DNA of 64,000 nt, taken from Agreia sp. PsM10. GTDB lineage: Bacteria > Actinomycetota > Actinomycetes > Actinomycetales > Microbacteriaceae. The DNA is taken from contig NZ_JARUXC010000007.1 in NCBI RefSeq assembly GCF_030433855.1, positions 1 through 64,000 of the forward strand, in the 5' to 3' direction. Each line of letters opens with the position of its first letter. Within the stretch, counting starts at the first letter, position 1. The position numbers were made by a program, and so were the translations under genes. The notes beneath the pieces were generated by a model, which did not search any database, had not been told where the DNA came from, and worked only from the letters and a program-made list of their open reading frames with translations. Shown one piece after another: positions 1 through 64,000 of this stretch.

Positions 1-714
1 GGCAACGCCATCACCGTGATCGGCGACGCCGAGTCCACCGACTCCAGCACCACCGGCGGAACCACCGGCGGAACCGGGACGACCGGCACCGGCGCGACCA
101 CCTCGGGCGAAGACGGAATCCTCGGCGGAACCCAGATCGTGCCCGTCATCGGAGCACCCATCACCGTCGGCGGCAACGCCATCACCGTGATCGGCGACCC
201 GACGACATCGGGATCGACCGTCACCGGCGGCACCACCGGAGGATCGACGGAGAACACGACCGACGGTGAGGGCAGCATCGGAGGAGGAACCCAGATCATT
301 CCGGTGATCAACCTTCCGATCGACCTGGGCGGCAACGCCATCACCGTGATCGGCGACCCGACGGTCAACCCGACCGACCCGACGGACCCGACCGACCCGA
401 CCGACCCCACGGACCCGACCGATCCCACGGACCCCACGGACCCGACGGACCCGACCGATCCCACGGACCCGACGGACCCCACGGACCCGGTCACGCCTGG
501 AACGCCGACCACCACCACCACCACCTCCGTGGTGACAACCGGTAGCGTCACTGCGGCCGGTACCTCGGCCTCGGGCTACACCGCCGGAACAGATGCCTCG
601 GGCCTCGCCCTCACCGGCATCTCGGCGGCACCGATCGCGGGAGCCATCGCGCTCCTGCTGCTGGCCGGACTTGCTCTGATGATCACCTCGCGCAAGAAGG
701 GCGCTCGTATCTGA
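1..714 (+). CDS. C-terminal part of a repetitive LAxTG-anchored surface protein
   Basis: The reading frame is open at the left edge, so the true start lies outside the window. The visible part has three copies of a GGNAITVIGD-containing unit (codons near 1-30, 170-200 and 330-360), glycine/threonine-rich linkers, and a run of Thr-Asp-Pro triplets (about 360-490). The C-terminus has an LALTG pentapeptide, a hydrophobic helix and a basic tail (RKK). This is the layout of a sortase class E cell-wall sorting signal. The TDP run would form a stiff stalk through the wall. I infer a secreted, wall-linked protein of unknown function, perhaps an adhesin or structural protein. No catalytic domain is visible in the fragment. 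Confidence 0.8.
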   Translation, partial: GNAITVIGDAESTDSSTTGGTTGGTGTTGTGATTSGEDGILGGTQIVPVIGAPITVGGNAITVIGDPTTSGSTVTGGTTGGSTENTTDGEGSIGGGTQIIPVINLPIDLGGNAITVIGDPTVNPTDPTDPTDPTDPTDPTDPTDPTDPTDPTDPTDPTDPTDPVTPGTPTTTTTTSVVTTGSVTAAGTSASGYTAGTDASGLALTGISAAPIAGAIALLLLAGLALMITSRKKGARI

Positions 715-731
715 CGACCAGTCCGACAAGA

Positions 732-775
732 CCCGTGCCGGGCACCGCCACCCCCTGCGTGGTGCCCGGTACGGG
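732..775 (+). terminator. Hairpin after the surface-protein gene
   Basis: CCCGTGCCGGGCACC (732-746) pairs with GGTGCCCGGTACGGG (761-775) with a single mismatch around a 14-base loop. It sits 18 bases after the stop codon and between convergent genes. There is no clear T-run, so it may act as a weak or factor-assisted terminator. Confidence 0.5.
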
Positions 776-812
776 CGTGTCCGCGCCCGGGACGAGTCCG
801 TGATCCTTCAGG

Positions 813-1301
813 TCAGGGCCGTGACTCGGCCACGGCGGCCAGCACGATCGGGTCTTCGCATCCCCGCGCAAAACCGCGGATGCGTCGGTCGATATCGTGC
901 TGCAGAACCACCGCGCCGATGCGTTCCGCAAGCGGCGCGAGCCACTTCGGCTGGCAGGAGAAGTTGTAGCGCCAGACCGCGAGCGTGTGACCGGGTCGGT
1001 CATCGACGGCGTTGAATCGCCAGCCGCCGCCCAATCGCTCGAAGAACCACGAGCCCTTGGTCATCTTCATGCCCACATTCGAGGGCGGCTTGTACGACAC
1101 GTACTCGCTCTCCATCCGGAAGCCGAAGCGCTGCACCGTATAGGTGTGCACGCCCTTGGCCGGCGACGTCGCGCCGTGCATGAAGTACTGCCTTCTGATG
1201 AAGGGATCCCACCGCTTTCGAATCTCCCCGGTCGTCTGGGAGATCGCGAATGCCGTCTCGACATCGACCGGAACGACGCAACGGGACTCGACGACGGGCA
1301 T
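813..1301 (-). CDS. SRPBCC-fold (polyketide cyclase/START-like) protein
   Basis: This is a 162-residue protein with the pattern of small SRPBCC lipid- or ligand-binding domains. It opens with a 'vesrcvvpvdvetaF' strand-helix, has a central 'KGSWFFERLGGGWRF' strand pair, and a long C-terminal amphipathic helix (IGAVVLQHDIDRRIRGFAR). No signal peptide or membrane segment is present, so it is cytoplasmic. The ligand is unknown. The ATG at 1301 is preceded by CAGGAT with a six-base gap, which fits a leaderless start. It is convergent with the surface-protein gene and divergent from the DUF1622 gene. Confidence 0.65.
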   Translation of the reverse strand: MPVVESRCVVPVDVETAFAISQTTGEIRKRWDPFIRRQYFMHGATSPAKGVHTYTVQRFGFRMESEYVSYKPPSNVGMKMTKGSWFFERLGGGWRFNAVDDRPGHTLAVWRYNFSCQPKWLAPLAERIGAVVLQHDIDRRIRGFARGCEDPIVLAAVAESRP

Positions 1302-1360
1302 GGCTTCATCCTGTCATGCGGGGCTGTCGCCGCCCTCCTGCGATGCGGCATAGTTCAGGC

Positions 1361-1714
1361 ATGGAGTTCACCGATGTCATCGAGATCGTCGGAAAAGTCA
1401 TCGACGGGGCAGGTGTCGCGGCGATCGTCATCGGGGCCCTGGTGGCATCGTTCGCCGCGGTCGCGAAGCTCGTGCGCAGGGAGGCGTCGGTCTACGTGCC
1501 GTACCGCCGAGCCCTCGGGCGCAGCATCCTCCTCGGCCTCGAGCTTCTGGTCGCCGCCGACATCATTCGCACCGTCGCCATCACCCCCACGCTCGACAGC
1601 GTCGCCGTTCTGGCCGGGATCGTGCTCATCCGCACCTTCCTCAGCTTCTCCCTGGAACTCGAGATCTCCGGGCGCTGGCCCTGGCAGAAGAAGCCCGACA
1701 CCGCAGGAGACTGA
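1361..1714 (+). CDS. DUF1622 family membrane protein
   Basis: A 117-residue protein with three hydrophobic segments (about 14-34, 52-72, 78-96), a central basic loop (KLVRREASVYVPYRRALGRS) and the LGLELLVAADIIRT motif typical of DUF1622. This family of small inner-membrane proteins has no proven function. I chose the ATG at 1361 because the family domain starts there. CATAGT lies six bases upstream, compatible with a leaderless transcript. A longer open frame begins at 1250 but its extra codons are unlike the family. Confidence 0.75.
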   Translation: MEFTDVIEIVGKVIDGAGVAAIVIGALVASFAAVAKLVRREASVYVPYRRALGRSILLGLELLVAADIIRTVAITPTLDSVAVLAGIVLIRTFLSFSLELEISGRWPWQKKPDTAGD

Positions 1715-1759
1715 GCCGGCGCTCGCTAGACTTCGACAGCGGCCGAAGGAGGACTCCCC

Positions 1760-2407
1760 GTGACAGAGCTCGTCGATATCCCCTCGCCGGGATGGCCGCT
1801 GATGTTCGGCACCGAGGGCCAGCCGGCAGTCGTGCTCGTGCACGACGACTACGGTCGCCTCCCCTACCTCGAGGCCTACGCCACCGCCCTGTCGAAACAG
1901 GGATTCTTCGTCGTGGTTCCCGACCTGTTCAATGGCGTGGCTGCCGTAGACCCCGACGGCGTCGCCCTTCTTCGCTCGCGACTCGACGAGGGCTTCGCCA
2001 TCGCGACCCTCGCGGATGCGATCGCGCTGGGTCGCAGTTCGGGTGCGGCGCGCGTGGGGATCATCGGCATGGGCGTGGGCGGTTGGCTCGCCTTGCGCAG
2101 CGCCCAGGAGGGCGCCGTAGACGCGGTCGTGGCGTATTACGCCGGACTGGCCGAGAGCGAGGGCGGCATCGTTCCCTGCCCCGTCGCCCTGCACTTCTCC
2201 GAATACGACGACTGGGGCTCGGGGCTCGCCGCCGACCTGTTCGTCAGCCGACTCAAGGAGGTCGGCACCCCCGTGACCCGGCACAACTACATCGGCACGT
2301 CGACCTACTTCGCGAATGCGACCATCTCGGCCGGACTCGACAAGAACGCGGCCGCGCTGGCCTTCGCCCGATCCACCTATTTCATGCAGGGCCAGCTGCT
2401 CGACTGA
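1760..2407 (+). CDS. Dienelactone hydrolase-like protein lacking catalytic residues
   Basis: This 215-residue alpha/beta-hydrolase has the dienelactone hydrolase layout: VVLVHDDYG near residue 25, a 'fVVVPDLFnG' strand near 50, a nucleophile-elbow region at 100-108 and a C-terminal 'Y-x-G' region near 177. The elbow reads IGMGVGG where the family has G-x-C-x-G-G, so the nucleophile position is Gly105. The usual His in Y-x-G-x-x-H-x-F is Thr182. If my alignment is right it is not a classical hydrolase and may bind ligands without cleaving them. The GTG start at 1760 has a good GAAGGAGGA ribosome site. Confidence 0.7.
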   Translation: MTELVDIPSPGWPLMFGTEGQPAVVLVHDDYGRLPYLEAYATALSKQGFFVVVPDLFNGVAAVDPDGVALLRSRLDEGFAIATLADAIALGRSSGAARVGIIGMGVGGWLALRSAQEGAVDAVVAYYAGLAESEGGIVPCPVALHFSEYDDWGSGLAADLFVSRLKEVGTPVTRHNYIGTSTYFANATISAGLDKNAAALAFARSTYFMQGQLLD

Positions 2408-2415
2408 CGGCTGCG

Positions 2416-2937
2416 CTACCCCTTCGACACGTCGTGCAGGTGGTGCACGGGATCGTGGATGAAGTACTGCGCCAGCGTCTCGACCGAGAAACCCGCGCCG
2501 TCGCCGCGCCTACCCGTCCGACCCCAGGCATCCGGGGGCACTGCATCGAAGGCGTCGGCGATCGCGTGACCGGCCTCGACCAGCTGCCCTGACACCGCCG
2601 CGGGGTCCTGTTCGTTGTAGCGCTCCTCGACGGCGGTCGCATCCTGATCCCAGTTGGCGAACAGCGGATCGCTCTCGGCCAGCATCAGTTCGAGGCGACC
2701 GCGCATGGTCGTGAACACGTCGCGCACGTGCGCCGCGTACTCGAGCGGCGACCAGGTGTCGTCATCCGGTCGCTCTCTCACATCGGCTCGCTGCAGCACG
2801 GCGGGCCAGGCGGCCGCGTTCAGGCGGGTGAGGTCGGCGACCTCCCGGGCGTCGGTGGTGGATGCGTCGAAACCGCACTCGGGGCACGGCTTCTCGAGCA
2901 CCCAGGTCCAGCTCTTGGTCTCGGGAACGATAGGCAT
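2416..2937 (-). CDS. DinB-family protein
   Basis: A 173-residue protein of the DinB/YfiT/mycothiol-dependent four-helix-bundle superfamily. It has WSPLEYAAHVRDVF near residue 65 and FIHDPVHHLHDV at the C-terminus. The histidines in these two motifs match the family's divalent-metal triad. An N-terminal CPECG pair is also present. Family members can be thiol transferases or mycothiol-dependent enzymes, but the substrate here cannot be told. The ATG at 2937 has TAAAAT exactly six bases upstream, a typical leaderless start. Confidence 0.75.
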   Translation of the reverse strand: MPIVPETKSWTWVLEKPCPECGFDASTTDAREVADLTRLNAAAWPAVLQRADVRERPDDDTWSPLEYAAHVRDVFTTMRGRLELMLAESDPLFANWDQDATAVEERYNEQDPAAVSGQLVEAGHAIADAFDAVPPDAWGRTGRRGDGAGFSVETLAQYFIHDPVHHLHDVSKG

Positions 2938-3036
2938 GGCCCGATTTTACGGAGCGGCCGAGCAGCCGCACCCAGTCATTTGCGCCACTCGTCGACGACT
3001 TCGTGCCGACCTGCGTTCGACGTATACGCTCGATGG

Positions 3037-3336
3037 ATGAGCACCTTCAGCCCCGACGTCGTGTCCGCCATCCTGAACCACATGAACGGCGACCACACCG
3101 ATGACAACCTCCTCATCGTGCGCGCGTTTGCGAACCCTTCGGCAGCCTCCGCGGTGATGACGGGCTTCGACGGATCGGTCGCGACCTGGGATGCGACCGT
3201 CGATGGAACCACGAGCGAGGTGCGCATCGCCTGGCCGGCCGGGCCGATCACCGAGCGCGCCGAGGTTCGCCGCGAGGTCGTCGCGCTCTACGACGCCGCC
3301 TGCGCCAAGCTGGGCATCGAGCCGCGCCCGCACTAG
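3037..3336 (+). CDS. DUF2470 domain protein, possibly heme-related
   Basis: A 99-residue protein made of a single DUF2470 domain, with the family's 'ILNHMNGDHTDDNLLIVRAF' opening and a conserved GFD. This domain is best known as the C-terminal part of HugZ-like heme-degrading and PPOX-fold proteins. Here it stands alone, 79 bases upstream of a heme oxygenase gene on the same strand. I infer a role in heme handling or iron release. TACGCT sits six bases before the ATG, so it is probably translated from a leaderless mRNA. A longer frame from 2728 is antisense to the DinB gene and was rejected. Confidence 0.75.
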   Translation: MSTFSPDVVSAILNHMNGDHTDDNLLIVRAFANPSAASAVMTGFDGSVATWDATVDGTTSEVRIAWPAGPITERAEVRREVVALYDAACAKLGIEPRPH

Positions 3337-3354
3337 CCGTGGCACGGCTCCTCC

Positions 3355-3380
3355 TATAAAGTAAGGGCAGGCTAACCTCA
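3355..3380 (+). promoter_or_regulatory. IdeR/DtxR-like iron box over the heme oxygenase promoter
   Basis: A -10-like TAAAGT (3357-3362) is directly followed by a 19-base sequence at 3362-3380. That sequence matches 15 of 19 positions of the DtxR/IdeR consensus, with a perfect AGGCTAACCT core. A repressor bound here would cover the start of transcription, giving iron-repressed heme oxygenase. Confidence 0.7.
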
Positions 3381-3415
3381 CGGTTAGAGAACCCCTCATT
3401 TTTGGAGTCGTCATC

Positions 3416-4069
3416 GTGACCAACGTCATCCCCTTCTCGCAGGCCCTGCGCGAGCGCACCTGGACCAGCCACAGCGAGAGCGAAGGCGCGAGCTTCATGG
3501 GCGACCTCATGAGCGGCAAGGGCACTCGCGACGATTACATCGCGCTCGTCGCCCAGCACTTCTTCATCTACGAGGCCATCGAGGCCGCCGCCGACCGCAT
3601 GAAGAACGACCCGGTCGCGGCGCCGTTCATCACCTCGAAGCTCACCCGCCTTCCAGCCATCGAAGAAGACCTCCGCTTCCTCATCGGCGATGACTGGCGC
3701 GAGCAGATCGTGCCCCTGCCCACGACGGCGCGCTACGTCGCACGCATCAACGAGGTCGCCGCCACCTGGAACGGCGGCTTCATCGCCCACCACTACACGC
3801 GGTACCTCGGCGACCTGTCGGGCGGCCAGATCATCCGCACCCTCATGCAGCGCCAGTTCGGATTCGAGACCAACGGCGTGGGCTTCTACCTGTTCGGCGA
3901 CATCGCGAAGCCGAAGGAATTCAAGGAGACCTACCGCGCGCAGCTCGACGCCACCGGCTGGGACGACGCCGAGCGCGATCGCGTGATCGACGAGGTTCTC
4001 GTGGCCTACCGCTTCAACACCGAGCTGTTCGTCGACCTGGCGAACGCGAAAGCGGCTGCCGTCGCGTAG
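3416..4069 (+). CDS. hmuO: Heme oxygenase (biliverdin-producing)
   Basis: A 217-residue protein matching bacterial HmuO/HO-1 in length and motifs. It has the proximal-ligand region RTWTSHSESEG with His19, and the distal-helix GDLSGGQIIRTL motif near residue 129. It would open heme to biliverdin, CO and Fe2+ with electrons from a reductase, freeing iron from heme in the cytoplasm. No heme importer is visible in the window. Control by iron is likely through the IdeR-like box upstream. The start is GTG at 3416, preceded by TTTGGAGTCG. The DUF2470 gene just upstream probably shares its role. Confidence 0.93.
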   Translation: MTNVIPFSQALRERTWTSHSESEGASFMGDLMSGKGTRDDYIALVAQHFFIYEAIEAAADRMKNDPVAAPFITSKLTRLPAIEEDLRFLIGDDWREQIVPLPTTARYVARINEVAATWNGGFIAHHYTRYLGDLSGGQIIRTLMQRQFGFETNGVGFYLFGDIAKPKEFKETYRAQLDATGWDDAERDRVIDEVLVAYRFNTELFVDLANAKAAAVA

Positions 4070-4075
4070 CGGCGA

Positions 4076-4110
4076 CCGGCACATCCGGTCGGTCCCTGCA
4101 CGTCAGGGAC
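4076..4110 (+). terminator. Two small hairpins after heme oxygenase
   Basis: GACCGG and CCGGTC (around 4076-4091) can pair, and GTCCCTG (4092-4098) pairs perfectly with CAGGGAC (4104-4110). They follow the stop codon by a few bases. There is no T-run. Confidence 0.4.
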
Positions 4111-4227
4111 GGTGTCAAGCCCATCATCGCACGGGCGGGGAACGCGTACTGTCCGTGTAAGCGGCGTCCATGAGTGACCGCGCCAACGTAGAGCACGGAG
4201 GCGTCGCGAACGAGGCGAAGGCACATC

Positions 4228-5028
4228 ATGAGCGACCGCGAGCACCCCCAGAACTCCAGCGTCCCGCCCCAGGGCGGTTACGACGCGACCAACGATCCCG
4301 AGGTCCGTTCCACCCCGGCACCCGCGTCGGCAACGCCGCCTTCTGCAGAACCGCGCGTATCCGCGACCACCGGCTCGACGCCCGAGGGAACGACGACCAC
4401 GGGCACGACGACCACGGGCGGTCTCGAACCGGGCGCCGCCGTGCCCGCCGCACCTCAGGCATCCCTGCGCCAGGAGGTCCTCGAACGCGAGAAGGAGGAG
4501 TTCGGAGGCGTCAAGATCGGCTCGGCATTCTTCGGATGGCTGACCGCGACAGGCACCGCCGTGATCCTCACCGCCCTGGTCGCCGCGACCGGAGCCGCCA
4601 TCGGACTGGGAATCACCGGCGACGCCGACGAGGCCGCGAACGAGGGTGTCGCCAACGCCGACACCGTGGGGATCGCAGGAGCCATCGCGCTGCTCGTCGT
4701 GATCTTCGTCGCCTATTACTGCGGCGGATACGTGGCCGGCCGCATGGCCCGCTTCAACGGCATGAAGCAGGGCGTCTTCGTCTGGCTGTGGGCGGTCGTC
4801 ATCGCCATCGTCGTCGCCATCATCACCGCGATCGCCGGCAGCCAGTACAACGTGCTCGGCAACCTCAACAGCTTTCCACGGATCCCGATCGACGAGGGCG
4901 ACCTCACCACGGCCAGCGTGATCACCGCCATCGCCGTGGCCGTCATCAGCCTGCTCGGCGCCATTCTCGGCGGCCTCGGCGGAATGCGTTTCCACCGCAA
5001 GGTCGACCGCGCCGGTCTCGGCCGCTAA
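4228..5028 (+). CDS. Four-helix membrane protein with disordered N-terminus
   Basis: A 266-residue protein. Residues 1-85 are a Pro/Thr/Gly-rich disordered tail with repeated TTTTG units. A short charged coil follows (LRQEVLEREKEEFGG), then four hydrophobic segments (about 100-128, 150-172, 186-206, 232-255) separated by short loops. I do not recognise a characterised family; it resembles actinobacterial 'YrzE/TIGR04086-like' membrane proteins in layout only. It shares a direction with the PRC-barrel gene 51 bases downstream and they may be co-transcribed. An upstream copy of the first codons (ATGAGTGACCGCG at 4170, ATGAGCGACCGCG at 4228) makes the start slightly ambiguous. Confidence 0.6.
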   Translation: MSDREHPQNSSVPPQGGYDATNDPEVRSTPAPASATPPSAEPRVSATTGSTPEGTTTTGTTTTGGLEPGAAVPAAPQASLRQEVLEREKEEFGGVKIGSAFFGWLTATGTAVILTALVAATGAAIGLGITGDADEAANEGVANADTVGIAGAIALLVVIFVAYYCGGYVAGRMARFNGMKQGVFVWLWAVVIAIVVAIITAIAGSQYNVLGNLNSFPRIPIDEGDLTTASVITAIAVAVISLLGAILGGLGGMRFHRKVDRAGLGR

Positions 5029-5079
5029 CCCTCCCCGAGGAACACCCGAACACGCATTGAACGAGCCGAGGAGTCACCC

Positions 5080-5406
5080 ATGATCGAGTCACGCGATATC
5101 GGAGGGATCGTCGGCGCGCCGGCCACCGGTCCCGACGGGCAGAAAGTCGGAACCGTCACGCAGGTGCTGGTCGACGCCGAGACCGGGCGGCCCCGGTGGG
5201 CGACCGTGAATCCGGGCCTCTTCTCCGGCTCCGACGCGTTCGTTCCGCTGGATCGAGCGGAGTGGGACAGGGAGCACCTGCGCCTGCCGTACTCCAAGGA
5301 CCAGCTCAAGGACTCGCCACGGTTCTCGATCGGAGAAGCGTTGACCCCGGCCGAACAGGAGCTGCTGCGCCGGCATTACGACCCCGACGCGGGTCCGACC
5401 TCCTGA
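5080..5406 (+). CDS. PRC-barrel domain protein
   Basis: A 108-residue cytoplasmic protein with one PRC-barrel domain: 'vGAPATGPDGQKVGTVTQVLVD...GRPRWATVNPGLF', followed by 'AFVPLDRAEWDREHLRLPYSK' and a tail with EALTPAEQELLRRHY. Stand-alone PRC-barrel proteins of this form are widespread in soil actinobacteria and often linked to stress or envelope genes; their exact role is not known. An ATG with GAGGAGTC upstream supports the start. It lies behind the four-helix membrane protein gene and ahead of a strong terminator, so the two form a likely transcription unit. Confidence 0.75.
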   Translation: MIESRDIGGIVGAPATGPDGQKVGTVTQVLVDAETGRPRWATVNPGLFSGSDAFVPLDRAEWDREHLRLPYSKDQLKDSPRFSIGEALTPAEQELLRRHYDPDAGPTS

Positions 5407-5430
5407 CATCTCGCTGAGGCCGGACCCCGA

Positions 5431-5492
5431 GTCCGTTCCCTGAGCCCGTCGAAGGGCATCCCCTTCGACAAGCTCAGGGAACGGACTTTTTT
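5431..5492 (+). terminator. Rho-independent terminator built from repeat family A
   Basis: An inverted repeat with arms starting GTCCGTTCCCTGAGC (5431) and ending GCTCAGGGAACGGAC (5486) is followed directly by TTTTTT (5487-5492). The arms are two opposed copies of the dispersed family A repeat (core CCTGAGCCTGTCGAAGGG), so here the repeat works as a classical terminator for the PRC-barrel unit. Confidence 0.85.
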
Positions 5493-5518
5493 GCGTGTTT
5501 GCGTTCGGGTCATCGTGA

Positions 5519-5560
5519 CACTAAGCTGATTCCAGCACTTAGAGTCATCGATACCTTAAG
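5519..5560 (+). promoter_or_regulatory. Candidate operator region upstream of the NrtR-like gene
   Basis: CTAAG at 5521-5525 and CTTAG at 5538-5542 form an inverted pair, followed by the palindrome CTTAAG (5555-5560). This AT-richer patch directly precedes the NrtR-like gene. NrtR proteins control their own NAD operons, so it is a candidate binding site. The match is by position and symmetry only. Confidence 0.35.
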
Positions 5561-5582
5561 TCCAGACACGATCGGCACGGCC

Positions 5583-6260
5583 ATGAGCCAGCAGCAGGCG
5601 AGCATCGCGGTATCCACCGTCATCTTCGCCCTGCGCAGCGATCCGACCACCGGCGTCAGCACGGTGTGGATCCCTGTCGTCCGTCGCATCCGCGAGCCCC
5701 ACGAGGGCAGATGGGCACTCCCCGGAGGCCCGCTTCGCATCGACGACGACCTCGAGGCTGCGGCCCGAAACCATCTGGTCGAGACCACGGCCCTCACGCC
5801 GAAGTACCTCGAACAGCTCTACGCCTTCGGCGATGTCGGCCGCTCCCCCGGTCAGCGAGTCGTCTCGATCGTGTACTGGGCCCTGGTCGAGAGCGACGAG
5901 GCGGCCCGCGCCACCGTGGGCGAGAACGTGACCTGGCTCTCGACCGACGAACTGCCCGAGCTCGCCTTCGATCACAACCTGATCGTCGACTACGCCCTCT
6001 GGCGGCTGCGCACCAAGATGGAGTACTCCCGCATCGCGCACGCCTTTCTCGGCGACACGTTCACCCTCGCCCAGTTGCGCGAGGTGCACGAGGCCGTCAG
6101 GCAGAAACCCCTCGACCCCGCGAACTTCCGGCGCATGATCGAGTCGAGCAAGACCGTCGTCCCCACGGGCGATTTCGTCACCGGCGCCCGGCATCGCCCC
6201 GCGCGCCTCTACCGCTACGACGGGTCGATCGACCTCGCCGACCGCGGCCCCCTCCGATAG
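5583..6260 (+). CDS. nrtR: NrtR-type NUDIX transcriptional regulator of NAD synthesis
   Basis: A 225-residue protein with an N-terminal NUDIX domain (residues about 8-140) and a C-terminal winged-helix (about 150-225). The NUDIX box is degenerate (GGPLRIDDDLEAAARNHLVETT), lacking the REUxEE core, as in regulators that bind ADP-ribose without hydrolysing it. 'YAFGDVGRSPGQRVVSIVYWAL' is typical of NrtR/YjhB-like proteins. It lies directly upstream of nadA-nadB-nadC in the same direction, the classic NrtR context, so I infer a repressor of the NAD genes. I chose ATG 5583 over an earlier frame start at 5499 because the family begins there. Confidence 0.85.
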   Translation: MSQQQASIAVSTVIFALRSDPTTGVSTVWIPVVRRIREPHEGRWALPGGPLRIDDDLEAAARNHLVETTALTPKYLEQLYAFGDVGRSPGQRVVSIVYWALVESDEAARATVGENVTWLSTDELPELAFDHNLIVDYALWRLRTKMEYSRIAHAFLGDTFTLAQLREVHEAVRQKPLDPANFRRMIESSKTVVPTGDFVTGARHRPARLYRYDGSIDLADRGPLR

Positions 6261-6270
6261 AGAAACCGCC

Positions 6271-6326
6271 CGTTCCCTGAGCCTGTCGAAGGGAACGGTC
6301 CACCCGCTTCGACAGGCTCAGCGAAC
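6271..6326 (+). repeat. Family A palindromic repeat pair between nrtR and nadA
   Basis: Opposed copies: CGTTCCCTGAGCCTGTCG at 6271 and CGACAGGCTCAGCGAAC ending at 6326. The pair can fold into a hairpin that would sit in the nrtR-nadA transcript. There is no T-run, so read-through into nadA is likely. Confidence 0.8.
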
Positions 6327-6339
6327 AAAGAAGACCACC

Positions 6340-7656
6340 ATGACATCCGTCGACACCACCATCCAGCTGCTCACTCGCGAACAGGCAGAAGGCGCGGCGT
6401 CCGGCAGCACCTGCACGCCCGACCTCGCCTTGGAGCCGTGGACCTTCGACGCGGGCCTGCCGAACTACGGCCCCGGCGCATCCATGACCGACATCATCCC
6501 CACCGGATCGCCGGTGCAGGGGCGCCTGCCCGCCGAGTACACCACCGCGAGCGCCGACGAACTGGATGCGCGCATCCGGGCCGCGAAGGCGACGCTCGGC
6601 GAGCGGGTCGTCGTGCTGGGCCACTTCTACCAGCGCGACGAGGTCGTGCAGTACGCGGACTTCGTGGGCGACTCGTTCCAGCTCGCGAACGCGGCCAAGG
6701 CCAGACCCGACGCCGAGGCCATCGTGTTCTGCGGCGTGCACTTCATGGCCGAGACGGCCGACATCCTGTCGCAGCCGTCGCAGGCGGTCATCCTGCCGAA
6801 CCTCGCCGCCGGGTGCTCGATGGCCGACATGGCCGACATCGATTCGGTCGAGGACGCATGGGCGCAGCTCACCGAGATCTACGGCACGGCGCCGGATGCC
6901 GATGGCCGGGTTCCCGTGATTCCGGTCACGTACATGAACAGCTCGGCCGCGCTCAAGGCATTCTGCGGCCGCAACGGCGGCATCGTCTGCACCTCGTCGA
7001 ACGCGGCCACGGTGTTGGAGTGGGCCTTCGAGCGCGGACAGCGGGTGCTCTTCTTTCCCGACCAGCACCTCGGCCGCAACACGGCGAAGGCGATGGGAAT
7101 CCCGGTGGAGCTCATGCCCATGTGGAACCCGCGCAAGCCGCTCGGCGGCAACTCGGCCGACGAGCTCGTCGACGCGAAGGTCGTGCTCTGGCACGGGTTC
7201 TGCTCGGTGCACAAGCGCTTCACCCCGGCGCAGATCGCCAAGGCCCGCTCCGAGCACCCGGGCGTTCAGGTGATCGTGCACCCCGAGTGCCCGATGGCGG
7301 TCGTCGACGCGGCCGACTCGGCGGGGTCGACCGACTTCATCGTCAAGGCGATCCAGGCCGCGCCCGCCGGCTCGACCTTCGCCATCGGCACCGAGATCAA
7401 CCTCGTGAACCGCCTCGCCGCCGAGTACCCGCAGCACACCATCTTCTGCCTCGACGACGTGATCTGCCCCTGCTCCACGATGTACCGCATCCACCCCGGC
7501 TACCTGGCCTGGGTGCTCGAGGGCCTCGTCGACGGGGTGGTGCTCAACCGCATCCAGGTGGCTGACGACGTGATCGCCGACTCGACGGTCGCCCTCGAGC
7601 GGATGCTCGCGGCCCGGCCCCCCGTGTCGGCCCCCGCCCCGCAGGCCGCGAACTGA
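6340..7656 (+). CDS. nadA: Quinolinate synthase A
   Basis: A 438-residue protein of the long actinobacterial NadA type. It condenses iminoaspartate (from NadB) with dihydroxyacetone phosphate to quinolinate and holds a [4Fe-4S] cluster. Visible motifs are GHFYQRDEVVQYADFVGDS (near 90), FCGVHFMAETA (near 130), a TYMNSSAALKAFCG...GIVCTSSNA block (near 200), FPDQHLGRN and CLDDVICPCSTMYRIHP (near 375), supplying the conserved cysteines. One base separates its stop from nadB, so the genes are co-transcribed. The cysteine desulfurase downstream would help build the Fe-S cluster. Confidence 0.96.
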   Translation: MTSVDTTIQLLTREQAEGAASGSTCTPDLALEPWTFDAGLPNYGPGASMTDIIPTGSPVQGRLPAEYTTASADELDARIRAAKATLGERVVVLGHFYQRDEVVQYADFVGDSFQLANAAKARPDAEAIVFCGVHFMAETADILSQPSQAVILPNLAAGCSMADMADIDSVEDAWAQLTEIYGTAPDADGRVPVIPVTYMNSSAALKAFCGRNGGIVCTSSNAATVLEWAFERGQRVLFFPDQHLGRNTAKAMGIPVELMPMWNPRKPLGGNSADELVDAKVVLWHGFCSVHKRFTPAQIAKARSEHPGVQVIVHPECPMAVVDAADSAGSTDFIVKAIQAAPAGSTFAIGTEINLVNRLAAEYPQHTIFCLDDVICPCSTMYRIHPGYLAWVLEGLVDGVVLNRIQVADDVIADSTVALERMLAARPPVSAPAPQAAN

Positions 7657-7657
7657 C

Positions 7658-9376
7658 ATGGCCCGCATCCTGATCGTGGGCAGCGGCATCGCCGGACTGA
7701 CCACCGCGCTGCATGCCTCGCAGCTGCACGCGCATGACGTCACCGTGGTGACCAAGGGCGCGCTCGCCGAGAGCAACACCCGCTACGCGCAGGGCGGCAT
7801 CGCAGCGGCGACCGCGCTCGACGACAGCGCCATCCTGCACGCAGACGACACCATCCGGGCGGGCGCGGGACTGACCGACGAAACAGCCGCGCGCGTGTTG
7901 GCCGACGAGGGGGCGGCGGCCATCCGGAGCCTGATCGCCTGGGGCGTGCTGTTCGATCACCGACCGGGCAGCTCCGAGCCCGAGCGCGCACTCGAGGCCG
8001 CGCACTCGCGGCCTAGAGTGCTGCACGCGGGCGGCGACGCCACGGGCGCGGCGATCGAGTCCGCACTGGTCGCGGCCGTGCGCGCCAGCGGCGTGACCGT
8101 CCGTGAGCACACGACGCTGACCGACCTCGTACTGGCCGACGCGTCCGGCATCCGCGCCCGTTCGGCGCATCCGCTGCCGGCCGGCCAGACGCCGATGCAC
8201 CCAGGGGGTGCGGATGCCGACGGGTCGAGCCGCGTCGTCGGCATCGAGGTGCTGCGAGCCGACGGAGGGCGCGAAGTGCTGCTCGCCGACGCGGTCGTGC
8301 TCGCCACGGGCGGGGCCGGGCAGCTCTACTCGCACACCACGAATCCTGCGATCGCGACGGGTGACGGCCTTGCCGCAGCGCTGAGGGCGGGAGTCGCCAC
8401 CGCAGACCTGGAGTTCTACCAGTTCCACCCCACGACGCTCGCGGCACCCGGAAACTTCCTCGTCTCCGAGGCCGTGAGGGGCGAGGGCGCCGTGCTGCGC
8501 AACGAGCGCGGCGAACGTTTCATGGTCGGAGTGCGCTCCGACGCCGAACTTGCGCCGCGCGATGTCGTCGCGCGGGCGATCGCCGCCGAGATGGCGAAGC
8601 AGAACGGCGTGCCCGTGAATCTGGATGCCCGGGGTATCGACCGCGAGACCGTCGCGACCCGCTTCCCCACGATCATGGCGGCGTGTGCGGCGGCGGGGTT
8701 CGACCTGGCCGACGGTCTTGTTCCCGTGGTGCCGGCAGCGCACTACTACATGGGCGGCATCGCGACCGATCTCGACGGGCGGACCTCGCACGCGGGGCTC
8801 TTCGCTGTGGGAGAGGCCGCCTGCACAGGAGTTCACGGGGCCAACCGCCTCGCCTCGAACAGCCTGCTCGAGGGCGCCGTCTTCGGCCGGCGCGTGGCGG
8901 CGGCGCTGTCGGCCGACCCGTTCCCTGAGCCTGTCGAAGGGATGGACGAGGACTCCAGAACTCCGTTCCCTGAGCCTGTCGAAGGGATGGACGAGGACTC
9001 CAGAACTCCGTCCCCTGAGCTTGTCGAAGGGCTGGACGACCCCCTTCGACAGGCTCAGGGAACGGGTCTCGACCGTTCCGAATTGCAAGCGCTTATGTGG
9101 CACTACGCCGGGCTGACGCGCTCGGGTGTCGGCCTCGCCACGGCCGCAGCCCGCCTGCGGGTCTGGGCCGAGGCATCCGGCGCCCGTGACGACAGCCGAC
9201 CGGCCGACCGCGAGCGCATCGAGACCGACAACCTGCTCACCGTGGCCCGCGCCCTCGTCGCCGCAGCCCAGGCCCGGCGCGAATCGCGGGGCGCGCACTC
9301 TCGAACCGACCATCCGCAGACCGACCCCCTCGCCACGCGCGAGGCGGCCCGCACGCTCCAGACACAGGGACTCTGA
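7658..9376 (+). CDS. nadB: L-aspartate oxidase with repeat-derived insertions
   Basis: A 572-residue FAD enzyme that oxidises L-aspartate to iminoaspartate. It has GSGIAGL at residues 8-14, a NTRYAQGGIAA motif near 45, the active-site region EFYQFHPTTL near 255, GIATDLDGRTSHAGLFAVGE near 370 and GANRLASNSLLEG near 395, then a C-terminal helical domain. It is longer than the usual ~540 residues. Two segments match dispersed DNA repeats. Residues about 164-188 derive from family C. Residues about 421-470 consist of three in-frame 45-base copies of family A plus one inverted copy (protein unit FPEPVEGMDEDSRTP). Both fall in a surface loop or inter-domain linker, and the frame remains open. Confidence 0.95.
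   Translation: MARILIVGSGIAGLTTALHASQLHAHDVTVVTKGALAESNTRYAQGGIAAATALDDSAILHADDTIRAGAGLTDETAARVLADEGAAAIRSLIAWGVLFDHRPGSSEPERALEAAHSRPRVLHAGGDATGAAIESALVAAVRASGVTVREHTTLTDLVLADASGIRARSAHPLPAGQTPMHPGGADADGSSRVVGIEVLRADGGREVLLADAVVLATGGAGQLYSHTTNPAIATGDGLAAALRAGVATADLEFYQFHPTTLAAPGNFLVSEAVRGEGAVLRNERGERFMVGVRSDAELAPRDVVARAIAAEMAKQNGVPVNLDARGIDRETVATRFPTIMAACAAAGFDLADGLVPVVPAAHYYMGGIATDLDGRTSHAGLFAVGEAACTGVHGANRLASNSLLEGAVFGRRVAAALSADPFPEPVEGMDEDSRTPFPEPVEGMDEDSRTPSPELVEGLDDPLRQAQGTGLDRSELQALMWHYAGLTRSGVGLATAAARLRVWAEASGARDDSRPADRERIETDNLLTVARALVAAAQARRESRGAHSRTDHPQTDPLATREAARTLQTQGL
8149..8219 (+). repeat. Family C repeat element inside nadB
   Basis: The stretch CATCCGCGCCCGTTCGGCGC... to ...GTGCGGATGCC matches, nearly base for base and in reverse orientation, the intergenic element at 45885-45951, and also the elements at 48596 and 12298. 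It encodes a Pro/Gly/His-rich loop in NadB between two strands of the FAD domain. Confidence 0.85.
8919..9066 (+). repeat. In-frame tandem family A repeats inside nadB
   Basis: TTCCCTGAGCCTGTCGAAGG begins at 8921 and 8966, and a variant (TCCCCTGAGCTTGTCGAAGG) at 9011: three copies with a 45-base (15-codon) period. An inverted copy ends near 9064. The period preserves the reading frame. The encoded acidic, proline-containing segment joins the FAD domain to the helical domain. Confidence 0.9.
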
Positions 9377-9378
9377 CC

Positions 9379-10236
9379 ATGCTTCTCACTCCGCAGGCGA
9401 TCGACCGGGTCGTCACCGCCGCCCTCGCCGAAGACGCCCCCTGGGGCGACGCGACCTCCGACGCGTTCCTGCCCGAGGGAGCGACCGCCACGGCCCGGCT
9501 GGTGGCCAGGGAGCCCGGCATCCTCTCGGGCGGCGAGGTCTTCGCGCGCGCCATGTCGGCTGCGCACCCCGCCACCGTGACGACGCTCGAGTTGAACGAC
9601 GGAGACCTCTTCGTTCCGGGAGAAGTGCTCGCCACGGTCACGGGTCCCGCTGCCGGGGTGCTGCTCGGCGAGCGGGTCGCACTCAACCTCGTGCAGCGCA
9701 TGAGCGGCATCGCCACCGCCACCGCGAGCTACGTGGCCGCGGTCGAGGGAACCCGGGCGCGGATCGTCGACACCCGCAAGACGACCCCGGGCCTCCGCGC
9801 CCTCGAACGGCACGCCGTGCGCAGCGGCGGGGGCGGCAACCACCGCTTCTCGCTGAGCGACGCCGTGCTCGCAAAGGACAATCACCTCGCGGTGCTCACC
9901 GCATCCGGAATCTCGCTGACCGACGCGATCATGCGCGCCCGGGCGCGCATCTCGCACACCACCCACCTCGAGGTCGAGGTCGACCGGCTCGACCAGATCG
10001 AACCCGTGCTCGCGGGCGGCGTCGACACGATCATGCTCGACAACTTCTCGCTCGACGAGCTGCGTCGGGGTGTCGCGATCGTAGCGGGTCGCGCGCTGAT
10101 CGAGGCCAGTGGCGGGGTGAACCTCGACACCGTACGCGCCATCGCCGAGACCGGAGTCGACATCATCTCGGTCGGCGCCCTCACCCACAGCGCCCGAGCC
10201 CTCGACCTGGGCCTCGATCTTCAGGTCGAGGCATGA
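9379..10236 (+). CDS. nadC: Nicotinate-nucleotide pyrophosphorylase (quinolinate phosphoribosyltransferase)
   Basis: A 285-residue type II phosphoribosyltransferase that converts quinolinate and PRPP to nicotinate mononucleotide, CO2 and pyrophosphate. Diagnostic sequence is DTRKTTPGLRALERHAVRSG (near 135), followed by GGNHRFSLSDAVLAKDNHL, the VEVDRLDQIEPVLAGGVDTIMLDNF barrel strands and ISVGALTHSARALDLGLDL at the C-terminus. Length is normal. It starts two bases after nadB ends, so it is part of the nad operon. Confidence 0.96.
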   Translation: MLLTPQAIDRVVTAALAEDAPWGDATSDAFLPEGATATARLVAREPGILSGGEVFARAMSAAHPATVTTLELNDGDLFVPGEVLATVTGPAAGVLLGERVALNLVQRMSGIATATASYVAAVEGTRARIVDTRKTTPGLRALERHAVRSGGGGNHRFSLSDAVLAKDNHLAVLTASGISLTDAIMRARARISHTTHLEVEVDRLDQIEPVLAGGVDTIMLDNFSLDELRRGVAIVAGRALIEASGGVNLDTVRAIAETGVDIISVGALTHSARALDLGLDLQVEA

Positions 10237-10251
10237 GCCTCCCCCGCGCCT

Positions 10252-10309
10252 GTTGCCCGGCGCGACGGATGCGCCCGGTCGCCCGGCAACATCCGTCGCC
10301 CCGGGCAAC
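10252..10309 (+). repeat. Palindrome between nadC and the cysteine desulfurase gene
   Basis: The 20-base arm at 10252-10271 (GTTGCCCGG...ACGGATG) pairs at 19 of 20 positions with the arm at 10290-10309. A further CGCCCGGCAAC lies in the loop, so alternative pairings are possible. It may tune read-through or mRNA stability between nadC and the next gene. Confidence 0.75.
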
Positions 10310-10327
10310 ACTCGTCAGGTCTCGCCC

Positions 10328-11467
10328 GTGATCTACCTCGACAACGCGGCCACCACGCCCGTGCGCCGCGAGGTTCTCGAGGCGATATGGCCGTTCCTCA
10401 CCGGCGACTTCGGCAATCCCTCGAGCCACCATGCCCTGGGCGACGCGGCGGCCCGCTCCCTGGCCTCGGCGCGCGCGCAGCTCGCCGAGTGGTTCGGCAC
10501 CCGGCCCGCCGAGGTCACGTTCACGTCGGGCGGCACCGAGGCCATCAACCTCGCCATCAAGGGCATCGCGCTCGGCCAGCCTCGAGGCCGGCACATCGTG
10601 ACGACCCCCATCGAGCACGAGGCCACGCTCGAGTCGATCGACTTCCTGCGCCGGGTGCACGGCTTCGACGTGTCGACAGTGCCGGTGGATGCCGTGGGCC
10701 GGGTCGATCTCGACGCCCTCGCCGGGCTGGTGCGCAGCGACACGACGCTGGTCAGCGTGATGGCGGCCAACAACGAGATCGGCACCGTTCAGGACACGGC
10801 GGCGATCGGCGCCCTCGTGCACTCCGCCGGATCGGTGCTGCACGTCGACGCCGTGCAGGCCGCCGGCTGGCTCGACACGAGCCTGGATGCGCTCGGTGCC
10901 GACGCCGTGTCGATCTCGGGTCACAAGCTGGGCGCGCCGAAAGGCGTCGGAGCGCTGGCCGCCCACTCTCGCCTCGTGATCGAGCCCCTGCTCCACGGCG
11001 GCGGCCAGGAACGCGGGCGGCGCTCGGGCACCGAGAACGTCGCCGCGGCCGTGGGTCTCGCCGTCGCGGCGCGACTGTCGTCGGCGGGCCGCGCCGAGGC
11101 ATCCGGTCGGGTCGCCGCATTGCGCGACGACCTGATCGCACGAATCGAGGAGGCCGTGCCGTTCGCACGGCTCACGGGGTCGCGCGAGCACCGGCTGCCG
11201 TCGATCGCGTCGTTCCTGTTCCCCGGAACAAGCGGCGAGGGCGTGCTGCTCGGACTCGAGGAGCGCGGTGTCGTGTCGTCGAGCGGCTCGGCGTGCGCCG
11301 CCGGCAGCGACGAGCCGTCCCCGGTTCTGCTCGCGGTGGGCATCGACCCGGTGGATGCGCAGACCGCCGTTCGCTTCAGCCTCTCGACGGCGACGACCGC
11401 CGCCGACGTGGAGGCCGCCGCGATCGCTGCCGCGGAGGCCGTGCGCGCGCTGACGCAGCTGCGCTGA
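10328..11467 (+). CDS. NifS/IscS-type cysteine desulfurase of the NAD operon
   Basis: A 379-residue class V aminotransferase-fold PLP enzyme that takes sulfur from cysteine as a persulfide for Fe-S cluster assembly. It begins IYLDNAATTPVRREV, has TSGGTEAINLAIKG (near 65), HVDAVQAAGW, the PLP-lysine region SGHKLGAPKGVGAL (near 195) and the catalytic-cysteine loop SSGSACAAGSDEPS (near 320). Its place behind nadABC matches the NifS/NadS proteins that load the NadA cluster in other bacteria. I prefer the GTG at 10328; an upstream TTG at 10253 would start inside the palindrome. Confidence 0.92.
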   Translation: MIYLDNAATTPVRREVLEAIWPFLTGDFGNPSSHHALGDAAARSLASARAQLAEWFGTRPAEVTFTSGGTEAINLAIKGIALGQPRGRHIVTTPIEHEATLESIDFLRRVHGFDVSTVPVDAVGRVDLDALAGLVRSDTTLVSVMAANNEIGTVQDTAAIGALVHSAGSVLHVDAVQAAGWLDTSLDALGADAVSISGHKLGAPKGVGALAAHSRLVIEPLLHGGGQERGRRSGTENVAAAVGLAVAARLSSAGRAEASGRVAALRDDLIARIEEAVPFARLTGSREHRLPSIASFLFPGTSGEGVLLGLEERGVVSSSGSACAAGSDEPSPVLLAVGIDPVDAQTAVRFSLSTATTAADVEAAAIAAAEAVRALTQLR

Positions 11468-11470
11468 CGC

Positions 11471-11546
11471 CGTTCCCTGACCCCGTTCCCTGAGCCTGTC
11501 GAAGGGAAGCCGCCGAAGCGAACCCCTTCGACGAGCTCAGGGAACG
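11471..11546 (+). repeat. Family A repeat pair after the NAD operon
   Basis: GTTCCCTGAGCCTGTCGAAGG near 11482 opposes CCTTCGACGAGCTCAGGGAAC near 11525. It is a long hairpin at the end of the nad operon that may act as a terminator, though no T-run follows. Confidence 0.8.
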
Positions 11547-11571
11547 ACCCTTCCGGCGTATCGTGGCCCGC

Positions 11572-12267
11572 ATGCACATTGTTCTCGTTCCCGGATTCTG
11601 GCTCGGCGCGTGGTCGTGGGCACCCGTGACCGCAGCCGTCGAAGCGGCCGATCACACGCCGCACCCGCTCAGCCTCCCCGGCGTGGAATCGCTCGAAGCT
11701 GACCGGAGGGGCATCACCCTCGACGACCACATCCGCTTCGTCGAGGAGTACATCGCCGACCTCGACGGCGACATCGTTCTGGTGGGTCACAGCGGAGGCG
11801 GCTCGGTGATCCACGCCGTGGTCGATCGACACCCCGACCGCATCCGGCACGCCGTCTACGTCGACAGCGGACCGACGCCCGACGGCATGGAGATCAACGC
11901 CAACATCCCCGAGGTCGACGGCGAACTCCCCCTGCCCGCCTGGGACTTCTTCGACGACCTCGAGCTCACCGGACTCGACGAGGCCGACCTCGAGAACTTC
12001 CGCGCCCGCGCCGTTCCCACGCCGACCCGGGTGGCCCGCGACCCGCAGGTGCTGACGAACGAGGCCCGCTACGAGGTTCCCGTGACCGTGATCACGTGCA
12101 CGTACAGTGCCGAGGAGATGCGCCGAGGCATGGGCGCGGGAGTGCCCTACTTCGCTGAGCTGCCGCGCATCCACGAGGTGGGAATCGTGGAGCTGCCCAC
12201 CGGCCACTGGCCCCAGTTCTCGCGCCCTCGCGACCTCGCCAGCGTGATCGTCGCCGCCATCCGCTAG
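11572..12267 (+). CDS. Alpha/beta hydrolase
   Basis: A 231-residue cytoplasmic alpha/beta hydrolase of the small esterase-like type. The oxyanion region is VLVPGFWLGAW, the nucleophile elbow is VGHSGGGSVIH (Ser near residue 75), and the C-terminal histidine lies in LPTGHWPQFSRP. The substrate is unknown. TATCGT ends seven bases before the ATG at 11572, fitting a leaderless start; a GTG three codons earlier (11563) falls within that promoter box and is less likely. Confidence 0.75.
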   Translation: MHIVLVPGFWLGAWSWAPVTAAVEAADHTPHPLSLPGVESLEADRRGITLDDHIRFVEEYIADLDGDIVLVGHSGGGSVIHAVVDRHPDRIRHAVYVDSGPTPDGMEINANIPEVDGELPLPAWDFFDDLELTGLDEADLENFRARAVPTPTRVARDPQVLTNEARYEVPVTVITCTYSAEEMRRGMGAGVPYFAELPRIHEVGIVELPTGHWPQFSRPRDLASVIVAAIR

Positions 12268-12297
12268 TCCGAGCGACACGAACGCGCCCGCCCGATG

Positions 12298-12353
12298 CAT
12301 CCGCGCCCCGTCGAGCAGAGGCGGATGCGCCGAGCGGGCGCGGATTTTGTTTG
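12298..12353 (+). terminator. Family C repeat acting as a terminator
   Basis: ATCCGCGCCCC (12299) pairs with GGGCGCGGAT (12335-12344), with inner GGCGGATGCGCC pairing, followed by TTTTGTTTGTG. The element belongs to dispersed family C and lies between convergent genes, so it can stop transcription from the hydrolase side. Confidence 0.7.
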
Positions 12354-12362
12354 TGCGAGCGG

Positions 12363-13409
12363 CTACGCCGTGGCGCGGCGGCGGATGGCGGGCACGAGCA
12401 GGGCCAGGCCGAGCAGGGCCACGAGCGCTCCGCCTGCGGCGATCGGCGCCGCGTCGACGCCGGTGTTCGCGAGCTGCGGCGCGACCGGTGCGACGACCGC
12501 GGCGGGCTCGACGACGGGCTCAGCAGGGATCACGGGTACGACGGGGCCCGGCACGAGCAGCAGGGACTCGGTGTAGAAGGCACCCTCGGGAGCGGTGATG
12601 ACGCCCGAGAGGAGCGCGCTTCCGACGAGGTCGGAGCCACTGATGCTCCACAGGTGCGAGTACCAGCCGTCGAGGTCTTCGACATACGCGTCCGCCTCGA
12701 GCCAGAAGTTGCCATTGGAGTCGATCTGCAGCGAATACGGGTAGTTGGTGTCGCCGCCCAGGCCGGTGTCGGCCGCGAGTGTCGCCGTGTGGGTGGCGAT
12801 GTCGATCGTGAAGACGTCACCGTTCCACTGAACTGCGTAGAAGGCACCCGTCGTCGGGTCGACCGAGAAACCGTAGAAGCTGTCGTCTCCGAGATCGCCG
12901 AGTTCGGTCAGCGCGCCTGTGGCGAGATCGAGAGAGTAGAGCGTGTCATCGTAGATCGCATACGCCGCGCCATCGTTGCCGATCGCGATGGAGTCGACGT
13001 TCGTCGGCGCACCATCGATGCTGAAGAAGGAGACCGGCAGGCTCACTCCTGTCTCGGGATCGACGGTGGCGAGGATGGCGAAGCTCTGCTCGGTCTCCTG
13101 GTCGAACTGCCATGCAACGAAGTACGACACCGAGGTGGCGGGGTTGTACGCGGCCTGGCCGGCGCAGTCCGCCGAATCGGGTGTCCCCTCGCCGACGGGC
13201 GTGGCCGCCGCGGTCGCGGCGTCGATCGAGAAGACCGAGAGGTTCGTGAGGTCGTTATCGCACGAGATCGCGTACAGCGACGATCCCTCGGGCAGCGAAC
13301 GGCCGGACGCAGCAGAAGCGGGAGCAGCCACGACGCCGATTCCCACGAATCCGATGACCAGTGTGGCGATGCCCGTGGCGAGCGTGGCCCGAAGGCGCGA
13401 GTTATGCAC
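12363..13409 (-). CDS. LAxTG-anchored surface protein with a beta-propeller-like domain
   Basis: A 348-residue secreted protein. It has an N-terminal signal peptide with a hydrophobic core and APASAAS cleavage region. Repeating 40-50-residue units follow with motifs like LYSLDLATGALTELGDLGDDSFYGFSVDPTTGAFYAV, as in beta-propeller or 'DUF6923/collagen-binding-like' surface domains. A Pro/Val-rich linker leads to the sorting signal LANTG, a hydrophobic helix and RRR tail. It would be linked to the wall by a class E sortase. The GTG at 13409 has GGGGGA eight bases upstream and is preferred over 13445. Confidence 0.75.
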   Translation of the reverse strand: MHNSRLRATLATGIATLVIGFVGIGVVAAPASAASGRSLPEGSSLYAISCDNDLTNLSVFSIDAATAAATPVGEGTPDSADCAGQAAYNPATSVSYFVAWQFDQETEQSFAILATVDPETGVSLPVSFFSIDGAPTNVDSIAIGNDGAAYAIYDDTLYSLDLATGALTELGDLGDDSFYGFSVDPTTGAFYAVQWNGDVFTIDIATHTATLAADTGLGGDTNYPYSLQIDSNGNFWLEADAYVEDLDGWYSHLWSISGSDLVGSALLSGVITAPEGAFYTESLLLVPGPVVPVIPAEPVVEPAAVVAPVAPQLANTGVDAAPIAAGGALVALLGLALLVPAIRRRATA

Positions 13410-13546
13410 TGATGAATCCCCCTGAGTGAAGGTGACGACCCGCACAGGGAGGATCGAACAGACTGAGCCGCCCTTGTGGGCAGATTCTCAGACAGTAGCA
13501 GAACGCAACAGTTCGTACTAAATTTTCTTCATCTTTCGAAGGCGGA

Positions 13547-14839
13547 CTACTGCCCTCGCGACATGAACCGTCGTACCGCGGGGTCGACGGAGATATCAGC
13601 CGGCCGCAACGGCCTGGTGAGGTAGAGCCCACCGAGCGAGGTGAGCCTCGACAGGGCCACGTAGGTCTGCCCCGCGCTGAACACGCGCTGGCCGAGATCG
13701 ACGATCGCCTGGTCGTAGGTCTTGCCCTGGCTCTTGTGAATGGTGACGGCCCACGCGAGCCGTAGGGGGAACTGGGTGAACTCGCCGATCACGTTCTTGG
13801 TGAGCTTCTTGTCGTCGGCCGAGTACGAGTAGCGGTGCTTCTCCCAGCTCACGGGGTCGACCTCGTGCACCTCGCCGTCGATCTCGACCCAGATCGAGCC
13901 CGCCTTGCTGATCTTCGAGACCACCCCGACCGAGCCGTTCACCCACCGCTGCTCCGAGTCGTTGCGCAGGAACATGACCTGGGCTCCGACCTTGAGTTCG
14001 AGCGCCTCTTCAGCGGGAAAGTTGCGGCCTCCGAAGTCGCCCGACACCTCGGCCGTCGCCGTGCGCACCGTGCCCGGAAGCCGCTTGAGCGCCTCGGCGT
14101 TGATGCGGTTGACCGCGTCGTTGCGCGTGGCGAGCGTGATCGTTCCGTCGCTGGGAGGAGTTCGAGCGCCGGCGCCGTTGAGCGCATCCGCTATCTCTTT
14201 CGTGACCTGACCGTGCCTCACCGCGTTCAGCATGAACTTGAAGTCGTCATCGTGCTGCCGGTGGATCTCGGTGAGCTCGACCACGGTGAGCGACACCTCG
14301 CTCCATACCTTCGCGTCGAAGAACCACATCGACCGGTAGTGGTCGGTGAAGTAGGCCCGCTCGTCGGAGTCGCCCGGAACAGGGGCGAGCTGGTACGGGT
14401 CTCCGAACAGAACGACCTGAACCCCGCCGAACGGAACCGTCGGCTTGTGCCGAGCCTTGCGCAGGGAGCGGTCGATCGCATCCATGAGATCGGCGTTGAC
14501 CATCGAGACCTCGTCGATCACCAGGGTGTCGATGGTGTTGAGCATCTTGCGCACGTCGCCGTTCTGCTCGATGTCGGAGTCGGCGATGACCCCGATCGGC
14601 AACCGGAACAACGAATGGATGGTCTGCCCGCCGACGTTCAGCGCCGCGACTCCCGTGGGCGCCGAGATCACAAGCTGCTTCTCGGTGTTCCAGCTCAGGT
14701 GGTTGAGCAGCGTCGACTTGCCTGTTCCCGCCCGGCCCGTGACGAACACGTGCTTCTTCGTCGACTCGATGAGGTCGAAGACGCGCCTCTGCTCGGCGGA
14801 GAGTTCGGGAAGGGACACGCGGGAGGACTTTCTGTGCAT
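13547..14839 (-). CDS. Pif1/RecD-like superfamily 1 DNA helicase
   Basis: A 430-residue SF1B helicase. Motif I is TGRAGTGKSTLLNHL, motif Ia is ISAPTGVAALNVGGQTIHSLF, motif II is DTLVIDEVSMVNADLMDAID, motif III is GGVQVVLFGDPYQLAPV, and the C-terminal motifs are LAWAVTIHKSQGKTYD and YVALSRLTSLGGLYL. This matches Pif1-like proteins that unwind DNA 5' to 3' and act at replication forks or G-quadruplexes. It is shorter than eukaryotic Pif1 and has no extra nuclease domain. The ATG at 14839 precedes the conserved part; an in-frame start at 14884 is possible. Confidence 0.9.
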   Translation of the reverse strand: MHRKSSRVSLPELSAEQRRVFDLIESTKKHVFVTGRAGTGKSTLLNHLSWNTEKQLVISAPTGVAALNVGGQTIHSLFRLPIGVIADSDIEQNGDVRKMLNTIDTLVIDEVSMVNADLMDAIDRSLRKARHKPTVPFGGVQVVLFGDPYQLAPVPGDSDERAYFTDHYRSMWFFDAKVWSEVSLTVVELTEIHRQHDDDFKFMLNAVRHGQVTKEIADALNGAGARTPPSDGTITLATRNDAVNRINAEALKRLPGTVRTATAEVSGDFGGRNFPAEEALELKVGAQVMFLRNDSEQRWVNGSVGVVSKISKAGSIWVEIDGEVHEVDPVSWEKHRYSYSADDKKLTKNVIGEFTQFPLRLAWAVTIHKSQGKTYDQAIVDLGQRVFSAGQTYVALSRLTSLGGLYLTRPLRPADISVDPAVRRFMSRGQ

Positions 14840-14919
14840 GACGACGAGGGGCGCATCCAATCTACCGGGCGTGTCGGCCGGCACGGCCGGCGCTCGGCGG
14901 CATTGCCTAGACTGACCCC

Positions 14920-15963
14920 ATGGATGTGCGTGTGCAGAAGAGGCGCACGTCTCCGGCGCAGGTCGCCTTGGCCTGGTGCGGCGCGGTGCTGCTGCTCGTC
15001 GGAGTGTTCGCAGGCGGCGTGCTGGCGCTCAATCTCACGGTGTTCGGCTCGAGCGGATTCGTCATCACCTATCTGCAGACTCTCGGCGCCCGCGACGTCG
15101 ACGGCGCCCTCGGCATGCCGGGTGTCGAGCTGCCCGACGACCTCACGCCCGACTCGGCGAGTGCGGCGCTGCTGAAGCGCAACACACTCTCGACCATCAG
15201 TGACATCCGCGTCACCGACGACAGCGACCTGGGTTCCGGCGTTCACCGGGTCACCGTGAGCTACACGCTCCAGGGCGCGGACCGCCAGTCGGCACGCACC
15301 CAGAGCGAGTTCGTGGTCGAGCGCGGCGGATCGAGCTACGGCGTCTTCAGCCAGTGGCGCTTCAAGGAATCGCCCGTCGCCACCCTGTCGCTCGCGGTGA
15401 CCAACACGACCAGCGTGACGGTCGGAACCGGCGAGCTCGACGCATCCGATCTCGGGGCCGGGAAGGGGGCCTTCGGCGCCGGGGCTCGATACACCGTACT
15501 GGTGCCGTCGCTCGTGGTTCTCTCGCACGATTCGCACTACCTCACGAGCGACACCGTCGCGGTGGCCCTCCCCTCACCCGGCGAAACGGAGAGCGGCATC
15601 GTCAAGGCCGTTCCCAATGAGCTCTTCTCCCAGGTCGTCGCAGACCGCCTCACCTCGTTTCTCGACGAGTGCGCCACGCAGAAGGTGCTGTATCCCGTGG
15701 GCTGCCCGTTCTCGAAAGGCATCACCGACCGCATCGAGGGAGATCCGAGCTGGTCGATCGTGGAGTATCCGCAGGTGAAGGTCGTGGCGGGCCCGTCGTC
15801 GTGGCTGCTGGCCGACAATGCCGGTGTCGCGCACATCGACGTTCAGGTGAAGTCGCTCTTCGACGGATCGGTGTCGGCCCTGAGCGAGGACATTCCGTTC
15901 TTTCTCGACTACGCGATCACTCTCGACGACGCGGGCGCGATCGCCTTCGCGTCGCGCACGTAA
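14920..15963 (+). CDS. Membrane-anchored hypothetical protein
   Basis: A 347-residue protein with a short basic N-terminus, one transmembrane segment (about 17-40) and a large external part. The external part has paired strands (VTVSYTLQGADRQSARTQSEFVVER; a DECATQKVLYPVGCPF segment with two cysteines that could form a disulfide). I do not recognise the family; similar single-pass 'secreted hypothetical' proteins are common in Microbacteriaceae. TAGACT lies six bases upstream of the ATG, so the mRNA is probably leaderless. It is divergent from the Pif1-like gene. Confidence 0.65.
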   Translation: MDVRVQKRRTSPAQVALAWCGAVLLLVGVFAGGVLALNLTVFGSSGFVITYLQTLGARDVDGALGMPGVELPDDLTPDSASAALLKRNTLSTISDIRVTDDSDLGSGVHRVTVSYTLQGADRQSARTQSEFVVERGGSSYGVFSQWRFKESPVATLSLAVTNTTSVTVGTGELDASDLGAGKGAFGAGARYTVLVPSLVVLSHDSHYLTSDTVAVALPSPGETESGIVKAVPNELFSQVVADRLTSFLDECATQKVLYPVGCPFSKGITDRIEGDPSWSIVEYPQVKVVAGPSSWLLADNAGVAHIDVQVKSLFDGSVSALSEDIPFFLDYAITLDDAGAIAFASRT

Positions 15964-15968
15964 CGTCG

Positions 15969-15998
15969 CCCGGCCCTTCGACAGGCTCGGGGAACGGC
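15969..15998 (+). repeat. Single family A repeat copy
   Basis: CCCTTCGACAGGCTCGGGGAACGG lies between the convergent stops at 15963 and 16006, with one base changed from the family core. Confidence 0.7.
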
Positions 15999-16005
15999 CG
16001 CCGCG

Positions 16006-17964
16006 TCAGCGGCGGGCGTTGAGGCGCTCGAGCATCGCGTTGTACTCGCCCAGCTCCGCCTCGTTCGTGCGGTCGGCCGTGCGGTCGCGCCGCGTGGTCT
16101 CCTTCTTGTCCTGCTTGCTCCACTGAATGGCGACGGCGATCGCGAGGATCACGGTGGGGATCTCTCCGACGCTCCAGGCGATTCCGCCTCCGGCCTGCTG
16201 GTCCTCGATGGCGCTCACACCCCACGGGCGGCCCATCGCGCCGTACCAGTCCGCGAGCAGCAGACCGTTGCCGGTCATCATCGCGAGACCGAAGAAGGCG
16301 TGGAACGCCATGACCGCGAGCAGCAGTAGCAGCCGGAACGGATAGGGGAAGCGGTAAGGAACCGGATCGACGCCGATGAGCGCCTGCACGAGCAGGTAGC
16401 CGGTGATGAGGAAGTGCGCGATCATCCACTCGTGGCCGATGTGGTCGACGGTCGCCCAGCGGAACAGCGGCGAGTAGTAGAAGGCCCAGAGGCTGCCGGC
16501 GAACAGCAGCGCGGCGACGATGGGGTTCGCGAGGAACGATCCGATCTTCGAGTGCACCGCGAGCAGCACCCACTCGCGACCGCCCCGCGTGCCGTCCTGG
16601 CGCTTGGCGACCGCACGCATGATGAGCGTGATCGGAGCGGCGGGCACGAGCAGCAGCGGCACCATCATGCTCAGGGTCATGTGCCCGAGCATGTGCATGC
16701 TGAAGAGGTACTTCTCGTAGACGTTGATGCCGCCGTTGGTCACATAGAAGAGCAGCAGCATGCCCGCCACCCAGAGCACGCTGCGGTGGACGGGCCACTT
16801 GTCGCCGCGCTTGCGCAGGCGGCGCACGCCGGCGAGGTAGAAGACGATGCCGAACCCGCACAGCAGAATCCAGAGCAGGTCGAAGTTCCACTCGGTGAAG
16901 TAGCGCGAGAGCTCGAGTTCGGGCGGAAGCTGCTCGCCGGTGAGGATCTGCGCGGGCGTCTGCACGGCCGGGATGGCGTCGTCGACCGGCGGGGCCGAGC
17001 GACCGAGTGCGGCGGCGGCACCCGAGGCGATTCCCATGAAGGCGAGCTCGACGACCGCGATCTTCCAGAAGAAGTAGCGGCGGCTCGTCTCGGCAAGACG
17101 ACGGATGAGCGACCGCCGGTAGGCCGCTCCGAAGATACCCAGCGCGATCAGGGCACCGACCTTGACCAGCACGAGCAGACCGTAGGGCGTGAGCAGCCTG
17201 TCGAGGCTTCCGATGCGCAGCTCGGCGCTGACGTAGCCGGATGCCGCGACCACGATGAAGCAGACGAGCGCGACGGTCGAATACCGCGAGATGACCGAGA
17301 GCATGCGGTCGTTGTCGAGCTGCGGGGCGATGATCACGAGCACCAGCAGCCCGCCGAGCCAGACCGCTGCGAAGACGAGGTGCAGTCCGAGCGCGGTGAT
17401 CGCGGCGTCGTGGCCGGTCGTTCCCGCGGCATGGCCCTGCTGCGCCATTGGAACGAGCATCACCACGGCGAGCACGCCGACGAAGACGAGGGCGGTGACG
17501 TTGCGCACCGCGAAGCAGAGCACGGTGACGGCGGCCGCGATGAGGGTCGTGATCAGCCAGGCCTGCCCGATCTCTACCTGGGTCAGGAACTGCCCGAGCA
17601 GCTCGCCGTAGGAGTTGTCGAACCGCACCGACTTGACGGTGAGCTGCAGAAAGGTGAGGAAGCCCGTGGCCGCGGACGCCACGGTGAGCACGGCGGCCGA
17701 GCCTGCCGCGACGTCGAGCGCGCGGGTGAATTCGGGCTTGTCCGAGCGCAGGGCGAAGACCGCCAGAACGAGGGCGCCGAGAACGCCGGCGGCTCCGAGG
17801 TTCACGATCATCTTGGTGACCGGGATGCCGTAGCGCACCACGGGGCCGGGATCCTGCAGGAGTTGCGCATCTGCCCCGCCGGCGATGCGCAGACCGACGA
17901 GCAGCATCACGAAAGCGACCGCCAGGAGAACGGCGGGACCTACGGTTCGAACGACTCTCGGCAC
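16006..17964 (-). CDS. CopD-CtaG fusion: copper uptake/cytochrome c oxidase assembly protein
   Basis: A 652-residue polytopic membrane protein that fuses two known modules. Residues about 1-330 form a CopD-like domain (copper import/resistance) with about eight helices and a GLHLVFAAVWLGGLLVL motif. Residues about 370-640 form a CtaG/Caa3_CtaG domain, with HMLGHMTLSMMVPLLLVPAAPITL and HEWMIAHFLITGYL motifs, used in copper delivery to cytochrome c oxidase. The fusion is common in actinobacteria. The likely role is moving Cu into or across the membrane for Cu-A/Cu-B assembly. TAAAGT lies six bases upstream of the GTG start, fitting a leaderless transcript. Confidence 0.9.
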   Translation of the reverse strand: MPRVVRTVGPAVLLAVAFVMLLVGLRIAGGADAQLLQDPGPVVRYGIPVTKMIVNLGAAGVLGALVLAVFALRSDKPEFTRALDVAAGSAAVLTVASAATGFLTFLQLTVKSVRFDNSYGELLGQFLTQVEIGQAWLITTLIAAAVTVLCFAVRNVTALVFVGVLAVVMLVPMAQQGHAAGTTGHDAAITALGLHLVFAAVWLGGLLVLVIIAPQLDNDRMLSVISRYSTVALVCFIVVAASGYVSAELRIGSLDRLLTPYGLLVLVKVGALIALGIFGAAYRRSLIRRLAETSRRYFFWKIAVVELAFMGIASGAAAALGRSAPPVDDAIPAVQTPAQILTGEQLPPELELSRYFTEWNFDLLWILLCGFGIVFYLAGVRRLRKRGDKWPVHRSVLWVAGMLLLFYVTNGGINVYEKYLFSMHMLGHMTLSMMVPLLLVPAAPITLIMRAVAKRQDGTRGGREWVLLAVHSKIGSFLANPIVAALLFAGSLWAFYYSPLFRWATVDHIGHEWMIAHFLITGYLLVQALIGVDPVPYRFPYPFRLLLLLAVMAFHAFFGLAMMTGNGLLLADWYGAMGRPWGVSAIEDQQAGGGIAWSVGEIPTVILAIAVAIQWSKQDKKETTRRDRTADRTNEAELGEYNAMLERLNARR

Positions 17965-18075
17965 CCGTCAACTTTACGCGGCATTCCTGAGCGCGCGGCC
18001 CGGTCTGCGCTCGGCCGGGCGCACCTCGGCGTGGGAACTGGATGCCCCATTCCACTCGACCTAGACTCAACGCCC

Positions 18076-18825
18076 ATGAGCACTGCGACGATGCCCGCTT
18101 CACGTCCCGCCCTCACCGCTAAGGGGGCAGCGACCCGCGCCCGCATCGTGGAGGCCGCCGCCGCCCTCGTTCGACAGCGCGGTGCCGCGCGCACGAGCAT
18201 CGACGAGGTGAGGGCCGATGCACAGGTCAGCGCATCGCAGCTGTACCACTACTTCTCTGACAAGAACGAGCTGATGCGCGCCGTCGTGGCGCACGAGGCG
18301 GTCGTCGCGGTCGAACAGCAGCCGCAGCTCGCCGCACTCGACAGCATCGAGTCGTTGCGCGCCTGGCGCGATGCGGTCGTCGACCGCGCGGGCGAGCGGC
18401 AGTTCCGCGGCTGGTCGCCGCTCGGGTCGCTCGCCAGCGAACTCGTCGACACCGATCCGGATGCCCGTGCCGGGCTCGTCGACGGATTCGGGCTCTGGCT
18501 CGCCCCTGTCCGGTCGGGCCTCGTGGCGATGCGCGCATCCGGTGCACTGCGGTCGGACGCAGATCCCGACTCCCTCGCGATCGGCCTGCTCGCCGCGCTC
18601 CAGGGAGGACTGCTCGTCTCCCGGGTCCAAGAGGAGACGGCTCCTCTCGAGGCCGCCCTCGATGCGGCCATCGCGCGCGTCGCGAGCTTCGCTCCGCAGG
18701 AGCCCTCGGTCGCGGCCTCGGCCGCACCCGCGATCAGGCGCACGCCCGCGTCGCCGGCACGGGCATCCGGTGCCATGTCGGCGCCCCGCACGCCGCTGCG
18801 CCCCCGCCGCCCGCTCGCCCGCTGA
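18076..18825 (+). CDS. TetR-family regulator
   Basis: A 249-residue TetR-type repressor. The N-terminal helix-turn-helix is at about residues 17-65 (TRARIVEAAAALVRQRGAARTSIDEV...SQLYHYFSDKNELMRAVV). The ligand domain resembles the TetR_C_33 type (LGSLASELVDTDPDARAGL; GLLAALQGGLLVSRVQEE). A Pro/Ala/Arg-rich tail of about 40 residues follows and is unusual. The target is not clear; it is divergent from the CopD-CtaG gene with 111 bases between them, so copper or respiratory control is possible. TAGACT lies eight bases before the ATG. Confidence 0.85.
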   Translation: MSTATMPASRPALTAKGAATRARIVEAAAALVRQRGAARTSIDEVRADAQVSASQLYHYFSDKNELMRAVVAHEAVVAVEQQPQLAALDSIESLRAWRDAVVDRAGERQFRGWSPLGSLASELVDTDPDARAGLVDGFGLWLAPVRSGLVAMRASGALRSDADPDSLAIGLLAALQGGLLVSRVQEETAPLEAALDAAIARVASFAPQEPSVAASAAPAIRRTPASPARASGAMSAPRTPLRPRRPLAR

Positions 18826-18828
18826 CTC

Positions 18829-19160
18829 CGCTCGTCGAGCCCGTCCCGTTCGTCGAGCCTGTCGAGACGCGGCCCCTTCGACGAGCTCAGGGAAAGGGTG
18901 GCTCCGCTCGTCGAGCCTGTCGCGTGCCCGATCCAGTCGGCGCGAAAGCACCCATCTGACAGAGTATGGACGCCTTCGCGTCGAGTGGATTCCTCACGCC
19001 CTATCGAGTCGGCGCAGATGCATCCTCCCGAATGATTAAAGGTTCTTCTCCGCCGAGTCGCGGTTTGCCCCTTCGACAGGCTCAGGGAAAGGGTGGCTCC
19101 GCTCGTCGAGCCCGTCGAGACGGAGGCCCTTCGACACGCTCAGGGAACGGGGGACGCCGT
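18829..19160 (+). repeat. Cluster of family A repeats between TetR and HU genes
   Basis: This gene-free stretch of about 395 bases (18826-19220) holds several partial and opposed repeat copies. They include CGTCGAGCCTGTCGAGACGC with CCCTTCGACGAGCTCAGGG (18848-18897), CCCTTCGACAGGCTCAGGG near 19070, CGTCGAGCCCGTCGAGACGG near 19103 and CCCTTCGACACGCTCAGGG near 19127. The unit AGGGAAAGGGTGGCTCCGCT occurs twice (near 18890 and 19084), suggesting duplication. About 140 bases in the middle (18920-19060) show no feature I can name. Confidence 0.8.
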
Positions 19161-19166
19161 TAAACG

Positions 19167-19203
19167 CCTCAGGGGCGTCCGCATCGCGCGGACACCCCTG
19201 AGG
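19167..19203 (-). terminator. Terminator of the HU gene
   Basis: CCTCAGGGGCGTCCGC (19167) pairs with GCGGACACCCCTGAGG (ending 19203) with one mismatch and a four-base loop. Read on the minus strand it follows the HU stop codon by 17 bases and ends toward GTTTAA, a weak T-run. Confidence 0.7.
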
Positions 19204-19220
19204 ATGAAGATTCGAAAAGA

Positions 19221-19508
19221 CTACTTGGCGGCAGCCTTGAGCTTCGAGCCAGCGGAGATCTTGACCGAGTGACCGGCGGCGATCTGGATGGCCTCGCCCG
19301 TCTGCGGGTTGCGGCCGGCGCGGGCTGCACGCGAGGTGCGCTCGACAGCGAGCCATCCCGGGATCGTGACCTTGACGTCGTTGCCGACCGACTCCGCGAG
19401 CGTCGCGAAGAGAGCGTCGAGAACCTCGTTGACAGCGGACTGCGTCTGGCCGGATGCAGCGGCGACCTGGGCGACGAGCTCGGTCTTGTTGAGTGACTTA
19501 TCAGCCAT
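19221..19508 (-). CDS. hup: HU-family DNA-binding protein
   Basis: A 95-residue nucleoid protein. It carries the standard HU/IHF fold: KTELVAQVAAASGQTQSAVNEVLDALF helices, KVTIPGWLAVERTSRAARAGRNPQTGE (the DNA-binding arm with RNPQTG) and IAAGHSVKISAGSKLKAAAK. It lacks the long lysine-rich tail of mycobacterial HupB, so it is the short form. It would bend and compact DNA without strong sequence preference. The ATG has GGAGGA upstream. It lies downstream of the S14/L33/L28 genes but a strong terminator separates them. Confidence 0.95.
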   Translation of the reverse strand: MADKSLNKTELVAQVAAASGQTQSAVNEVLDALFATLAESVGNDVKVTIPGWLAVERTSRAARAGRNPQTGEAIQIAAGHSVKISAGSKLKAAAK

Positions 19509-19677
19509 GGGTGTCCTCCTCGGACCTTGTGCTGCGCGAAGCAGCTCTAGAAACGAAACGGTGGAAACCTTGAGTAGGCCACACGTCTGGTCTGTTCGAC
19601 CGTGACGAATGTATCAGAGATCGCCGGGATTTCGCGGATTTACGCGCCTCGCGGGGCATCCGACACCCCTGAGACGC

Positions 19678-19716
19678 AAAAAAGGATGCCGACCCGGAGG
19701 TCGGCATCCTTTTTCA
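19678..19716. terminator. Bidirectional terminator after rpsN
   Basis: GGATGCCGACC (19684-19694) and GGTCGGCATCC (19699-19709) form a perfect 11-base stem. AAAAAA lies on the left and TTTTT on the right, so it works as an intrinsic terminator in either direction. On the minus strand it ends the rpmB-rpmG-rpsN unit, about 25 bases after the rpsN stop. Confidence 0.92.
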
Positions 19717-19740
19717 GATGCTCAGATCAGAACTGCTGGA

Positions 19741-20046
19741 CTACCAGGAGCTCTTCGTGATGCCGGGCAGCTCGCCGCGGTGAGCCATGTCACGGAAGCG
19801 AACACGGCTGATGCCGAACTTCGTGAGCACACCACGGGGGCGGCCGTCGACCGCGTCACGGCTGCGTACGCGCACCGGTGAGGCGTTCTTGGGCAGCTTC
19901 TGCAGGCCGAGGCGGGCGGCCTCGCGCTCGGCGTCGGTCGACGTCGGGCTGACGAGGGCCTTCTTCAGCTCAAGGCGCTTCGTGTTGTAACGAGCGACGA
20001 TGACTTTGCGCTGTTCGTTCTTTGCAATCATGCTCTTCTTGGCCAT
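19741..20046 (-). CDS. rpsN: 30S ribosomal protein S14, zinc-free (C-minus) form
   Basis: A 101-residue S14 with [20 protein letters not shown] at the start and [33 protein letters not shown] at the end. It is the long form without the two CxxC zinc-ribbon pairs of the short S14. Long C-minus S14 often replaces the zinc-binding form when zinc is scarce. It is the last gene of a three-gene unit; the GAGGAGAGG ribosome site lies inside the end of rpmG. Confidence 0.95.
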
Positions 20047-20049
20047 GTG

Positions 20050-20217
20050 TTACCTCTCCTCCCGGAAATCGACGTGCTGGCGGATGACCGGGTCGTACTT
20101 CTTCAGCACGAGGCGGTCGGGGTTGTTGCGGCGGTTCTTCTTGGTGACATAGGTGTAACCCGTGCCGGCCGTCGAACGCAGCTTGATGATCGGACGTACG
20201 TCTTGTGACTTGGCCAT
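20050..20217 (-). CDS. rpmG: 50S ribosomal protein L33, zinc-free form
   Basis: This 55-codon gene reads [20 protein letters not shown], then a [21 protein letters not shown] core, and ends HVDFREER. It is an L33 without cysteines, so it is the C-minus version that needs no zinc. Three bases separate its stop from rpsN, and two bases separate its start from the rpmB stop region, so translation is probably coupled through the unit. Confidence 0.93.
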
Positions 20218-20453
20218 TAGATTTTCTCCCCACGGGCGAGAAGATCCTTGACGACGCTCTCGATGCCGCGTGCGTCGATGACCTTGATGCCCTTGGTGCT
20301 GAGCTGCAGGGTCACGTTGCGACGAAGCGACGGAACGTAGTACGTCTTCTTCTGGATGTTCGGGTCGAACCGGCGCTTGGTGCGACGGTGCGAGTGCGAG
20401 ATGTTGTGTCCGAAGCCGGGAATGGCGCCGGTCACCTGGCAGGTTGCTGCCAT
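20217..20453 (-). CDS. rpmB: 50S ribosomal protein L28, zinc-free form
   Basis: A 78-residue L28: [20 protein letters not shown], then [21 protein letters not shown], ending [12 protein letters not shown]. Only one cysteine is left where zinc-binding L28 has CxxC, so this is a C-minus form. It is the first gene of the rpmB-rpmG-rpsN unit. I set the start at ATG 20453, which has GGAGGAA upstream; the longer open frame to 20525 is promoter sequence. Upstream on the minus strand is TTGACT (about 20493-20488) but I see no Zur-type palindrome there. Confidence 0.94.
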
Positions 20454-20631
20454 GATTTCCTCCATAGTTACCGTAGAAATACGCGAGTCAACGCGCGTTC
20501 TACCCAAGATTGCTTGTCGGCACACGTCTGCCCCGAATGAATCCGGTGGGGGGTGGTGTACATGCGAGTGGAGATGCCACTCGACCAGCTACCGAGTCTA
20601 GGCGACCCGGCGGCCCCGTGCAAGTCTTTCG

Positions 20632-21438
20632 TTACGGGCGGGTATTGCGGATGCGACGGGTCGCGCTGACAGCGCCGACCGCGACGATTCCGCCGAGCAG
20701 CAGGGCGCCGGCCGTGAGGCCCATCGGCGTGAAGTCGGCACCGGTGTCGGCGAGCGCGGGCTGCACGACGGGCGTGACGACCTCGGTCGGCATGATGACG
20801 GCCTCAGCACATGTGTCGGTGACATTGAAGGTGACGCTGTTCACCGTCCAGGAGTGGGCGACCTCGAACTGTCCCTGAAGTGCGACGATCGCGGAGATGT
20901 CGCTCGAGTACGCCGTGGGCGACTCGAGAGTCGCGACGAAGTCCTGCGTCGTACCGGGCGCGACAATGCCCGAGGTGACTCCGGGGAGCCCGGCGAGCGG
21001 ACCGCTCGGATCGACGACCGTTCCGGGATCGACTGAGGCGACACCGTCGCTGCTCGAGGCCAATCCCACACCCACCACCGCGTTCTCGGACGTGGGATTG
21101 GTGATGGAGACGGTGAACCCATTGACCACGCGGGTGCACGATTCGGCTGGAGCCGGCGCGATCCAGGCCAGGTCGAAGCCGATGCCGTACTGCCCTGCGG
21201 GTACAACGACGTTCGGCGTGACGAACGGGAACGTCAGAGGCTCCGTCGTGAGTTCGTAGTCGGCGAAGAAGTTGAAATCGGCCGGGGCGTCTGTCGTGTA
21301 CGGGTTCAGAACCTGCGTCCACGCCGCGGGAGCCACGTCCGAGGTCGTCACCGTGTCGGCGGCCTGCGCGGGCGCAGCAGCGACCAGGCTCAGGGCGACG
21401 AGCGCGCTGCCTGCGACGATCAACGACTTCTTCTGCAT
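20632..21438 (-). CDS. LAxTG-anchored surface protein
   Basis: A 268-residue secreted protein. It has a signal peptide (MQKKSLIVAGSALVALSLVAAAPAQA), an Ig-like beta-rich body with two well-separated cysteines (ESCTRVVNGF and DTCAEAV) that could form a disulfide, and a Pro/Val linker. The sorting signal reads LADTG, then a hydrophobic helix and RRIRNTRP. It has no catalytic motif. The function is unknown; it is probably wall-displayed. ATG 21438 has GGGGGATC eight bases upstream. It lies between the C-minus ribosomal unit and the Zur-like gene, so a zinc link is possible but not shown. Confidence 0.75.
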   Translation of the reverse strand: MQKKSLIVAGSALVALSLVAAAPAQAADTVTTSDVAPAAWTQVLNPYTTDAPADFNFFADYELTTEPLTFPFVTPNVVVPAGQYGIGFDLAWIAPAPAESCTRVVNGFTVSITNPTSENAVVGVGLASSSDGVASVDPGTVVDPSGPLAGLPGVTSGIVAPGTTQDFVATLESPTAYSSDISAIVALQGQFEVAHSWTVNSVTFNVTDTCAEAVIMPTEVVTPVVQPALADTGADFTPMGLTAGALLLGGIVAVGAVSATRRIRNTRP

Positions 21439-21557
21439 GGGAGATCCCCCGGATCGATGAACCGGCCGACGGCCACCATCGGGTAACGGGCCGCGCCAGA
21501 ACGCTCTCAGCATAGAGGACGCCGTGAGATCAGGCCACTACCGCCATGTTGGGCCGA

Positions 21558-21956
21558 TCAGCCCGCGGGCGTGGGCACGCACGAGTTGCAGAAGCCGAAG
21601 ATGTCGACCACGTGCTCGGGGCGCGAGAAGCCGTGCAGCGCGGCGGTCTTGCGCGCCCACGACTCGACCTCGTCGGCCTCGATCTCGACGGTGAGGCCGC
21701 AGCTCCGACAGATCAGGTGGTGGTGGTGACCTGTGCTGCACGCCCGGTAGAGGCTCTCGCCCTCGGGCGACTGCAGCGAGTCGGCCTCGCCCTCGTTGGC
21801 CAGGTCGGCGAGCGCACGGTAGACCGTGGCCAGTCCGATGTGCGATCCGCTGGAATGAAGGTTGGAGTGAAGCCCCTGCGCGCTGACGAAACCGATCTGG
21901 GTTCCGAGGGCAGCGCGTACCGCCTCGCGCTGCCAGGTGTTGCGCTTCACGACCAT
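21558..21956 (-). CDS. zur: Fur-family repressor, probably Zur
   Basis: A 132-residue Fur-family metalloregulator. The N-terminal winged helix includes RNTWQREAVRAAL and HIGLATVYRALADLANEGEAD. The dimerisation domain has HHHHLICRSCG and FGFCNSCVP, two CxxC pairs forming a structural zinc site. It lies directly after znuB on the same strand with 66 bases between. This context makes it a zinc sensor that represses uptake genes. The expected target is the palindrome at 24827-24841. ATG 21956 with GGAGGTGGATC upstream is chosen over 21977. Confidence 0.9.
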   Translation of the reverse strand: MVVKRNTWQREAVRAALGTQIGFVSAQGLHSNLHSSGSHIGLATVYRALADLANEGEADSLQSPEGESLYRACSTGHHHHLICRSCGLTVEIEADEVESWARKTAALHGFSRPEHVVDIFGFCNSCVPTPAG

Positions 21957-22022
21957 GATCCACCTCCGAGGCCGCATGCGGCCGAAATCCCCTCAACCGT
22001 AACCGGTGTCGCTGTGCTTCGC

Positions 22023-22913
22023 CTAGGCATCCAGAGCCACCAGCCGTCGACCCGAGACACCCCGGCGCGCACGCGACGCCGCGATGATGCGGCAGACCAC
22101 GTAGATGGCGAACGAGATGGTCGTGACATAGGGACTGATCGGCACGGACCCGCCGAGCGCGAGCATGATTCCGCCCACGAGCGACAGCACGGCGAACAGC
22201 ATGCTCAGGAGGGGAACGACGATCGGCGACGACGACACCCGCAGGGCGGCCGCGGCGGGCGTGACCAGGATCGACAGCACCAGCAGCGAGCCCACGACCT
22301 GAACCGACACGGCGACCGCAAGGCCGAGCAACAGCATGAAGACGATCGAGAGCGTGCGCACCGGCACGCCGCGCGCCGAAGCCACATCGGCGTCGACGCT
22401 GGCGAAGGTGAGCGGACGCCAGACGACGAGCAGGCCGATCACGACGACGATCGAGATGGCGATGAGCGAGTTCAGCCGGGGGTCGTCGACGGCCACGATC
22501 TGGCCGGTGAGCAGCCCGAACTTGTTGGCGCTGCGACCCGGGTAGAGGGCGAGGCAGAGGATGCCGAGCCCGAGTCCGAAGGGCATCAGCACGGCGATGA
22601 TCGAGTTGCGATCGCGCGACTTCGCGCCGAGGAAGCCGATGATCAGGGCGGCCACGATCGAGCCCACGAGCGAGCCCTCGACGACGCCGACTCCGAAGAG
22701 CAACCCGGCGGAGGCGCCCGCGAACGACAGCTCGCTGATGCCGTGCACGGCGAAGGCCATGTCCCTCGACATCACGAAGACGCCGATGAGCCCCCCGACG
22801 ATGCCGAGGACGGCACCGGCGATGATCGAGTTCTGCAGCAGAACGACCAGTTCGCCGTAGTCGGTGAAGTTGAAGACCTGCGACCAGAGGTCGGCCCAGT
22901 CGATGTCGCTCAT
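22023..22913 (-). CDS. znuB: Zinc ABC transporter permease
   Basis: A 296-residue ABC-3-type metal permease with seven or eight membrane helices. Hallmarks are NSIIAGAVLGIVGGLIGVFVMSRDMAF, HGISELSFAGASAGLL, SVQVVGSLLVLSILVTPAAAA and a C-terminal GGSVPISPYVTTISFAIY. It forms the membrane channel with ZnuC. Its ATG overlaps the znuC stop codon by four bases, so the pair is translationally coupled. A longer in-frame open frame to 23702 lies over znuC and was rejected. Confidence 0.94.
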   Translation of the reverse strand: MSDIDWADLWSQVFNFTDYGELVVLLQNSIIAGAVLGIVGGLIGVFVMSRDMAFAVHGISELSFAGASAGLLFGVGVVEGSLVGSIVAALIIGFLGAKSRDRNSIIAVLMPFGLGLGILCLALYPGRSANKFGLLTGQIVAVDDPRLNSLIAISIVVVIGLLVVWRPLTFASVDADVASARGVPVRTLSIVFMLLLGLAVAVSVQVVGSLLVLSILVTPAAAALRVSSSPIVVPLLSMLFAVLSLVGGIMLALGGSVPISPYVTTISFAIYVVCRIIAASRARRGVSGRRLVALDA

Positions 22914-23827
22914 CGCCGCACCCCGTCGCCCGCGCCGGGCGCATCCGGCACGTGCTCGCCGTCGTGGTGCACGTGCCCGTCGTGGCCGTGATGCGCATCC
23001 GGGACCCCGACCACGATCACGCGGCCGCGGGTGCGGATGACGTCGACGGGCGAGCCGTAGAGCTCGGAGAGCACCTCGCTGCGCAGCACCTCGTCGGGAG
23101 TGCCGATGCGGAAGGAGCCGCCCGCCAGGTAGAGCACGCGGTCGACCATGTCGAGGACCGGGTTGATGTCGTGGGTCACGAACAGCACGCCGAGGTCTCG
23201 CTGCCGGCGATGCGTGTCGATGAGCTCGGAGACGGCGCGCTGGTGGGCGAGGTCGAGCGAGAGCAGGGGCTCGTCGCAGAGCAGCAGCCGGGGGTCGCCC
23301 GCGAGCGCCTGCCCCACGCGCAGACGCTGTTGTTCTCCGCCCGACAGGGTCGAGACGGCCACGTTCGCGTACTCGGATGCGCCGACGGAGTCGAGCAGGG
23401 CGTCGACCTCGCGGCGGCGCGCGGCCCGGGGCAGCGGCAGCCCGAAGCGGTGTCCGTCGACGCCGAGGGCGACCAGGTCGCGTCCGCGGAGCGGCGCCCC
23501 CTCGTCGGCGAGCTTCTGCTGCGGGATGTACCCGATGCGGCGGTTGCCCCGGGTGACGGGGGAACCCTCGAAGGCCATGGTTCCGGCGCTGAGCTGCTGC
23601 TGACCCAGGATGACCTTCAGCAGGCTCGACTTGCCCGATCCGTTGGCCCCGAGCACGGCGATGAACTCGCCCGCCCGCACGTCGAAGTCGAGGTCGTGCC
23701 ACAGGCGCCGCTCGCCGAATTGAAGCGCACCGCCGCGAACGCGCAGCACGACGTGGCGTGGCGCGTTGCGGGGCGAGGGGGCCTTGTCTCTGCCGGCTCG
23801 CGCCGTCTTGGCCCCGAAGATCTTCAC
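22910..23827 (-). CDS. znuC: Zinc ABC transporter ATP-binding protein with His-rich tail
   Basis: A 305-residue ABC ATPase. Walker A is GANGSGKSSL (near 60), the Q-loop is YIPQQKLAD, the signature is LSGGEQQRLRVGQAL and Walker B is LLLCDEPLLSLDL, with a THD H-loop. The C-terminal ~60 residues are unusual for an ATPase. They end in HHGHDGHVHHDGEH, a likely zinc-binding patch that could sense or buffer the transported ion on the cytoplasmic side. Eleven bases separate it from znuA. Confidence 0.93.
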   Translation of the reverse strand: MKIFGAKTARAGRDKAPSPRNAPRHVVLRVRGGALQFGERRLWHDLDFDVRAGEFIAVLGANGSGKSSLLKVILGQQQLSAGTMAFEGSPVTRGNRRIGYIPQQKLADEGAPLRGRDLVALGVDGHRFGLPLPRAARRREVDALLDSVGASEYANVAVSTLSGGEQQRLRVGQALAGDPRLLLCDEPLLSLDLAHQRAVSELIDTHRRQRDLGVLFVTHDINPVLDMVDRVLYLAGGSFRIGTPDEVLRSEVLSELYGSPVDVIRTRGRVIVVGVPDAHHGHDGHVHHDGEHVPDAPGAGDGVRR

Positions 23828-23837
23828 TCGGTGAAGA

Positions 23838-24767
23838 CTACTTGCCGCTGAGCGCGCCCTGCAGCGCGTTGAGGTTCGTCGTCATCCAGCTGATGTAGTC
23901 GGTGCCGTCGGGAAGGGTCTCGGTGACGGGAACGACCGGCACACCGGCGTCCTTCGCGGCCGTCAGCACGAGCTCGGTCTGGGCCCCCGCGGTCTGCTCG
24001 TTGTAGACGAGTGCCTTCACGTCGCCCGAGGAGAACAGCTCCTGGGTCTGCTTGAGAACGTCGGCGGGAACATCTGTGCCCTCCTCGATCGCCTCGCTGA
24101 AGGCATCCGGCGTCTTGTTCACGAGGCCCGCGGCCTCGAGCATGTAGAGCGGCACGGGCTCGGTGATCGCGACGCCGGCCTGGTCGAACGAGGCCTTGAT
24201 GTCCTTCTCCTGCTGCTCGAGCGCGGCGAGCTGGCCGTCGAAGGCCTCGGCGTTCTTCTCGTAGGTCTCGGCGCCCTCGGGGTCGATCGCGCTGAGCTGG
24301 TTCACGAGCTCGTCGGAGAGCTTCTGCACCGTGGGGAAGTCGTACCACATGTGCTCGTTGAACTCGCCCTCGGCGGGCTCCTGCTCGTAGCCCGAGATGT
24401 CGGCCGCGTTCAGCACCGGGGCGATCTTGTTGTCGGAGGCGGAGAGCATGGTGTCGACGAAGTCGTCGTAGCCGCCGCCGTTCTCGATCACCAGCTGCGC
24501 CTTCGAGAGGGCGAGCTGGGTGCGGGCATCGGCCTCGTACTCGTGCGGGTCCTTGTCCGGACTGTCGATGATCGACGTGACGCTGACCCGGTCTCCGCCG
24601 ATCTGCTCTGCGATGTCGCCGTAGACGTTGGTCGAGGCGACGATGCGCACGCCCGACTCGTTCGCCGGGTCGTCGGTCGCTGCGCCGTCTGAGGATGCGG
24701 ATGCGCACCCCGAGAGGGCCAGTGCGGTGGCCGCGGCGAGCGCGGTGAGGGTGAGGAGTTTCTTCAC
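23838..24767 (-). CDS. znuA: Zinc-binding lipoprotein of the ABC transporter
   Basis: A 309-residue cluster A-I metal-binding lipoprotein. The signal peptide ends in a lipobox (ALALSGC), so the protein is tethered outside the membrane. The folded part has VASTNVYGDIAEQIGGDRV, DPHEYEAD with one metal-ligand His, FNEHMWYDFPTV with the second, and YNEQTAGAQTE. There is no long His-rich loop as in many ZnuA proteins. The GTG at 24767 is preferred because the signal peptide begins there; an earlier ATG at 24842 would overlap the promoter. Confidence 0.92.
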   Translation of the reverse strand: MKKLLTLTALAAATALALSGCASASSDGAATDDPANESGVRIVASTNVYGDIAEQIGGDRVSVTSIIDSPDKDPHEYEADARTQLALSKAQLVIENGGGYDDFVDTMLSASDNKIAPVLNAADISGYEQEPAEGEFNEHMWYDFPTVQKLSDELVNQLSAIDPEGAETYEKNAEAFDGQLAALEQQEKDIKASFDQAGVAITEPVPLYMLEAAGLVNKTPDAFSEAIEEGTDVPADVLKQTQELFSSGDVKALVYNEQTAGAQTELVLTAAKDAGVPVVPVTETLPDGTDYISWMTTNLNALQGALSGK

Positions 24768-24813
24768 GGGAGGGGTGAGCCGTTCTAAGTCGGATGCGTT
24801 TCGGGTCTTCTCG

Positions 24814-24842
24814 AAAGTAGTCTTATTGATAATGATTGTCAA
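24814..24842 (-). promoter_or_regulatory. znuA promoter overlapped by a Zur-like box
   Basis: On the minus strand, TTGACA (plus 24837-24842) and TACTTT (plus 24814-24819) are separated by 17 bases, a near-consensus promoter. The palindrome TGATAATGATTGTCA (24827-24841) is a 7-1-7 repeat with one mismatch, the form of actinobacterial Zur boxes. It covers the -35 and the spacer, so bound Zur would block polymerase. Confidence 0.85.
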
Positions 24843-24915
24843 AACAGATAGTCATGAGACATCCGGTCTCGTCGCCGACCGGTCGGCAGCGCGCATCCGC
24901 TCCTATGATCACTGC

Positions 24916-25515
24916 ATGGACTCCCGCCAGATCAAGACCCGCGCCAAGCTCGCCTCCGTCGTGCTGTCGCTCGCGTCCGAACGGCCGGCGAGCGAGATCA
25001 CGGCATCGGAGATCGCCATCGCCGCGGGGATCAACCGGTCCACCTTCTACCAGCACGCCACGTCGCCCGTCGCCCTGCTCGAGGGGGTGCTTCGCGACGA
25101 ACTCGACGAGATCCGCGATCACTATCTGGGCGAGGCGAACCTCGAGACCGGGCCACAGGCATCCGAGGCCATCGAACGGGTGACCGTCGCTGTTCTCGAG
25201 CACGTCGACTCGCACGACGCGATCTACACCCGTGGACTGGGCGAGGGCAGCGGGTCGGCGAGTCTGCAGCCGCTGCTGAGCCAGCACTTCGCCGGATCGA
25301 TCGAGCTGCTCCTCGAACGGCACGCACTCACCGTGCCTCAGGCGTCGAGCATCCTGCCCGCGGGCTTCGTGGCGGATGCCGCGGCCCGCTTCATCGCCGA
25401 CGGCACGGTGGGCGCGCTCGACGTGTGGCTGTCGACCCCGACGCCGCGCAGCACCGCCGCGTTCATGTCGGCCTACCGCGTGTTCCTGCCGTCGTGGTGG
25501 CCGCTGCCCGCGTGA
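24916..25515 (+). CDS. TetR-family regulator
   Basis: A 199-residue TetR-type regulator with an N-terminal helix-turn-helix (KLASVVLSLASERPASEITASEIAIAAGINRSTFYQHATSP) and a C-terminal ligand domain. The family resembles TetR_C_7-like proteins; the ligand is not known. It is divergent from znuA and the Zur-like box lies 75 bases upstream of its start, so it could share zinc control. TATGAT ends six bases before ATG 24916, indicating a leaderless mRNA. A longer frame from 24628 is antisense to znuA. Confidence 0.82.
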   Translation: MDSRQIKTRAKLASVVLSLASERPASEITASEIAIAAGINRSTFYQHATSPVALLEGVLRDELDEIRDHYLGEANLETGPQASEAIERVTVAVLEHVDSHDAIYTRGLGEGSGSASLQPLLSQHFAGSIELLLERHALTVPQASSILPAGFVADAAARFIADGTVGALDVWLSTPTPRSTAAFMSAYRVFLPSWWPLPA

Positions 25516-25559
25516 GCAACCCCCCTCTGCGGCGACAGTGGAACGCGCAGACTGGATGC

Positions 25560-25829
25560 ATGCCCGCAGATCAGACCCCCGACATGGACGCGCGCCTCGA
25601 GCAGACCATCCTCGAGCTGCTCGACAAGCGAGCGCCCACGTCGACGATCTGCCCCTCGGATGCCGCGCGGGCCGTCGGCGACGACGACTGGCGTGGGCTG
25701 ATGGATGCGTCGCGCAGCGCGGCGGGAAGACTGGTCGCCCGCGGCGAGGTCGAGATCACCCAGGGCGGCGAGCCGGTCGACCTGGCTACCGCGCGCGGAC
25801 CCATCCGCATCCGGCGCCTGCGCCCGTGA
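25560..25829 (+). CDS. DUF3253 domain protein
   Basis: An 89-residue protein that looks like one winged-helix-like DUF3253 domain: LEQTILELLDKRAPTSTICPSDAARAV, then SRSAAGRLVARGEVEITQGGEPVDLATARGPIRIRRLRP. This is the family's usual short form. The function is not known, although the fold suggests DNA or protein binding. ATG 25560 is preceded by CAGACT with a six-base gap, compatible with a leaderless start. Confidence 0.75.
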   Translation: MPADQTPDMDARLEQTILELLDKRAPTSTICPSDAARAVGDDDWRGLMDASRSAAGRLVARGEVEITQGGEPVDLATARGPIRIRRLRP

Positions 25830-25910
25830 CGCCGAATGCGGGTGCTCCCGCGATGCGCGGCGGCAGAGCCACCGCGCGAGGCGAGAACACCCGCGTTCGA
25901 GCGAGCGCAG

Positions 25911-26747
25911 CTACTTCGCGAGGAAGTCGATGACGACCCGGTTCCACTCGTCGGCGTGACTGACGTTCACTCCGTGGGGGCCGCCCGCGACCACGTGCAG
26001 CTCGGAGTTCACGAGCGCGGCGTGCGTGCGCTCGCCTGAACCCTCGAACGGAACGGTCGCGTCGCCGTCGCCGTGTATGACGAGCGCGGGCACGGTGACG
26101 TTCGGCAGGTCGTCGCGGAAGTCCGTGCTCGCGAACGATGCCATGGCCTCGAGCGCGGCGACCTTCGACGACTGCAGCGCGAGGGCCAGCGCCTCCTGGC
26201 GCTGCTCCTCGGTCACGACGAGCTTCTCGTCGACCGAGAAGAACTGCGTGGTGAAGTCCTCGTAGAACGACTCCTGGTTTGCGGTGAGGCCTGCCGTCAT
26301 CTTCGCGGCGAGCGCGGCGGTGAGAGGTCCATCCGGGTTGCCGGGCGTCTGAAGCAGGTACGGCGGCACGGCCGAGGCGAAGACGACGCTGTGGATGCGC
26401 TCCGCCCCGAACTTCGTGAAGTAGCGCGCCGCCTCTCCGCCGCCCATGGAGAAGCCCACGAGCGTGACGTCGCGCAGGTCGAGCGCTTCGAGCACCGCCT
26501 GCAGGTCGTCGGTGAGCGTGTTGTAGTCGTAGCCGGTGAGCGGCTTGTCGCTGCGGCCGAAGCCTCGTCGGTCGTAGGTGACGACGCGGTAGCCCGCGGC
26601 CTCGAGTGCGCCGACCTGGTACTTCCAGGATTCTCCGCTGAGCGGCCAGCCGTGGATGAGCACGACAGGGCGGCCCGATCCGCCGGTGTCGTCGACGTGC
26701 AGCTTCGTGTCGTTCAGGAGTCCGTGGTGAGCAGTGATCTCTGTCAT
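25911..26747 (-). CDS. Alpha/beta hydrolase of the non-heme haloperoxidase/esterase type
   Basis: A 278-residue alpha/beta hydrolase. It has VVLIHGWPLSGESWKYQ (oxyanion region), VVTYDRRGFGRSDKPLTGYDYNTLTDDL, nucleophile elbow VGFSMGGGEAARYF (Ser near 101), the acid in VIHGDGDATVPF and His in GGPHGVNVSHADEWNR. This fits the cofactor-free haloperoxidase/arylesterase branch. The native substrate is probably an ester or peracid. ATG 26747 with GGAAAGG upstream is preferred over the open frame to 26840. Confidence 0.88.
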   Translation of the reverse strand: MTEITAHHGLLNDTKLHVDDTGGSGRPVVLIHGWPLSGESWKYQVGALEAAGYRVVTYDRRGFGRSDKPLTGYDYNTLTDDLQAVLEALDLRDVTLVGFSMGGGEAARYFTKFGAERIHSVVFASAVPPYLLQTPGNPDGPLTAALAAKMTAGLTANQESFYEDFTTQFFSVDEKLVVTEEQRQEALALALQSSKVAALEAMASFASTDFRDDLPNVTVPALVIHGDGDATVPFEGSGERTHAALVNSELHVVAGGPHGVNVSHADEWNRVVIDFLAK

Positions 26748-26867
26748 GGTGGTGCCTTTCCGCGCCCGTCTTCGAGCGTCTCGGAGGGTGATTCGGACAC
26801 CCTCTTTCTTCGGATGGGAGCCTGCGACCCGGTTGCGCACCGAGTGCCGGCCCGCTACTCTCGCCCG

Positions 26868-27383
26868 GTGGAATCAGGCTTCGATATCGTGCGCATCGCC
26901 GAAAACGACTGGCCGCGCATGCGCGAACTCCGGCTCGAGATGCTCGCCGACACCCCTCTGGCCTTTCTCGAGACACTCGAGAACGCACGTCGCGAGCCCG
27001 AGTCCGAGTGGCGCTTCCGGGCCGCCCGCACCGCGCGGGAGGGCAGCCTCGGCCTCGCCGCCGTCGATACGTCGACGGGGGCCTGGCTCGGAACCATGGG
27101 CGCCTACCTCGATGACAAGGGCGACGCGATGCTGGTCAGCGTCTACGTGACTCCCGCGTGGCGCGGCACGGCGAACGGCTTGACGGATGCGCTGCTCGAC
27201 GGCGTCGAGGCATGGGTGCGCGCCGCGATTCCCGAGGGCAGGCTGCTGCTGCACGTGCACGAGGACAACCCGCGCGCACAGGCCTTCTACGTGCGACGCG
27301 GATACGTGGCCACGGGCAGGACCATCCCCTATCCCCTCGACCGCACGCAGAACGAGCTGGAGATGGCGCTCCCGCTCGGCTAG
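26868..27383 (+). CDS. GNAT-family N-acetyltransferase
   Basis: A 171-residue acyltransferase with the GNAT fold. It has DWPRMRELRLEMLADTPLAFLETL at the start, a beta-4 to motif A region (MLVSVYVTPAWRGTANGLTDALLD) with the acetyl-CoA loop, and a C-terminal HEDNPRAQAFYVRRGYVATGRT motif. The acceptor is unknown. GTG 26868 is six bases after TACTCT, so it is probably leaderless. It is convergent with the peptide-ABC ATPase gene. Confidence 0.82.
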   Translation: MESGFDIVRIAENDWPRMRELRLEMLADTPLAFLETLENARREPESEWRFRAARTAREGSLGLAAVDTSTGAWLGTMGAYLDDKGDAMLVSVYVTPAWRGTANGLTDALLDGVEAWVRAAIPEGRLLLHVHEDNPRAQAFYVRRGYVATGRTIPYPLDRTQNELEMALPLG

Positions 27384-27388
27384 TCGGA

Positions 27389-27447
27389 CCCGCTGCGGAC
27401 AAGAGTTACCGGCGCACCGGGGCATCCTGTCCGCAGCGGGCACTCCT
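27389..27447 (+). repeat. Family B palindromic repeat
   Basis: CCCGCTGCGGACA at 27389 pairs with TGTCCGCAGCGGG ending 27440. The centre has GTTACCGGCGCACCGG. It fills the gap between convergent GNAT and ABC ATPase genes and covers the first base or two of the latter's stop codon. Three more copies lie at 37792, 41916 and 43059. Confidence 0.88.
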
Positions 27448-28529
27448 AGCCGACGAGCGCGGCTTCCTGCAGCGCCTTCTCGGCGTGGTGGCAGGCCACC
27501 ACTCGGGACTCGCCGACGGGGCGCAGGCCCAGGTCGGCCGCCACGGTCGGGGAGGCCACCGCGATCTCGCGCAGCGGGGGCTGCGTAGTGCGGCACTCAT
27601 CGGTGGCCAACCAGCAGCGCGGGTTGAAACGGCAGCCCGTAGGCGGGTTCACCGGCGACGGCGGCTCGCCCGACAGGATGCGACGGCGCGCGAGCTTGCC
27701 TCGATCGGCACGGCTGTGCGAAGGCGTGGCCGAGAGCAGCGCCTGGGTGTACGGGTGCGCGGGCGAGCCGTAGACCGTCTCCGTGCCTCCCTGCTCCGCG
27801 ATGCGGCCGAGGTACATCACGGCGACGTTGTCGGCGATGTGCCGCACCACCGAGAGGTCGTGCGCGATGAACATGATGGCCACGCCGAGCCGGCGCTGCA
27901 GCTCGCCCAGCAGGTTGATGACCTGGGCCTGCACCGAGACGTCGAGCGCCGAGACCGCCTCATCGCAGACGAGCACGTCGGGGTCGAGCGCGAGCGCCCG
28001 GGCGATGCCGATGCGCTGGCGTTGCCCTCCCGAGAACTGGTGGGGATAGCGCGACATCATGTCGGGCGCGAGGCCTACCAGGCCGAGCAGTTCGGCGACC
28101 CGCTCCCGGCGCGCGGCGGGTGAAGCCGACCGTGTCGCGGCCATGGGCTCCGCGATGATGTCGCCCACCGACATCCGGGGGTCGAGCGATGTGTAGGGGT
28201 CTTGGAAGATCATCTGCACGCCGGTGCGCAGCAACCGGCGATCGCTGCGCCGGGCGCGGGTCACGTCGGTGCCGTGGTAGGTCAGCGATCCCCCGTCGGG
28301 GCGCTCGAGACCCACGAGCATGCGGGCGAGCGTCGACTTTCCGCACCCCGATTCGCCCACGATGCCGAGGGTCTCGCCGGCGTGCAGCTGCAGGCTCACC
28401 CCGTCGACGGCAGAGACGCGCGTGGGGTTCAGCCGCGAGCCGCTCGTGAACGTACGGCGCAGGTCACGCGCCTCGAGCACGAGCTTGCGCTCGGTGATGG
28501 GCGTGGAGAAGAGCGGATCGAGAACGGGC

Positions 28530-28546
<17 letters not shown>
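27446..28546 (-). CDS. dppF: Peptide ABC transporter ATP-binding protein (DppF/OppF type)
   Basis: A 366-residue ABC ATPase. Walker A is [10 protein letters not shown] (near 65), the Q-loop region is [12 protein letters not shown], the signature is [15 protein letters not shown] and Walker B is [14 protein letters not shown]. The C-terminal oligopeptide-binding extension (oligo_HPY) is [22 protein letters not shown]. It would pair with DppD to energise import through the permeases encoded divergently. Its start overlaps the dppD end by 17 bases, so the two ATPases are co-translated. Confidence 0.93.
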
Positions 28547-29567
<1,021 letters not shown>

Positions 29568-29621
29568 CGTTACCGGAATGTTTCAAGCGTAATAAATCTA
29601 TGCCGAATCCGCTCACGTGGA

Positions 29622-29651
29622 TTGACATCCAAGCCGGATATCGCCCATATT
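29622..29651 (+). promoter_or_regulatory. Promoter of the M19-SBP-permease operon
   Basis: TTGACA (29622-29627) and CATATT (29646-29651) are 18 bases apart, about 95 bases before the first gene. The region (29568-29745) is clearly AT-richer than its surroundings and also serves dppD on the other strand. The double Lrp regulator encoded at the operon end may bind here, but I see no clear palindrome. Confidence 0.65.
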
Positions 29652-29745
29652 GGCATTCGGGACGCCTTGTTGTCGCACCATGACCCAGAAATCATGACAA
29701 AAGCGCGCGATCCCGAACAGAACCACGACGTGAAGGAGATCGCGA

Positions 29746-30954
29746 GTGCTTGATCCCGCAGAGGGCTACACCGGCTACACCGCCTACGACTACCTGGAGG
29801 CCGGCAAGGATTACCACACCTTCGAGTATGCCGAGCAGATCGGCCGCGTTCCGGCCTATGCCGGACTCGACCTGAGCGATGCAGAGAAGGAACGCACCAC
29901 CACACTGCTGCGCGAGGAGACCGTCATCTCGCTGCACGACCACGTGCAGGTCTTCCCCAAGAAAATGGACGAGGTGAAGGACAGCATCCGTTACGGCCGC
30001 GAACCCACGGGCTACGCGGGCCTCGCGCGCTCGGGCCTCACCGCCGTGTTCGACAATGGTATGGACGGCACCTGCTGCATCTCGAGCGAAGCCGGATGGA
30101 AATACCAGGATGTGCTCTTCGATCTCGGAGTGCGCATGGCGGACCTCGCCCACCAGGACTACGTCATCAAGGGCGAGACGCTGAAAGACATCCAGTACGC
30201 GAAGGAGAACGGCAAGATCGCGCACGTGTTCGCCCTCGAGGCGTCGACGATGATCGAGAACGAGGTCGACCGCCTCGACGTTCTCTACGGATTCGGCGTG
30301 CGCCAGATGGGCATCGCCTACTCCGAGGCCAACATGCTCGGATCGGGCCTGAAGGAGCGCGGCGACGGAGGTCTCACCTACTTCGGCGAGCGCGCCGTGG
30401 CCCGCATGAACAAGCTCGGCATCGCGATCGACATCTCCCACTCGGGCGACCGCACCTGCGTCGACACGATCAAGGCATCCACCAAGCCCGTCTTCATCAC
30501 GCACGCCGGAGCGCGCGGCCTGTGGCCGACGAACCGCATGAAGACCGACGAGACCATCATCGAGTGCGCCAAGCGCGGGGGCGTGATCGGCATCGAGGCC
30601 GCACCGCACACGACGCTGTCGCCGAACCACCCCCTGCACTCGCTCGACTCGGTCATGGACCACTTCCAGTACTGCGTCGACCTGGTCGGGCTCGAGCACG
30701 TGAGCTTCGGCCCCGACACGCTGTTCGGCGACCACGTCGGACTGCACGATGCCTTCGCCGGCAACCTGTCGCTCGGACAGGCGCACGGCGGTGTCACCTT
30801 CGACAAGGTCCCCTATGTGGACGGCGTCGAGAACCCCGCCGAGGAGTTCTACAACATCATCGGCTGGCTTGTGAAGCACAACTACTCCGACGACGAAATC
30901 CGCGCCGTCGTGGGAGGAAACACCCTGCGGGTCCTAGAGGAGGTTTGGGTTTGA
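29746..30954 (+). CDS. Membrane dipeptidase-like protein (peptidase M19 family)
   Basis: A 402-residue TIM-barrel protein of the renal-dipeptidase family. Family features are VFALEAST (bridging glutamate), AIDISHSGDRTC and VFITHAGARGLWPTNR with the two later ligand histidines, and a C-terminal IGWLVKHNYSDDEIRAVVGGNTLRVL. The first motif is LHDHVQV (His64-Asp65-His66), not the usual HxD, so the second ligand may be His. No signal peptide is seen, so the protein is likely cytoplasmic and acts on imported peptides. GTG 29746 has GAAGGAG upstream. It overlaps the next gene by one base. Confidence 0.85.
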   Translation: MLDPAEGYTGYTAYDYLEAGKDYHTFEYAEQIGRVPAYAGLDLSDAEKERTTTLLREETVISLHDHVQVFPKKMDEVKDSIRYGREPTGYAGLARSGLTAVFDNGMDGTCCISSEAGWKYQDVLFDLGVRMADLAHQDYVIKGETLKDIQYAKENGKIAHVFALEASTMIENEVDRLDVLYGFGVRQMGIAYSEANMLGSGLKERGDGGLTYFGERAVARMNKLGIAIDISHSGDRTCVDTIKASTKPVFITHAGARGLWPTNRMKTDETIIECAKRGGVIGIEAAPHTTLSPNHPLHSLDSVMDHFQYCVDLVGLEHVSFGPDTLFGDHVGLHDAFAGNLSLGQAHGGVTFDKVPYVDGVENPAEEFYNIIGWLVKHNYSDDEIRAVVGGNTLRVLEEVWV

Positions 30955-32618
30955 TGCACAATCACAGCACGCGCAGAGGCACCATGCGCACAGGGATCCG
31001 AAGGGGCAGGGCGCTCACGCTCGTGACGGCCGCCGCGGCCATCACGTTCGTCTTGAGCGCCTGCGCGCCATCGGCGCCCGAGGCGTCGTCGGGGCCGGTC
31101 GAGGCCGGCAACGACACGCTCACCATCGCGACGACGACCGACGTCGTGAACTACAACCCGCTCATCGGAAACAGCCGCAGCGACTACTGGGTCACGAACC
31201 TCATGTACCCGCACCTGCTGTCGATCGCCGACGACGGCAAGAAGGAGCCGCAGCTCGCCACCGAGTGGGGCTACGTCGACGAGCTGACCGGCTACTACGA
31301 GATCCGCGACGACATGACGTGGAGCGACGGCGAGCCCGTCACCGCCGAAGACGTGGCGTGGACCATGAACGCCGTGAAGAAGGACGCACCCTCGGGCACC
31401 TTCTACGGCCAGCTGGCCAACTTCGTCTCGGCAGAGGCGGTCTCGGACACCCGTGTCGAGATCACGCTGGCCAGCCCCGACACCTCGATCGTCGAGGAGA
31501 TCGGATTCTGGGGCAACGTGGTTCCGCAGCACGTGTTCGAGAAGGCCGAGTCGGTCGCCACCTTCGCCAACAACGGAAGCGACGGAGGCTGGGTCTCCGC
31601 AGGCCCGTACCTGCTGACCGACGTTCAGGTCGGTCAGAGCTACTCGATGGATCGCGTCGACGAGTACCCGCTCGTCGAGGGCGGCACACCGGTCGCGGCG
31701 AAGGTCGTCTACCGCGTCTTCCCCGACGTGAACACCGAGATCCTCGCCCTGCAGTCGGGTGAGGTCGACGTGATCGCGAACGCTCTGCCGCCGGCACAGG
31801 TCGAGCAGCTGAAGGCCACCGACGGGATCACCGTGGAGGAGGTCGTGGGGCTCGGATACGCTCACATGACCTACAACATGACGAACCCCGACCTCGCGAA
31901 GACCGAGGTGCGCCAGGCACTCGCCCACGCCGTCGACTACGACGCCATCCGCACCGTCGTTCTGCAGGGACAGGCCGTCTCGACGGGCTCCAGCCCGCTG
32001 ATGCCGGTTCTGAGCGACTACTACGACAAGTCGATCAAGGAGTACGACTTCGACGTCGACAAGTCGCGCGAGCTCATGGAGTCGGCCGGCTACACGGCAG
32101 ACGCCTCGGGCAACTTCCCCGTCTCGTTCCGGCTCATCTACTCGCTGCAGGACAGCGTGACGAGCCAGTGGGCGCAGCTGGTGAAGGACTCTGCCGCCGA
32201 GGCCGGCATCACGATCGAGCTTCAGGGCACGGAGCGCAACACCTACCTCGCCCAGACGAACGACGGCGACTACGACATCTACGCGGGCAACTTCGCGATC
32301 ATGGATGACCCGGTCACCAACTTCACGCTCTCCTACCTCCCCGGTGGGGCGATCAACTACACGCTGGTCGACGATCCCGAGCTGAACGCGCTCATCGCGA
32401 AGGCGGCCGTCACGGCCGACTCCGACGAGAAGATCTCGATCATGCGGGATGCCGCGAAGATCGTGCACGATGAGGTCTACGACAACATCATGTACACGCA
32501 GAACCTGTACTTCGCGCACAGTTCAAAGTGGGAGGGCTTCGTGACGAAGCCCAGCGAGCTCCTGTCGATCGTCAACCCGATCTCAGTGGCCAGCGCTCAC
32601 AAGACCGCGGCTCAGTAG
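30954..32618 (+). CDS. dppA: Peptide ABC transporter substrate-binding lipoprotein
   Basis: A 554-residue cluster C (SBP_bac_5) extracytoplasmic binding protein. A basic N-terminus and hydrophobic core end in a lipobox (TFVLSAC). Typical segments include LATEWGYVDELTGYYEIRDDMTWSDGEPVTAEDV, AHMTYNMTNPDLAKTEVRQALAHAVDYDAI and LSYLPGGAINYTLVDDPELNALI. It should bind di- or oligopeptides or related compounds outside the cell. The ATG overlaps the preceding stop codon (TGATG) and AGAGGAGG precedes it. Confidence 0.92.
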   Translation: MHNHSTRRGTMRTGIRRGRALTLVTAAAAITFVLSACAPSAPEASSGPVEAGNDTLTIATTTDVVNYNPLIGNSRSDYWVTNLMYPHLLSIADDGKKEPQLATEWGYVDELTGYYEIRDDMTWSDGEPVTAEDVAWTMNAVKKDAPSGTFYGQLANFVSAEAVSDTRVEITLASPDTSIVEEIGFWGNVVPQHVFEKAESVATFANNGSDGGWVSAGPYLLTDVQVGQSYSMDRVDEYPLVEGGTPVAAKVVYRVFPDVNTEILALQSGEVDVIANALPPAQVEQLKATDGITVEEVVGLGYAHMTYNMTNPDLAKTEVRQALAHAVDYDAIRTVVLQGQAVSTGSSPLMPVLSDYYDKSIKEYDFDVDKSRELMESAGYTADASGNFPVSFRLIYSLQDSVTSQWAQLVKDSAAEAGITIELQGTERNTYLAQTNDGDYDIYAGNFAIMDDPVTNFTLSYLPGGAINYTLVDDPELNALIAKAAVTADSDEKISIMRDAAKIVHDEVYDNIMYTQNLYFAHSSKWEGFVTKPSELLSIVNPISVASAHKTAAQ

Positions 32619-32639
32619 CCGCACGAAAGGGCCGTCCGC

Positions 32640-33602
32640 GTGTCTCGTCTGTTCTTCGTTCTTCCCCGTCTCGGCCGGGGGGTGTTCACGATCTGGTTCG
32701 CCGTGACCGTGACCTTCCTGCTGCTGCGTCTCCTGCCCGGAGACCCGGCCCTGGCGGTGGCGAGTCCGAACATGACAGAGGAGGCGCGGGCGGCCCTTCT
32801 CACCCAGTACGGGCTCGACCAGCCCCTCATCGTGCAGTACGGCCTCTACATGTGGCAGATGCTGCAGGGCAACTTCGGCGTCTCGTTCACGCAGTCGGTG
32901 CCGGTCATGGACGTGCTGCTGCAGCGCCTGCCCTGGACCCTGCTGCTCACCTTCACCGCGCTGGTGATCACCGTGCTCGTGGGCATCCCGCTCGGCGTGC
33001 TCGCGGCATCCCGTCGCGGCAAGGTGCTCGACAAGATCATCCAGGTGATCGGCGTGACCGGCCAGTCGATCTTCGTTCCCTCGATCGGCGTGCTGCTGCT
33101 CTTCGTCTTCGGCCTCTCGCTCAAATGGCTGCCGATCGGCGGCGCCTACGACACCGATGCCTACGGCATGGACTGGTACGGCAGCGTCGCCCGCCACCTG
33201 ATCCTGCCCGCCGTGTCGCTCATGCTCATCCAGCTCGGCTCCTACGTGCTCACCATGCGCTCGACGCTCATCGAGGCGCTCGGCGAGGACTATGTGACGC
33301 TCGCCAAGGCCAACGGCCTGCCCTACCGGCGCATCCTGTGGAAGCACGCCCTGCGCAACGCGCTGCTGCCCACCACCACCCTCATCGGCCTGCAGCTCGG
33401 CTTCCTCGTCGGAGGCGCGGTGCTCACCGAGACCGTCTTCGCCTACCCCGGCATCGGCCGCGGCATCTACGAGGCGGTCACCCAGCTCGACTTCCCGGTG
33501 CTGCAGGGCGCCTTCCTCCTCCTGGCCATCACCGTCGTCGTCGCCAACATGCTCACCGACATCGTCTACGGATTCCTCGACCCCCGGGTGAAGACATCAT
33601 GA
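32640..33602 (+). CDS. dppB: Peptide ABC transporter permease (DppB type)
   Basis: A 320-residue permease with six membrane segments. It has the N-terminal FAVTVTFLLLRLLPGDPA motif of DppB/OppB, and the EAA loop ALGEDYVTLAKANGLPYRRILWKHALRNALLP. The start is GTG 32640, preceded by ACGAAAGGGCC. It ends overlapping the DppC start by four bases. Confidence 0.95.
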   Translation: MSRLFFVLPRLGRGVFTIWFAVTVTFLLLRLLPGDPALAVASPNMTEEARAALLTQYGLDQPLIVQYGLYMWQMLQGNFGVSFTQSVPVMDVLLQRLPWTLLLTFTALVITVLVGIPLGVLAASRRGKVLDKIIQVIGVTGQSIFVPSIGVLLLFVFGLSLKWLPIGGAYDTDAYGMDWYGSVARHLILPAVSLMLIQLGSYVLTMRSTLIEALGEDYVTLAKANGLPYRRILWKHALRNALLPTTTLIGLQLGFLVGGAVLTETVFAYPGIGRGIYEAVTQLDFPVLQGAFLLLAITVVVANMLTDIVYGFLDPRVKTS

Positions 33603-34522
33603 CCTCTCTCGATCCAGTCAACGCGACTCCCACCGGGCTGCCCGTCTCCTCGGAGGCTCTCTCGGCCGAGCCCGTTGCCGAGTCCGGTCGGGCCGGCGCC
33701 GCCACCTGGCGGGTGTTCCGCCGCGATCCGCTCGGCATCATCTCGCTCGGCCTGCTGCTCCTGCTCGTCGTCGTGGCCCTCGCCGCTCCCCTGCTCGCCA
33801 GCTACCCGGCGAGCTACGGCACCGACGTGCTGAGACCGCCGAGCCTGCAGTACCTCTTCGGCACCGACTCCCTCGGCCGCGACGTTCTGGGCGAGGTGAT
33901 CTGGGGAACGCAGCAGAGCCTGCTCGTGGCGGTCGCCGCATCCATCATCGCCATCGCGATCGGCACGCTGGTCGCCGTGATCGGCGCCTATTTCAAACGG
34001 CTGGATGTCTTCATCAGCGTGATCGTGGACCTCACGTTGTCGCTGCCCGTGCTTCCCCTGATGATCCTCATCGCCGCCCTCATCGGCCCGAGCACCGCCA
34101 CGATCATCGGCGTCGTCGCCGCGTTCTCGTGGCCCGAGGTCACCCGCCTCGTGCGCTCGCAGGCGCTCACCGTGGTGAATCTGCCCTACGTCGACGCGGC
34201 CAGACTCATGACCACCTCGCCCGTCTGGATCATCGGCCGGCACATCATTCCCGCGGTCACTCCGGTGATCGTCGTCTCGGTCGTGGTCACCGCGTCGCGC
34301 GCCGTGCTCTCGGCGGCGGGCCTGGCGTTCCTCGGCCTCGGCGACCCGACCACGTGGTCGTGGGGCCGCATCCTCTACGAGGCGCAGCAGTCGGGCGCCA
34401 TGTCGAGCGCCTGGTGGCTGACGCTGTTCCCCTCGATCGCGATCCTGCTGCTCGTGCTCTCGGCAACGCTGCTGTCGATCGCGTACAACGACGCGCGCAA
34501 CCCGCGCAACCGAGCCCGCTAG
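33599..34522 (+). CDS. dppC: Peptide ABC transporter permease (DppC type)
   Basis: A 307-residue permease. The N-terminal ~35 residues are soluble, then come RVFRRDPLGIISLGLLLLLVV, the FGTDSLGRDVLGEVIWGTQQSLLVA motif typical of DppC/OppC, the EAA loop LPYVDAARLMTTSPVWIIGRHIIPAVTPVI and GLGDPTTWSWGRILYEA. It forms the channel with DppB. The ATG overlaps the dppB stop (ATGA). Confidence 0.95.
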   Translation: MTSLDPVNATPTGLPVSSEALSAEPVAESGRAGAATWRVFRRDPLGIISLGLLLLLVVVALAAPLLASYPASYGTDVLRPPSLQYLFGTDSLGRDVLGEVIWGTQQSLLVAVAASIIAIAIGTLVAVIGAYFKRLDVFISVIVDLTLSLPVLPLMILIAALIGPSTATIIGVVAAFSWPEVTRLVRSQALTVVNLPYVDAARLMTTSPVWIIGRHIIPAVTPVIVVSVVVTASRAVLSAAGLAFLGLGDPTTWSWGRILYEAQQSGAMSSAWWLTLFPSIAILLLVLSATLLSIAYNDARNPRNRAR

Positions 34523-34535
34523 GAGCATCCGGACC

Positions 34536-35735
34536 ATGACATCGACCGACACCGCCACGCGCTTCTCGCAGCGCCTCGAGCCCGCCTTCTTCGACCGCGT
34601 GCAGGAGCGCGTGCGCGACGCCCTGGTCGCCGACGGATTCGATGCGCTCGTCACCGACGACCCGGAGGACGTGGCCTACCTCACCGGCTTCTTCCACCAC
34701 CCCTGCGAGCGCCCCGTCGCCGTGTGGCTCGGAGCCGACGGGCGGGCCGTGCTGATGACCCCCGAACTCGAGCGCGAGAACGCCGAACGCCAGCACGCCC
34801 GCGCCGAGGTCGTCTCGTACGCCGAGTTCCCGGGCATCCGGCCGCCGTTCGCGTCGCTCGCGTCGGCGGTGGGCTCTGGCCGGATGCGCATCGCGTTCAC
34901 GACCCACATGACGAACGAGCGGCTCACGGCCGTCTCGGCGCAGCTGCCGGAGGCGTCGTTCACCGCGTCGACGATCGTCACCCGCGCGCGCTACCTCAAG
35001 TTCGACGAGGAGATCGTGTTGCACCGCGAGGCGGCCCGGGTGACCGACCTGATGCTCGAGGCCGGGGTCGCGCACCTCCGCGAGGCCATCGCATCCGGCG
35101 GGCAGCTGCCCAGCGAGGCCGAGCTCACCTCGGTCGTCACGGGCGCCGGCGTGAGCACGATGTACTCCGAGCACGACGACGTCGTGGTCGTGTCTCCGCT
35201 CGCCGGCGGGCTGATCTATGCCGGCGCGAACTCTGCGTTTCCCCACGGCCTGCCCTCGGGCTACCGCCTTCAGCCCGGCGACACTTTTATGCTGTCGCTC
35301 GGATGCGCCGTGGGCGGCCGCTTCGTCGAGGGCGAGCGCACCTTTGTCCTCGGCACACCGAGCGACGAGCAGAGGCGGTACCACGAGGCCGTGCGGCTGG
35401 CGCAGGAGATCGGCGGGCGGGCCATCCGGCCCGACGCGGAGTGCCGCCAGGCCAACGAGACGTGCCTCGCCGTGATCGAGGATGCCGGGCTCGGCCAGTA
35501 CCTGCGCCACCGGCAGGGTCATGGCATCGGCCTGGGCATGCACGAGCCGCCCTGGCTCGAATCCGGAGACGACACCCTGCTCGAGGCCGGAATGGTGGTC
35601 TCGAACGAGCCCGGCATCTACATTCCGGGGCACGCCGGCTACCGCATCAGCGACAGCATGCTCGTCACGGCCTCGGGATCCGAGCCGTTGACCCGCTACC
35701 CGCGGGGCCTCGACGACTGCACCATCGACCTCTGA
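34536..35735 (+). CDS. Peptidase M24/creatinase-fold protein lacking several metal ligands
   Basis: A 399-residue pita-bread-fold protein: an N-terminal creatinase-N domain (about 1-150) and a C-terminal M24 domain (about 165-395). RQGHGIGLGMHEPPW and VVSNEPGIYIPGHAG retain His and Glu. The first Asp (canonical VDIG) is Ser in FMLSLGCAVGG, the second (canonical SDITRTF) is Glu in VEGERTF, and the last Glu (RxED) is Ser in YRISDSMLVT. A dinuclear metal site is therefore unlikely. The protein may be a metal-independent hydrolase like creatinase, acting on an imported C-N compound. It lies 13 bases after dppC in the same operon. Confidence 0.8.
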   Translation: MTSTDTATRFSQRLEPAFFDRVQERVRDALVADGFDALVTDDPEDVAYLTGFFHHPCERPVAVWLGADGRAVLMTPELERENAERQHARAEVVSYAEFPGIRPPFASLASAVGSGRMRIAFTTHMTNERLTAVSAQLPEASFTASTIVTRARYLKFDEEIVLHREAARVTDLMLEAGVAHLREAIASGGQLPSEAELTSVVTGAGVSTMYSEHDDVVVVSPLAGGLIYAGANSAFPHGLPSGYRLQPGDTFMLSLGCAVGGRFVEGERTFVLGTPSDEQRRYHEAVRLAQEIGGRAIRPDAECRQANETCLAVIEDAGLGQYLRHRQGHGIGLGMHEPPWLESGDDTLLEAGMVVSNEPGIYIPGHAGYRISDSMLVTASGSEPLTRYPRGLDDCTIDL

Positions 35736-35815
35736 CCCCATCCGGCCCGCACGAACCGGCCCGCACGAGCCAGACGAACGAACCACCGACCACCCGCACC
35801 ACTGCAAGGAGCACC

Positions 35816-36730
35816 ATGACAGAGAACGCCGTCTCCCCCGAATTCGCCGCCGCCACGACCACCGCCCAGCGCGTGGTGATCAATGGCAACGAGCTGGCCG
35901 TCGAAGTGCTCGGCCCCGAGGGCGCACCCGTGATCATCACGCACCACGGGGCGCCCGGCCTGGGCTCGCGGGCCGAACCGCGAGCGAGCTTCGGCCGCCT
36001 GGCCGACGAGTACCGCGTGGTGGTGTTCGACGCCCGCGGCTCGGGCGAGAGCGAGGGCTCGGGTACCTTCAGCCACGAGCAGTGGGCGGCCGACATCGAC
36101 GGACTGCGCGAGTGGATGGGCGTCGAGACGATCATCATGGCGGGCGGCTCGTACGGCGGTTTTATGTCGATGGAGTACGCGATCCGCTACCCCGAGCGCG
36201 TCACCGCGATGGTGCTGCGCGACACCTCTCCCGACAACGGCAATGCGCACCTGGCCCGCGAGAACGCCCTCGCCAGCGACCGCGTGAAGGTCGATATGAA
36301 GAAGTTCGACCGCATCGACACCGGCCAGGTCGCAGACGACGACGACCTGCGCGACTGCTGGCGCGAGATCCTGCCGCTCTACGACTTCAGCTACGACCCG
36401 TCGAGCGTCGAACGCAAGGTGCAGGCCACCCCCTATCGCTACGAGGCGCACAACTACGCGTTCTCCGTGAACCTGCCCGCGTATGACCTCAAACCGCAGC
36501 TTCCCAGCGTCACCGTTCCGACTTTGATTACAGTGGGGCGACACGACTGGATCACGCCGGTATCGTGTAGCCAGACCATCGCCGACCTGATCCCGAACTC
36601 AGAGCTGGTGGTGTTCGAGAAGTCCGGGCATTCCCCCCAGATCGAAGAGGTCGAACTATGGACGAGCACCGTTCGGGAGTTTCTCACCCGCACACGGCTT
36701 CCCCGCGAGGAGAGTCCGGTCGAGCGGTGA
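35816..36730 (+). CDS. Proline iminopeptidase-like alpha/beta hydrolase
   Basis: A 304-residue alpha/beta hydrolase. It has the HHGAPGLGSRAEPR oxyanion loop, VVVFDARGSGESEGSGTFSHEQWAADIDGLREWMG, nucleophile elbow GGSYGGFMSMEYA (Ser near 114), PTLITVGRHDWITP with the acid and EKSGHSPQIEE with His. It fits the proline iminopeptidase (peptidase S33) branch, consistent with trimming imported peptides. The ATG at 35816 has AAGGAGC upstream. It overlaps the Lrp-like regulator gene by four bases (GTGA). Confidence 0.85.
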   Translation: MTENAVSPEFAAATTTAQRVVINGNELAVEVLGPEGAPVIITHHGAPGLGSRAEPRASFGRLADEYRVVVFDARGSGESEGSGTFSHEQWAADIDGLREWMGVETIIMAGGSYGGFMSMEYAIRYPERVTAMVLRDTSPDNGNAHLARENALASDRVKVDMKKFDRIDTGQVADDDDLRDCWREILPLYDFSYDPSSVERKVQATPYRYEAHNYAFSVNLPAYDLKPQLPSVTVPTLITVGRHDWITPVSCSQTIADLIPNSELVVFEKSGHSPQIEEVELWTSTVREFLTRTRLPREESPVER

Positions 36731-37767
36731 CGCTCACGGTGCTCGACACCCTCGACGAGCTCGATCGTCGCATCGTCGTCGCCATGCAGAACGACGGTCG
36801 GGCCAGCTGGCGGGCGATAGCGGATGCCGTCGGTTCGTCGACGGCGACGGTCGCGCGGCGGGGTCAGAACCTCATCCAGTCGGGAACCATCAAGGTGGGC
36901 GTGATGCCCGCCCTCGGCTCCACGGGCGAGGTGGATTCCTTCCTCATCCGCATCACGTGCCAGCCGGGGACCTCCCTGGTCGTGGCAGCGGAGCTCGTCG
37001 AGCATGCCGACGTGCGCTTCGTGACCGTGGTCACGGGCGGCTACGACATCATCGCCGAGCTCGTGGTCAAGGGCGGAGCCATCCACTACCCCCAGCTGAT
37101 CGAAGAACTGCAGTCGATCGAAGGCGTGGAACGCTGGCGCAGCGACCTCATCATGCACGTCTACAAGGTGTCGTTCGACTGGGGTCGGCAGCTGTTCGCC
37201 GAGACCCTGGCCCTGCCCGACGGGGCGCGCGGAAGCGACGAGAGCCGCACGCCCAGGGAGTTCGCCGAGCCCGAGGTGTGCAGCCCCGCGCACTTCGATG
37301 CCGCCGACTGGAAGATCCTCGACTCGCTGCGCGACGACGGCCGCGAGACGTTCCAGGCGATCGCCGACAAGCTCGGCATGAACGAGTCGAGCGTGCGGCG
37401 CCGCTTCGAACGCCTGCGCAGCTCGAAGTGCATCGACATCCTCACCCTCGTGCCCGCCCCCGCGCTCGGAATGGGCGCGGAGACGCTGCTCACCGTGAAG
37501 GTCGCGCCGTCGCGCATGGATGCCGTGGCTCGCGAACTCGCTCAGCAGCCGGCCGTTCGCTACCTGGCCGCCACGCTCGACGAGAACTCGCTGTTCTGCG
37601 AGGTCATCATGCCCTCGGCAGAGCGACTCTACGAGTTCATCAACCAGACCCTCTCGCGGCTCGAGGGTGTCGAGGGCTGGACCGCCTCGATGGAGCTGCT
37701 GTTCCTCAAGCGCGGCTTCATCGAGACCCCCTGGTGGCGCACGCAGGTGAACTACCCGGCGAGCTGA
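36727..37767 (+). CDS. Lrp/AsnC-family regulator with two tandem units
   Basis: A 346-residue protein with two complete Lrp units in one chain. Helix-turn-helix 1 is LDRRIVVAMQNDGRASWRAIADAVGSSTATVARR with its RAM domain to about residue 160. Helix-turn-helix 2 is DWKILDSLRDDGRETFQAIADKLGMNESSVRRRFE with a second RAM domain to the end. Such fused regulators usually bind amino acids or peptides as effectors. As the last gene of the peptide operon it probably controls that operon. GTG 36727 overlaps the preceding stop; an ATG at 36658 is the alternative start. Confidence 0.88.
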   Translation: MTLTVLDTLDELDRRIVVAMQNDGRASWRAIADAVGSSTATVARRGQNLIQSGTIKVGVMPALGSTGEVDSFLIRITCQPGTSLVVAAELVEHADVRFVTVVTGGYDIIAELVVKGGAIHYPQLIEELQSIEGVERWRSDLIMHVYKVSFDWGRQLFAETLALPDGARGSDESRTPREFAEPEVCSPAHFDAADWKILDSLRDDGRETFQAIADKLGMNESSVRRRFERLRSSKCIDILTLVPAPALGMGAETLLTVKVAPSRMDAVARELAQQPAVRYLAATLDENSLFCEVIMPSAERLYEFINQTLSRLEGVEGWTASMELLFLKRGFIETPWWRTQVNYPAS

Positions 37768-37791
37768 GCTCGCTCCTGCCGCCACCCCGCC

Positions 37792-37860
37792 GCAGTAGTG
37801 CCCACTGCGGACAGTAGTGCCCGGTGCGCCGGTAACTACTGTCCGCGGAGGGCACTACTG
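37792..37860 (+). repeat. Family B palindromic repeat
   Basis: CAGTAGTGCCCACTGCGGAC at 37792 pairs with GTCCGCGGAGGGCACTACTG ending 37860, with two mismatches. The centre GGTGCGCCGGTAAC resembles other family B copies. It lies between convergent genes and could act as a terminator for both. Confidence 0.85.
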
Positions 37861-37872
37861 ACCGGCAATCCC

Positions 37873-38385
37873 TCAGAGCAGGCGCTCCCAGTGGCGGGAG
37901 CGGCGGCGGATGTCGTGCAGAGCCACAGGGCGTTCGACGACGAAGGCGAGCAGGTCGCCGGGCCGGATGTCGATGGGCAGCACCGCGTGCAGCTCGCCCG
38001 CGCGCGGCGAGGGTCTGACGCCGAAGTCGCGCGGTGCATCCGACGAATGCCGACCGAGGAGCCGCACCGAGCCGGTGACCGGCTCGCATCCGTCGAGCTC
38101 GGCGTCGAGCCAGATGTCGGCACCCACGCCGTCTGCGGCGGGCACGACCAGCTCGACGGCTGCGACGATCACGGCGCAGAACCGGCGAGGTTCGACCTCG
38201 CTTCGGTCATAGGTCTCGATGACGCGTGTGCAGGGGGTTCCGACAGAGCGCGCCATCTCCACCATCGACTCCCCCACCACGAGTACGTCGTCGGCCACCG
38301 CCCTGGCCGCCCATGGCCAGAACCGCCGGTCGAGGGGGTGCCGTCGGGCGCGGGCGTAGTGAGTGAGCGTGTGCATCAGGCTCAT
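37873..38385 (-). CDS. Unknown protein, second member of a tandem paralog pair
   Basis: A 170-residue protein I do not recognise. It resembles its upstream neighbour along most of its length: DR-x(n)-W, DDVLVVGESMVEMARSVGTPC against DVVVSGVSLLRLVELCDTPC; CAVIVAAVE against SSVIVARVVE; SVRLLGRHSSDAP against EARLIGRASTRHSAP; and IDIRPGDLLAFVVERPVAL against ADVAVGDLIAIPCRGAV. The pattern suggests a compact alpha-beta fold with a small C-terminal beta barrel. There is no signal peptide or membrane helix. Its ATG overlaps the neighbour's stop codon (ATGA), so they are co-translated and may form a heterodimer. Larger in-frame extension to 38784 lies over the neighbour and was rejected. Confidence 0.6.
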   Translation of the reverse strand: MSLMHTLTHYARARRHPLDRRFWPWAARAVADDVLVVGESMVEMARSVGTPCTRVIETYDRSEVEPRRFCAVIVAAVELVVPAADGVGADIWLDAELDGCEPVTGSVRLLGRHSSDAPRDFGVRPSPRAGELHAVLPIDIRPGDLLAFVVERPVALHDIRRRSRHWERLL

Positions 38386-38858
38386 GACACACGCTCCGAT
38401 CGCAACTGGCGACGGCAGACCGCGCCTCGACACGGGATGGCGATGAGGTCGCCCACGGCGACGTCCGCGGGCAGGGTCAGGGGCGTTCCATCGCCGAGCG
38501 CGAACGGCGCGGAGTGCCGCGTCGATGCGCGGCCTATAAGACGCGCCTCCGCTGTGTGGGCCTGAATGCGCGTGATGTCGGCATCCAGAACCAGAGCGCC
38601 CCCGCGGGGCGCCTCGACGACCCGCGCCACGATCACCGAGGACTGCTCGATGTCTGAGGGGCGGCCGTGGGTGCCCGGCACGACGGCCGCGGCGATGTGC
38701 ACGCACGGGGTGTCGCAGAGCTCGACGAGGCGCAGCAGCGAGACTCCCGAGACGACGACGTCGGTGGTGGTGGGGTGCGTCCACTCGGGCCAGCGGTCGA
38801 TGACGAACGGGTCGGGGATGCTCGAACGGAGCGAGGGGAGAAGAGAAGTGAGGGTCAC
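38382..38858 (-). CDS. Unknown protein, first member of a tandem paralog pair
   Basis: A 158-residue protein of no family I know, and a diverged copy of the product at 37873-38385 by the aligned motifs listed there. Features are IDRWPEWTHPTTTDVVVSGVS, a conserved TPC cysteine (near 53), SSVIVARVVEAPRGGALVLDADI and a C-terminal PADVAVGDLIAIPCRG. The GTG start at 38858 follows TAGACC by seven bases. It is preceded by about 100 bases of non-coding sequence and the tail of a TetR gene. It forms a two-gene operon with its paralog. Confidence 0.6.
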   Translation of the reverse strand: MTLTSLLPSLRSSIPDPFVIDRWPEWTHPTTTDVVVSGVSLLRLVELCDTPCVHIAAAVVPGTHGRPSDIEQSSVIVARVVEAPRGGALVLDADITRIQAHTAEARLIGRASTRHSAPFALGDGTPLTLPADVAVGDLIAIPCRGAVCRRQLRSERVS

Positions 38859-38957
38859 GGATGCAGGTCTACGCCGGGTGATCGGGCGGCGGTGGCGTCC
38901 TCACGAGATCCTTACGGCTGCGCCCGGAATCGAGACGATGTCGAAACGCGGAGAGGG

Positions 38958-39506
38958 TCAGGCAGCGGGAAGCCGGAGACCGTCGAAGGCCACCCGCAGC
39001 AGCGCCTCGCTTCGAGGATCGCTCGCAGGCAATCGCGAGGAGCGCACGGAATGGGCGATGCCGCAGAGCAGCAGGAGAACGGCCTGCGCGTCGACGTCTT
39101 CTCTGATCGCGGACCCCTTCTTCGCCGACGCGACCAGCGCCCCGAGCGCGGTGATCAGCGCCTCGCGTCTTTCGCGCGTCTCGGCGAGAACCGGCTCCGC
39201 CCGGGCAGTGACCTTCTCGAAGAGCGGGTCCTCGACGAGAAGCACGAAGTGCGCTCGGAGGGCTCCTTCGAGCTGTGACGGCCCGGTGTTCTCGAGCACG
39301 GCCTTGAGCTCGTCGAACCGACCCCAGACTAGAGCCTCCTCCAGCTCTTCGACGACGGCGAAATGGCGATACACGGTGGCCACACCCACGTCGGCGGCTC
39401 GGGCCACGGCATTCAGCCCGATGCCGGCACCGCTGTCGACCAGCGTTCGCGCCGTCTCGAGAATGTGCTGCCGATTCCTATCGGCGTCTCGACGAGGCCC
39501 CTGCAT
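38958..39506 (-). CDS. TetR-family regulator (divergent from SDR gene)
   Basis: A 182-residue TetR-type repressor. Helix-turn-helix region: RQHILETARTLVDSGAGIGLNAVARAADVGVATVYRHFAVVEELEEALV. The ligand domain has VEDPLFEKVTARAEPVLAETRERREALI and ends VAFDGLRLPAA. It diverges from an SDR gene with two matching palindromes between (39537-39568). I infer it represses that SDR and possibly itself. TATGCT lies six bases before ATG 39506, so its transcript is probably leaderless. Confidence 0.88.
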   Translation of the reverse strand: MQGPRRDADRNRQHILETARTLVDSGAGIGLNAVARAADVGVATVYRHFAVVEELEEALVWGRFDELKAVLENTGPSQLEGALRAHFVLLVEDPLFEKVTARAEPVLAETRERREALITALGALVASAKKGSAIREDVDAQAVLLLLCGIAHSVRSSRLPASDPRSEALLRVAFDGLRLPAA

Positions 39507-39536
39507 GCCTCAAGCATATGCGGTTAGCTCCGAATA

Positions 39537-39568
39537 CGGATAAGGTATCCGAGCGGATAGATAATCCG
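39537..39568. promoter_or_regulatory. Tandem operator pair for the TetR/SDR divergon
   Basis: CGGATAAGGTATCCG (39537-39551) is a perfect CGGATA-N3-TATCCG palindrome, and CGGATAGATAATCCG (39554-39568) is the same with one base changed. Their centres are 17 bases apart. They lie 31-80 bases from the two divergent starts, the expected position for a TetR repressor. Confidence 0.85.
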
Positions 39569-39586
39569 TTTCAGATCGGAGCACTC

Positions 39587-40357
39587 ATGACCACGACATC
39601 CCCGCCCCTCGCTGTGATCACCGGCGCCAGCTCGGGCATCGGAAGGGAATTCGCTCGACGCTACGCTCGCGAGGGCTACGACCTCGTTCTGGTTGCCCGG
39701 TCAGGCGAGGCATTGCGCGCTCTGGCCGACGAGCTCAAGACTCGTCACCAGGTCTCGGCCGACACGCACGTAGCTGATCTGACGAAGCCCGACGATGTCA
39801 CCGCTCTCGGCGAGAAGCTCCTGCACGGACTCCCCCGGTTGGATCACCTGGTCAACTCGGCAGGCGTCGCTCCCGAGGGAGACCTCGCCGACTCGCACGA
39901 GGACGACCTGCGTCAGGTCATCGATCTCAACATCACGGCCCTGACCCTGCTCACCCGCGCCGCCGTCATCCGGATGCGCCGGGCCGGCACGGGAACCATC
40001 GTCAACATCGCGAGCGCCGCCGGCAACCAGGCGATGCCGCACTTTGCGACATACTCGGCCTCGAAGGCCTTCGTCATCAAACTCACCGAGGCGGTCTCCG
40101 AAGAGAACCGTCGCCACGGACTCCGCATCGTCGCCGTCTCGCCGGGCGACACCGACACGGGAATGGGTTCGAGCACCGCGAAGAACAAGCGCAAGCCCGA
40201 GCAGGTCGTCGACACGGCGTGGCGGGCGATGGCAGGCAGCGCGCCGTCGGTGGTCGACGGACGCATGAACAGCGCTCTCGCCGTCGTCTCGACACGGCTC
40301 CTCCCGAAGCGCCTCCAGTTGGGCATAGCCGAACGCATGATGCGCCGGATGAGCTGA
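39587..40357 (+). CDS. Short-chain dehydrogenase/reductase
   Basis: A 256-residue classical SDR. NAD(P)-binding is at VITGASSGIGREFARRY (TGxxxGxG), VLVARSGEAL suggests NADP preference, then LVNSAGVAPEG, and the catalytic IVNIASAAGNQAMPHFATYSASKAF has Ser and Y-x-x-x-K. It is cytoplasmic; the substrate is unknown. ATG 39587 lies inside a longer open frame from 39518, but the upstream part is operator sequence. Regulated, most likely, by the divergent TetR repressor. Confidence 0.88.
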   Translation: MTTTSPPLAVITGASSGIGREFARRYAREGYDLVLVARSGEALRALADELKTRHQVSADTHVADLTKPDDVTALGEKLLHGLPRLDHLVNSAGVAPEGDLADSHEDDLRQVIDLNITALTLLTRAAVIRMRRAGTGTIVNIASAAGNQAMPHFATYSASKAFVIKLTEAVSEENRRHGLRIVAVSPGDTDTGMGSSTAKNKRKPEQVVDTAWRAMAGSAPSVVDGRMNSALAVVSTRLLPKRLQLGIAERMMRRMS

Positions 40358-40493
40358 GCGACGACCACCTCGGGCATCGCGCGGTGTATGGTCTTTGCAT
40401 CTGAGGTAAAAACGCCCACCCGCTTCGTGCGGCCGGCGCAGACACGCGGTCTCGAACGAGTCGCCACTTCTTCGTTACGAAGGAGCGTGTCCC

Positions 40494-41930
40494 TTGACCA
40501 CCACCATCCCGCGATCGCCTCGCACCCTGCGCGAGGCGTGGATCGCCCTCGCCGGCCTCTCGGCCGTGTTCCTGTTCGAGATGCTCGACAACTCGATCCT
40601 CAACGTCGCCCTGCCCACGATCGGGCGCGAATTGGATGCGACGACTGCCGGACTGCAATGGGTCACAGGCGCGTACTCGGTCGTCTTCGGCGGCCTGATG
40701 CTGCTGTTCGGCGCGGTAGCCGACCGCTTCGGGCGCCGCCGCGTGATGCTCGTGGGCCTCGTGATTCTGGGGATCGCAAGCCTGGGCACGGCCTTCGTCA
40801 CGACGACCGAGCAGCTCATCGTCGTGCGCGCCGTCATGGGGATCGCCGCCGCCATGACCACCCCGGGCTCGATGGCGCTGGCATTCCGGCTCTTCGGCAC
40901 CGACGAGCTGCGCGTGCGTGCCATCACCGTGATCTCCACGGCCGGGCTCGTCGGCCTCGCGATCGGCCCGACCGCCGGAGGCCTCGCCCTCGCCGTGGCC
41001 CCCTGGCAGGTCCTGCTGCTGATCAACGTGCCCATCGCCGCCCTCGCGTTCATCGGCATCCGTGCGGGCATCGCGGCCGACGATCCGGCCGACCGTCATC
41101 ACGACCCGATCGATGTCTCGGGGGCCGTGCTCGGAACATCCACCATCGTGTTCGCGCTCGTCACCCCGACTCTGTTCGTCGACCTCGGCGCCGGGTCGTG
41201 GATGCCGTGGGCCGGCATCGCGGCGACGGTCGCCGCGGGCGTCGGCTTCGTGCTGCGCGAGCGCACGGCGCGGACTCCCCTGCTCGACCTGCGCCTGCTC
41301 GCCCTGCCCCTGGTGTCGAGCGGACTCGCCTACAAGGCTGCGGCCGGGCTCGCCGTCGCCGGGCTGAGCTACCTGGTGACGCTGCAGCTGCAGTTCGCGT
41401 GGGGCTGGCCTCCCGCCGCGGCCGCCGTCGCGATGCTGCCGCAGGTCGTGGTGCTGCTCGCCAGCGGCAGGCTCGTCGGACCGTTCGTGCAGAAGGTCGG
41501 GCTCGATCGCGCAGCGTTCGTCAGCTCGGCGGCCGTCGTCGCGGGGCTCGCGGTGTTCGGCCTGTTCGGCCGCTTCGGCTACGGGTGGATCCTCGTCGCG
41601 CTCGTACTCGTCGCAGCCGGGATGCGCGTGGTCGGCGTGGTCGCGGGAACGAACGTGCTCAAGGGGCTGCCCGAGTCGCGCACCTCGATGGGCGCCGCCC
41701 TGGTCGACACCTCGAGCGAGCTCGCCACCGCGATCGGCATCGCGGCCACGGGCACGATCCTCTCGGCACTGTTCACCGGAAGCATCGCGTCGACCGAATG
41801 GAGCGCCGCTCAGGCAGGGCAGTTCGAAGCCGCGGTCACGATCGCGGGGCTCACGCTGACCGCGTTCGCCGGTGCTCTCGTGGCGGTCGGACTGAGGTGG
41901 GCGTCGACAGCAGGGACCGCTGCGGACTAG
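40494..41930 (+). CDS. MFS transporter of the DHA2 (14-helix) drug:H+ antiporter type
   Basis: A 478-residue polytopic membrane protein with about 14 helices. Motifs are LFEMLDNSILNVALPTIGRELDAT, then ADRFGRRRVMLVGL (MFS motif A), VVRAVMGIAAAMTTPGSMAL and STAGLVGLAIGPTAGGLAL (motif C of exporters). It would expel drugs or metabolites with proton entry. The TTG start at 40494 is supported by AAGGAG nine bases upstream. Its last codons and stop lie within a family B repeat. A 136-base promoter region precedes it. Confidence 0.9.
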   Translation: MTTTIPRSPRTLREAWIALAGLSAVFLFEMLDNSILNVALPTIGRELDATTAGLQWVTGAYSVVFGGLMLLFGAVADRFGRRRVMLVGLVILGIASLGTAFVTTTEQLIVVRAVMGIAAAMTTPGSMALAFRLFGTDELRVRAITVISTAGLVGLAIGPTAGGLALAVAPWQVLLLINVPIAALAFIGIRAGIAADDPADRHHDPIDVSGAVLGTSTIVFALVTPTLFVDLGAGSWMPWAGIAATVAAGVGFVLRERTARTPLLDLRLLALPLVSSGLAYKAAAGLAVAGLSYLVTLQLQFAWGWPPAAAAVAMLPQVVVLLASGRLVGPFVQKVGLDRAAFVSSAAVVAGLAVFGLFGRFGYGWILVALVLVAAGMRVVGVVAGTNVLKGLPESRTSMGAALVDTSSELATAIGIAATGTILSALFTGSIASTEWSAAQAGQFEAAVTIAGLTLTAFAGALVAVGLRWASTAGTAAD

Positions 41931-41974
41931 AGGTACCGGCACACCGGGGCATACTGTCCGCCGCGGGCACTGCT
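41916..41974 (+). repeat. Family B palindromic repeat overlapping the MFS stop codon
   Basis: ACCGCTGCGGAC (41916) opposes GTCCGCCGCGGG (41957). The MFS stop TAG (41928-41930) lies inside the left arm (GCGGACTAG), so the last residues Ala-Ala-Asp are encoded by repeat DNA. Centre GTACCGGCACACCGG matches other copies. Confidence 0.85.
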
Positions 41975-41981
41975 AGCTCAC

Positions 41982-42461
41982 TTACGGCATCAGTGACAGC
42001 CCACCCACAACCTTGTCGATGCGGTTCTTCGGGCCGACCAGGCTCACGGCGAGATACTCGATCTCCTCCGTATCCGTCGCTCCCATGGTCTCGATGTACT
42101 CGTCGTAGACCCGAATGGCCTGGGCGACCGCCGGCATGTCGGCCACGAACGTGGCCTCGTGCGCGACGCCCTTCGCCCTGATGGCCTTCAGCGCGTCGGC
42201 GGATGCGGAGAGGATCGTGCATCCCGCCCATGGCAGACCGGCGTGCGTCTCACCGGACGCATCGATCACCTCCGGTCCGAGGATGCCCGAGACCGCCTGG
42301 GTCGTGGCGCTCGCGACGCAGACGGCCGCGTTCACAGCCCTGCCCGCGGGGATCGACTCGTTCACCACGATGACCCACTTCAGGCGCGCCGCCCGGGTAG
42401 GGGTCGAGAGGTCGATCTCATCGGCGTGGAAGCCGATCACGGGCGGGGTGGTGGCGTTCAT
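41982..42461 (-). CDS. DUF2000 family protein
   Basis: A 159-residue protein with the DUF2000 pattern: KWVIVVNESIPAGRAVNAAVCVASATTQ, AGCTILSASADALKAIRAKG and DMPAVAQAIRVYDEYIETM, ending AVSLVGPKNRIDKVVGGLSLMP. The fold resembles peptidyl-tRNA hydrolase 2-like proteins, but the role is unknown. It diverges from an Lrp/AsnC regulator gene and probably is its target. Confidence 0.75.
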   Translation of the reverse strand: MNATTPPVIGFHADEIDLSTPTRAARLKWVIVVNESIPAGRAVNAAVCVASATTQAVSGILGPEVIDASGETHAGLPWAGCTILSASADALKAIRAKGVAHEATFVADMPAVAQAIRVYDEYIETMGATDTEEIEYLAVSLVGPKNRIDKVVGGLSLMP

Positions 42462-42536
42462 CGAGCGGTTCCGTTCGTCGGATGATCAGCGATACGGAGA
42501 CAGGCTATGTTTTTCGGCGGCCTGTCCGTCCGAAGA

Positions 42537-42551
42537 CCGTACTTAATACGG
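42537..42551. promoter_or_regulatory. Candidate Lrp operator between DUF2000 and AsnC-type genes
   Basis: CCGTACTTAATACGG is a perfect 5-5-5 palindrome. It extends outward imperfectly (GACCGTA and TACGGTT, flanked by CGAA and TTCG). It lies 13 bases before the regulator's ATG and 75 bases from the DUF2000 start, and is the expected kind of site for an AsnC-type dimer. Confidence 0.75.
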
Positions 42552-42564
42552 TTCGGAGGCCAGA

Positions 42565-43053
42565 ATGGGCATCATGGACGAGATAGACACGGCGATTCTG
42601 CGGCAGTTGCAGGCAGATGCACGGATGACGAATCGCGACCTCGCCGCGGCCGTCGGCGTGTCCGCGACGACGGCGCTCGAACGCACGCGCAGTCTTCGCG
42701 CCCGAGGAGTCATCACGGGCGCCAGTCTCGACATCGATCTCGCCTCGATCGGCCGCGGCGTGCAGGCCCTCGTGGCCGTGCGCATCCGGCCGCCCTCGCG
42801 CGAGGTCATCGAGGCGTTCCGCGACTGGGTGAGCGCGCTGCCCGAGACCCTCGGCGTGTTCGTCACGACGGGCAACGAGGACTTCATCATCCACGTCGGC
42901 GTTCGCCACAACGACGACCTCTACGCCTTCGTGATCGACCGGCTCACGCAACGCCGCGAGGTCGCCGACGTGCGCACATCCGTCGTCTACGAGCACATCC
43001 GCACCCAGAACGTGGTCCCCACTGCGCCGCCGGCCCCGAAGCGCCGCCGCTAG
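42565..43053 (+). CDS. Lrp/AsnC-family regulator
   Basis: A 162-residue single-unit Lrp/AsnC regulator. Helix-turn-helix: IDTAILRQLQADARMTNRDLAAAVGVSATTALERTRSL. RAM domain: RGVQALVAVRIRPPSREVIEAFRDWVSALPETLGVFVTTGNEDFIIHVGV. It would bind an amino acid and control the divergent DUF2000 gene through the palindrome 13 bases before its own start, with likely autoregulation. ATG 42565 has GGAGGCC upstream; the fourth codon is also ATG. Confidence 0.9.
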   Translation: MGIMDEIDTAILRQLQADARMTNRDLAAAVGVSATTALERTRSLRARGVITGASLDIDLASIGRGVQALVAVRIRPPSREVIEAFRDWVSALPETLGVFVTTGNEDFIIHVGVRHNDDLYAFVIDRLTQRREVADVRTSVVYEHIRTQNVVPTAPPAPKRRR

Positions 43054-43058
43054 CTGCG

Positions 43059-43120
43059 CCCGCTGCGGACAGGAGTGACCGGCGCACCGGCCACTCTTGT
43101 CCGCAGCGGTGACTACTGCA
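43059..43120 (+). repeat. Family B palindromic repeat
   Basis: CCCGCTGCGGACAGGAGTGACC at 43059 opposes TTGTCCGCAGCGG ending near 43109, with centre GGCGCACCGG. It lies between convergent genes (Lrp end 43053, MFS end 43124). Confidence 0.88.
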
Positions 43121-43123
43121 GGC

Positions 43124-44359
43124 TCAGGATGCGACGGGCTGGGCGGGTGCGTCGCGTGCGGGTTCCTGCGCAGGCACGGGCGCAGGCGCGGCCGCGGCGC
43201 GCGCCGCCCCGCGCTTCGCCGCGGCGGCCGCCGGGATGATGACCGCGATCGCCAGCACCGTGAGCCCTGCTCCGGCCCAGATGGGCGAGGTGTAGCCGAG
43301 GCCCGCGGCGATCGTGACTCCGCCGAGCCAGGCGCCGAGCGCATTGCCCAGGTTGAAGGCGCCGATGTTCGCCCCCGAGACGAGGGTCGCGGCGCCGGAG
43401 CCGGCCGAGCGCATGACGCGCATCTGCAGCCCGGGAACGGTGGCGAATCCGAAGCCGCCCATGAAGAAGAGGACGATGATCGTGGCCGGCTGGCTCCGAG
43501 CCGTCAGGGCGAAGGCGACCAGCACGATCGCGAGGGCCGCGAGCGCGACGATGAGCGTCGCATCCAGGGCCTTGTCTGCGGCCTTGCCGCCCACGACGTT
43601 GCCGAGGAACAGGCCCACGCCGAACAGCATGAGCAGCCACGGAACGGCGCTCGATGCGAAGCCCGAGACCTCGGTGAACACGTAGGCGATGTAGGTGAAC
43701 GCGCCGAACATTCCGCCGTAGCCGAGCACGGTGACCGCGATCGACAGCCACACCTGCGGTGCGCGGAAGGCGCTGAGCTCCGCCCGCAGGCTCGGAGTTC
43801 CCTCTGCGGCGCCGGCGGAGCGGGGCACGAGGGTGAGGATTCCGGCGAAGGCGATGACGCCGATGATGGTGATGGCCCAGAACGTGGAGCGCCATCCGAA
43901 TGCCTGGCCCAGGAACGTGCCGAACGGAACGCCGAGCACATTCGCCGCGGTGAGGCCGGTGAACATGATGGCGATCGCGCTGGCCTTCTTGTTCGCCGCG
44001 ACGAGGCCGGCGGCGACGACCGAGCCGATGCCGAAGAAGGCTCCGTGACAGAGGGCGGCCACGACGCGGCCCGCGAGCATGAGCTCGTAGCTGGGCGCGA
44101 GGGCCGAGATGAGGTTGCCCCCGATGAAGAGAACGAGCAGGCCCATGAGCACGTTCTTGCGCGGCAACCGGGTGACGAGCGCGGGAACAGTGAGAGCCCC
44201 GACGACCACGCTGAGCGCGTAGCCGGTGATGAGCCAGCCGGCCGCGGCCTCGGTGACGCCGAAGTCGGCGGCCACCTCGGGCAGGAGACCCATGATGACG
44301 AACTCCGTGAGTCCGATTCCGAAGCCCCCGATGGCGAGGGCGAGTAGTCCGAGGGGCAT
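43124..44359 (-). CDS. MFS transporter of the DHA1 (12-helix) exporter type
   Basis: A 411-residue MFS protein with 12 helices, of the AraJ/Cmx/PbuE-like branch. Signs are LAIGGFGIGLTEFVIMGLLPEVAADFGVTEAAAGWLITGYAL, VTRLPRKNVLMGLLVLF (motif A) and GLTAANVLGVPFGTFLGQAFGWRSTFWAI (motif C). An Ala/Pro-rich cytoplasmic tail ends the chain. Substrates may be sugars, nucleobases or drugs. It is divergent from a MarR gene with a long inverted repeat between them, so MarR likely represses it. Confidence 0.9.
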   Translation of the reverse strand: MPLGLLALAIGGFGIGLTEFVIMGLLPEVAADFGVTEAAAGWLITGYALSVVVGALTVPALVTRLPRKNVLMGLLVLFIGGNLISALAPSYELMLAGRVVAALCHGAFFGIGSVVAAGLVAANKKASAIAIMFTGLTAANVLGVPFGTFLGQAFGWRSTFWAITIIGVIAFAGILTLVPRSAGAAEGTPSLRAELSAFRAPQVWLSIAVTVLGYGGMFGAFTYIAYVFTEVSGFASSAVPWLLMLFGVGLFLGNVVGGKAADKALDATLIVALAALAIVLVAFALTARSQPATIIVLFFMGGFGFATVPGLQMRVMRSAGSGAATLVSGANIGAFNLGNALGAWLGGVTIAAGLGYTSPIWAGAGLTVLAIAVIIPAAAAAKRGAARAAAAPAPVPAQEPARDAPAQPVAS

Positions 44360-44418
44360 GCGAGTCTCCGTGTGGGATGCGATGGATGCTTGGCGTGCTC
44401 GGGTAGAGCGCGTACGCT

Positions 44419-44478
44419 AGTAGTTGCAGGCGCGGGATAAATCATTGCACACGCTTTTATCCCGCGCAAGCAACTACT
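44419..44478. promoter_or_regulatory. Long inverted repeat between MFS and MarR genes
   Basis: The 23-base arm at 44419-44441 (AGTAGTTGC-agg-CGCGGGATAAA) pairs with 44456-44478 at 21 of 23 positions, around a 14-base AT-richer centre. It lies in the middle of the divergent promoter region. It probably holds two MarR dimer sites, though a cruciform or RNA hairpin is also possible. Confidence 0.85.
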
Positions 44479-44530
44479 TTGCGTGTTGGCCGTTCGCGAC
44501 GCCCCGCACGCTCGAAACACCGGAGGAACC

Positions 44531-44977
44531 ATGGGCATCGCAGACGACGCAGTCGAGATCCGCTCGCAGGGCTGGCGCACGCTGGCCGCGCTGCACGGAC
44601 TCATCGAGACCGAGCTCGAGCGCGCCCTCACCTCGAGCGTCGCCCTGTCGGTCGTCGAGTACACGGTTCTGGATGCACTCAGCCGCCAGCACGGCTGGCA
44701 CATGCGCATGCAGCAGCTCGGCCGCGCCACGGCCCTCAGCGCCAGCGCCACGACGCGCCTCGTGAACCGGCTCGAGGAGCGCGGACTGCTCACGCGTGTG
44801 CTGTGCGCCGACGACCGGCGCGGCATCTACACCGAGCTCACCGCGTCGGGGCAGAAGCTGCTCACCGAGGCACGCCCCGTGCACGACGAGACTCTCGAGC
44901 GCGCCCTGGCAGCCGCCCGCGCGATGCCCGAGCTCGCTCCTCTGGTCGACGCACTGCCGACGCTCGCCCGCGCCTAG
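44531..44977 (+). CDS. MarR-family regulator
   Basis: A 148-residue MarR-type winged-helix regulator. LSVVEYTVLDALSRQHGWHMRMQQLGRATALSASATTRLVNRLEERGLLTRVLCADDRRGIYTELT covers the wing-helix region, including the conserved DDRRG wing. A dimerisation helix ends the chain. It most likely controls the divergent MFS gene. GGAGGAA lies upstream of ATG 44531. Confidence 0.9.
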   Translation: MGIADDAVEIRSQGWRTLAALHGLIETELERALTSSVALSVVEYTVLDALSRQHGWHMRMQQLGRATALSASATTRLVNRLEERGLLTRVLCADDRRGIYTELTASGQKLLTEARPVHDETLERALAAARAMPELAPLVDALPTLARA

Positions 44978-44978
44978 C

Positions 44979-45872
44979 GTGGCCACGACCCACGTGCGCT
45001 GGCGCCAGCGCAGTCGACTCGTCCGCGCCGTGCGGCTGCTGCGCACCCGCAGGCCGCAGACCTTAACCGAGAAGGTGCGCTACAAGATGCTGCGCGATCA
45101 CCGGATGCTGCTGGTCACCTTCGCCGACAAGGCCGCGGTTCGCGAGTACGTGGCGTCGCGCGTCGGCGCCGAGTACCTGCCCGAGGCATACGGCATCCTC
45201 CGCGATCCCGAAGGCCTGCGCGAGCTCGAACTGCCCGAGTCCTACGTCGTGAAGCCGACCCACGGCAGCGGTGCGGCGATCGTGGTGTCGCCACAGGCAT
45301 CCGAGGACCAGACCCTGCCGCCAGCCGCGTGGGGCTGGGTGTACCGGCACGTGCGGCCATCCGCCGTGTCGCTCGACGCGCTCGTCGACATCGCGCAGGT
45401 CTGGATGACCAAGCTCTACGGGCAGGGGCCGAACCGCGAGTGGGCGTACGGCGAGGTCGAGCCCGCGGTGATCGTGGAGGAGATGCTCGTGGCGCCGGGA
45501 GGCATCCCCGACGACTACAAGTTCTTCGTGTTCCACGGGCGGTGCCGGTACATCCAGGTGGATGCCGGTCGCTTCGGCGGCCGCACCCAGGACTTCTACG
45601 ACGCCGACTGGAAGCACCTGCCGATGAGCGGCGGCCCGGCCTGGATCTCGCCGGAGCGCGAGCGCCCCGAGCGCCTCGACGAGATGATCTCGATCGCCGA
45701 GAGACTCGGCGCCGAGACCGACTTCGTGCGCGTCGACCTGTATGCCCTGCCCGACCGCATCGTGTTCGGAGAGCTCACGAGCTATCCGGCCGGAGGCGAC
45801 AGCCCCTTCGAGCCGCAGTCCTTCGACGCCGAGTTCGGCAGCCACTGGACGGTGCCGCGCCGCTACCGCTGA
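44979..45872 (+). CDS. ATP-grasp protein of the TupA (teichuronopeptide synthesis) type
   Basis: A 297-residue protein of the TupA-like ATP-grasp group. It has an N-terminal basic stretch, TEKVRYKMLRDHRMLLVTFADKAAVREYV, PESYVVKPTHGSGAAIVVS (ATP-binding Lys and glycines), PAVIVEEMLV, GGIPDDYKFFVFHGRCRYIQVDAGRFGG and DFVRVDLYAL...FGELTSYPAGG, the metal/ATP-binding end. Members probably join amino acids or peptides to a cell-wall polymer. GTG 44979 is one base after the MarR stop codon, so the two may be co-expressed. Confidence 0.8.
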   Translation: MATTHVRWRQRSRLVRAVRLLRTRRPQTLTEKVRYKMLRDHRMLLVTFADKAAVREYVASRVGAEYLPEAYGILRDPEGLRELELPESYVVKPTHGSGAAIVVSPQASEDQTLPPAAWGWVYRHVRPSAVSLDALVDIAQVWMTKLYGQGPNREWAYGEVEPAVIVEEMLVAPGGIPDDYKFFVFHGRCRYIQVDAGRFGGRTQDFYDADWKHLPMSGGPAWISPERERPERLDEMISIAERLGAETDFVRVDLYALPDRIVFGELTSYPAGGDSPFEPQSFDAEFGSHWTVPRRYR

Positions 45873-45884
45873 CCGCGGCATACG

Positions 45885-45951
45885 GCATCCGCGCCCCGTG
45901 GGTGCATCCGCCTCCGGTCGGCTGGCAGCGGATGCGCCGGACGGGCGCGGA
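45885..45951 (+). repeat. Family C palindromic repeat
   Basis: GCATCCGCGCCCC (45885) opposes GGGCGCGGAT (45942-45951), with inner GCATCCGC and GCGGATGC. The reverse complement closely matches nadB 8149-8219. It lies between convergent genes and touches the stop of the next gene. Confidence 0.87.
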
Positions 45952-46692
45952 TCACCGGCCGGGCAGCGCGGCCAGCGACTGGGAGCGGGCCGCCAGGAGA
46001 CCGGCATAGGTGCCGTCGCGTTCGGCCCATCGCAGACGCTGCGCCGCCTGCACCACGATCTCGTTCGGCGTCGGCGTCTGGGTCAGCAGGCCGACGACCT
46101 CGTCGAGGAAGCCATCGAGCGGTAGCGCGGCCGGGTTGACCTTCTCCTGGCCGGCGGTGGCGACGGCCGGCGGGATGAGCTCGGTCACCGTGACACCGGC
46201 GCCCGACAGCTGCGCACGAAGCGCCTCCGTGTAGGCGTGCACGCCGGCTTTGGACGCCCCGTAGGAGGGCATCAGCGGGAACGGGAGGAATCCGATTCCG
46301 GAGGTCACCGTGATGATGTCGCCTGCGCCGCGGGTCACGAGGTGCGGGGTGAACGCGTCTATCACCCGGATCGTTCCGAGCAGATTGACCGCGATCGTGG
46401 TCTCGGCAGCGCCGAAGTGGGCCGGGTCGCGCAGATCCTCTTGCAGAAGCACCCCCGACATGGTGACCACGACGTCGAGGTCGGGGTGCGCGGCGAGCAC
46501 GTGGTCGCGGGCCGTGAGAACAGAGGCGGCGTCGGTCACGTCGATGCGAACCGACTCGAGGTCGTCGACCCTGCTCGTGTCGCGTCCGCCCACGATCACC
46601 GTGCTGCCCGCGGCGGCGAACCGTCGGGCGAGACCGAGCCCGATGCCGGAGGTGCCGCCCACGATGAGGACTGTTCGATTGCTGATATCCAT
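45952..46692 (-). CDS. Short-chain dehydrogenase/reductase (DltE-like)
   Basis: A 246-residue SDR. Nucleotide-binding is at VLIVGGTSGIGLGLARRF, then VIVGGRDTSRVDDL, VVVTMSGVLLQEDL, the catalytic IITVTSGIGFLPFPLMPSYGASKAGVHAY with Ser and Y-x-x-x-K. It resembles DltE/YusS-type proteins. The substrate is unknown. It diverges from a XRE regulator gene and is its likely target. ATG 46692 has GAAGGAGAC upstream. Confidence 0.86.
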   Translation of the reverse strand: MDISNRTVLIVGGTSGIGLGLARRFAAAGSTVIVGGRDTSRVDDLESVRIDVTDAASVLTARDHVLAAHPDLDVVVTMSGVLLQEDLRDPAHFGAAETTIAVNLLGTIRVIDAFTPHLVTRGAGDIITVTSGIGFLPFPLMPSYGASKAGVHAYTEALRAQLSGAGVTVTELIPPAVATAGQEKVNPAALPLDGFLDEVVGLLTQTPTPNEIVVQAAQRLRWAERDGTYAGLLAARSQSLAALPGR

Positions 46693-46836
46693 GAGATGTC
46701 TCCTTCTGGCGAGCTCGCAGCGAGCCCGGCTACAGCTCGATGCTCGTCGCGATCGCCACGGCGAGGCAGTCCTCCGCTGATCCGGGGAGTGGCAGGACCC
46801 CCTCTCGTCGCTTCGGCGCTCGGTATCGTGACACCC

Positions 46837-47655
46837 ATGGATGGTGACGACCGCTCGAACCGGCTCGGCGAGTACCTGCGCGCCCGGCGCGGGCTGGTCA
46901 CCCCCGAGCAACTCGGCCTGCCTGCCGGCTCTCATCGGCGAGTTCCGGGCCTCCGCCGAGAGGAGGTGGCCCTGCTGGCGGGCATCAGCGCCGACTACTA
47001 CCTGCGCCTCGAACGCGGGCGCGACAGCCATCCGTCGCTGCAGGTACTCGAGTCACTGGCACGGGTCCTTCAGCTCGACGAGGTCGAATCCGCCTATCTC
47101 GTGGGGCTCGGTGCGGAGAGCCCGCGGGTCCGTCGGCAGCGTCGCGTCGAGCACGTGCCCGAGCGCGTGCATCACCTTCTCGCGGCGCTTGATGTTCCCG
47201 CGTTCATCGAGGGTCGATACTTCGACGTGCTGGCATCGAACGCACTGGCAGCGGCCCTGTCGCCGCGCCTCGTTCCCGGCCATAACCGGCTGCGCTCGCT
47301 GCTCCTCGATCCGGAGGAGCGTGAGTTCCACGACGATTGGGAGACATCCGTGGCGTCGTTCGTGGCCCTCGTGCGACAGACCCTCGGCGACGAGGTCACC
47401 GACCCACGCGCGGTCGAGCTCGTCGGCGAGCTCAGCCTGGCCAGTGAACGGTTCCGCACCCTCTGGGCCCGGCAGGACGTGCGCCCGCTCGAGGGCGGCA
47501 GCACGACCGTGAACCATCCGGCGGTCGGCACGATGCGCCTGCATCGCGAGAAGCTGCCTCTCGGCGACCTGATTCTCGTGCTCTACTACCCCGACGAGAA
47601 CAGCGACGCAGCCGGCAAGCTCCGCCTCATGGGTCTCGCCGCGTCACGGGGCTGA
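46837..47655 (+). CDS. XRE-family regulator with MmyB-like ligand domain
   Basis: A 272-residue regulator. The N-terminal helix-turn-helix is LGEYLRARRGLVTPEQLG...RVPGLRREEVALLAGISADYYLRLERGRDSHPS, and the C-terminal MmyB-like domain (about 105-270) binds fatty-acid-like ligands in known relatives. It is common in actinobacteria next to SDR genes, as here. TATCGT lies seven bases before ATG 46837, so the mRNA may be leaderless. Confidence 0.9.
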   Translation: MDGDDRSNRLGEYLRARRGLVTPEQLGLPAGSHRRVPGLRREEVALLAGISADYYLRLERGRDSHPSLQVLESLARVLQLDEVESAYLVGLGAESPRVRRQRRVEHVPERVHHLLAALDVPAFIEGRYFDVLASNALAAALSPRLVPGHNRLRSLLLDPEEREFHDDWETSVASFVALVRQTLGDEVTDPRAVELVGELSLASERFRTLWARQDVRPLEGGSTTVNHPAVGTMRLHREKLPLGDLILVLYYPDENSDAAGKLRLMGLAASRG

Positions 47656-47665
47656 GCGGGCCCGA

Positions 47666-48163
47666 TCAGCCGCCGAACAGCTTTCCGAAGAAGCCCTTCT
47701 TCTTCGGCTCCCAGCCGCCCTGTTCGAGCGCCGCGATCAGGGGTTCCTTGATCTCGTCCGTGGTGAACGCGTAGCCGTAGGTGAAGCCGTCGTGAGTTCC
47801 CTGGCGGTCGGTCGTGCTCGCTGCAGACCCGACTCCGAACGAGAAGGTCTTCCTGGTCTCTCGGCCCTTGAAGGTCGAGGTCGAGCCGCCGATGCTGAAC
47901 CCGCCGCCGCCCGTGCTGCGAATGCGCGACTCGCTCTGCGTGTCGGTCTCGTCGAACTCCCACTGGGATTCGGCCGGGTCGAGCGTGACCCGCAGCTCGT
48001 ACGACGCATCGATCGTTCCGGCCGCGGTGATCGCGGCCCACTTCACGTCGGCGTACTTCCACACGGCCTGGATGCCGTAGGGAGCAGCCTGGTAGACGAA
48101 CGGAAGCTCGTCGCTGTTGAGCGCGAGAACGCGCGCCTGGGCCTGTTCGAAGGTGTCTGGCAC
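47666..48163 (-). CDS. Hypothetical protein with glycine-rich middle
   Basis: A 165-residue cytoplasmic protein. It opens TFEQAQARVLALNSDELPFVYQAAPYG, then comes VKWAAITAAGTIDASYELRVTLDPAESQWEF, a glycine/serine-rich stretch (STGGGGFSIGG) and a C-terminal YGYAFTTDEIKEPLIAALEQGGWEPKKKGFFGKLF. I do not recognise a family. It is convergent with the XRE gene (10-base gap). GTG 48163 has TAGGTT exactly six bases upstream, a likely leaderless start. Confidence 0.7.
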   Translation of the reverse strand: MPDTFEQAQARVLALNSDELPFVYQAAPYGIQAVWKYADVKWAAITAAGTIDASYELRVTLDPAESQWEFDETDTQSESRIRSTGGGGFSIGGSTSTFKGRETRKTFSFGVGSAASTTDRQGTHDGFTYGYAFTTDEIKEPLIAALEQGGWEPKKKGFFGKLFGG

Positions 48164-48221
48164 GACTCCAACCTAGGCCAGTCGCCGACTCCGCGGTATG
48201 GCGATCGAGCAGCCAGGCGAC

Positions 48222-48569
48222 TCAGGACTCGTCGATCGCGGGGAGCTCGACGTCGGTTCCGTCGAGGAATCCGGGCGCGTGAACGAGAAAGAGGTTCATC
48301 TTTCCGCCGTACGAGTATCCGGTCTCGCGCGGAAGGAAGACGACGTCGTCAGCACCGACCCGCTTCGTCACCCCATCGATCTCGAACCATCCTGATCCGG
48401 ACTGCACCAGGTAGATCCTGTCGGAGTGCGTGCTGTGAATGCGGTGGTGCTCTCCGTCGACCTCGATCGTCGATGCGCTCGCGAACGCATCCTCAGGCGA
48501 GTAAGCATGGATGCGCAGCCCCGGCCTGACGATCTCGACGGCCTCGGACGCTGTGACGATATGACGCAT
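48222..48569 (-). CDS. Small cupin-domain protein
   Basis: A 115-residue single-domain cupin. It has HHRIHSTHSDRIYLVQSGSGWFEIDG (cupin motif 1 with metal-binding His) and DVVFLPRETGYSYGGKMNLFLVHAPGF (motif 2, with the final His). The metal and ligand are not evident; small cupins can be isomerases or sensors. ATG 48569 is used; the longer frame to 48617 lacks family features. Confidence 0.75.
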   Translation of the reverse strand: MRHIVTASEAVEIVRPGLRIHAYSPEDAFASASTIEVDGEHHRIHSTHSDRIYLVQSGSGWFEIDGVTKRVGADDVVFLPRETGYSYGGKMNLFLVHAPGFLDGTDVELPAIDES

Positions 48570-48595
48570 GTGCTCAGTCTCGCAGTCACCGGCCT

Positions 48596-48668
48596 CATCC
48601 GCGCTGGTTCGGCGCATCCGCCGCCGGCCGACTGGTGGCGGATGCTCCCCGAGGGCGCGGATGCGGCG
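48596..48668 (+). repeat. Family C palindromic repeat
   Basis: CATCCGCGCTGG (48596) to GGGCGCGGATGCGG (48666) is in the same orientation as the copy inside nadB and close to it in sequence. It fills the gap between the cupin start and the glycosyltransferase stop. Confidence 0.85.
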
Positions 48669-48671
48669 GGG

Positions 48672-50054
48672 CTAGCCCCAGCCGCCCAGGTAGGCAGCGA
48701 CGCTCGGCTCCGTCGTGATCGGCGCGAGCCAGGGCGCGCGCTCCACGAGCGTGTCGAAGAGGGCGTCGTCGCGCCAGCGCGCACGCCGCAGCGCGGCCCG
48801 GCGCGATGTGACCGTCATGAGGGGCTCGTCGTTCTCGCCGGTGAACAGGACCTCGCCCAGCTCGCCCACGCCGACCGCCTCGACGGCCCAGGCGAGCCTG
48901 TTGTCGCGCGGCGCATCCGGCAGTCGCACGGCCACGGCGTTCGGGATGTCGATGCGCACGCGCTCGACGCCGGTCGCGGCGACGACGGGGCCGGCCCCGG
49001 AACCCGCCGAAACGACTCGCGGATCACCCCGAAGCACCTCGGGCAGCGGACCCACCACCTCCACTCGGGCCCGCGGAACAACGGTGAGAAGCGAGTCCAC
49101 GCAGACGAAAGCCGCAGCATCCGAGATGGCGGACACAACACGAATCAGCACATCGGCCTGTGCGCCCAGCACGGCTCGCGGCGCTGATCCGGCCGCCGGG
49201 ATCGACTGCGCCAGCTGCAGGGTCTCCGCGTTCTTGCGACGCTGACGTGCGTTGCCATCCGACGCGTCCCCCTCGCTGCGCCCACCCCAGTCGGGCCCGT
49301 TGTGCCAGGCCACCGCCGAGGGAACATGAGCGAACACCGCGCCGCCGAGCCAGGCGCGGTGCGCCCACTCCCAGTCCTCGCCGCCGTACTGCGTGAACGA
49401 CTCGTCGAAACCGCCGACTGAGTCGAAGAACCAGCGCGAGCACGCGATGACGGCGCCGATCACGAAGCGGTACGAGCGGTCGTCGCTGTCGAGCAGGTCG
49501 CGCGAGGCGGCGTAGGCGTCGGCGAGCCACTGCGGTTCGTCGAGGGCGGCGAGGGGAGCCGCGACCTCGATGGGGTCGTCGTCGGAGAAGCGCTCGAAGA
49601 GCGCGTGCCGCCGCCGACCCACTGTGACCGCCTCGGGCGCGAGGGCCGGCAGGCGCGTGAGCGCATGCACGTACCCCGGTTCGGGCGCGGTGTCGGCGTC
49701 GAGAAAGCACAGGATGCGCCCCGTCGACGAGGCCGCCCCGAGGTTGCGGGCGGCGCTGAGCCGAAAGCCACGGTCCTCCTGCCGCACCAGCCGCGCGCCG
49801 TGCGACATGCGCGGGGCCGCCGCCGATCCGTCGTCGACGACGATCACCTCGAGCAGCTCGGAGGGGTACGTCTGACGTGCCAGACCGGCGAGCGTGCGAT
49901 CGAGCTCGGCCTGCTGCTCGTAGTGCACCACGATCACCGACACGGTCGGCAGCTCGGCCGCAACCCGACCGTCGAGCACATCCCAGGAATTGCCGCGCAG
50001 GCCCACGCCGTACGGCGGGCCCGACCCGGCCGGGCCCGACCCGTCCGTCACCAT
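48672..50054 (-). CDS. Family 2 glycosyltransferase with C-terminal extension
   Basis: A 460-residue glycosyltransferase. The GT-A domain (about 37-300) has VSVIVVHYEQQAELDRTLAGLARQTYP, VIVVDDGSAAAPR, GRILCFLDADTAPEPGYV (DxD), and FDESFTQYGGEDWEWAHRAWLGG, the ED-acceptor region. A further ~160 residues are of unknown type. It probably adds a sugar to a surface glycan. It is the last gene of a three-gene unit after GT1 and the WcbI-like gene, overlapping GT1 by seven bases (ATGGTGA). Confidence 0.88.
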   Translation of the reverse strand: MVTDGSGPAGSGPPYGVGLRGNSWDVLDGRVAAELPTVSVIVVHYEQQAELDRTLAGLARQTYPSELLEVIVVDDGSAAAPRMSHGARLVRQEDRGFRLSAARNLGAASSTGRILCFLDADTAPEPGYVHALTRLPALAPEAVTVGRRRHALFERFSDDDPIEVAAPLAALDEPQWLADAYAASRDLLDSDDRSYRFVIGAVIACSRWFFDSVGGFDESFTQYGGEDWEWAHRAWLGGAVFAHVPSAVAWHNGPDWGGRSEGDASDGNARQRRKNAETLQLAQSIPAAGSAPRAVLGAQADVLIRVVSAISDAAAFVCVDSLLTVVPRARVEVVGPLPEVLRGDPRVVSAGSGAGPVVAATGVERVRIDIPNAVAVRLPDAPRDNRLAWAVEAVGVGELGEVLFTGENDEPLMTVTSRRAALRRARWRDDALFDTLVERAPWLAPITTEPSVAAYLGGWG

Positions 50055-51055
50055 TCGACGGCGTCCCACCAGGCCAGATACGCGGATGCGACGTCGGACA
50101 CGTTGGGACCGATCACGGCGTCGTCGTGCAGCCAGGTCGACCCCGGATTCCGCAGCGCGTCGGCGATGCCGGCCGCGAGGTCCCGGGTGCCATCGACCAC
50201 GCTCACCGTGCCGGGGCGCCGCTCGGCGATCTCGCGAACGTACCGGCCGTCGACGACGAGGGGGCGCCGCCCGGCCGCGATCCAGCTGTTGATGCTGCCC
50301 GATGCCGAGAAGTGCTGGTGCGCTGCGACACCGACAGAGGCCCGCCGTGCGCGCGACGTGAGCTCGGCGTCTTCGAGGTACCCCGTCACATCCAGCGTCA
50401 CGCCGAGGTCGTGGGCGAGCCCCGCGAGCTGCTCGAGGTCGCGTTCGTGGCCGGCCGACGGCCGCCCGAGAAAGGTCAGGCCCGGCCGCAACTCGGTCGT
50501 GTCGGCGATGCGGGCGACCGCGCGCAGCACCTCGAGGTGCCCCTTGCCCGGATAGTAGAAGCCGAGGACGGCCACGTTTCCGTCGGACTCGGGCCGCTCG
50601 GCCGGGGGAACCTCGGTGTCGATGGGCAGCGGAATCACGTGGGCACGGCCGGTGGGATCGGTGAAGTCGCGCAGCACATCGACCTCGTGCACGCTGTTGA
50701 AGACCACGCCGTGCGAGGCCGCCAGCACACGGCGATAGCAGTCGCTGCGGCGTGCGAAGTTCACCGATCCATCGGATGCCTGCGGCACGTCGTGAAAGGT
50801 CACCGTGATCGAGCTCCGGGCCGCGATGGCCTCGATGCGGTCGGCCGCGTCTTCGGGCGAGGTGCCCCAGAGGCGGTCGGTGAAATGCAGATGGCTTCGC
50901 GCCGGAACACTCGCTCCGAGCAGTGCGCTGCTCGACAACCGCAGGCTCGCACCTGTCAGCCGCTCGACGGCCGACGCGACGACCGAGGAGTACTGCGTGA
51001 CGCCGTGCTGGGCATCCGGGGTCACGATGAGGGCCGGCACCCGCGCGACGATCAC
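50048..51055 (-). CDS. Family 1/4-type (GT-B) glycosyltransferase
   Basis: A 335-residue GT-B enzyme. Features are a N-terminal acceptor half (GVTQYSSVVASAVERLTGA; HLHFTDRLWG) and a C-terminal donor half with NVAVLGFYYPGKGHLEVLRAV, GLTFLGRPSAGH, LDVTGYLEDAELTSRARRASVGVAAHQHFSASGSINSWIAAG. The EX7E-type end is partly replaced, so its mechanism class is not certain. It sits between the WcbI-like and GT2 genes, overlapping both by four to seven bases. The GTG at 51055 overlaps the preceding stop codon. Confidence 0.85.
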   Translation of the reverse strand: MIVARVPALIVTPDAQHGVTQYSSVVASAVERLTGASLRLSSSALLGASVPARSHLHFTDRLWGTSPEDAADRIEAIAARSSITVTFHDVPQASDGSVNFARRSDCYRRVLAASHGVVFNSVHEVDVLRDFTDPTGRAHVIPLPIDTEVPPAERPESDGNVAVLGFYYPGKGHLEVLRAVARIADTTELRPGLTFLGRPSAGHERDLEQLAGLAHDLGVTLDVTGYLEDAELTSRARRASVGVAAHQHFSASGSINSWIAAGRRPLVVDGRYVREIAERRPGTVSVVDGTRDLAAGIADALRNPGSTWLHDDAVIGPNVSDVASAYLAWWDAVEW

Positions 51056-52005
51056 GCGGCGGCCAGAATCTCGAGGGCGCGGCGGTGCCGCACGAGGCCG
51101 GCCTCGACGGCATCCGGATGCTCGGCGTACCACTCGAGGTGCGCCCGCTTCACGGTGTCGTCGGAGACGGCGACCCCGCCGATGATCCAGTCGGTTCGCG
51201 GTTCCTCGTCGAGCCCGTACGTCTCGATGACCGCGGCCGACCGCGGCGCGTGCACCGAGTCGAGCAGCGGGCGGTCGAACTCCACGGCGTGCTCGGCGAG
51301 GCCGGCGCGGGCGCGGACTCGTTCGGCGAGAGCTTCGAAGACCGCGTTGCCGGGGTGATTGAGCGTGCGCATCACAGAGAAGTCGGGCGTCGCGAAGAGG
51401 TCGGAGATGCGCACCGTGTCGAAGGCCTCCTCGCGCCGGGTGAGCTCGCCGATCGAGTCGGCCGCGAGCGCACGCACCATCGCGGGCGTCACCGAGGTGG
51501 CGATGGGCTCGCCACCGGATGCCTCCACCAGCGTGCGCAGGTCGTGATAGGCCGCGATCGGCGGCGTGAGCGACAGGTCGCTCGGCGGCCGGATGATCGC
51601 GTGGGTCGGATAGAGGCCCGCGAAACGGATGACCGGCACGAGAACCGTGCGCCCGGCATCCGGAATGCGCGCGGCCAGCTGTCGCACGCCGAGCGGCAGC
51701 TCGTGGTAGTCGTCGCGCACGGGCTGCGAGACCAGCAGCGAGGTGCGCTCGAGCAGTCGATGAAGGTAAGGGATGTCCGCCGCGGCGAGCTCGTGCACGG
51801 GCGGAACCCGCACGGTGTGGAGCCCGGCTCCGTGCAGCATGACGCGCAGCGACTCGGCCTGGCAGTTGCCCATGACGACGGCGACGCCCGCGGAGGCATC
51901 CGGCTCGACGCCCGACCCACCCTGCTCGTAGAACTCGCCGTAGTGGAGGGTGCGACCGTCGGGCCCCTGCCCCTTGTCTTCCCCAGCGTCGTCCACGTCC
52001 TCCAT
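51052..52005 (-). CDS. WcbI-like polysaccharide biosynthesis protein
   Basis: A 317-residue protein with the WcbI signature VVMGNCQAESLRVMLH near residue 45, followed by LLVSQPVRDDYHELPLGVRQL, PVIRFAGLYPTHAIIRPP and RTLNHPGNAVFEALAERV, with GxH-type residues as in WcbI. WcbI proteins take part in capsule formation, perhaps as acetyltransferases that use CoA. It is the first gene of the WcbI-GT1-GT2 unit, whose leader includes a long inverted repeat. A start a few codons further in is possible. Confidence 0.8.
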   Translation of the reverse strand: MEDVDDAGEDKGQGPDGRTLHYGEFYEQGGSGVEPDASAGVAVVMGNCQAESLRVMLHGAGLHTVRVPPVHELAAADIPYLHRLLERTSLLVSQPVRDDYHELPLGVRQLAARIPDAGRTVLVPVIRFAGLYPTHAIIRPPSDLSLTPPIAAYHDLRTLVEASGGEPIATSVTPAMVRALAADSIGELTRREEAFDTVRISDLFATPDFSVMRTLNHPGNAVFEALAERVRARAGLAEHAVEFDRPLLDSVHAPRSAAVIETYGLDEEPRTDWIIGGVAVSDDTVKRAHLEWYAEHPDAVEAGLVRHRRALEILAAA

Positions 52006-52077
52006 GCTCTCAGCAGCGGGCCCGGAGACGAAACGCGAAGGGAGGCGCTTGCGGAGAAGAGTGAACGCGGATATGGC

Positions 52078-52142
52078 GCATCGATCCGTCAGAAAACGTT
52101 CATCGCGAGCCCGGGAGTGGGCATTCTGTGACGGATCGATGC
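52078..52142. promoter_or_regulatory. Long-range inverted repeat upstream of the glycan operon
   Basis: GCATCGATCCGTCA (52078-52091) and TGACGGATCGATGC (52129-52142) are perfect 14-base inverted copies, with 37 bases between that include GCCCGGG. They lie 73 bases ahead of the WcbI-like start and 14 bases beyond the flavoprotein stop. It could be a terminator-like hairpin or a two-site operator. Confidence 0.8.
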
Positions 52143-52155
52143 ACCTTCGACCTGT

Positions 52156-53112
52156 CTAGGCGGCCGCGACCGCCCTCGCGAGGTCGGCGGCAGCGAGGTC
52201 GCCATTCACAGCGGCGCCCGCCATCACACCCGATCCGGCGGCGACCGACACCATCGCCATGGGCTCCGCCGTGTTGCCGGCCACGAAGACGCCGGGCACC
52301 GCGGTCATGCCGCGCGCATCCGCCACGACCTGCTCGCCGAACGGCGTGAGGGTGCGCTCGCCGCCGAGCGCCTCGTAGAGCTCGGTGCGGGCGATGAAGC
52401 GAGGCGCGACCACGACGGCATCCACCTCGAACGACCGGCCGCCCTCGATCTCGACGGCACGCACCTGATCGCCGTCGACGACGATGCGCTGCACTCGCGG
52501 AGTCACGACGCTCACCCCGAGCGCGGCGAGCTGCTCCCACTGCTCGTCGCTCGGCTCCGGGGCGTCGTGCAGAAAGAGGGTCACGTCGGAGCTGAGCTGC
52601 CTGAACAGCATCACCTGGTGCATCGCGCCCTCCGTGCGGCCGAGCACGGCGATGCGCTGGTCGCGCACCTCCCATCCATGGCAGTAGGGGCAGTGCAGCA
52701 CGGTGCGACCCCACGCCTCGCGCACTCCGGGAACGTCGGGCAGCTCGTCGACGAGGCCCGTGGCGAGCACCACGCGGCGGGCGGTGACGACGGATGCGCC
52801 GCCGTCGACCTCGATCGTGAAGGCATCGGCGACACCGGATGCGCCGGTCACGACGCCGTTGAGAATGCGCACGCCGTAGGCCTCCGCCTCGGCTCGGCCC
52901 CGGGCGAGCAGTTCGAGTGGCGAGATGCCTTCCTGCCCGAGCATGTTGTGGGCGCCGTGGGCCGGAGCGTTGCGGGGCTGCCCCGCGTCGACGACGATCA
53001 CGCTGCGGCGAGATCTGCCCAGGGCGACGGCGGCGGCGAGCCCGGCGGCCCCGCCCCCGACGACCACGACATCGGCCTGCAGTCCGGCGGTCATCGCTGC
53101 GCTGGCGTTCAT
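52156..53112 (-). CDS. CxxC flavoprotein oxidoreductase (thioredoxin reductase/GliT-like)
   Basis: A 318-residue FAD-binding pyridine-nucleotide oxidoreductase. FAD site is VVVVGGGAAGLAAAVALGRS, redox pair CPYC lies in TVLHCPYCHGWEVRDQRIAVLG (near 137-140), and the C-terminal FAD motif is GVFVAGNTAEPMAMVSVAAGSG. CPYCHGWE is unlike TrxB (CATC) and similar to the dithiol-oxidase branch (HlmI/GliT/DepH). It overlaps a methyltransferase gene by four bases. The longer frame to 53589 is antisense-like sequence over the methyltransferase and was rejected. Confidence 0.88.
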   Translation of the reverse strand: MNASAAMTAGLQADVVVVGGGAAGLAAAVALGRSRRSVIVVDAGQPRNAPAHGAHNMLGQEGISPLELLARGRAEAEAYGVRILNGVVTGASGVADAFTIEVDGGASVVTARRVVLATGLVDELPDVPGVREAWGRTVLHCPYCHGWEVRDQRIAVLGRTEGAMHQVMLFRQLSSDVTLFLHDAPEPSDEQWEQLAALGVSVVTPRVQRIVVDGDQVRAVEIEGGRSFEVDAVVVAPRFIARTELYEALGGERTLTPFGEQVVADARGMTAVPGVFVAGNTAEPMAMVSVAAGSGVMAGAAVNGDLAAADLARAVAAA

Positions 53113-53984
53113 CGCTGCGCCTCCGCCGGTCGGGTGGCGGTCCAGATGAAGCGGGTCGATTCGAACGCCAGCTCTGCCGTGCCGCGCTCGAGCTCGGCGA
53201 TCGCGGAGTCCAGGCCGGCGAGCTCGTCGGCCGAGAGATCGGCACCGACGACGTCGCGGTTCCTGGTCAGGTGCAGGGCGAGGTAACGGGTGCCCTCCGA
53301 CGTGTCGGTCGACGCTGTGAAGGCAGCCTCTCGCCGTTCGACGTCGACGAATCCGGCCTGCTGCAACTCGTGGGTCCACTCCGCCGAGACGGGGTAGCCC
53401 CGTTCGGCGAGTGCCGAGACGACACGATCGCCGAGTCCGTCGAGACCGGTGCCGAGGTCGGCAGGCCGATAGTTCGTCGCGGCGGTCATCTCGATGACCA
53501 CGATCACTCCGCCCGGGCGCAGTGCGTCGAAGGCCTGGCTCAGAACCACCGCCGGGTCGGTCACGTGGTGCAGCGAGAGCGCCGCCCAAGCGAGGTCGAT
53601 CGGGGCGGGCACGGCGCTCGGCCAGTCTCCGTCGAGGTCGACGAGCTGCGGCTGCACCCGATCGCCGAGACCCGCCTCGGCGGCAGCGGCGCGCAGTCGG
53701 TCGACCATGGCGGGCGAGGCGTCGAGGCTGTGCACGCGAGCCCGGTCGAAGCGACGTGCGAGGGCGAGGGTGCCCGTTCCCGTGCCCGAGCCGAGGTCGA
53801 CGATGGTGGCCGGCACGGCATCCAGGGCCCCGGATGCGGCGTCGAGGGCGGCGTCGAGAACGGGCGCGCCGAGAACGGCATCGAGGTCGAGGATCTCCGC
53901 GAGGCCGGTGTCGTGCTCGGGCGCGGGGCCGTGGCCGGGCCGGTCGTGGTGCGAGTGATGTGCGTGCGTGTGCGGCTGCGTCAT
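53109..53984 (-). CDS. SAM-dependent methyltransferase with His-rich N-terminus
   Basis: A 291-residue class I methyltransferase. Motif I is ATIVDLGSGTGTGTLALARRF (near 70), then RVHSLDASPAMVDRL and IDLAWAALSLHHVTDPAVVLSQAFDALRPGGVIVVIEM. The N-terminus MTQPHTHAHHSHHDRPGHGP has seven histidines in 20 residues, which could bind metal. Its downstream, overlapping partner is a CxxC flavoprotein. TAGCGT lies seven bases before ATG 53984, so it is probably leaderless; the upstream frame to 54041 was not chosen. Confidence 0.87.
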   Translation of the reverse strand: MTQPHTHAHHSHHDRPGHGPAPEHDTGLAEILDLDAVLGAPVLDAALDAASGALDAVPATIVDLGSGTGTGTLALARRFDRARVHSLDASPAMVDRLRAAAAEAGLGDRVQPQLVDLDGDWPSAVPAPIDLAWAALSLHHVTDPAVVLSQAFDALRPGGVIVVIEMTAATNYRPADLGTGLDGLGDRVVSALAERGYPVSAEWTHELQQAGFVDVERREAAFTASTDTSEGTRYLALHLTRNRDVVGADLSADELAGLDSAIAELERGTAELAFESTRFIWTATRPAEAQR

Positions 53985-54050
53985 GGGGACCACGCTAGAG
54001 CCTTCTTGGCCGTGCGACATGAGTTCTTGCGAGATACGCAAGACGGCCGA

Positions 54051-54338
54051 TCAGAGGTCGTCGAACACCGACAGCTCGTCGACAGACGAGAACGGCTCGA
54101 AGGGGCTGCTCAGGTCACCATTGTCGCGCGGCTCGTCGGGCACATCCGCGATCTCGAAGGTGACGGGTACACCGGGCGACACAAGGATCGCGAGTTCGCG
54201 ATTGCCGTAGAGGGTGACTTTCACAATATCGCCGCCTGCTCGTACCGCGACGAGCGCGGCCGCTTCGATCGCCCCGACATCCTGACCTTGGGCGAGCGGG
54301 TACTGCGTGTCACTGACCGTGATGGTGATGCGTTTCAT
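54051..54338 (-). CDS. Small hypothetical protein
   Basis: A 95-residue acidic protein. It starts MKRITITVSDTQYPLAQGQD, has a beta-rich core (GGDIVKVTLYGNRELAILVSPGVPVTFEIADV) and a Ser/Asp-rich tail. The residues suggest a small beta-sandwich. I do not recognise a family. GGAGG lies eight bases before ATG 54338, supporting this start. A longer open frame to 54995 overlaps the LtrA gene and was rejected. Confidence 0.6.
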   Translation of the reverse strand: MKRITITVSDTQYPLAQGQDVGAIEAAALVAVRAGGDIVKVTLYGNRELAILVSPGVPVTFEIADVPDEPRDNGDLSSPFEPFSSVDELSVFDDL

Positions 54339-54433
54339 CCCTGTGCCTCCGTCGAATACACAAGCACGACCCGAGGAGCTCGCGAAACCCCTTGCCGTCT
54401 GCACGTCACAGCGACAGCGCTCGACGGCGCGCG

Positions 54434-55759
54434 TCAGCCCGTGTGCTCTGTTGCGGCGGGTAGGCGACGCCATGCGGCGAGCGTGTGCGCGTAACCGACG
54501 ATCTCGTGCCCCACGACCTCGATCACGGCACCGAGCGCGACAAGGCCGACCACCACGCTGAGCAGTGTCATGGCGCCCGGCTCCTCGAGGTCGAGGGCTT
54601 GCTGCGGATGGAAGAGAGCACCCACCACCACGGCCCCGGCGAGCGGGGCCATCGTGATCAGCAGCAGCGGCAAATGAGTCAGGTCGAACGAGCGCATGAG
54701 CACGCTCCAGATCAGGAAGATCACGCAGACCGTGGTCGCCAGCGGAACGGCAAGAGCGAGCGCGATGCCCAGCAGAGACACCCCTCCGTGCTCCACGGCG
54801 ATGGTGGTCAGGTGCAAACCGGCGCCGATGGCCGCGATCGACCCGAACAGGGCGAGGTGCGCGTAGCGCCAGGCGAATGTGCGCTCCGGACGCTGCTCCA
54901 GCACCAGCCGTGAGGGGACGAGGAAATAGCTCCACCAGACCGACGCGGCGATCAGCAGCCCCGAGGCAGCGATCAGCACGGCCTCCAGAGACCACCCCAC
55001 CTCCTGGGTGAGGGCGCCGACCGCGGCCGTGGTTCCCGCGATGACCTCACCGATGGTGATCAGGGTCAGCAGCGCGAACCGCTCTGCGAGGTGCCCTGCG
55101 TTCCACGGTGAGAAGCCGTAGCGCCGCGTCGCCAGTACGGGTGCAACCATTTCTGCGGTGGCGACCACGATGATCAGAGCTACGGTCGCCGCAGCCGGCA
55201 GGGGCAGCACCGCAGTCACTATCCATGCGATCTGGGCGACCGAGATGATCGCGACGTACGACAGCGCGTTTCGACGGTGCTGCGGGTCATGGACCGAGGC
55301 GCGTATCCACAGCGCGATCTGCGGCACGCGCATCACGATGTATCCGATCACCATCAGCGCGTTGTTGGGGCTCTCGCCGTGCGCCGCGGCCTCGAAACTC
55401 ACCGGAAGCCCGTACGTCAGCACGATCACGCCGATCATCTGAACGATCGTGGCCACCCGCAGCAGCAGGTCGTCGTTGCCGTACGCCGAGGCGAACCAGG
55501 AGTAGTTCAGCCACGCCCAGCTCACCGCCCAGACCGCGAACGCGAAGGCGCCGAGTGCCGGCCAGACCGTTCCCTCGCCGAGATATTCGGCGAGCTGGTC
55601 GGATGCCGCGGCGAAGGCCACCACATAGGTGAGGTCGTAGAGCAGCTCCAACGGGGTCGCAGACCGACCTCGCTGATGCGGGTCGCGCCCGGGCATCAGC
55701 CTGACTCGATGCCGCAGCTCCTCCTGCAGCCGAGATGCGAACGTGTCTATCTCGCTCAT
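54434..55759 (-). CDS. Low temperature requirement protein A (LtrA) family membrane protein
   Basis: A 441-residue polytopic protein with about 12 hydrophobic segments. LtrA-family features are ATPLELLYDLTYVVAFAAASDQLAEYL, WAWLNYSWFASAYGNDDLLLRVATIVQM, GFSPWNAGHLAERFALLTLITIGEVIAGT and VWWSYFLVP. LtrA is linked to growth in the cold in Listeria, but its biochemical role is not known. AAGGAGG lies upstream of ATG 55759. It is followed 95 bases later by the small hypothetical gene. Confidence 0.9.
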   Translation of the reverse strand: MSEIDTFASRLQEELRHRVRLMPGRDPHQRGRSATPLELLYDLTYVVAFAAASDQLAEYLGEGTVWPALGAFAFAVWAVSWAWLNYSWFASAYGNDDLLLRVATIVQMIGVIVLTYGLPVSFEAAAHGESPNNALMVIGYIVMRVPQIALWIRASVHDPQHRRNALSYVAIISVAQIAWIVTAVLPLPAAATVALIIVVATAEMVAPVLATRRYGFSPWNAGHLAERFALLTLITIGEVIAGTTAAVGALTQEVGWSLEAVLIAASGLLIAASVWWSYFLVPSRLVLEQRPERTFAWRYAHLALFGSIAAIGAGLHLTTIAVEHGGVSLLGIALALAVPLATTVCVIFLIWSVLMRSFDLTHLPLLLITMAPLAGAVVVGALFHPQQALDLEEPGAMTLLSVVVGLVALGAVIEVVGHEIVGYAHTLAAWRRLPAATEHTG

Positions 55760-55836
55760 TCCGACCTCCTTCCCCGTATCTTCATCGATCGACGAGGGAA
55801 GGGGAAAAGTATCTGGCGTCGACGGGACCGCGGTGG

Positions 55837-56241
55837 TTACGTCGCGCGCACGCGGTTGTTGCGGGCTCCGTGCTCGAGTTCGACGAGACCGAGGTGCTCG
55901 AGCAGGGGCGGCAGGTACACGCCGAAGCGTCCGCGGTACCCCTTTCGAAGTCCGTACCAGCCGCCGACCGGGTTGGACTCGTCTCGCCCGAAGGCCTCGA
56001 CGGCGCCGGGCACTGCCGGCTTGTTCTCGTCGGCACCGCCGAGGGCGACCCAGTCCTTCTGCTCGAGCAGCCAGTGGTGGAGATCGTCCACCGCGCTGAG
56101 GCGGTACATCAAGGTGGTGGAGCCGACCGTGCAGACGAGGGTCTCTCCGTCGCGATGAATCGTGTAGGCGGAGGAGCCGGGCGCCGTGGTCAACGCGACA
56201 GGGGCATCCTTGCCGCCGATCGCATCCGTTGTCTGTGACAT
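55837..56241 (-). CDS. Conserved hypothetical protein
   Basis: A 134-residue cytoplasmic protein: SAYTIHRDGETLVCTVGSTTLMYRLSAVDDLHHWLLEQKDWVALGGADENK, then GWYGLRKGYRGRFGVYLPPLLEHLGLVELEHGARNNRVRAT. The C-terminal part looks like a winged-helix wing region. I do not know the family; it resembles actinobacterial hypothetical proteins of about the same size. TATGCT lies seven bases before ATG 56241, so a leaderless start is likely; ATG 56253 is the alternative. Confidence 0.65.
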   Translation of the reverse strand: MSQTTDAIGGKDAPVALTTAPGSSAYTIHRDGETLVCTVGSTTLMYRLSAVDDLHHWLLEQKDWVALGGADENKPAVPGAVEAFGRDESNPVGGWYGLRKGYRGRFGVYLPPLLEHLGLVELEHGARNNRVRAT

Positions 56242-56289
56242 GGTCGCGAGCATACGCGCATACCAGCCGATGCGGTCAGTATTAGGCAG

Positions 56290-57183
56290 TCAGTGTGACA
56301 CGGCCGCCGGCTGGTCGCGCTTGAGGAGTCGCGACAGGCCCATGACGATGCCGACGATGATCATTCCGAGCACCAGCCCGAACACGAACGACACGGCGGT
56401 GTCGGCGATCCAGACCACGACCGGCCCCGCAGCCTCGACGGCGTGCGTCACCACGTGCACCAGGTCGTACGGACCGTGCCAGAACGTCTCGGCGAGGTTC
56501 GTGATCACCAGGTGACCACCGACCCAGAGCATCGCGACCGTTCCCACGATGCTGATCACTCGGAACACCGCGGGCATCGCCCGCACGATCCGCGCGCCGG
56601 TACGACGGATGCCTCGGGCCGGGTTCTTCATAAGACGCAGGCCGATATCGTCGATCTTCACCAGCAGGGCCACCGCGCCGTACACGAGCAGGGTCATACC
56701 CAGACCGATCACGACAAGCGAGCCGAGAGTGAGCCAGATTCCGAAGTCCGGATCGAGGCTGGCCAGCGCGATGAGCATGATCTCCGTGCTCAGGATGAGG
56801 TCGGTGCGGATCGCGCCGAACACGAGCTTTCCCTCTGTCTTCTGCTCTTCGTCCGCCTCCGCGTGGTGCACGCCGAACCACTCGGTGACCTTCTCCGCGC
56901 CCTCGAAGCAGAGGTAGGTGCCGCCGATGATCAGCAGGAAGGGCAGGACCCAGGGAGCGAACGCGGTGAGCAGCAGCGCGATCGGAATGATGATGACGAA
57001 CTTGTTGACGAGGCTTCCGAGCGCGATCTTCCACACGACGGGCAGTTCGCGCGCGGGTGTGAGCCCCTGCACGTACTGCGGCGTGACGGCGGCATCGTCG
57101 ATCACGACGCCGGCGGTCTTGGCGCTCGCCTTGAGGGCGGCGGTCAGAATGTCATCGACGACGGCGAGCAGGCCGACCGACAT
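56290..57183 (-). CDS. DUF808 family membrane protein (YedI-like)
   Basis: A 297-residue membrane protein of the DUF808/YedI family: GLLAVVDDILTAALKASAKTAGVVIDDAAVTPQYVQG, WKIALGSLVNKFVIIIPIALLLTAFAPWVLPFLLIIGGTYLCFEGAEKV, GAIRTDLILSTEIMLIALA and AMPAVFRVISIVGTVAMLWVGGHLVIT, with about seven to eight helices. Function is unknown. AAGGAGAC lies before ATG 57183. The open frame that extends to 57501 covers the repeat region and was not chosen. Confidence 0.88.
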   Translation of the reverse strand: MSVGLLAVVDDILTAALKASAKTAGVVIDDAAVTPQYVQGLTPARELPVVWKIALGSLVNKFVIIIPIALLLTAFAPWVLPFLLIIGGTYLCFEGAEKVTEWFGVHHAEADEEQKTEGKLVFGAIRTDLILSTEIMLIALASLDPDFGIWLTLGSLVVIGLGMTLLVYGAVALLVKIDDIGLRLMKNPARGIRRTGARIVRAMPAVFRVISIVGTVAMLWVGGHLVITNLAETFWHGPYDLVHVVTHAVEAAGPVVVWIADTAVSFVFGLVLGMIIVGIVMGLSRLLKRDQPAAVSH

Positions 57184-57269
57184 GGGCGTCTCCTTGGATT
57201 GGGGGCGTCTTCGTGCTGCCGATGCAGCTGGTCTGGCTCCCACAGTATCCTGCACGGGTCGGGCAGGCC

Positions 57270-57475
57270 GCCTTGCTCCGCTCCGGCGCCGGTCGAGTAG
57301 GCCGATCGCAGCCGTATCGAGACCCCTGTCCCCTGAGCCCGTCGAAGGGCCCGACCGGTCTACCCGCACCACCTCTGCGCGGGTCGAGCAGGTCGCCCGC
57401 ACAGCCCCCGCGCCGGTCGAGTAGGCCGCTCGCGGCCATATCGAGACCCGTTCCCTGAGCTTGTCGAAGGGCACC
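57270..57475 (+). repeat. Repeat cluster (families A and D) left of the DUF222-HNH gene
   Basis: Family D copies are GGTCGAGTAGGCCGATCGCAG...ATCGAGACCC at 57291-57325 and GGTCGAGTAGGCCGCTCGCGG...ATCGAGACCC at 57415-57449; a partial one lies near 57381. Each is followed by a family A copy (57329, 57450). It fills the gene-free stretch 57184-57600. The last ~120 bases before the HNH gene show no clear element. Confidence 0.85.
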
Positions 57476-57600
57476 CATCCAGTCCGCGTCCCCTCCTCCA
57501 CAACCCACCATTAGCGGCACTTATCCACAGTCGTTTCCCCTGATCAAGCATCGAATGCTCGCATCGACCCAGTGTCGGTGGTCACTGTTTGACTTTCCCC

Positions 57601-58941
57601 ATGACATTCGAAACCCCACCCCTCGAGCCTGACCCGTACGTGGTCGCGCTCGATGAGGTCGCCGCCCTCGACACGCAGATAGCCCGGCTATCCGCGGTCA
57701 GGGCCAGACGCGTCACCGCGGCCAGAAACCACCTGCACCGGCAGGCGCCGGTCGACACGTCCACCGCAGGACCGGTCTGGTCCACCGCCCGGGTCGAACG
57801 GGTCGAACTCGTCACCGAGCTCGCCCTGCTGACCCGACGAACCGAGTACCGCACCGCCACCCTCGTCGACACCAGCACCGCCCTCGTCGATCGGCTCCCC
57901 GCCACCCTGGCCGCGGTCGCTGCTGGTGTCGTGTCGTGGGAGCACGCCGAAGTCATCGCGAAACACGCCGACGGACTCGACGGCGACGCCCTGGCCACGT
58001 ACGACGCTCGCTTGGCGGTGCTCGCGGGTGAGGTGAACCCTCGACAGCTCGAGAAGAAAGCCCGCCACGAGGTGGAGCTCGCCCAACCCACCACCGCCGT
58101 GAAACGAGCGGAGAAAGCCGCCGGCACCCGGCGCATCTATGTCGACCCGGCAGCGGACGGCATGGCCTGCCTCACCTTGTTCGCCCCGGCACCGGAGATC
58201 CATGCCATCGCAGACCGCGCCGTCAGATTGGCGGCCGGACTGAAAACAGGTGGTGACCCCCGGAGCATGGGGCACCTGAAAGTCGACGTTCTGACCGACC
58301 TGCTTCTCAACGGGGAACCCTCGATCCCCGGAGCCACCCGCGGTATTCGGGGTCGGGTGCATGTGATGGTTCCCGCGATGACGCTCCTCGGGGTGGGTGA
58401 GGAGGCGGCGATTCTCCGCGGGTACGGGCCCATCGACCCGGCCACCGCCGCCCAGCTCACCGCCGACGCGACGTCCTGGCGGCGCATCCTGACCGACCCG
58501 ATCACGGGACGGATCCTTGCCACCGACCCGCGCGACTACCGGCCGACCGCGGCGATGATCGATCACGCCCGGCTCGTGCATCCGGAGTGTGTGTTCCCGG
58601 GGTGCACGGTTCCGTCGGAGCAGGCGGACATGGACCACACCGAAGACCACGCCTACGGTGGCGGCACCATCCCCGAGAACCTGGCACCACTGAGCACGGG
58701 ACACCACCGGGTGAAGCACCACACGAGGTGGCAGTTCATCCAGAACGGAGACGACACCCTCACGGCCACGTCGCCCGCCGGTCACGTTTACACGGCCCGG
58801 CCGGAAGGCCGGATGCGGCCCGCACCACAAGCCCTCATCAAGGCCACAGCGGCAACAGCAGCAGCCGCGGCCGCAGCCGCGGCCGCAGCCGCGGCGACGA
58901 CGATCACCGTCGAGGAGGAGCTCGCCGGCTGCCCCTTCTAA
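57601..58941 (+). CDS. DUF222 domain protein with HNH endonuclease (13E12-like)
   Basis: A 446-residue protein with an N-terminal DUF222 domain (about 10-300) and a C-terminal HNH domain (CVFPGCTVPSEQADMDHTEDHAYGGGTIPENLAPLSTGHHRVKH, including both zinc-pair Cys and the His-Asn-His set). This architecture is the 13E12 repeat family of actinobacteria, present in many copies per genome and thought to behave as a selfish element. A tail of about 13 alanines from an imperfect GC-rich repeat lies near the end. ATG 57601 is chosen over TTG 57589. Inverted repeat clusters flank the gene. Confidence 0.9.
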   Translation: MTFETPPLEPDPYVVALDEVAALDTQIARLSAVRARRVTAARNHLHRQAPVDTSTAGPVWSTARVERVELVTELALLTRRTEYRTATLVDTSTALVDRLPATLAAVAAGVVSWEHAEVIAKHADGLDGDALATYDARLAVLAGEVNPRQLEKKARHEVELAQPTTAVKRAEKAAGTRRIYVDPAADGMACLTLFAPAPEIHAIADRAVRLAAGLKTGGDPRSMGHLKVDVLTDLLLNGEPSIPGATRGIRGRVHVMVPAMTLLGVGEEAAILRGYGPIDPATAAQLTADATSWRRILTDPITGRILATDPRDYRPTAAMIDHARLVHPECVFPGCTVPSEQADMDHTEDHAYGGGTIPENLAPLSTGHHRVKHHTRWQFIQNGDDTLTATSPAGHVYTARPEGRMRPAPQALIKATAATAAAAAAAAAAAAATTITVEEELAGCPF

Positions 58942-58949
58942 CCACCACC

Positions 58950-59110
58950 GGGCTCGATACGGCCGCAAGCGGCCTACCCGATCAACGCAGAAAGGTGCCG
59001 GGTCTCGATACGGCGGCCAGCGGCCTACCCGACCGGCTCCAGGGGGTGAGGCCGGGGCGTTCCCCGAGCTCGTCGAAGGGGCGGACTGCTCGGCCGGCTC
59101 CAGGGAGACG
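58950..59110 (+). repeat. Repeat cluster (families D and A) right of the DUF222-HNH gene
   Basis: Family D copies in the opposite orientation to the left cluster begin GGGCTCGATACGGCCGCAAG at 58950 and GGTCTCGATACGGCGGCCAG at 59001. A family A relative, GTTCCCCGAGCTCGTCGAAGG, lies at 59059, and the unit CGGCTCCAGG occurs twice (59034, 59094). The rest of the gap to 59332 shows no feature that I can name. Confidence 0.82.
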
Positions 59111-59332
59111 AGAGCGCCTCCGCACAGCGCCGATAATCCAGCGCGCCCGATACCCACCACCACCCCTGAGCCGATCGAGTGGTGGCGCGAGGAACGAGCA
59201 CCGCGTATCGAGATCACCCCGGAACTCTCTCTCGGACCGCCCGCACGAGCGCGCTCCGCGCTTTCGCGCGCCCCGACGCCTATCGGAGACCAGCGCAAGA
59301 TCCGGCGCGAAGAGCGGATACAGGCCCATGCC

Positions 59333-59701
59333 TCATCGAAGTGAGGGGCAGTGCTCCGGCGTGGGGTTGCGGGTGATGTCGATCATGCGATCAAGGGCGT
59401 CGCGAGCTGCGGCGAGATCGGCCATGGCCGCGGTGATTCGCCTGCGCTCCTCTTCGAGCACCTCGAAGACCTCGGGAGAAGCGTGTCCGCTCTCGACGCA
59501 CGGAAGCAGCTGGAGGATGGTGCGGCTCGGCAGGCCGGCGGTGAAGAACTGCTGAATGAGCTGCACGCGCTCGATTGCAGACTCCGTATAGGTGCGCTGG
59601 CCCGTCGATGTGCGCTCGGACCCCAGCAGACCCTGTTCTTCGTAGTAGCGGAGTGCCCGGGTGCTGACTCCTGCGCGTTGCGCGACGTCGCCTATGCGCA
59701 T
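59333..59701 (-). CDS. MerR-family regulator
   Basis: A 122-residue MerR-type regulator. The helix-turn-helix is MRIGDVAQRAGVSTRALRYYEEQGLLGSERTSTGQRTYTESAIERVQLIQQFF, then LPSRTILQLLPCVESGH and a dimerisation coil to residue ~118. It lacks the C-terminal Cys cluster of metal sensors, so an organic or redox ligand is more likely. It is divergent from an SDR gene and the palindrome between them fits MerR control. GGGAGG lies upstream of ATG 59701. Confidence 0.88.
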   Translation of the reverse strand: MRIGDVAQRAGVSTRALRYYEEQGLLGSERTSTGQRTYTESAIERVQLIQQFFTAGLPSRTILQLLPCVESGHASPEVFEVLEEERRRITAAMADLAAARDALDRMIDITRNPTPEHCPSLR

Positions 59702-59740
59702 GATGCCCTGCCTCCCAGAATTGTGAATTCGTCTTCTGAC

Positions 59741-59772
59741 TTGCCCTTGACGTCAACGTCAACGTTTAGCGT
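59741..59772 (+). promoter_or_regulatory. MerR-type promoter of the SDR gene
   Basis: TTGCCC (59741-59746) and TAGCGT (59767-59772) are 20 bases apart, an over-long spacer. The perfect palindrome TTGACGTCAACGTCAA (59747-59762) lies inside it. MerR activators bind such spacers and twist DNA to align the two boxes. Confidence 0.72.
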
Positions 59773-59834
59773 AGCCGATGTCGCCTCGCGAACGCATGGC
59801 GAAAGACACTCATCAGCAGAAAGCACGGCACAGC

Positions 59835-60560
59835 ATGAACATCACCGACCAGGTCGCCCTCGTCACCGGAGCCAACCGCGGGATCGGCCGCCAGTTCGTT
59901 CTCGAACTGCTCGACCGCGGGGCCGCGAAGGTCTACGCCACCGCTCGGCGCCCCGAAACGATCGATTTCGATGACTCGCGCGTTGTTCCCCTGCGGCTCG
60001 ACCTGCTCGACCACGAGTCGGTGGTCGAGGCGGCCGCCGCCGCGACCGACGTCACCCTCCTCGTCAACAACGCCGGCATCTCGACCGGTGCGCCACTCGT
60101 GATCGGCGAGCTGAGCGAGCTCCACCGCGAACTCGACACGCACTTCTGGGGCACCCTCGACATGATCCGCGAGTTCGCTCCGACGCTCGCCGCCCAGAGC
60201 GGCGGCGCCATCGTGAACGTGCTCTCGGCGCTGTCCTGGTTCGCGGCCCCCGGCAGTGGCGGCTATGCGGCAGCCAAAGCGGCCGAGTGGAACATGACCA
60301 ACGGGGTGCGGCTCGAACTCGCAGCCCAGGGCACCCTCGTGCAGGGCGTCCATCTCGGCGCGGCCGACACCGACATCATGGCGGGGTACGACGGGCCCAA
60401 GATCGACCCGCGCGACGTCGCTCGCTCCTCGCTCGACGGACTGACTGCAGGAAAGATCGAAGTGATCGTCGACGACTGGGCCGCGATGGTGAAGGCCTCG
60501 CTCGCGGGAGACCCGGCCGTCTTCTACGAGCAGATGACCCAGATCCTCGGCACCGACTGA
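59835..60560 (+). CDS. Short-chain dehydrogenase/reductase
   Basis: A 241-residue SDR: VALVTGANRGIGRQFVLELL (nucleotide site), TLLVNNAGISTGAPL, catalytic IVNVLSALSWFAAPGSGGYAAAKAAEW with Ser and Y-x-x-x-K, and GVHLGAADTDIM. It probably reduces or oxidises a small carbonyl compound with NAD(P). The divergent MerR regulator and the long-spacer promoter suggest inducible expression. ATG 59835 is preferred over the earlier in-frame start at 59778 because the latter precedes poor family match. Confidence 0.86.
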   Translation: MNITDQVALVTGANRGIGRQFVLELLDRGAAKVYATARRPETIDFDDSRVVPLRLDLLDHESVVEAAAAATDVTLLVNNAGISTGAPLVIGELSELHRELDTHFWGTLDMIREFAPTLAAQSGGAIVNVLSALSWFAAPGSGGYAAAKAAEWNMTNGVRLELAAQGTLVQGVHLGAADTDIMAGYDGPKIDPRDVARSSLDGLTAGKIEVIVDDWAAMVKASLAGDPAVFYEQMTQILGTD

Positions 60561-60591
60561 GCACCGATTGAGCCGACGAGAGCGGCCCGCC

Positions 60592-61533
60592 TCAGACGTC
60601 GATCGTCAGGCGGGCCGCTCTCGCCCTCGACACGCACGGGTACATCACGCGCGAGTCGGGATCCGTGGTCAACGAGTCGCGATGTTCGACCTCGCCGTCG
60701 AGAACGCGCACCGCGCACGACCCGCAGACTCCGCGCAGGCACGACCCCGTCACCGGAAGGTCGACGTCGGTGATCGCCTGCAGCATCGTGCGCTCCGCGG
60801 GCACCTCCACGTCGAGGTTCGAGCGCGCGCAGTGAACCGTGAACGGGGCGTTGGGCAGCGCCACAACCGGCTTCGGTTCGAACCTCTCGAGGTGAAGCGA
60901 TCCGCTCGGCCAGTGACCCATCGCATCCACGACCCCGTCGATGAACCGGGCCGGGCCGCACGCGTACACGCCGAGCCCCGGATGCGGCGCCGCCAGCAGC
61001 GCGGCGAGGTCGAGCCGCCCGGCCCGGCCGGGCGCGTTGATGGTGACGGCCGGCCCGAGCGACTCCAGTTCGGAGGCGAACGGCAGATTCGCCTCGTCGC
61101 GCACCGCGTAGTTCATCGCCCACGGGGCGCGCGCACGGCTCAAAGAACGCGCCATCGGCAGCAGGGGCGTGATGCCGATTCCCGCAGCGAGCAGCAGATA
61201 CTCCGATGCCGGCAGGACAGGGAACAGGTTGCGCGGGGGCCGCACGTGCACCACGCTGCCCACGTGCAAGAAGTCGTGCACGTACATCGAGACACCCCGC
61301 GAGAAGTCCTCCCGAAGAACGGCGATGCGATACGAGCGCAGGTCGGCCGGGTCCCCGCACAGCGAGTACTGCCGCTGCATCCGCGTGATCAGCTGCACGT
61401 CGATGTGAGCCCCCGGCTCCCACGCGGGAAGCGGCCGACCGGTCGCATCCGCCAATTCGATGCTCACGATGCCCGCGCTCTCGCGCGACATGCGCGTGAC
61501 GACGAGCCTCAGCATCCCCCGATCGCGAGCCAT
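60592..61533 (-). CDS. Ferredoxin-type oxidoreductase (PDR/vanillate demethylase reductase-like)
   Basis: A 313-residue reductase with three domains: an FAD/FMN-binding barrel (QYSLCGDP), an NAD-binding domain (LLLAAGIGITPLLPMARSL; YACGPARF), and a C-terminal plant-type [2Fe-2S] domain with GSCLRGVCGSCAVRVLDGEVEHRD and a later YPCVSRA cysteine. Such proteins pass electrons to Rieske-type or P450-like oxygenases. No oxygenase partner is visible in this window. It is the last gene of the overlapping four-gene unit and its start overlaps the PPOX gene stop. Confidence 0.9.
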   Translation of the reverse strand: MARDRGMLRLVVTRMSRESAGIVSIELADATGRPLPAWEPGAHIDVQLITRMQRQYSLCGDPADLRSYRIAVLREDFSRGVSMYVHDFLHVGSVVHVRPPRNLFPVLPASEYLLLAAGIGITPLLPMARSLSRARAPWAMNYAVRDEANLPFASELESLGPAVTINAPGRAGRLDLAALLAAPHPGLGVYACGPARFIDGVVDAMGHWPSGSLHLERFEPKPVVALPNAPFTVHCARSNLDVEVPAERTMLQAITDVDLPVTGSCLRGVCGSCAVRVLDGEVEHRDSLTTDPDSRVMYPCVSRARAARLTIDV

Positions 61534-62156
61534 CAGTAGAGCGTCTTGTAGCCCGCGACCGACGCCTCGTCGATGGCGCGCGCCACGTCGGCGTCGAGAC
61601 CGGATGCCTCGGCCCACATGGTTCCGGCGCTCGGCACCTCGGTGGCCAGGTCGTGCATCTCGTCGTCCCACAGCCGCGAGCGCAGCAGCGCCCGGCCGCA
61701 GTGCAGATACGCCTGCTCCACCTCGATGACGGTCGCCAGCTGCGGCACCACGTGGTCCTGTTCGAGCATCGCCATGAGCGACGGATCGTTCGTGACGTAC
61801 GCCGACCCGTTGATGCGCAGCGTCTCGATCATGCCGGGCACGAAGCAGAGCAGTCCGACGTGCCCGTTGTCGAGGATGTTCGTGAACGAGTCGGCGAGCC
61901 TGTTGCCGAGCCGGTCGGGCAGCACGAGCGTGCGGTCGTCGAGCGCACGCACGAATCCCGGGTAGTCGCCCCGTGGCGAGCAGTCGCAGTTGCCGGCCGA
62001 GTCGCTGGTCGACAGGCAGCAGAACGGGGAATGCGCCAGAAAGGTGAGGCAGCTGCGGTCGAGATGGTCGAGGATCTTGTCGGTCGTGGGCTTCTCGATC
62101 TCGCCGAGGCTGGCCCGCACCTCGGCCTCGGTGAGGGCCGCGAACCGGGATGCCAT
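61533..62156 (-). CDS. Pyridoxamine 5'-phosphate oxidase-like FMN-binding protein
   Basis: A 207-residue split-barrel flavoprotein of the 'PPOX, MSMEG_1061-like' type: FLAHSPFCCLSTSDSAGNCDCSPRGDYPGFVRALDDRTLVLPDRLGNRLADSFTNI and HVGLLCFVPGMIETLRINGSAYV. It may bind FMN or F420; its substrate is unknown. Its ATG at 62156 overlaps the amidohydrolase stop codon; GTG 62159 is the alternative. It lies in the same unit as the reductase. Confidence 0.85.
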   Translation of the reverse strand: MASRFAALTEAEVRASLGEIEKPTTDKILDHLDRSCLTFLAHSPFCCLSTSDSAGNCDCSPRGDYPGFVRALDDRTLVLPDRLGNRLADSFTNILDNGHVGLLCFVPGMIETLRINGSAYVTNDPSLMAMLEQDHVVPQLATVIEVEQAYLHCGRALLRSRLWDDEMHDLATEVPSAGTMWAEASGLDADVARAIDEASVAGYKTLY

Positions 62157-63382
62157 CACGCGGCCTCTCCCGCCCGGTCCGGCCCGTGCCGCTCCAGCGC
62201 CCGCCAGGCCAGGTCGGCGAGCGTCTCGGCGTGCAGGCCGAGCAGCGAATCGTCGAAGACGGCGAGCTCCGAGTGCATCGAGGGTGCGCCGGCGGCCGGG
62301 ATGTCACGGGGCCGGGTGCCGAGGAACAGCAGGGTTCCCGGAACCTCGTCGAGCACATAGGCGAAGTCCTCCGACGCCATCGACGGGGCGGCCAGCCGCA
62401 GCACCCGGTCGTCGCCGTGCAGGCTCACGAGCCTGTCGAGCACCCGGTTCGTCTCGGTCGGGTCGTTGTGGGTCACCGGGTAGGAGTCGATGAACTCCGT
62501 CTCGATCGTGCAGCCGTGCGCCTCGGCGATGCCGGTCACCAGCTCTCCGATCGACGACCTCACGAGCGCGAAGGTCTCGCGCGAGAGCGTGCGGATGTTC
62601 ACGAGCAGCTCGACGCGCGAGGCCAGGACGTTGGGGGCTCCCCTGTCGCTGACGATGCTCGTCACCGAGACGATGGCCGGGTCGGCGGCCGGCACCCGGC
62701 GGGCGACGAAGGTCTGCAGCGCCTGCACGATGGCGGCCGAGGCCGGAATGGGGTCGGTCGCGAGATGCGGGAAGGCCGCGTGCCCGCCCGTGCCAGAGAC
62801 GACGATGCGCAGGCCGCTGGCGCTCGCCATCATCGGGCCGGGGCGAGAGACGAAGAGACCGTTGTCGGTCGAGCAGTCCACGTGCATGGCGAAGGCTGCA
62901 ACGGGGCGCTCGCCCGCCGCGTCGAGCACACCCTCTTCGATCATGAGCCGCCCGCCGGCGAAACCCTCCTCCCCCGGCTGGAACATGAGGACGATCGTTC
63001 CGGCGAGCCCGGCTCGCCGCGCGGCGAGCAGTCGAGCCGCTCCCACGAGCCCCGCCATGTGCAGATCGTGGCCGCAGGCGTGCATCGCTCCATTGCTCGA
63101 CGCGAAGTCGAGGCCCGTCGTCTCGACGACGGGCAGTGCATCCATGTCGGCGCGCAGCAGCACGACCGGGCCGGGCAGCGCCCCGCGCAGCACGGCGGTG
63201 ATCGAGCTGAGCCCGGTGCCGGTCGAGAGCTCGAGACCGAGGGCCTCGAGTGGAGCGAGCTCCGCCAGCAGCGCGGACTGCGTGCGGGGAAGGTCGAGCC
63301 CGATCTCCGGGTCGGCGTGCAGTCTGCGGCGCAGGTCGACGAGGTCGTCGAGCAGGGCGGAAGCCGCGCCATCGAAGGTCAC
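62156..63382 (-). CDS. M20-family amidohydrolase
   Basis: A 408-residue M20D-type amidohydrolase: LVDLRRRLHADPEIGLDLPRTQ, LLRADMDALPVVETTGLDFASSNGAMHACGHDLHMAGLVGAARLL (metal-binding His and Cys), MFQPGEEGFAGG, GTGGHAAFPHLATDPI and a later SMASEDFAYVLDEVPGTLLFLG. It resembles indole-3-acetyl-amino-acid and N-acyl-amino-acid amidohydrolases. The substrate is probably an N-acyl amino acid or hippurate-like conjugate. GTG 63382 overlaps the PaiB-like stop. Confidence 0.92.
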   Translation of the reverse strand: MTFDGAASALLDDLVDLRRRLHADPEIGLDLPRTQSALLAELAPLEALGLELSTGTGLSSITAVLRGALPGPVVLLRADMDALPVVETTGLDFASSNGAMHACGHDLHMAGLVGAARLLAARRAGLAGTIVLMFQPGEEGFAGGRLMIEEGVLDAAGERPVAAFAMHVDCSTDNGLFVSRPGPMMASASGLRIVVSGTGGHAAFPHLATDPIPASAAIVQALQTFVARRVPAADPAIVSVTSIVSDRGAPNVLASRVELLVNIRTLSRETFALVRSSIGELVTGIAEAHGCTIETEFIDSYPVTHNDPTETNRVLDRLVSLHGDDRVLRLAAPSMASEDFAYVLDEVPGTLLFLGTRPRDIPAAGAPSMHSELAVFDDSLLGLHAETLADLAWRALERHGPDRAGEAA

Positions 63383-64000
63383 GCCCGCACCCGCCGCATG
63401 CGCTCTGCGAGGGCCGGGTTGAGGTACGGGCCCGGCGCATCCAGAGCCGTGGTGATGCGCTCGACTATGTCGACGGGCTTGTCCTGGCTCATCTTCTCCT
63501 TGGCCTCGAAGCGGGTGATGCGCATGCGGAACCCCACGGTTCCGTGCAGGATGCGCTCGGCGTACGCCGTATTCTCCGCCGAGATGCTCAGCGTGAACGG
63601 ATTCGGCAGCGGGTTCTCGAAATGCTCGACGAGGCGCCCCAGAACGGCGAGATTCTCGGCGTCGGAGAGGATCTCGGGAACGCCGTAGGCGTGCACGGTC
63701 GCGAAGTTCCACGTGGGAACGGCGCGGTCGACTCCGTACCAACTGGGCGACACGTAGCCGCTCGGGCCGTAGAACACGACCGCGATCTCGGATGCGCCGA
63801 GCCCGTGGGCGCGCTCGTCGGGCCGGCCGACATGGCTGACCAGAACGAGGGAATCGTCATCGGACTCCTCGAGCAGGAACGGATAGTGCGAGATGACGAC
63901 GCCGTTCCCGGTGGCGCTCACCATGGTCGCCCACGGGTAGGACTCGATGAGGGCGCGCACGTCGGCGAGGTCGGTCATCGCGTAGTCGGGATTCTCACGC
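63379..64000 (-). CDS. PaiB-like FMN-binding protein, cut by the window edge
   Basis: At least 199 residues of a PaiB/FMN_bind_2 family protein: LADVRALIESYPWATMVSATGNGVVISHYPFLLEESDDDSLVLVSHVGRPDERAHGL, AVVFYGPSGYVSPSWYG and PTWNFATVHAYG. The frame is still open seven codons upstream of ATG 63978 (ENPDYAMTDLADV), where family members usually extend, so the true start probably lies outside the window. PaiB-like proteins are called negative regulators but may be oxidoreductases. It overlaps the M20 gene (GTGA). Confidence 0.82.
   Translation of the reverse strand, partial: RENPDYAMTDLADVRALIESYPWATMVSATGNGVVISHYPFLLEESDDDSLVLVSHVGRPDERAHGLGASEIAVVFYGPSGYVSPSWYGVDRAVPTWNFATVHAYGVPEILSDAENLAVLGRLVEHFENPLPNPFTLSISAENTAYAERILHGTVGFRMRITRFEAKEKMSQDKPVDIVERITTALDAPGPYLNPALAERMRRVRA

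Follow-up and report, generated by a model that had tools for sequence, protein, structure and literature searches.

A repeat array lies in frame within nadB

We analysed a 64,000-nucleotide stretch of DNA (the window) from Agreia sp. PsM10, whose 4.01 Mb genome (the source genome) has Agreia, Microbacteriaceae, as its closest named relatives. nadA (6340-7656), nadB and nadC (9379-10236) lie in that order and are followed by a cysteine desulfurase gene. The nadB product exceeds the cut-off of TIGR00551 (NCBIfam nadB), and Pfam places FAD_binding_2 at residues 4-403 and Succ_DH_flav_C at residues 473-556. H257, R301, H362 and R397, which we take to correspond to the active-site residues of the E. 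coli enzyme, are among the invariant columns in an alignment of 49 NadB proteins. Judged by its sequence, the NadB that carries the repeat insert is probably an active enzyme. The one other full-length NadB match in the source genome (37% identity, 374.6 bits) falls below the nadB cut-off and, from this score, looks like succinate dehydrogenase subunit A.

The repeat array spans 8918-9066, and its three direct repeats (units 1 and 2 of Table 1 and 9008-9052) follow one another at spacings of 45 and 45 bases. The initial annotation had counted three 45-base copies. Two of these are full units with a period of exactly 45, but the third is a partial copy: it agrees with units 1 and 2 at 32/45 positions (29/33 at its start) before passing into the inverted arm. 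The inverted copy described earlier is also present, with 9042-9068 complementary to 8915-8941 over 27 nt (100%). The reading frame is uninterrupted across the array, which encodes PFPEPVEGMDEDSRT twice and then PSPELVEGLDDPLRQAQGT. The resulting insert makes up residues 421-470 and lies, as had been proposed, between the FAD domain (ending at 403) and the helical C-terminal domain (starting at 473).

In the solved NadB structure 1chu, presumably that of the E. coli protein, a linker of unrelated sequence occupies the equivalent place, and the interdomain linker is hypervariable across the NadB family. Rather than creating a linker, the repeat has therefore lengthened an existing one or taken its place. 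Of the 21 spacer bases, 19 are contained in a 22-nt pattern whose two sites in the genome at ≤3 mismatches both lie in nadB; since the spacer pattern is confined to this gene, we infer that the array arose by local growth and not by insertion of a complete array from a dispersed copy of the source genome. The CTT variant of the third copy is common to A. bicolorata and Leaf210, so this copy is probably the older arm. Elsewhere in the window, at 368-489, about 13 tandem 9-bp units read PTDPTDPTD in one forward frame, which looks like a proline-threonine-aspartate linker.

Table 1 Features at the nadB locus and genes of the source genome with repeat copies in frame.
Feature	Position	Strand	Evidence or remark
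Intergenic inverted pair, then TTTTTT	5433-5484		-44.6 kcal/mol, z -9.8
Inverted pair directly upstream of nadA	6270-6328		Core matches, folding
nadB, L-aspartate oxidase, 572 aa, frame intact	7658-9376	+	TIGR00551 474.7 bits, above cut-off
45-bp unit 1	8918-8962	+	24-nt repeat + 21-nt spacer; aa PFPEPVEGMDEDSRT
45-bp unit 2	8963-9007	+	Same as unit 1, 45/45
Third, diverged repeat copy, CTT variant	9008-9031	+	Probably left arm of older inverted pair
Inverted repeat copy	9042-9065	-	Pairs with 9008-9031 (hairpin -46.5 kcal/mol) or unit 1 (27 nt, 100%)
Inverted pair past the cysteine desulfurase gene that follows nadC	11483-11547		Core matches, folding
nadB			Repeat between FAD_binding_2 and Succ_DH_flav_C
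AspC-like (aspartate-aminotransferase-like) enzyme			Repeat in source only
MshD mycothiol synthase			Repeat inside family match
Helicase, which we take to be HrpA-like			Repeat between DEAD and Helicase_C
Phosphoglucomutase			Repeat within domain I
Acetyltransferase-permease fusion			Repeat between domains
Amino_oxidase-family flavoprotein, presumably protoporphyrinogen-oxidase-like			Recognised domain around or on both sides of repeat
RecQ			Repeat upstream of recognised domain; later start possible
Class-III aminotransferase			Repeat upstream of recognised domain; later start possible

Family A is a dispersed REP-like palindrome

The conserved unit of the repeat, which we call family A, is 24 nt long (CCGTTCCCTGAGCYTGTCGAAGGG) in an alignment of 58 copies taken from the window and 30 sampled loci and selected by a 13-nt core. 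The core (TCGACAAGCTCAG), whose letters had no match in a literature search, was found 17 times in the window at ≤3 mismatches, compared to a shuffle mean of 0.02. At ≤1 mismatch, we counted 241 matches in the source genome, 441 in Leaf283, 102 in A. bicolorata, 60 in VKM Ac-1783, 44 in A. pratensis, 42 in Leaf210, 5 in the Agreia genome G006 and 0 in the Agreia genome G005, and a reversed-pattern control gave 0 in all eight. These counts support the origin of the nadB segment from a dispersed repeat, as originally suggested. Across 60 genomes, source included, the core was present in 10, comprising 7/8 Agreia and three other genera (118, 6 and 2).

We assessed the setting of the repeat in 79 clusters drawn from the window, these 30 loci and another 40 stretches of the source genome, a sample that leans to exact copies and leaves out clusters <160 bases from a stretch end. 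Sixteen clusters were +- pairs, three were -+ pairs and 50 were single copies, by a search pattern that misses degenerate partners. By a codon score, itself imperfect in that it missed the open-frame nadB linker of A. pratensis, 69/79 clusters were not read through, and family A is therefore mostly extragenic.

In the available text of PMC3116915, REP and REPIN elements have much the same properties: family A, too, is a short imperfect palindrome that is present in hundreds of copies and forms inverted pairs and some tandem arrays. Its unit of 24 nt lies within the 20-40 nt of a REP, its location is mostly extragenic like that of REPs, and its inverted pairs form hairpins like those of REPINs. 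Tandem REP arrays occur in Pseudomonas (Bertels and Rainey 2011, PMC3116915, available text). REPINs are tied there to RAYT (Y1) transposases, whereas a search for Y1_Tnp (PF01797, E <= 0.001) found none in 8/8 Agreia genomes, the E. coli control being positive; the domain was present in 1/30 genomes searched, source included. Seven of the eight Agreia genomes carry the dispersed palindromes with no Y1_Tnp match.

A lone 24-nt unit folds weakly (-3.7 kcal/mol, z 0.4) and an inverted pair folds strongly, the four inverted pairs of the window reaching -36.3 to -46.5 kcal/mol. The terminator annotated at 5431 is plausible, given the intergenic inverted pair and the run of T that follows it; a consensus terminator scan of 5000-12000 found none, by rules that may not suit a stem as long as this one. 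A known RNA family was considered for the repeat and rejected: Rfam, searched over 5000-12000 at E up to 1, gave nothing at nadB and three miRNA matches at intergenic hairpins, all below their gathering scores. A special aptitude for coding was likewise rejected, as the unit is open in 5/6 frames and random k-mers of the window average 5.4.

Individual clusters differ between genomes. At the intergenic cluster that follows the cysteine desulfurase gene (copies at 11488-11543), family A is present in the source and Leaf283 and absent from Leaf210, A. bicolorata and VKM Ac-1783, with A. pratensis not comparable. At a cluster at 15975, it is missing from Leaf210, A. bicolorata, VKM Ac-1783 and A. 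pratensis. We considered and rejected a plasmid or phage as carrier of the repeat. A search for plasmid carriers returned one weak match, on a Comamonas plasmid, with no listed gene beneath it. One viral contig contains the exact 24-nt unit (350-373). We also observed seven tandem cores at 24-base spacing at the end of a source contig (C31, 6-168), an arrangement that may break assembly, and inverted pairs tandemly repeated at 61-base spacing at one sampled source-genome locus (1900-2060).

The nadB linker differs between Agreia species

Eight Agreia genomes, one per species, were compared, and the linker was readable in seven; in G005 the best nadB match is only partial, on a contig of 3,650 bases, and its linker is unreadable. 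The number of 15-residue units, which had been expected to vary among relatives, indeed differs between species: the source has two full 45-bp units, Leaf283 has one, and A. bicolorata and Leaf210 have none, with the inverted pair present in all four. In VKM Ac-1783, A. pratensis and G006, the linker contains another repeat, family B (GGTCTCGATACGGCCGCGGGCGGCCTACTCGACCAGCG or a degraded form). At ≤3 mismatches, family B has 51 copies in VKM Ac-1783, 40 in A. pratensis and three in G006, including one in nadB, and is thus dispersed in the first two genomes. The VKM Ac-1783 linker holds two B copies flanking three 33-bp units that are 82% alike, that of A. pratensis holds two B copies and no tandem array, and that of G006 holds 18-bp tandem units.

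In a tree of five gene segments, Leaf210, which has family A, joins the family-B genomes VKM Ac-1783 and A. pratensis with a support of 100, or 91 when nadB is excluded. The N-terminal part of nadB places the same three together at 89 with uncertain internal order (54), the C-terminal part alone is uninformative (support 18-83), and the placement of G006 is unsure. Because a family-A genome groups with the family-B pair, the repeat in the nadB linker has been replaced, or gained separately, at least once. Among 19 repeat clusters in syntenic-region stretches of five other Agreia, four were read through, all of them the nadB linker.

Repeats in NadB linkers beyond Agreia

We fetched 80 named NadB loci, mostly from Microbacteriaceae and Aeromicrobium with very distant genera barely sampled, and parsed 77 linkers; the three others showed no repeat by eye. 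The strict family-A core was found in 3/77 linkers, all from Agreia, so within this sample the segment is not one that NadB proteins of other genera commonly carry, which would have spoken for an ancestral origin. Strict hits numbered 5 in 9,555 bp of linkers, 0 in 115,930 bp of the rest of nadB and 11 in 445,174 bp of flanks, and a looser pattern gave 7, 2 and 18, respectively. A looser family-B pattern flagged 11 non-Agreia linkers, together with 12 hits in the rest of nadB and 55 in flanks, and we did not count these linkers as family B.

A third repeat (family C; GGTCTCGACAGGCTCGACC or its variant GGTTTCGACAAGCTCAACC) was found at ≤3 mismatches in 11/77 linkers, five of them with 0-1 mismatch. 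All were from Cryobacterium, a genus named in the titles of 27 of the loci; given their shared ancestry, the 11 linkers are not 11 independent events. Its positions numbered 16 in 10,479 bp of linker, compared to 3 in the remaining 111,608 bp. The linker of C. cryoconiti carries four copies at 30-bp spacing (293 in the genome) and that of C. sinapicolor two (93 in the genome). Tandem units of 30 bp are present in two Cryobacterium linkers. Counts were low in four other Cryobacterium genomes searched (28, 14, 9 and 6), and dispersal is therefore clear only for C. cryoconiti and C. sinapicolor. In total, 61/77 linkers have none of the three repeats, or 55/77 when the looser family-B pattern is included. 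The NadB of Frondihabitans sp. Leaf304 has a DRTDRTDRT run that lies elsewhere, between the downstream end of the linker and ETANLL.

Other coding copies and their spacing

Ten of the 79 sampled clusters were read through in a coding frame by the codon score, and seven of the ten have recognised domain sequence around or on both sides of the repeat (Table 1). The RecQ and class-III aminotransferase copies are likely coding, and the tenth cluster, at a glycosyltransferase gene, probably precedes the true start. At the site of the AspC-like insertion, 6/6 close Agreia orthologues read LTYDGV[KR]A, and G005 has no close orthologue. Variants of the MshD repeat are present in the source, Leaf283, A. 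bicolorata and VKM Ac-1783, degraded in A. pratensis and Leaf210, and absent from G006 and G005. The coding repeats use different frames, giving PEPVEG, STGSG, LRQAQG and SLSKG.

Direct spacings within coding arrays were 45, 45 and 30, all multiples of three (3/3). Elsewhere they were 25, 29, 29, 34, 34, 44, 58, 59, 61, 61 and 122 (0/11), some of these sharing one array; the C31 array, with six spacings of 24, also a multiple of three, lay outside this sample. Purifying selection on the frame would be expected to give such spacing in coding arrays; the comparison is partly circular because the coding label required an open frame.

Discussion

Taken together, these data make it very probable that a REP-like element was tolerated in a linker or loop where it stood in frame and was then tandemly duplicated in nadB. 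Family A would have entered the already variable NadB linker as an inverted pair, and the insert would have been tolerated as the frame stayed open. The lineage of the source and Leaf283 would then have gained one more copy together with a local spacer of 21 nt, and in the source the 45-bp unit would have doubled. The most likely mechanisms of the doubling are slippage and unequal recombination of direct copies, with frame-breaking changes being lost and the surviving ones presumably neutral. Slippage, which had been put forward for changes in copy number, is a fair inference, and unequal recombination fits equally well. The 45-bp duplication looks younger than the split of the source and Leaf283, in that the two units are identical and nadB before the linker is 93.9% identical between these genomes, although 45 bp date an event weakly and gene conversion would explain the identity equally well. 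The earlier suggestion that the repeat is tolerated as a protein linker agrees with the open frame, the position between domains and the presence of other repeats in the linkers of relatives.

The array might instead act as RNA, a hairpin tuning nadB and nadC expression with the peptide as a by-product. The nadB inverted pair indeed folds at -46.5 kcal/mol (z -8.6), and linkers fold better than their shuffles in all four family-A species and in 2/3 family-B Agreia (z -3.2 to -8.9), while 19 control linkers have a mean z of -0.1; of four repeat linkers from Cryobacterium, two show a similar tendency (z -2.3 and -3.6). Such hairpins are, however, an automatic consequence of inverted pairs. The family-B linker of G006 (z -0.6) and the two remaining repeat linkers from Cryobacterium (z 0.3 and -1.1) lack such a fold, so the hairpin is not a common feature and a common function of this kind for the linker repeats is unsupported. 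We regard a role as RNA as very improbable. We also give little credence to selection for the repeated peptide, by which linker length or sequence would tune NadB and copy number would be an adaptive or variable trait. That different repeats, with units of 45, 33, 18 and 30 bp, have expanded in one and the same linker could be read in this way, but all of this evidence is compatible with simple tolerance. Moreover, linker sequences are wholly different between lineages, most of the parsed linkers are free of all three repeats, and the repeat peptides occur at unrelated positions in other genes.

The linker at this place is old and hypervariable, which is the one point in favour of reading the segment as an ordinary low-complexity linker, ancestral or alike by chance. 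Against this stand its identity over 24 nt to a unit dispersed in hundreds of copies, the empty reversed-pattern control, and the absence of the strict core from 74/77 linkers and from the rest of nadB. The core counts in shuffles, control and linker survey lead us to reject this reading, to which we assign next to no probability. A more far-reaching reading, in which the NadB linker repeatedly traps palindromic repeats across Microbacteriaceae, so that the unrelated families A and B in Agreia and C in Cryobacterium land there, replace one another and grow in tandem in frame, making a fast-changing coding minisatellite that varies in length within species and may alter NadB, seems to us rather unlikely.

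In-frame coding minisatellites (VNTRs) are tandem units of codon-multiple length whose number differs between relatives. The nadB array resembles them in that its 45-bp unit is a codon multiple and its count differs between relatives; it departs from them in being seeded by a dispersed palindrome, and the variation known here is between species. Palindromic elements in Rickettsia were reportedly studied by Ogata in 2000 and 2002. In the available text of PMC10969869 and PMC2229807, these elements are dispersed palindromes found in frame in conserved enzymes, and a guanylate kinase with such an insert is active with a changed substrate affinity. Family A is likewise found in frame in conserved proteins (nadB, AspC-like, MshD, phosphoglucomutase, helicase and others). 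It differs in size, since the Rickettsia elements measure about 105-150 bp (PMC10969869, PMC2229807, available text) and family A 24 nt with tandem growth, and it uses several frames, unlike a long element with a conserved frame of its own.

The closest precedent is the work of Di Nocera et al. 2013 (PMC3733652), who, in the available text, describe GTAG/CGTC REPs in frame inside known proteins as dimers and clusters. The intragenic clusters encode 43 to 82 aa, the authors propose that linkers or loops tolerate such REPs, and recB of two Xanthomonas has different REPs at about one site (PMC3733652, available text). The same text reports CGTC REPs without a dedicated transposase, as in Agreia, and variation of the CGTC tag to TGTC or CCTC. 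Family A does not carry the GTAG/CGTC tag: its unit begins with CCGTT, with CGTT at positions -7 to -4. The word 'Actinobacteria' is absent from the main text of PMC3733652, and its available text does not describe in-frame tandem growth of several families in one linker with copy steps between sister species. A literature search on Agreia, the NadB linker and actinobacterial intragenic repeats gave nothing relevant beyond this paper among the matches listed, and broader searches added nothing to the papers cited here among their listed matches.

In conclusion, the NadB linker offers a multi-species series in which a dispersed repeat becomes protein within a core metabolic enzyme, and pair-only, expanded and otherwise-occupied states coexist. 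Coding palindromes, known, as far as the available text of the cited papers goes, from Rickettsia and mainly proteobacterial genomes, are hereby extended to a genus of Actinobacteria in which no RAYT is evident. Repeats that survive in frame may flag linkers and loops that tolerate insertions.
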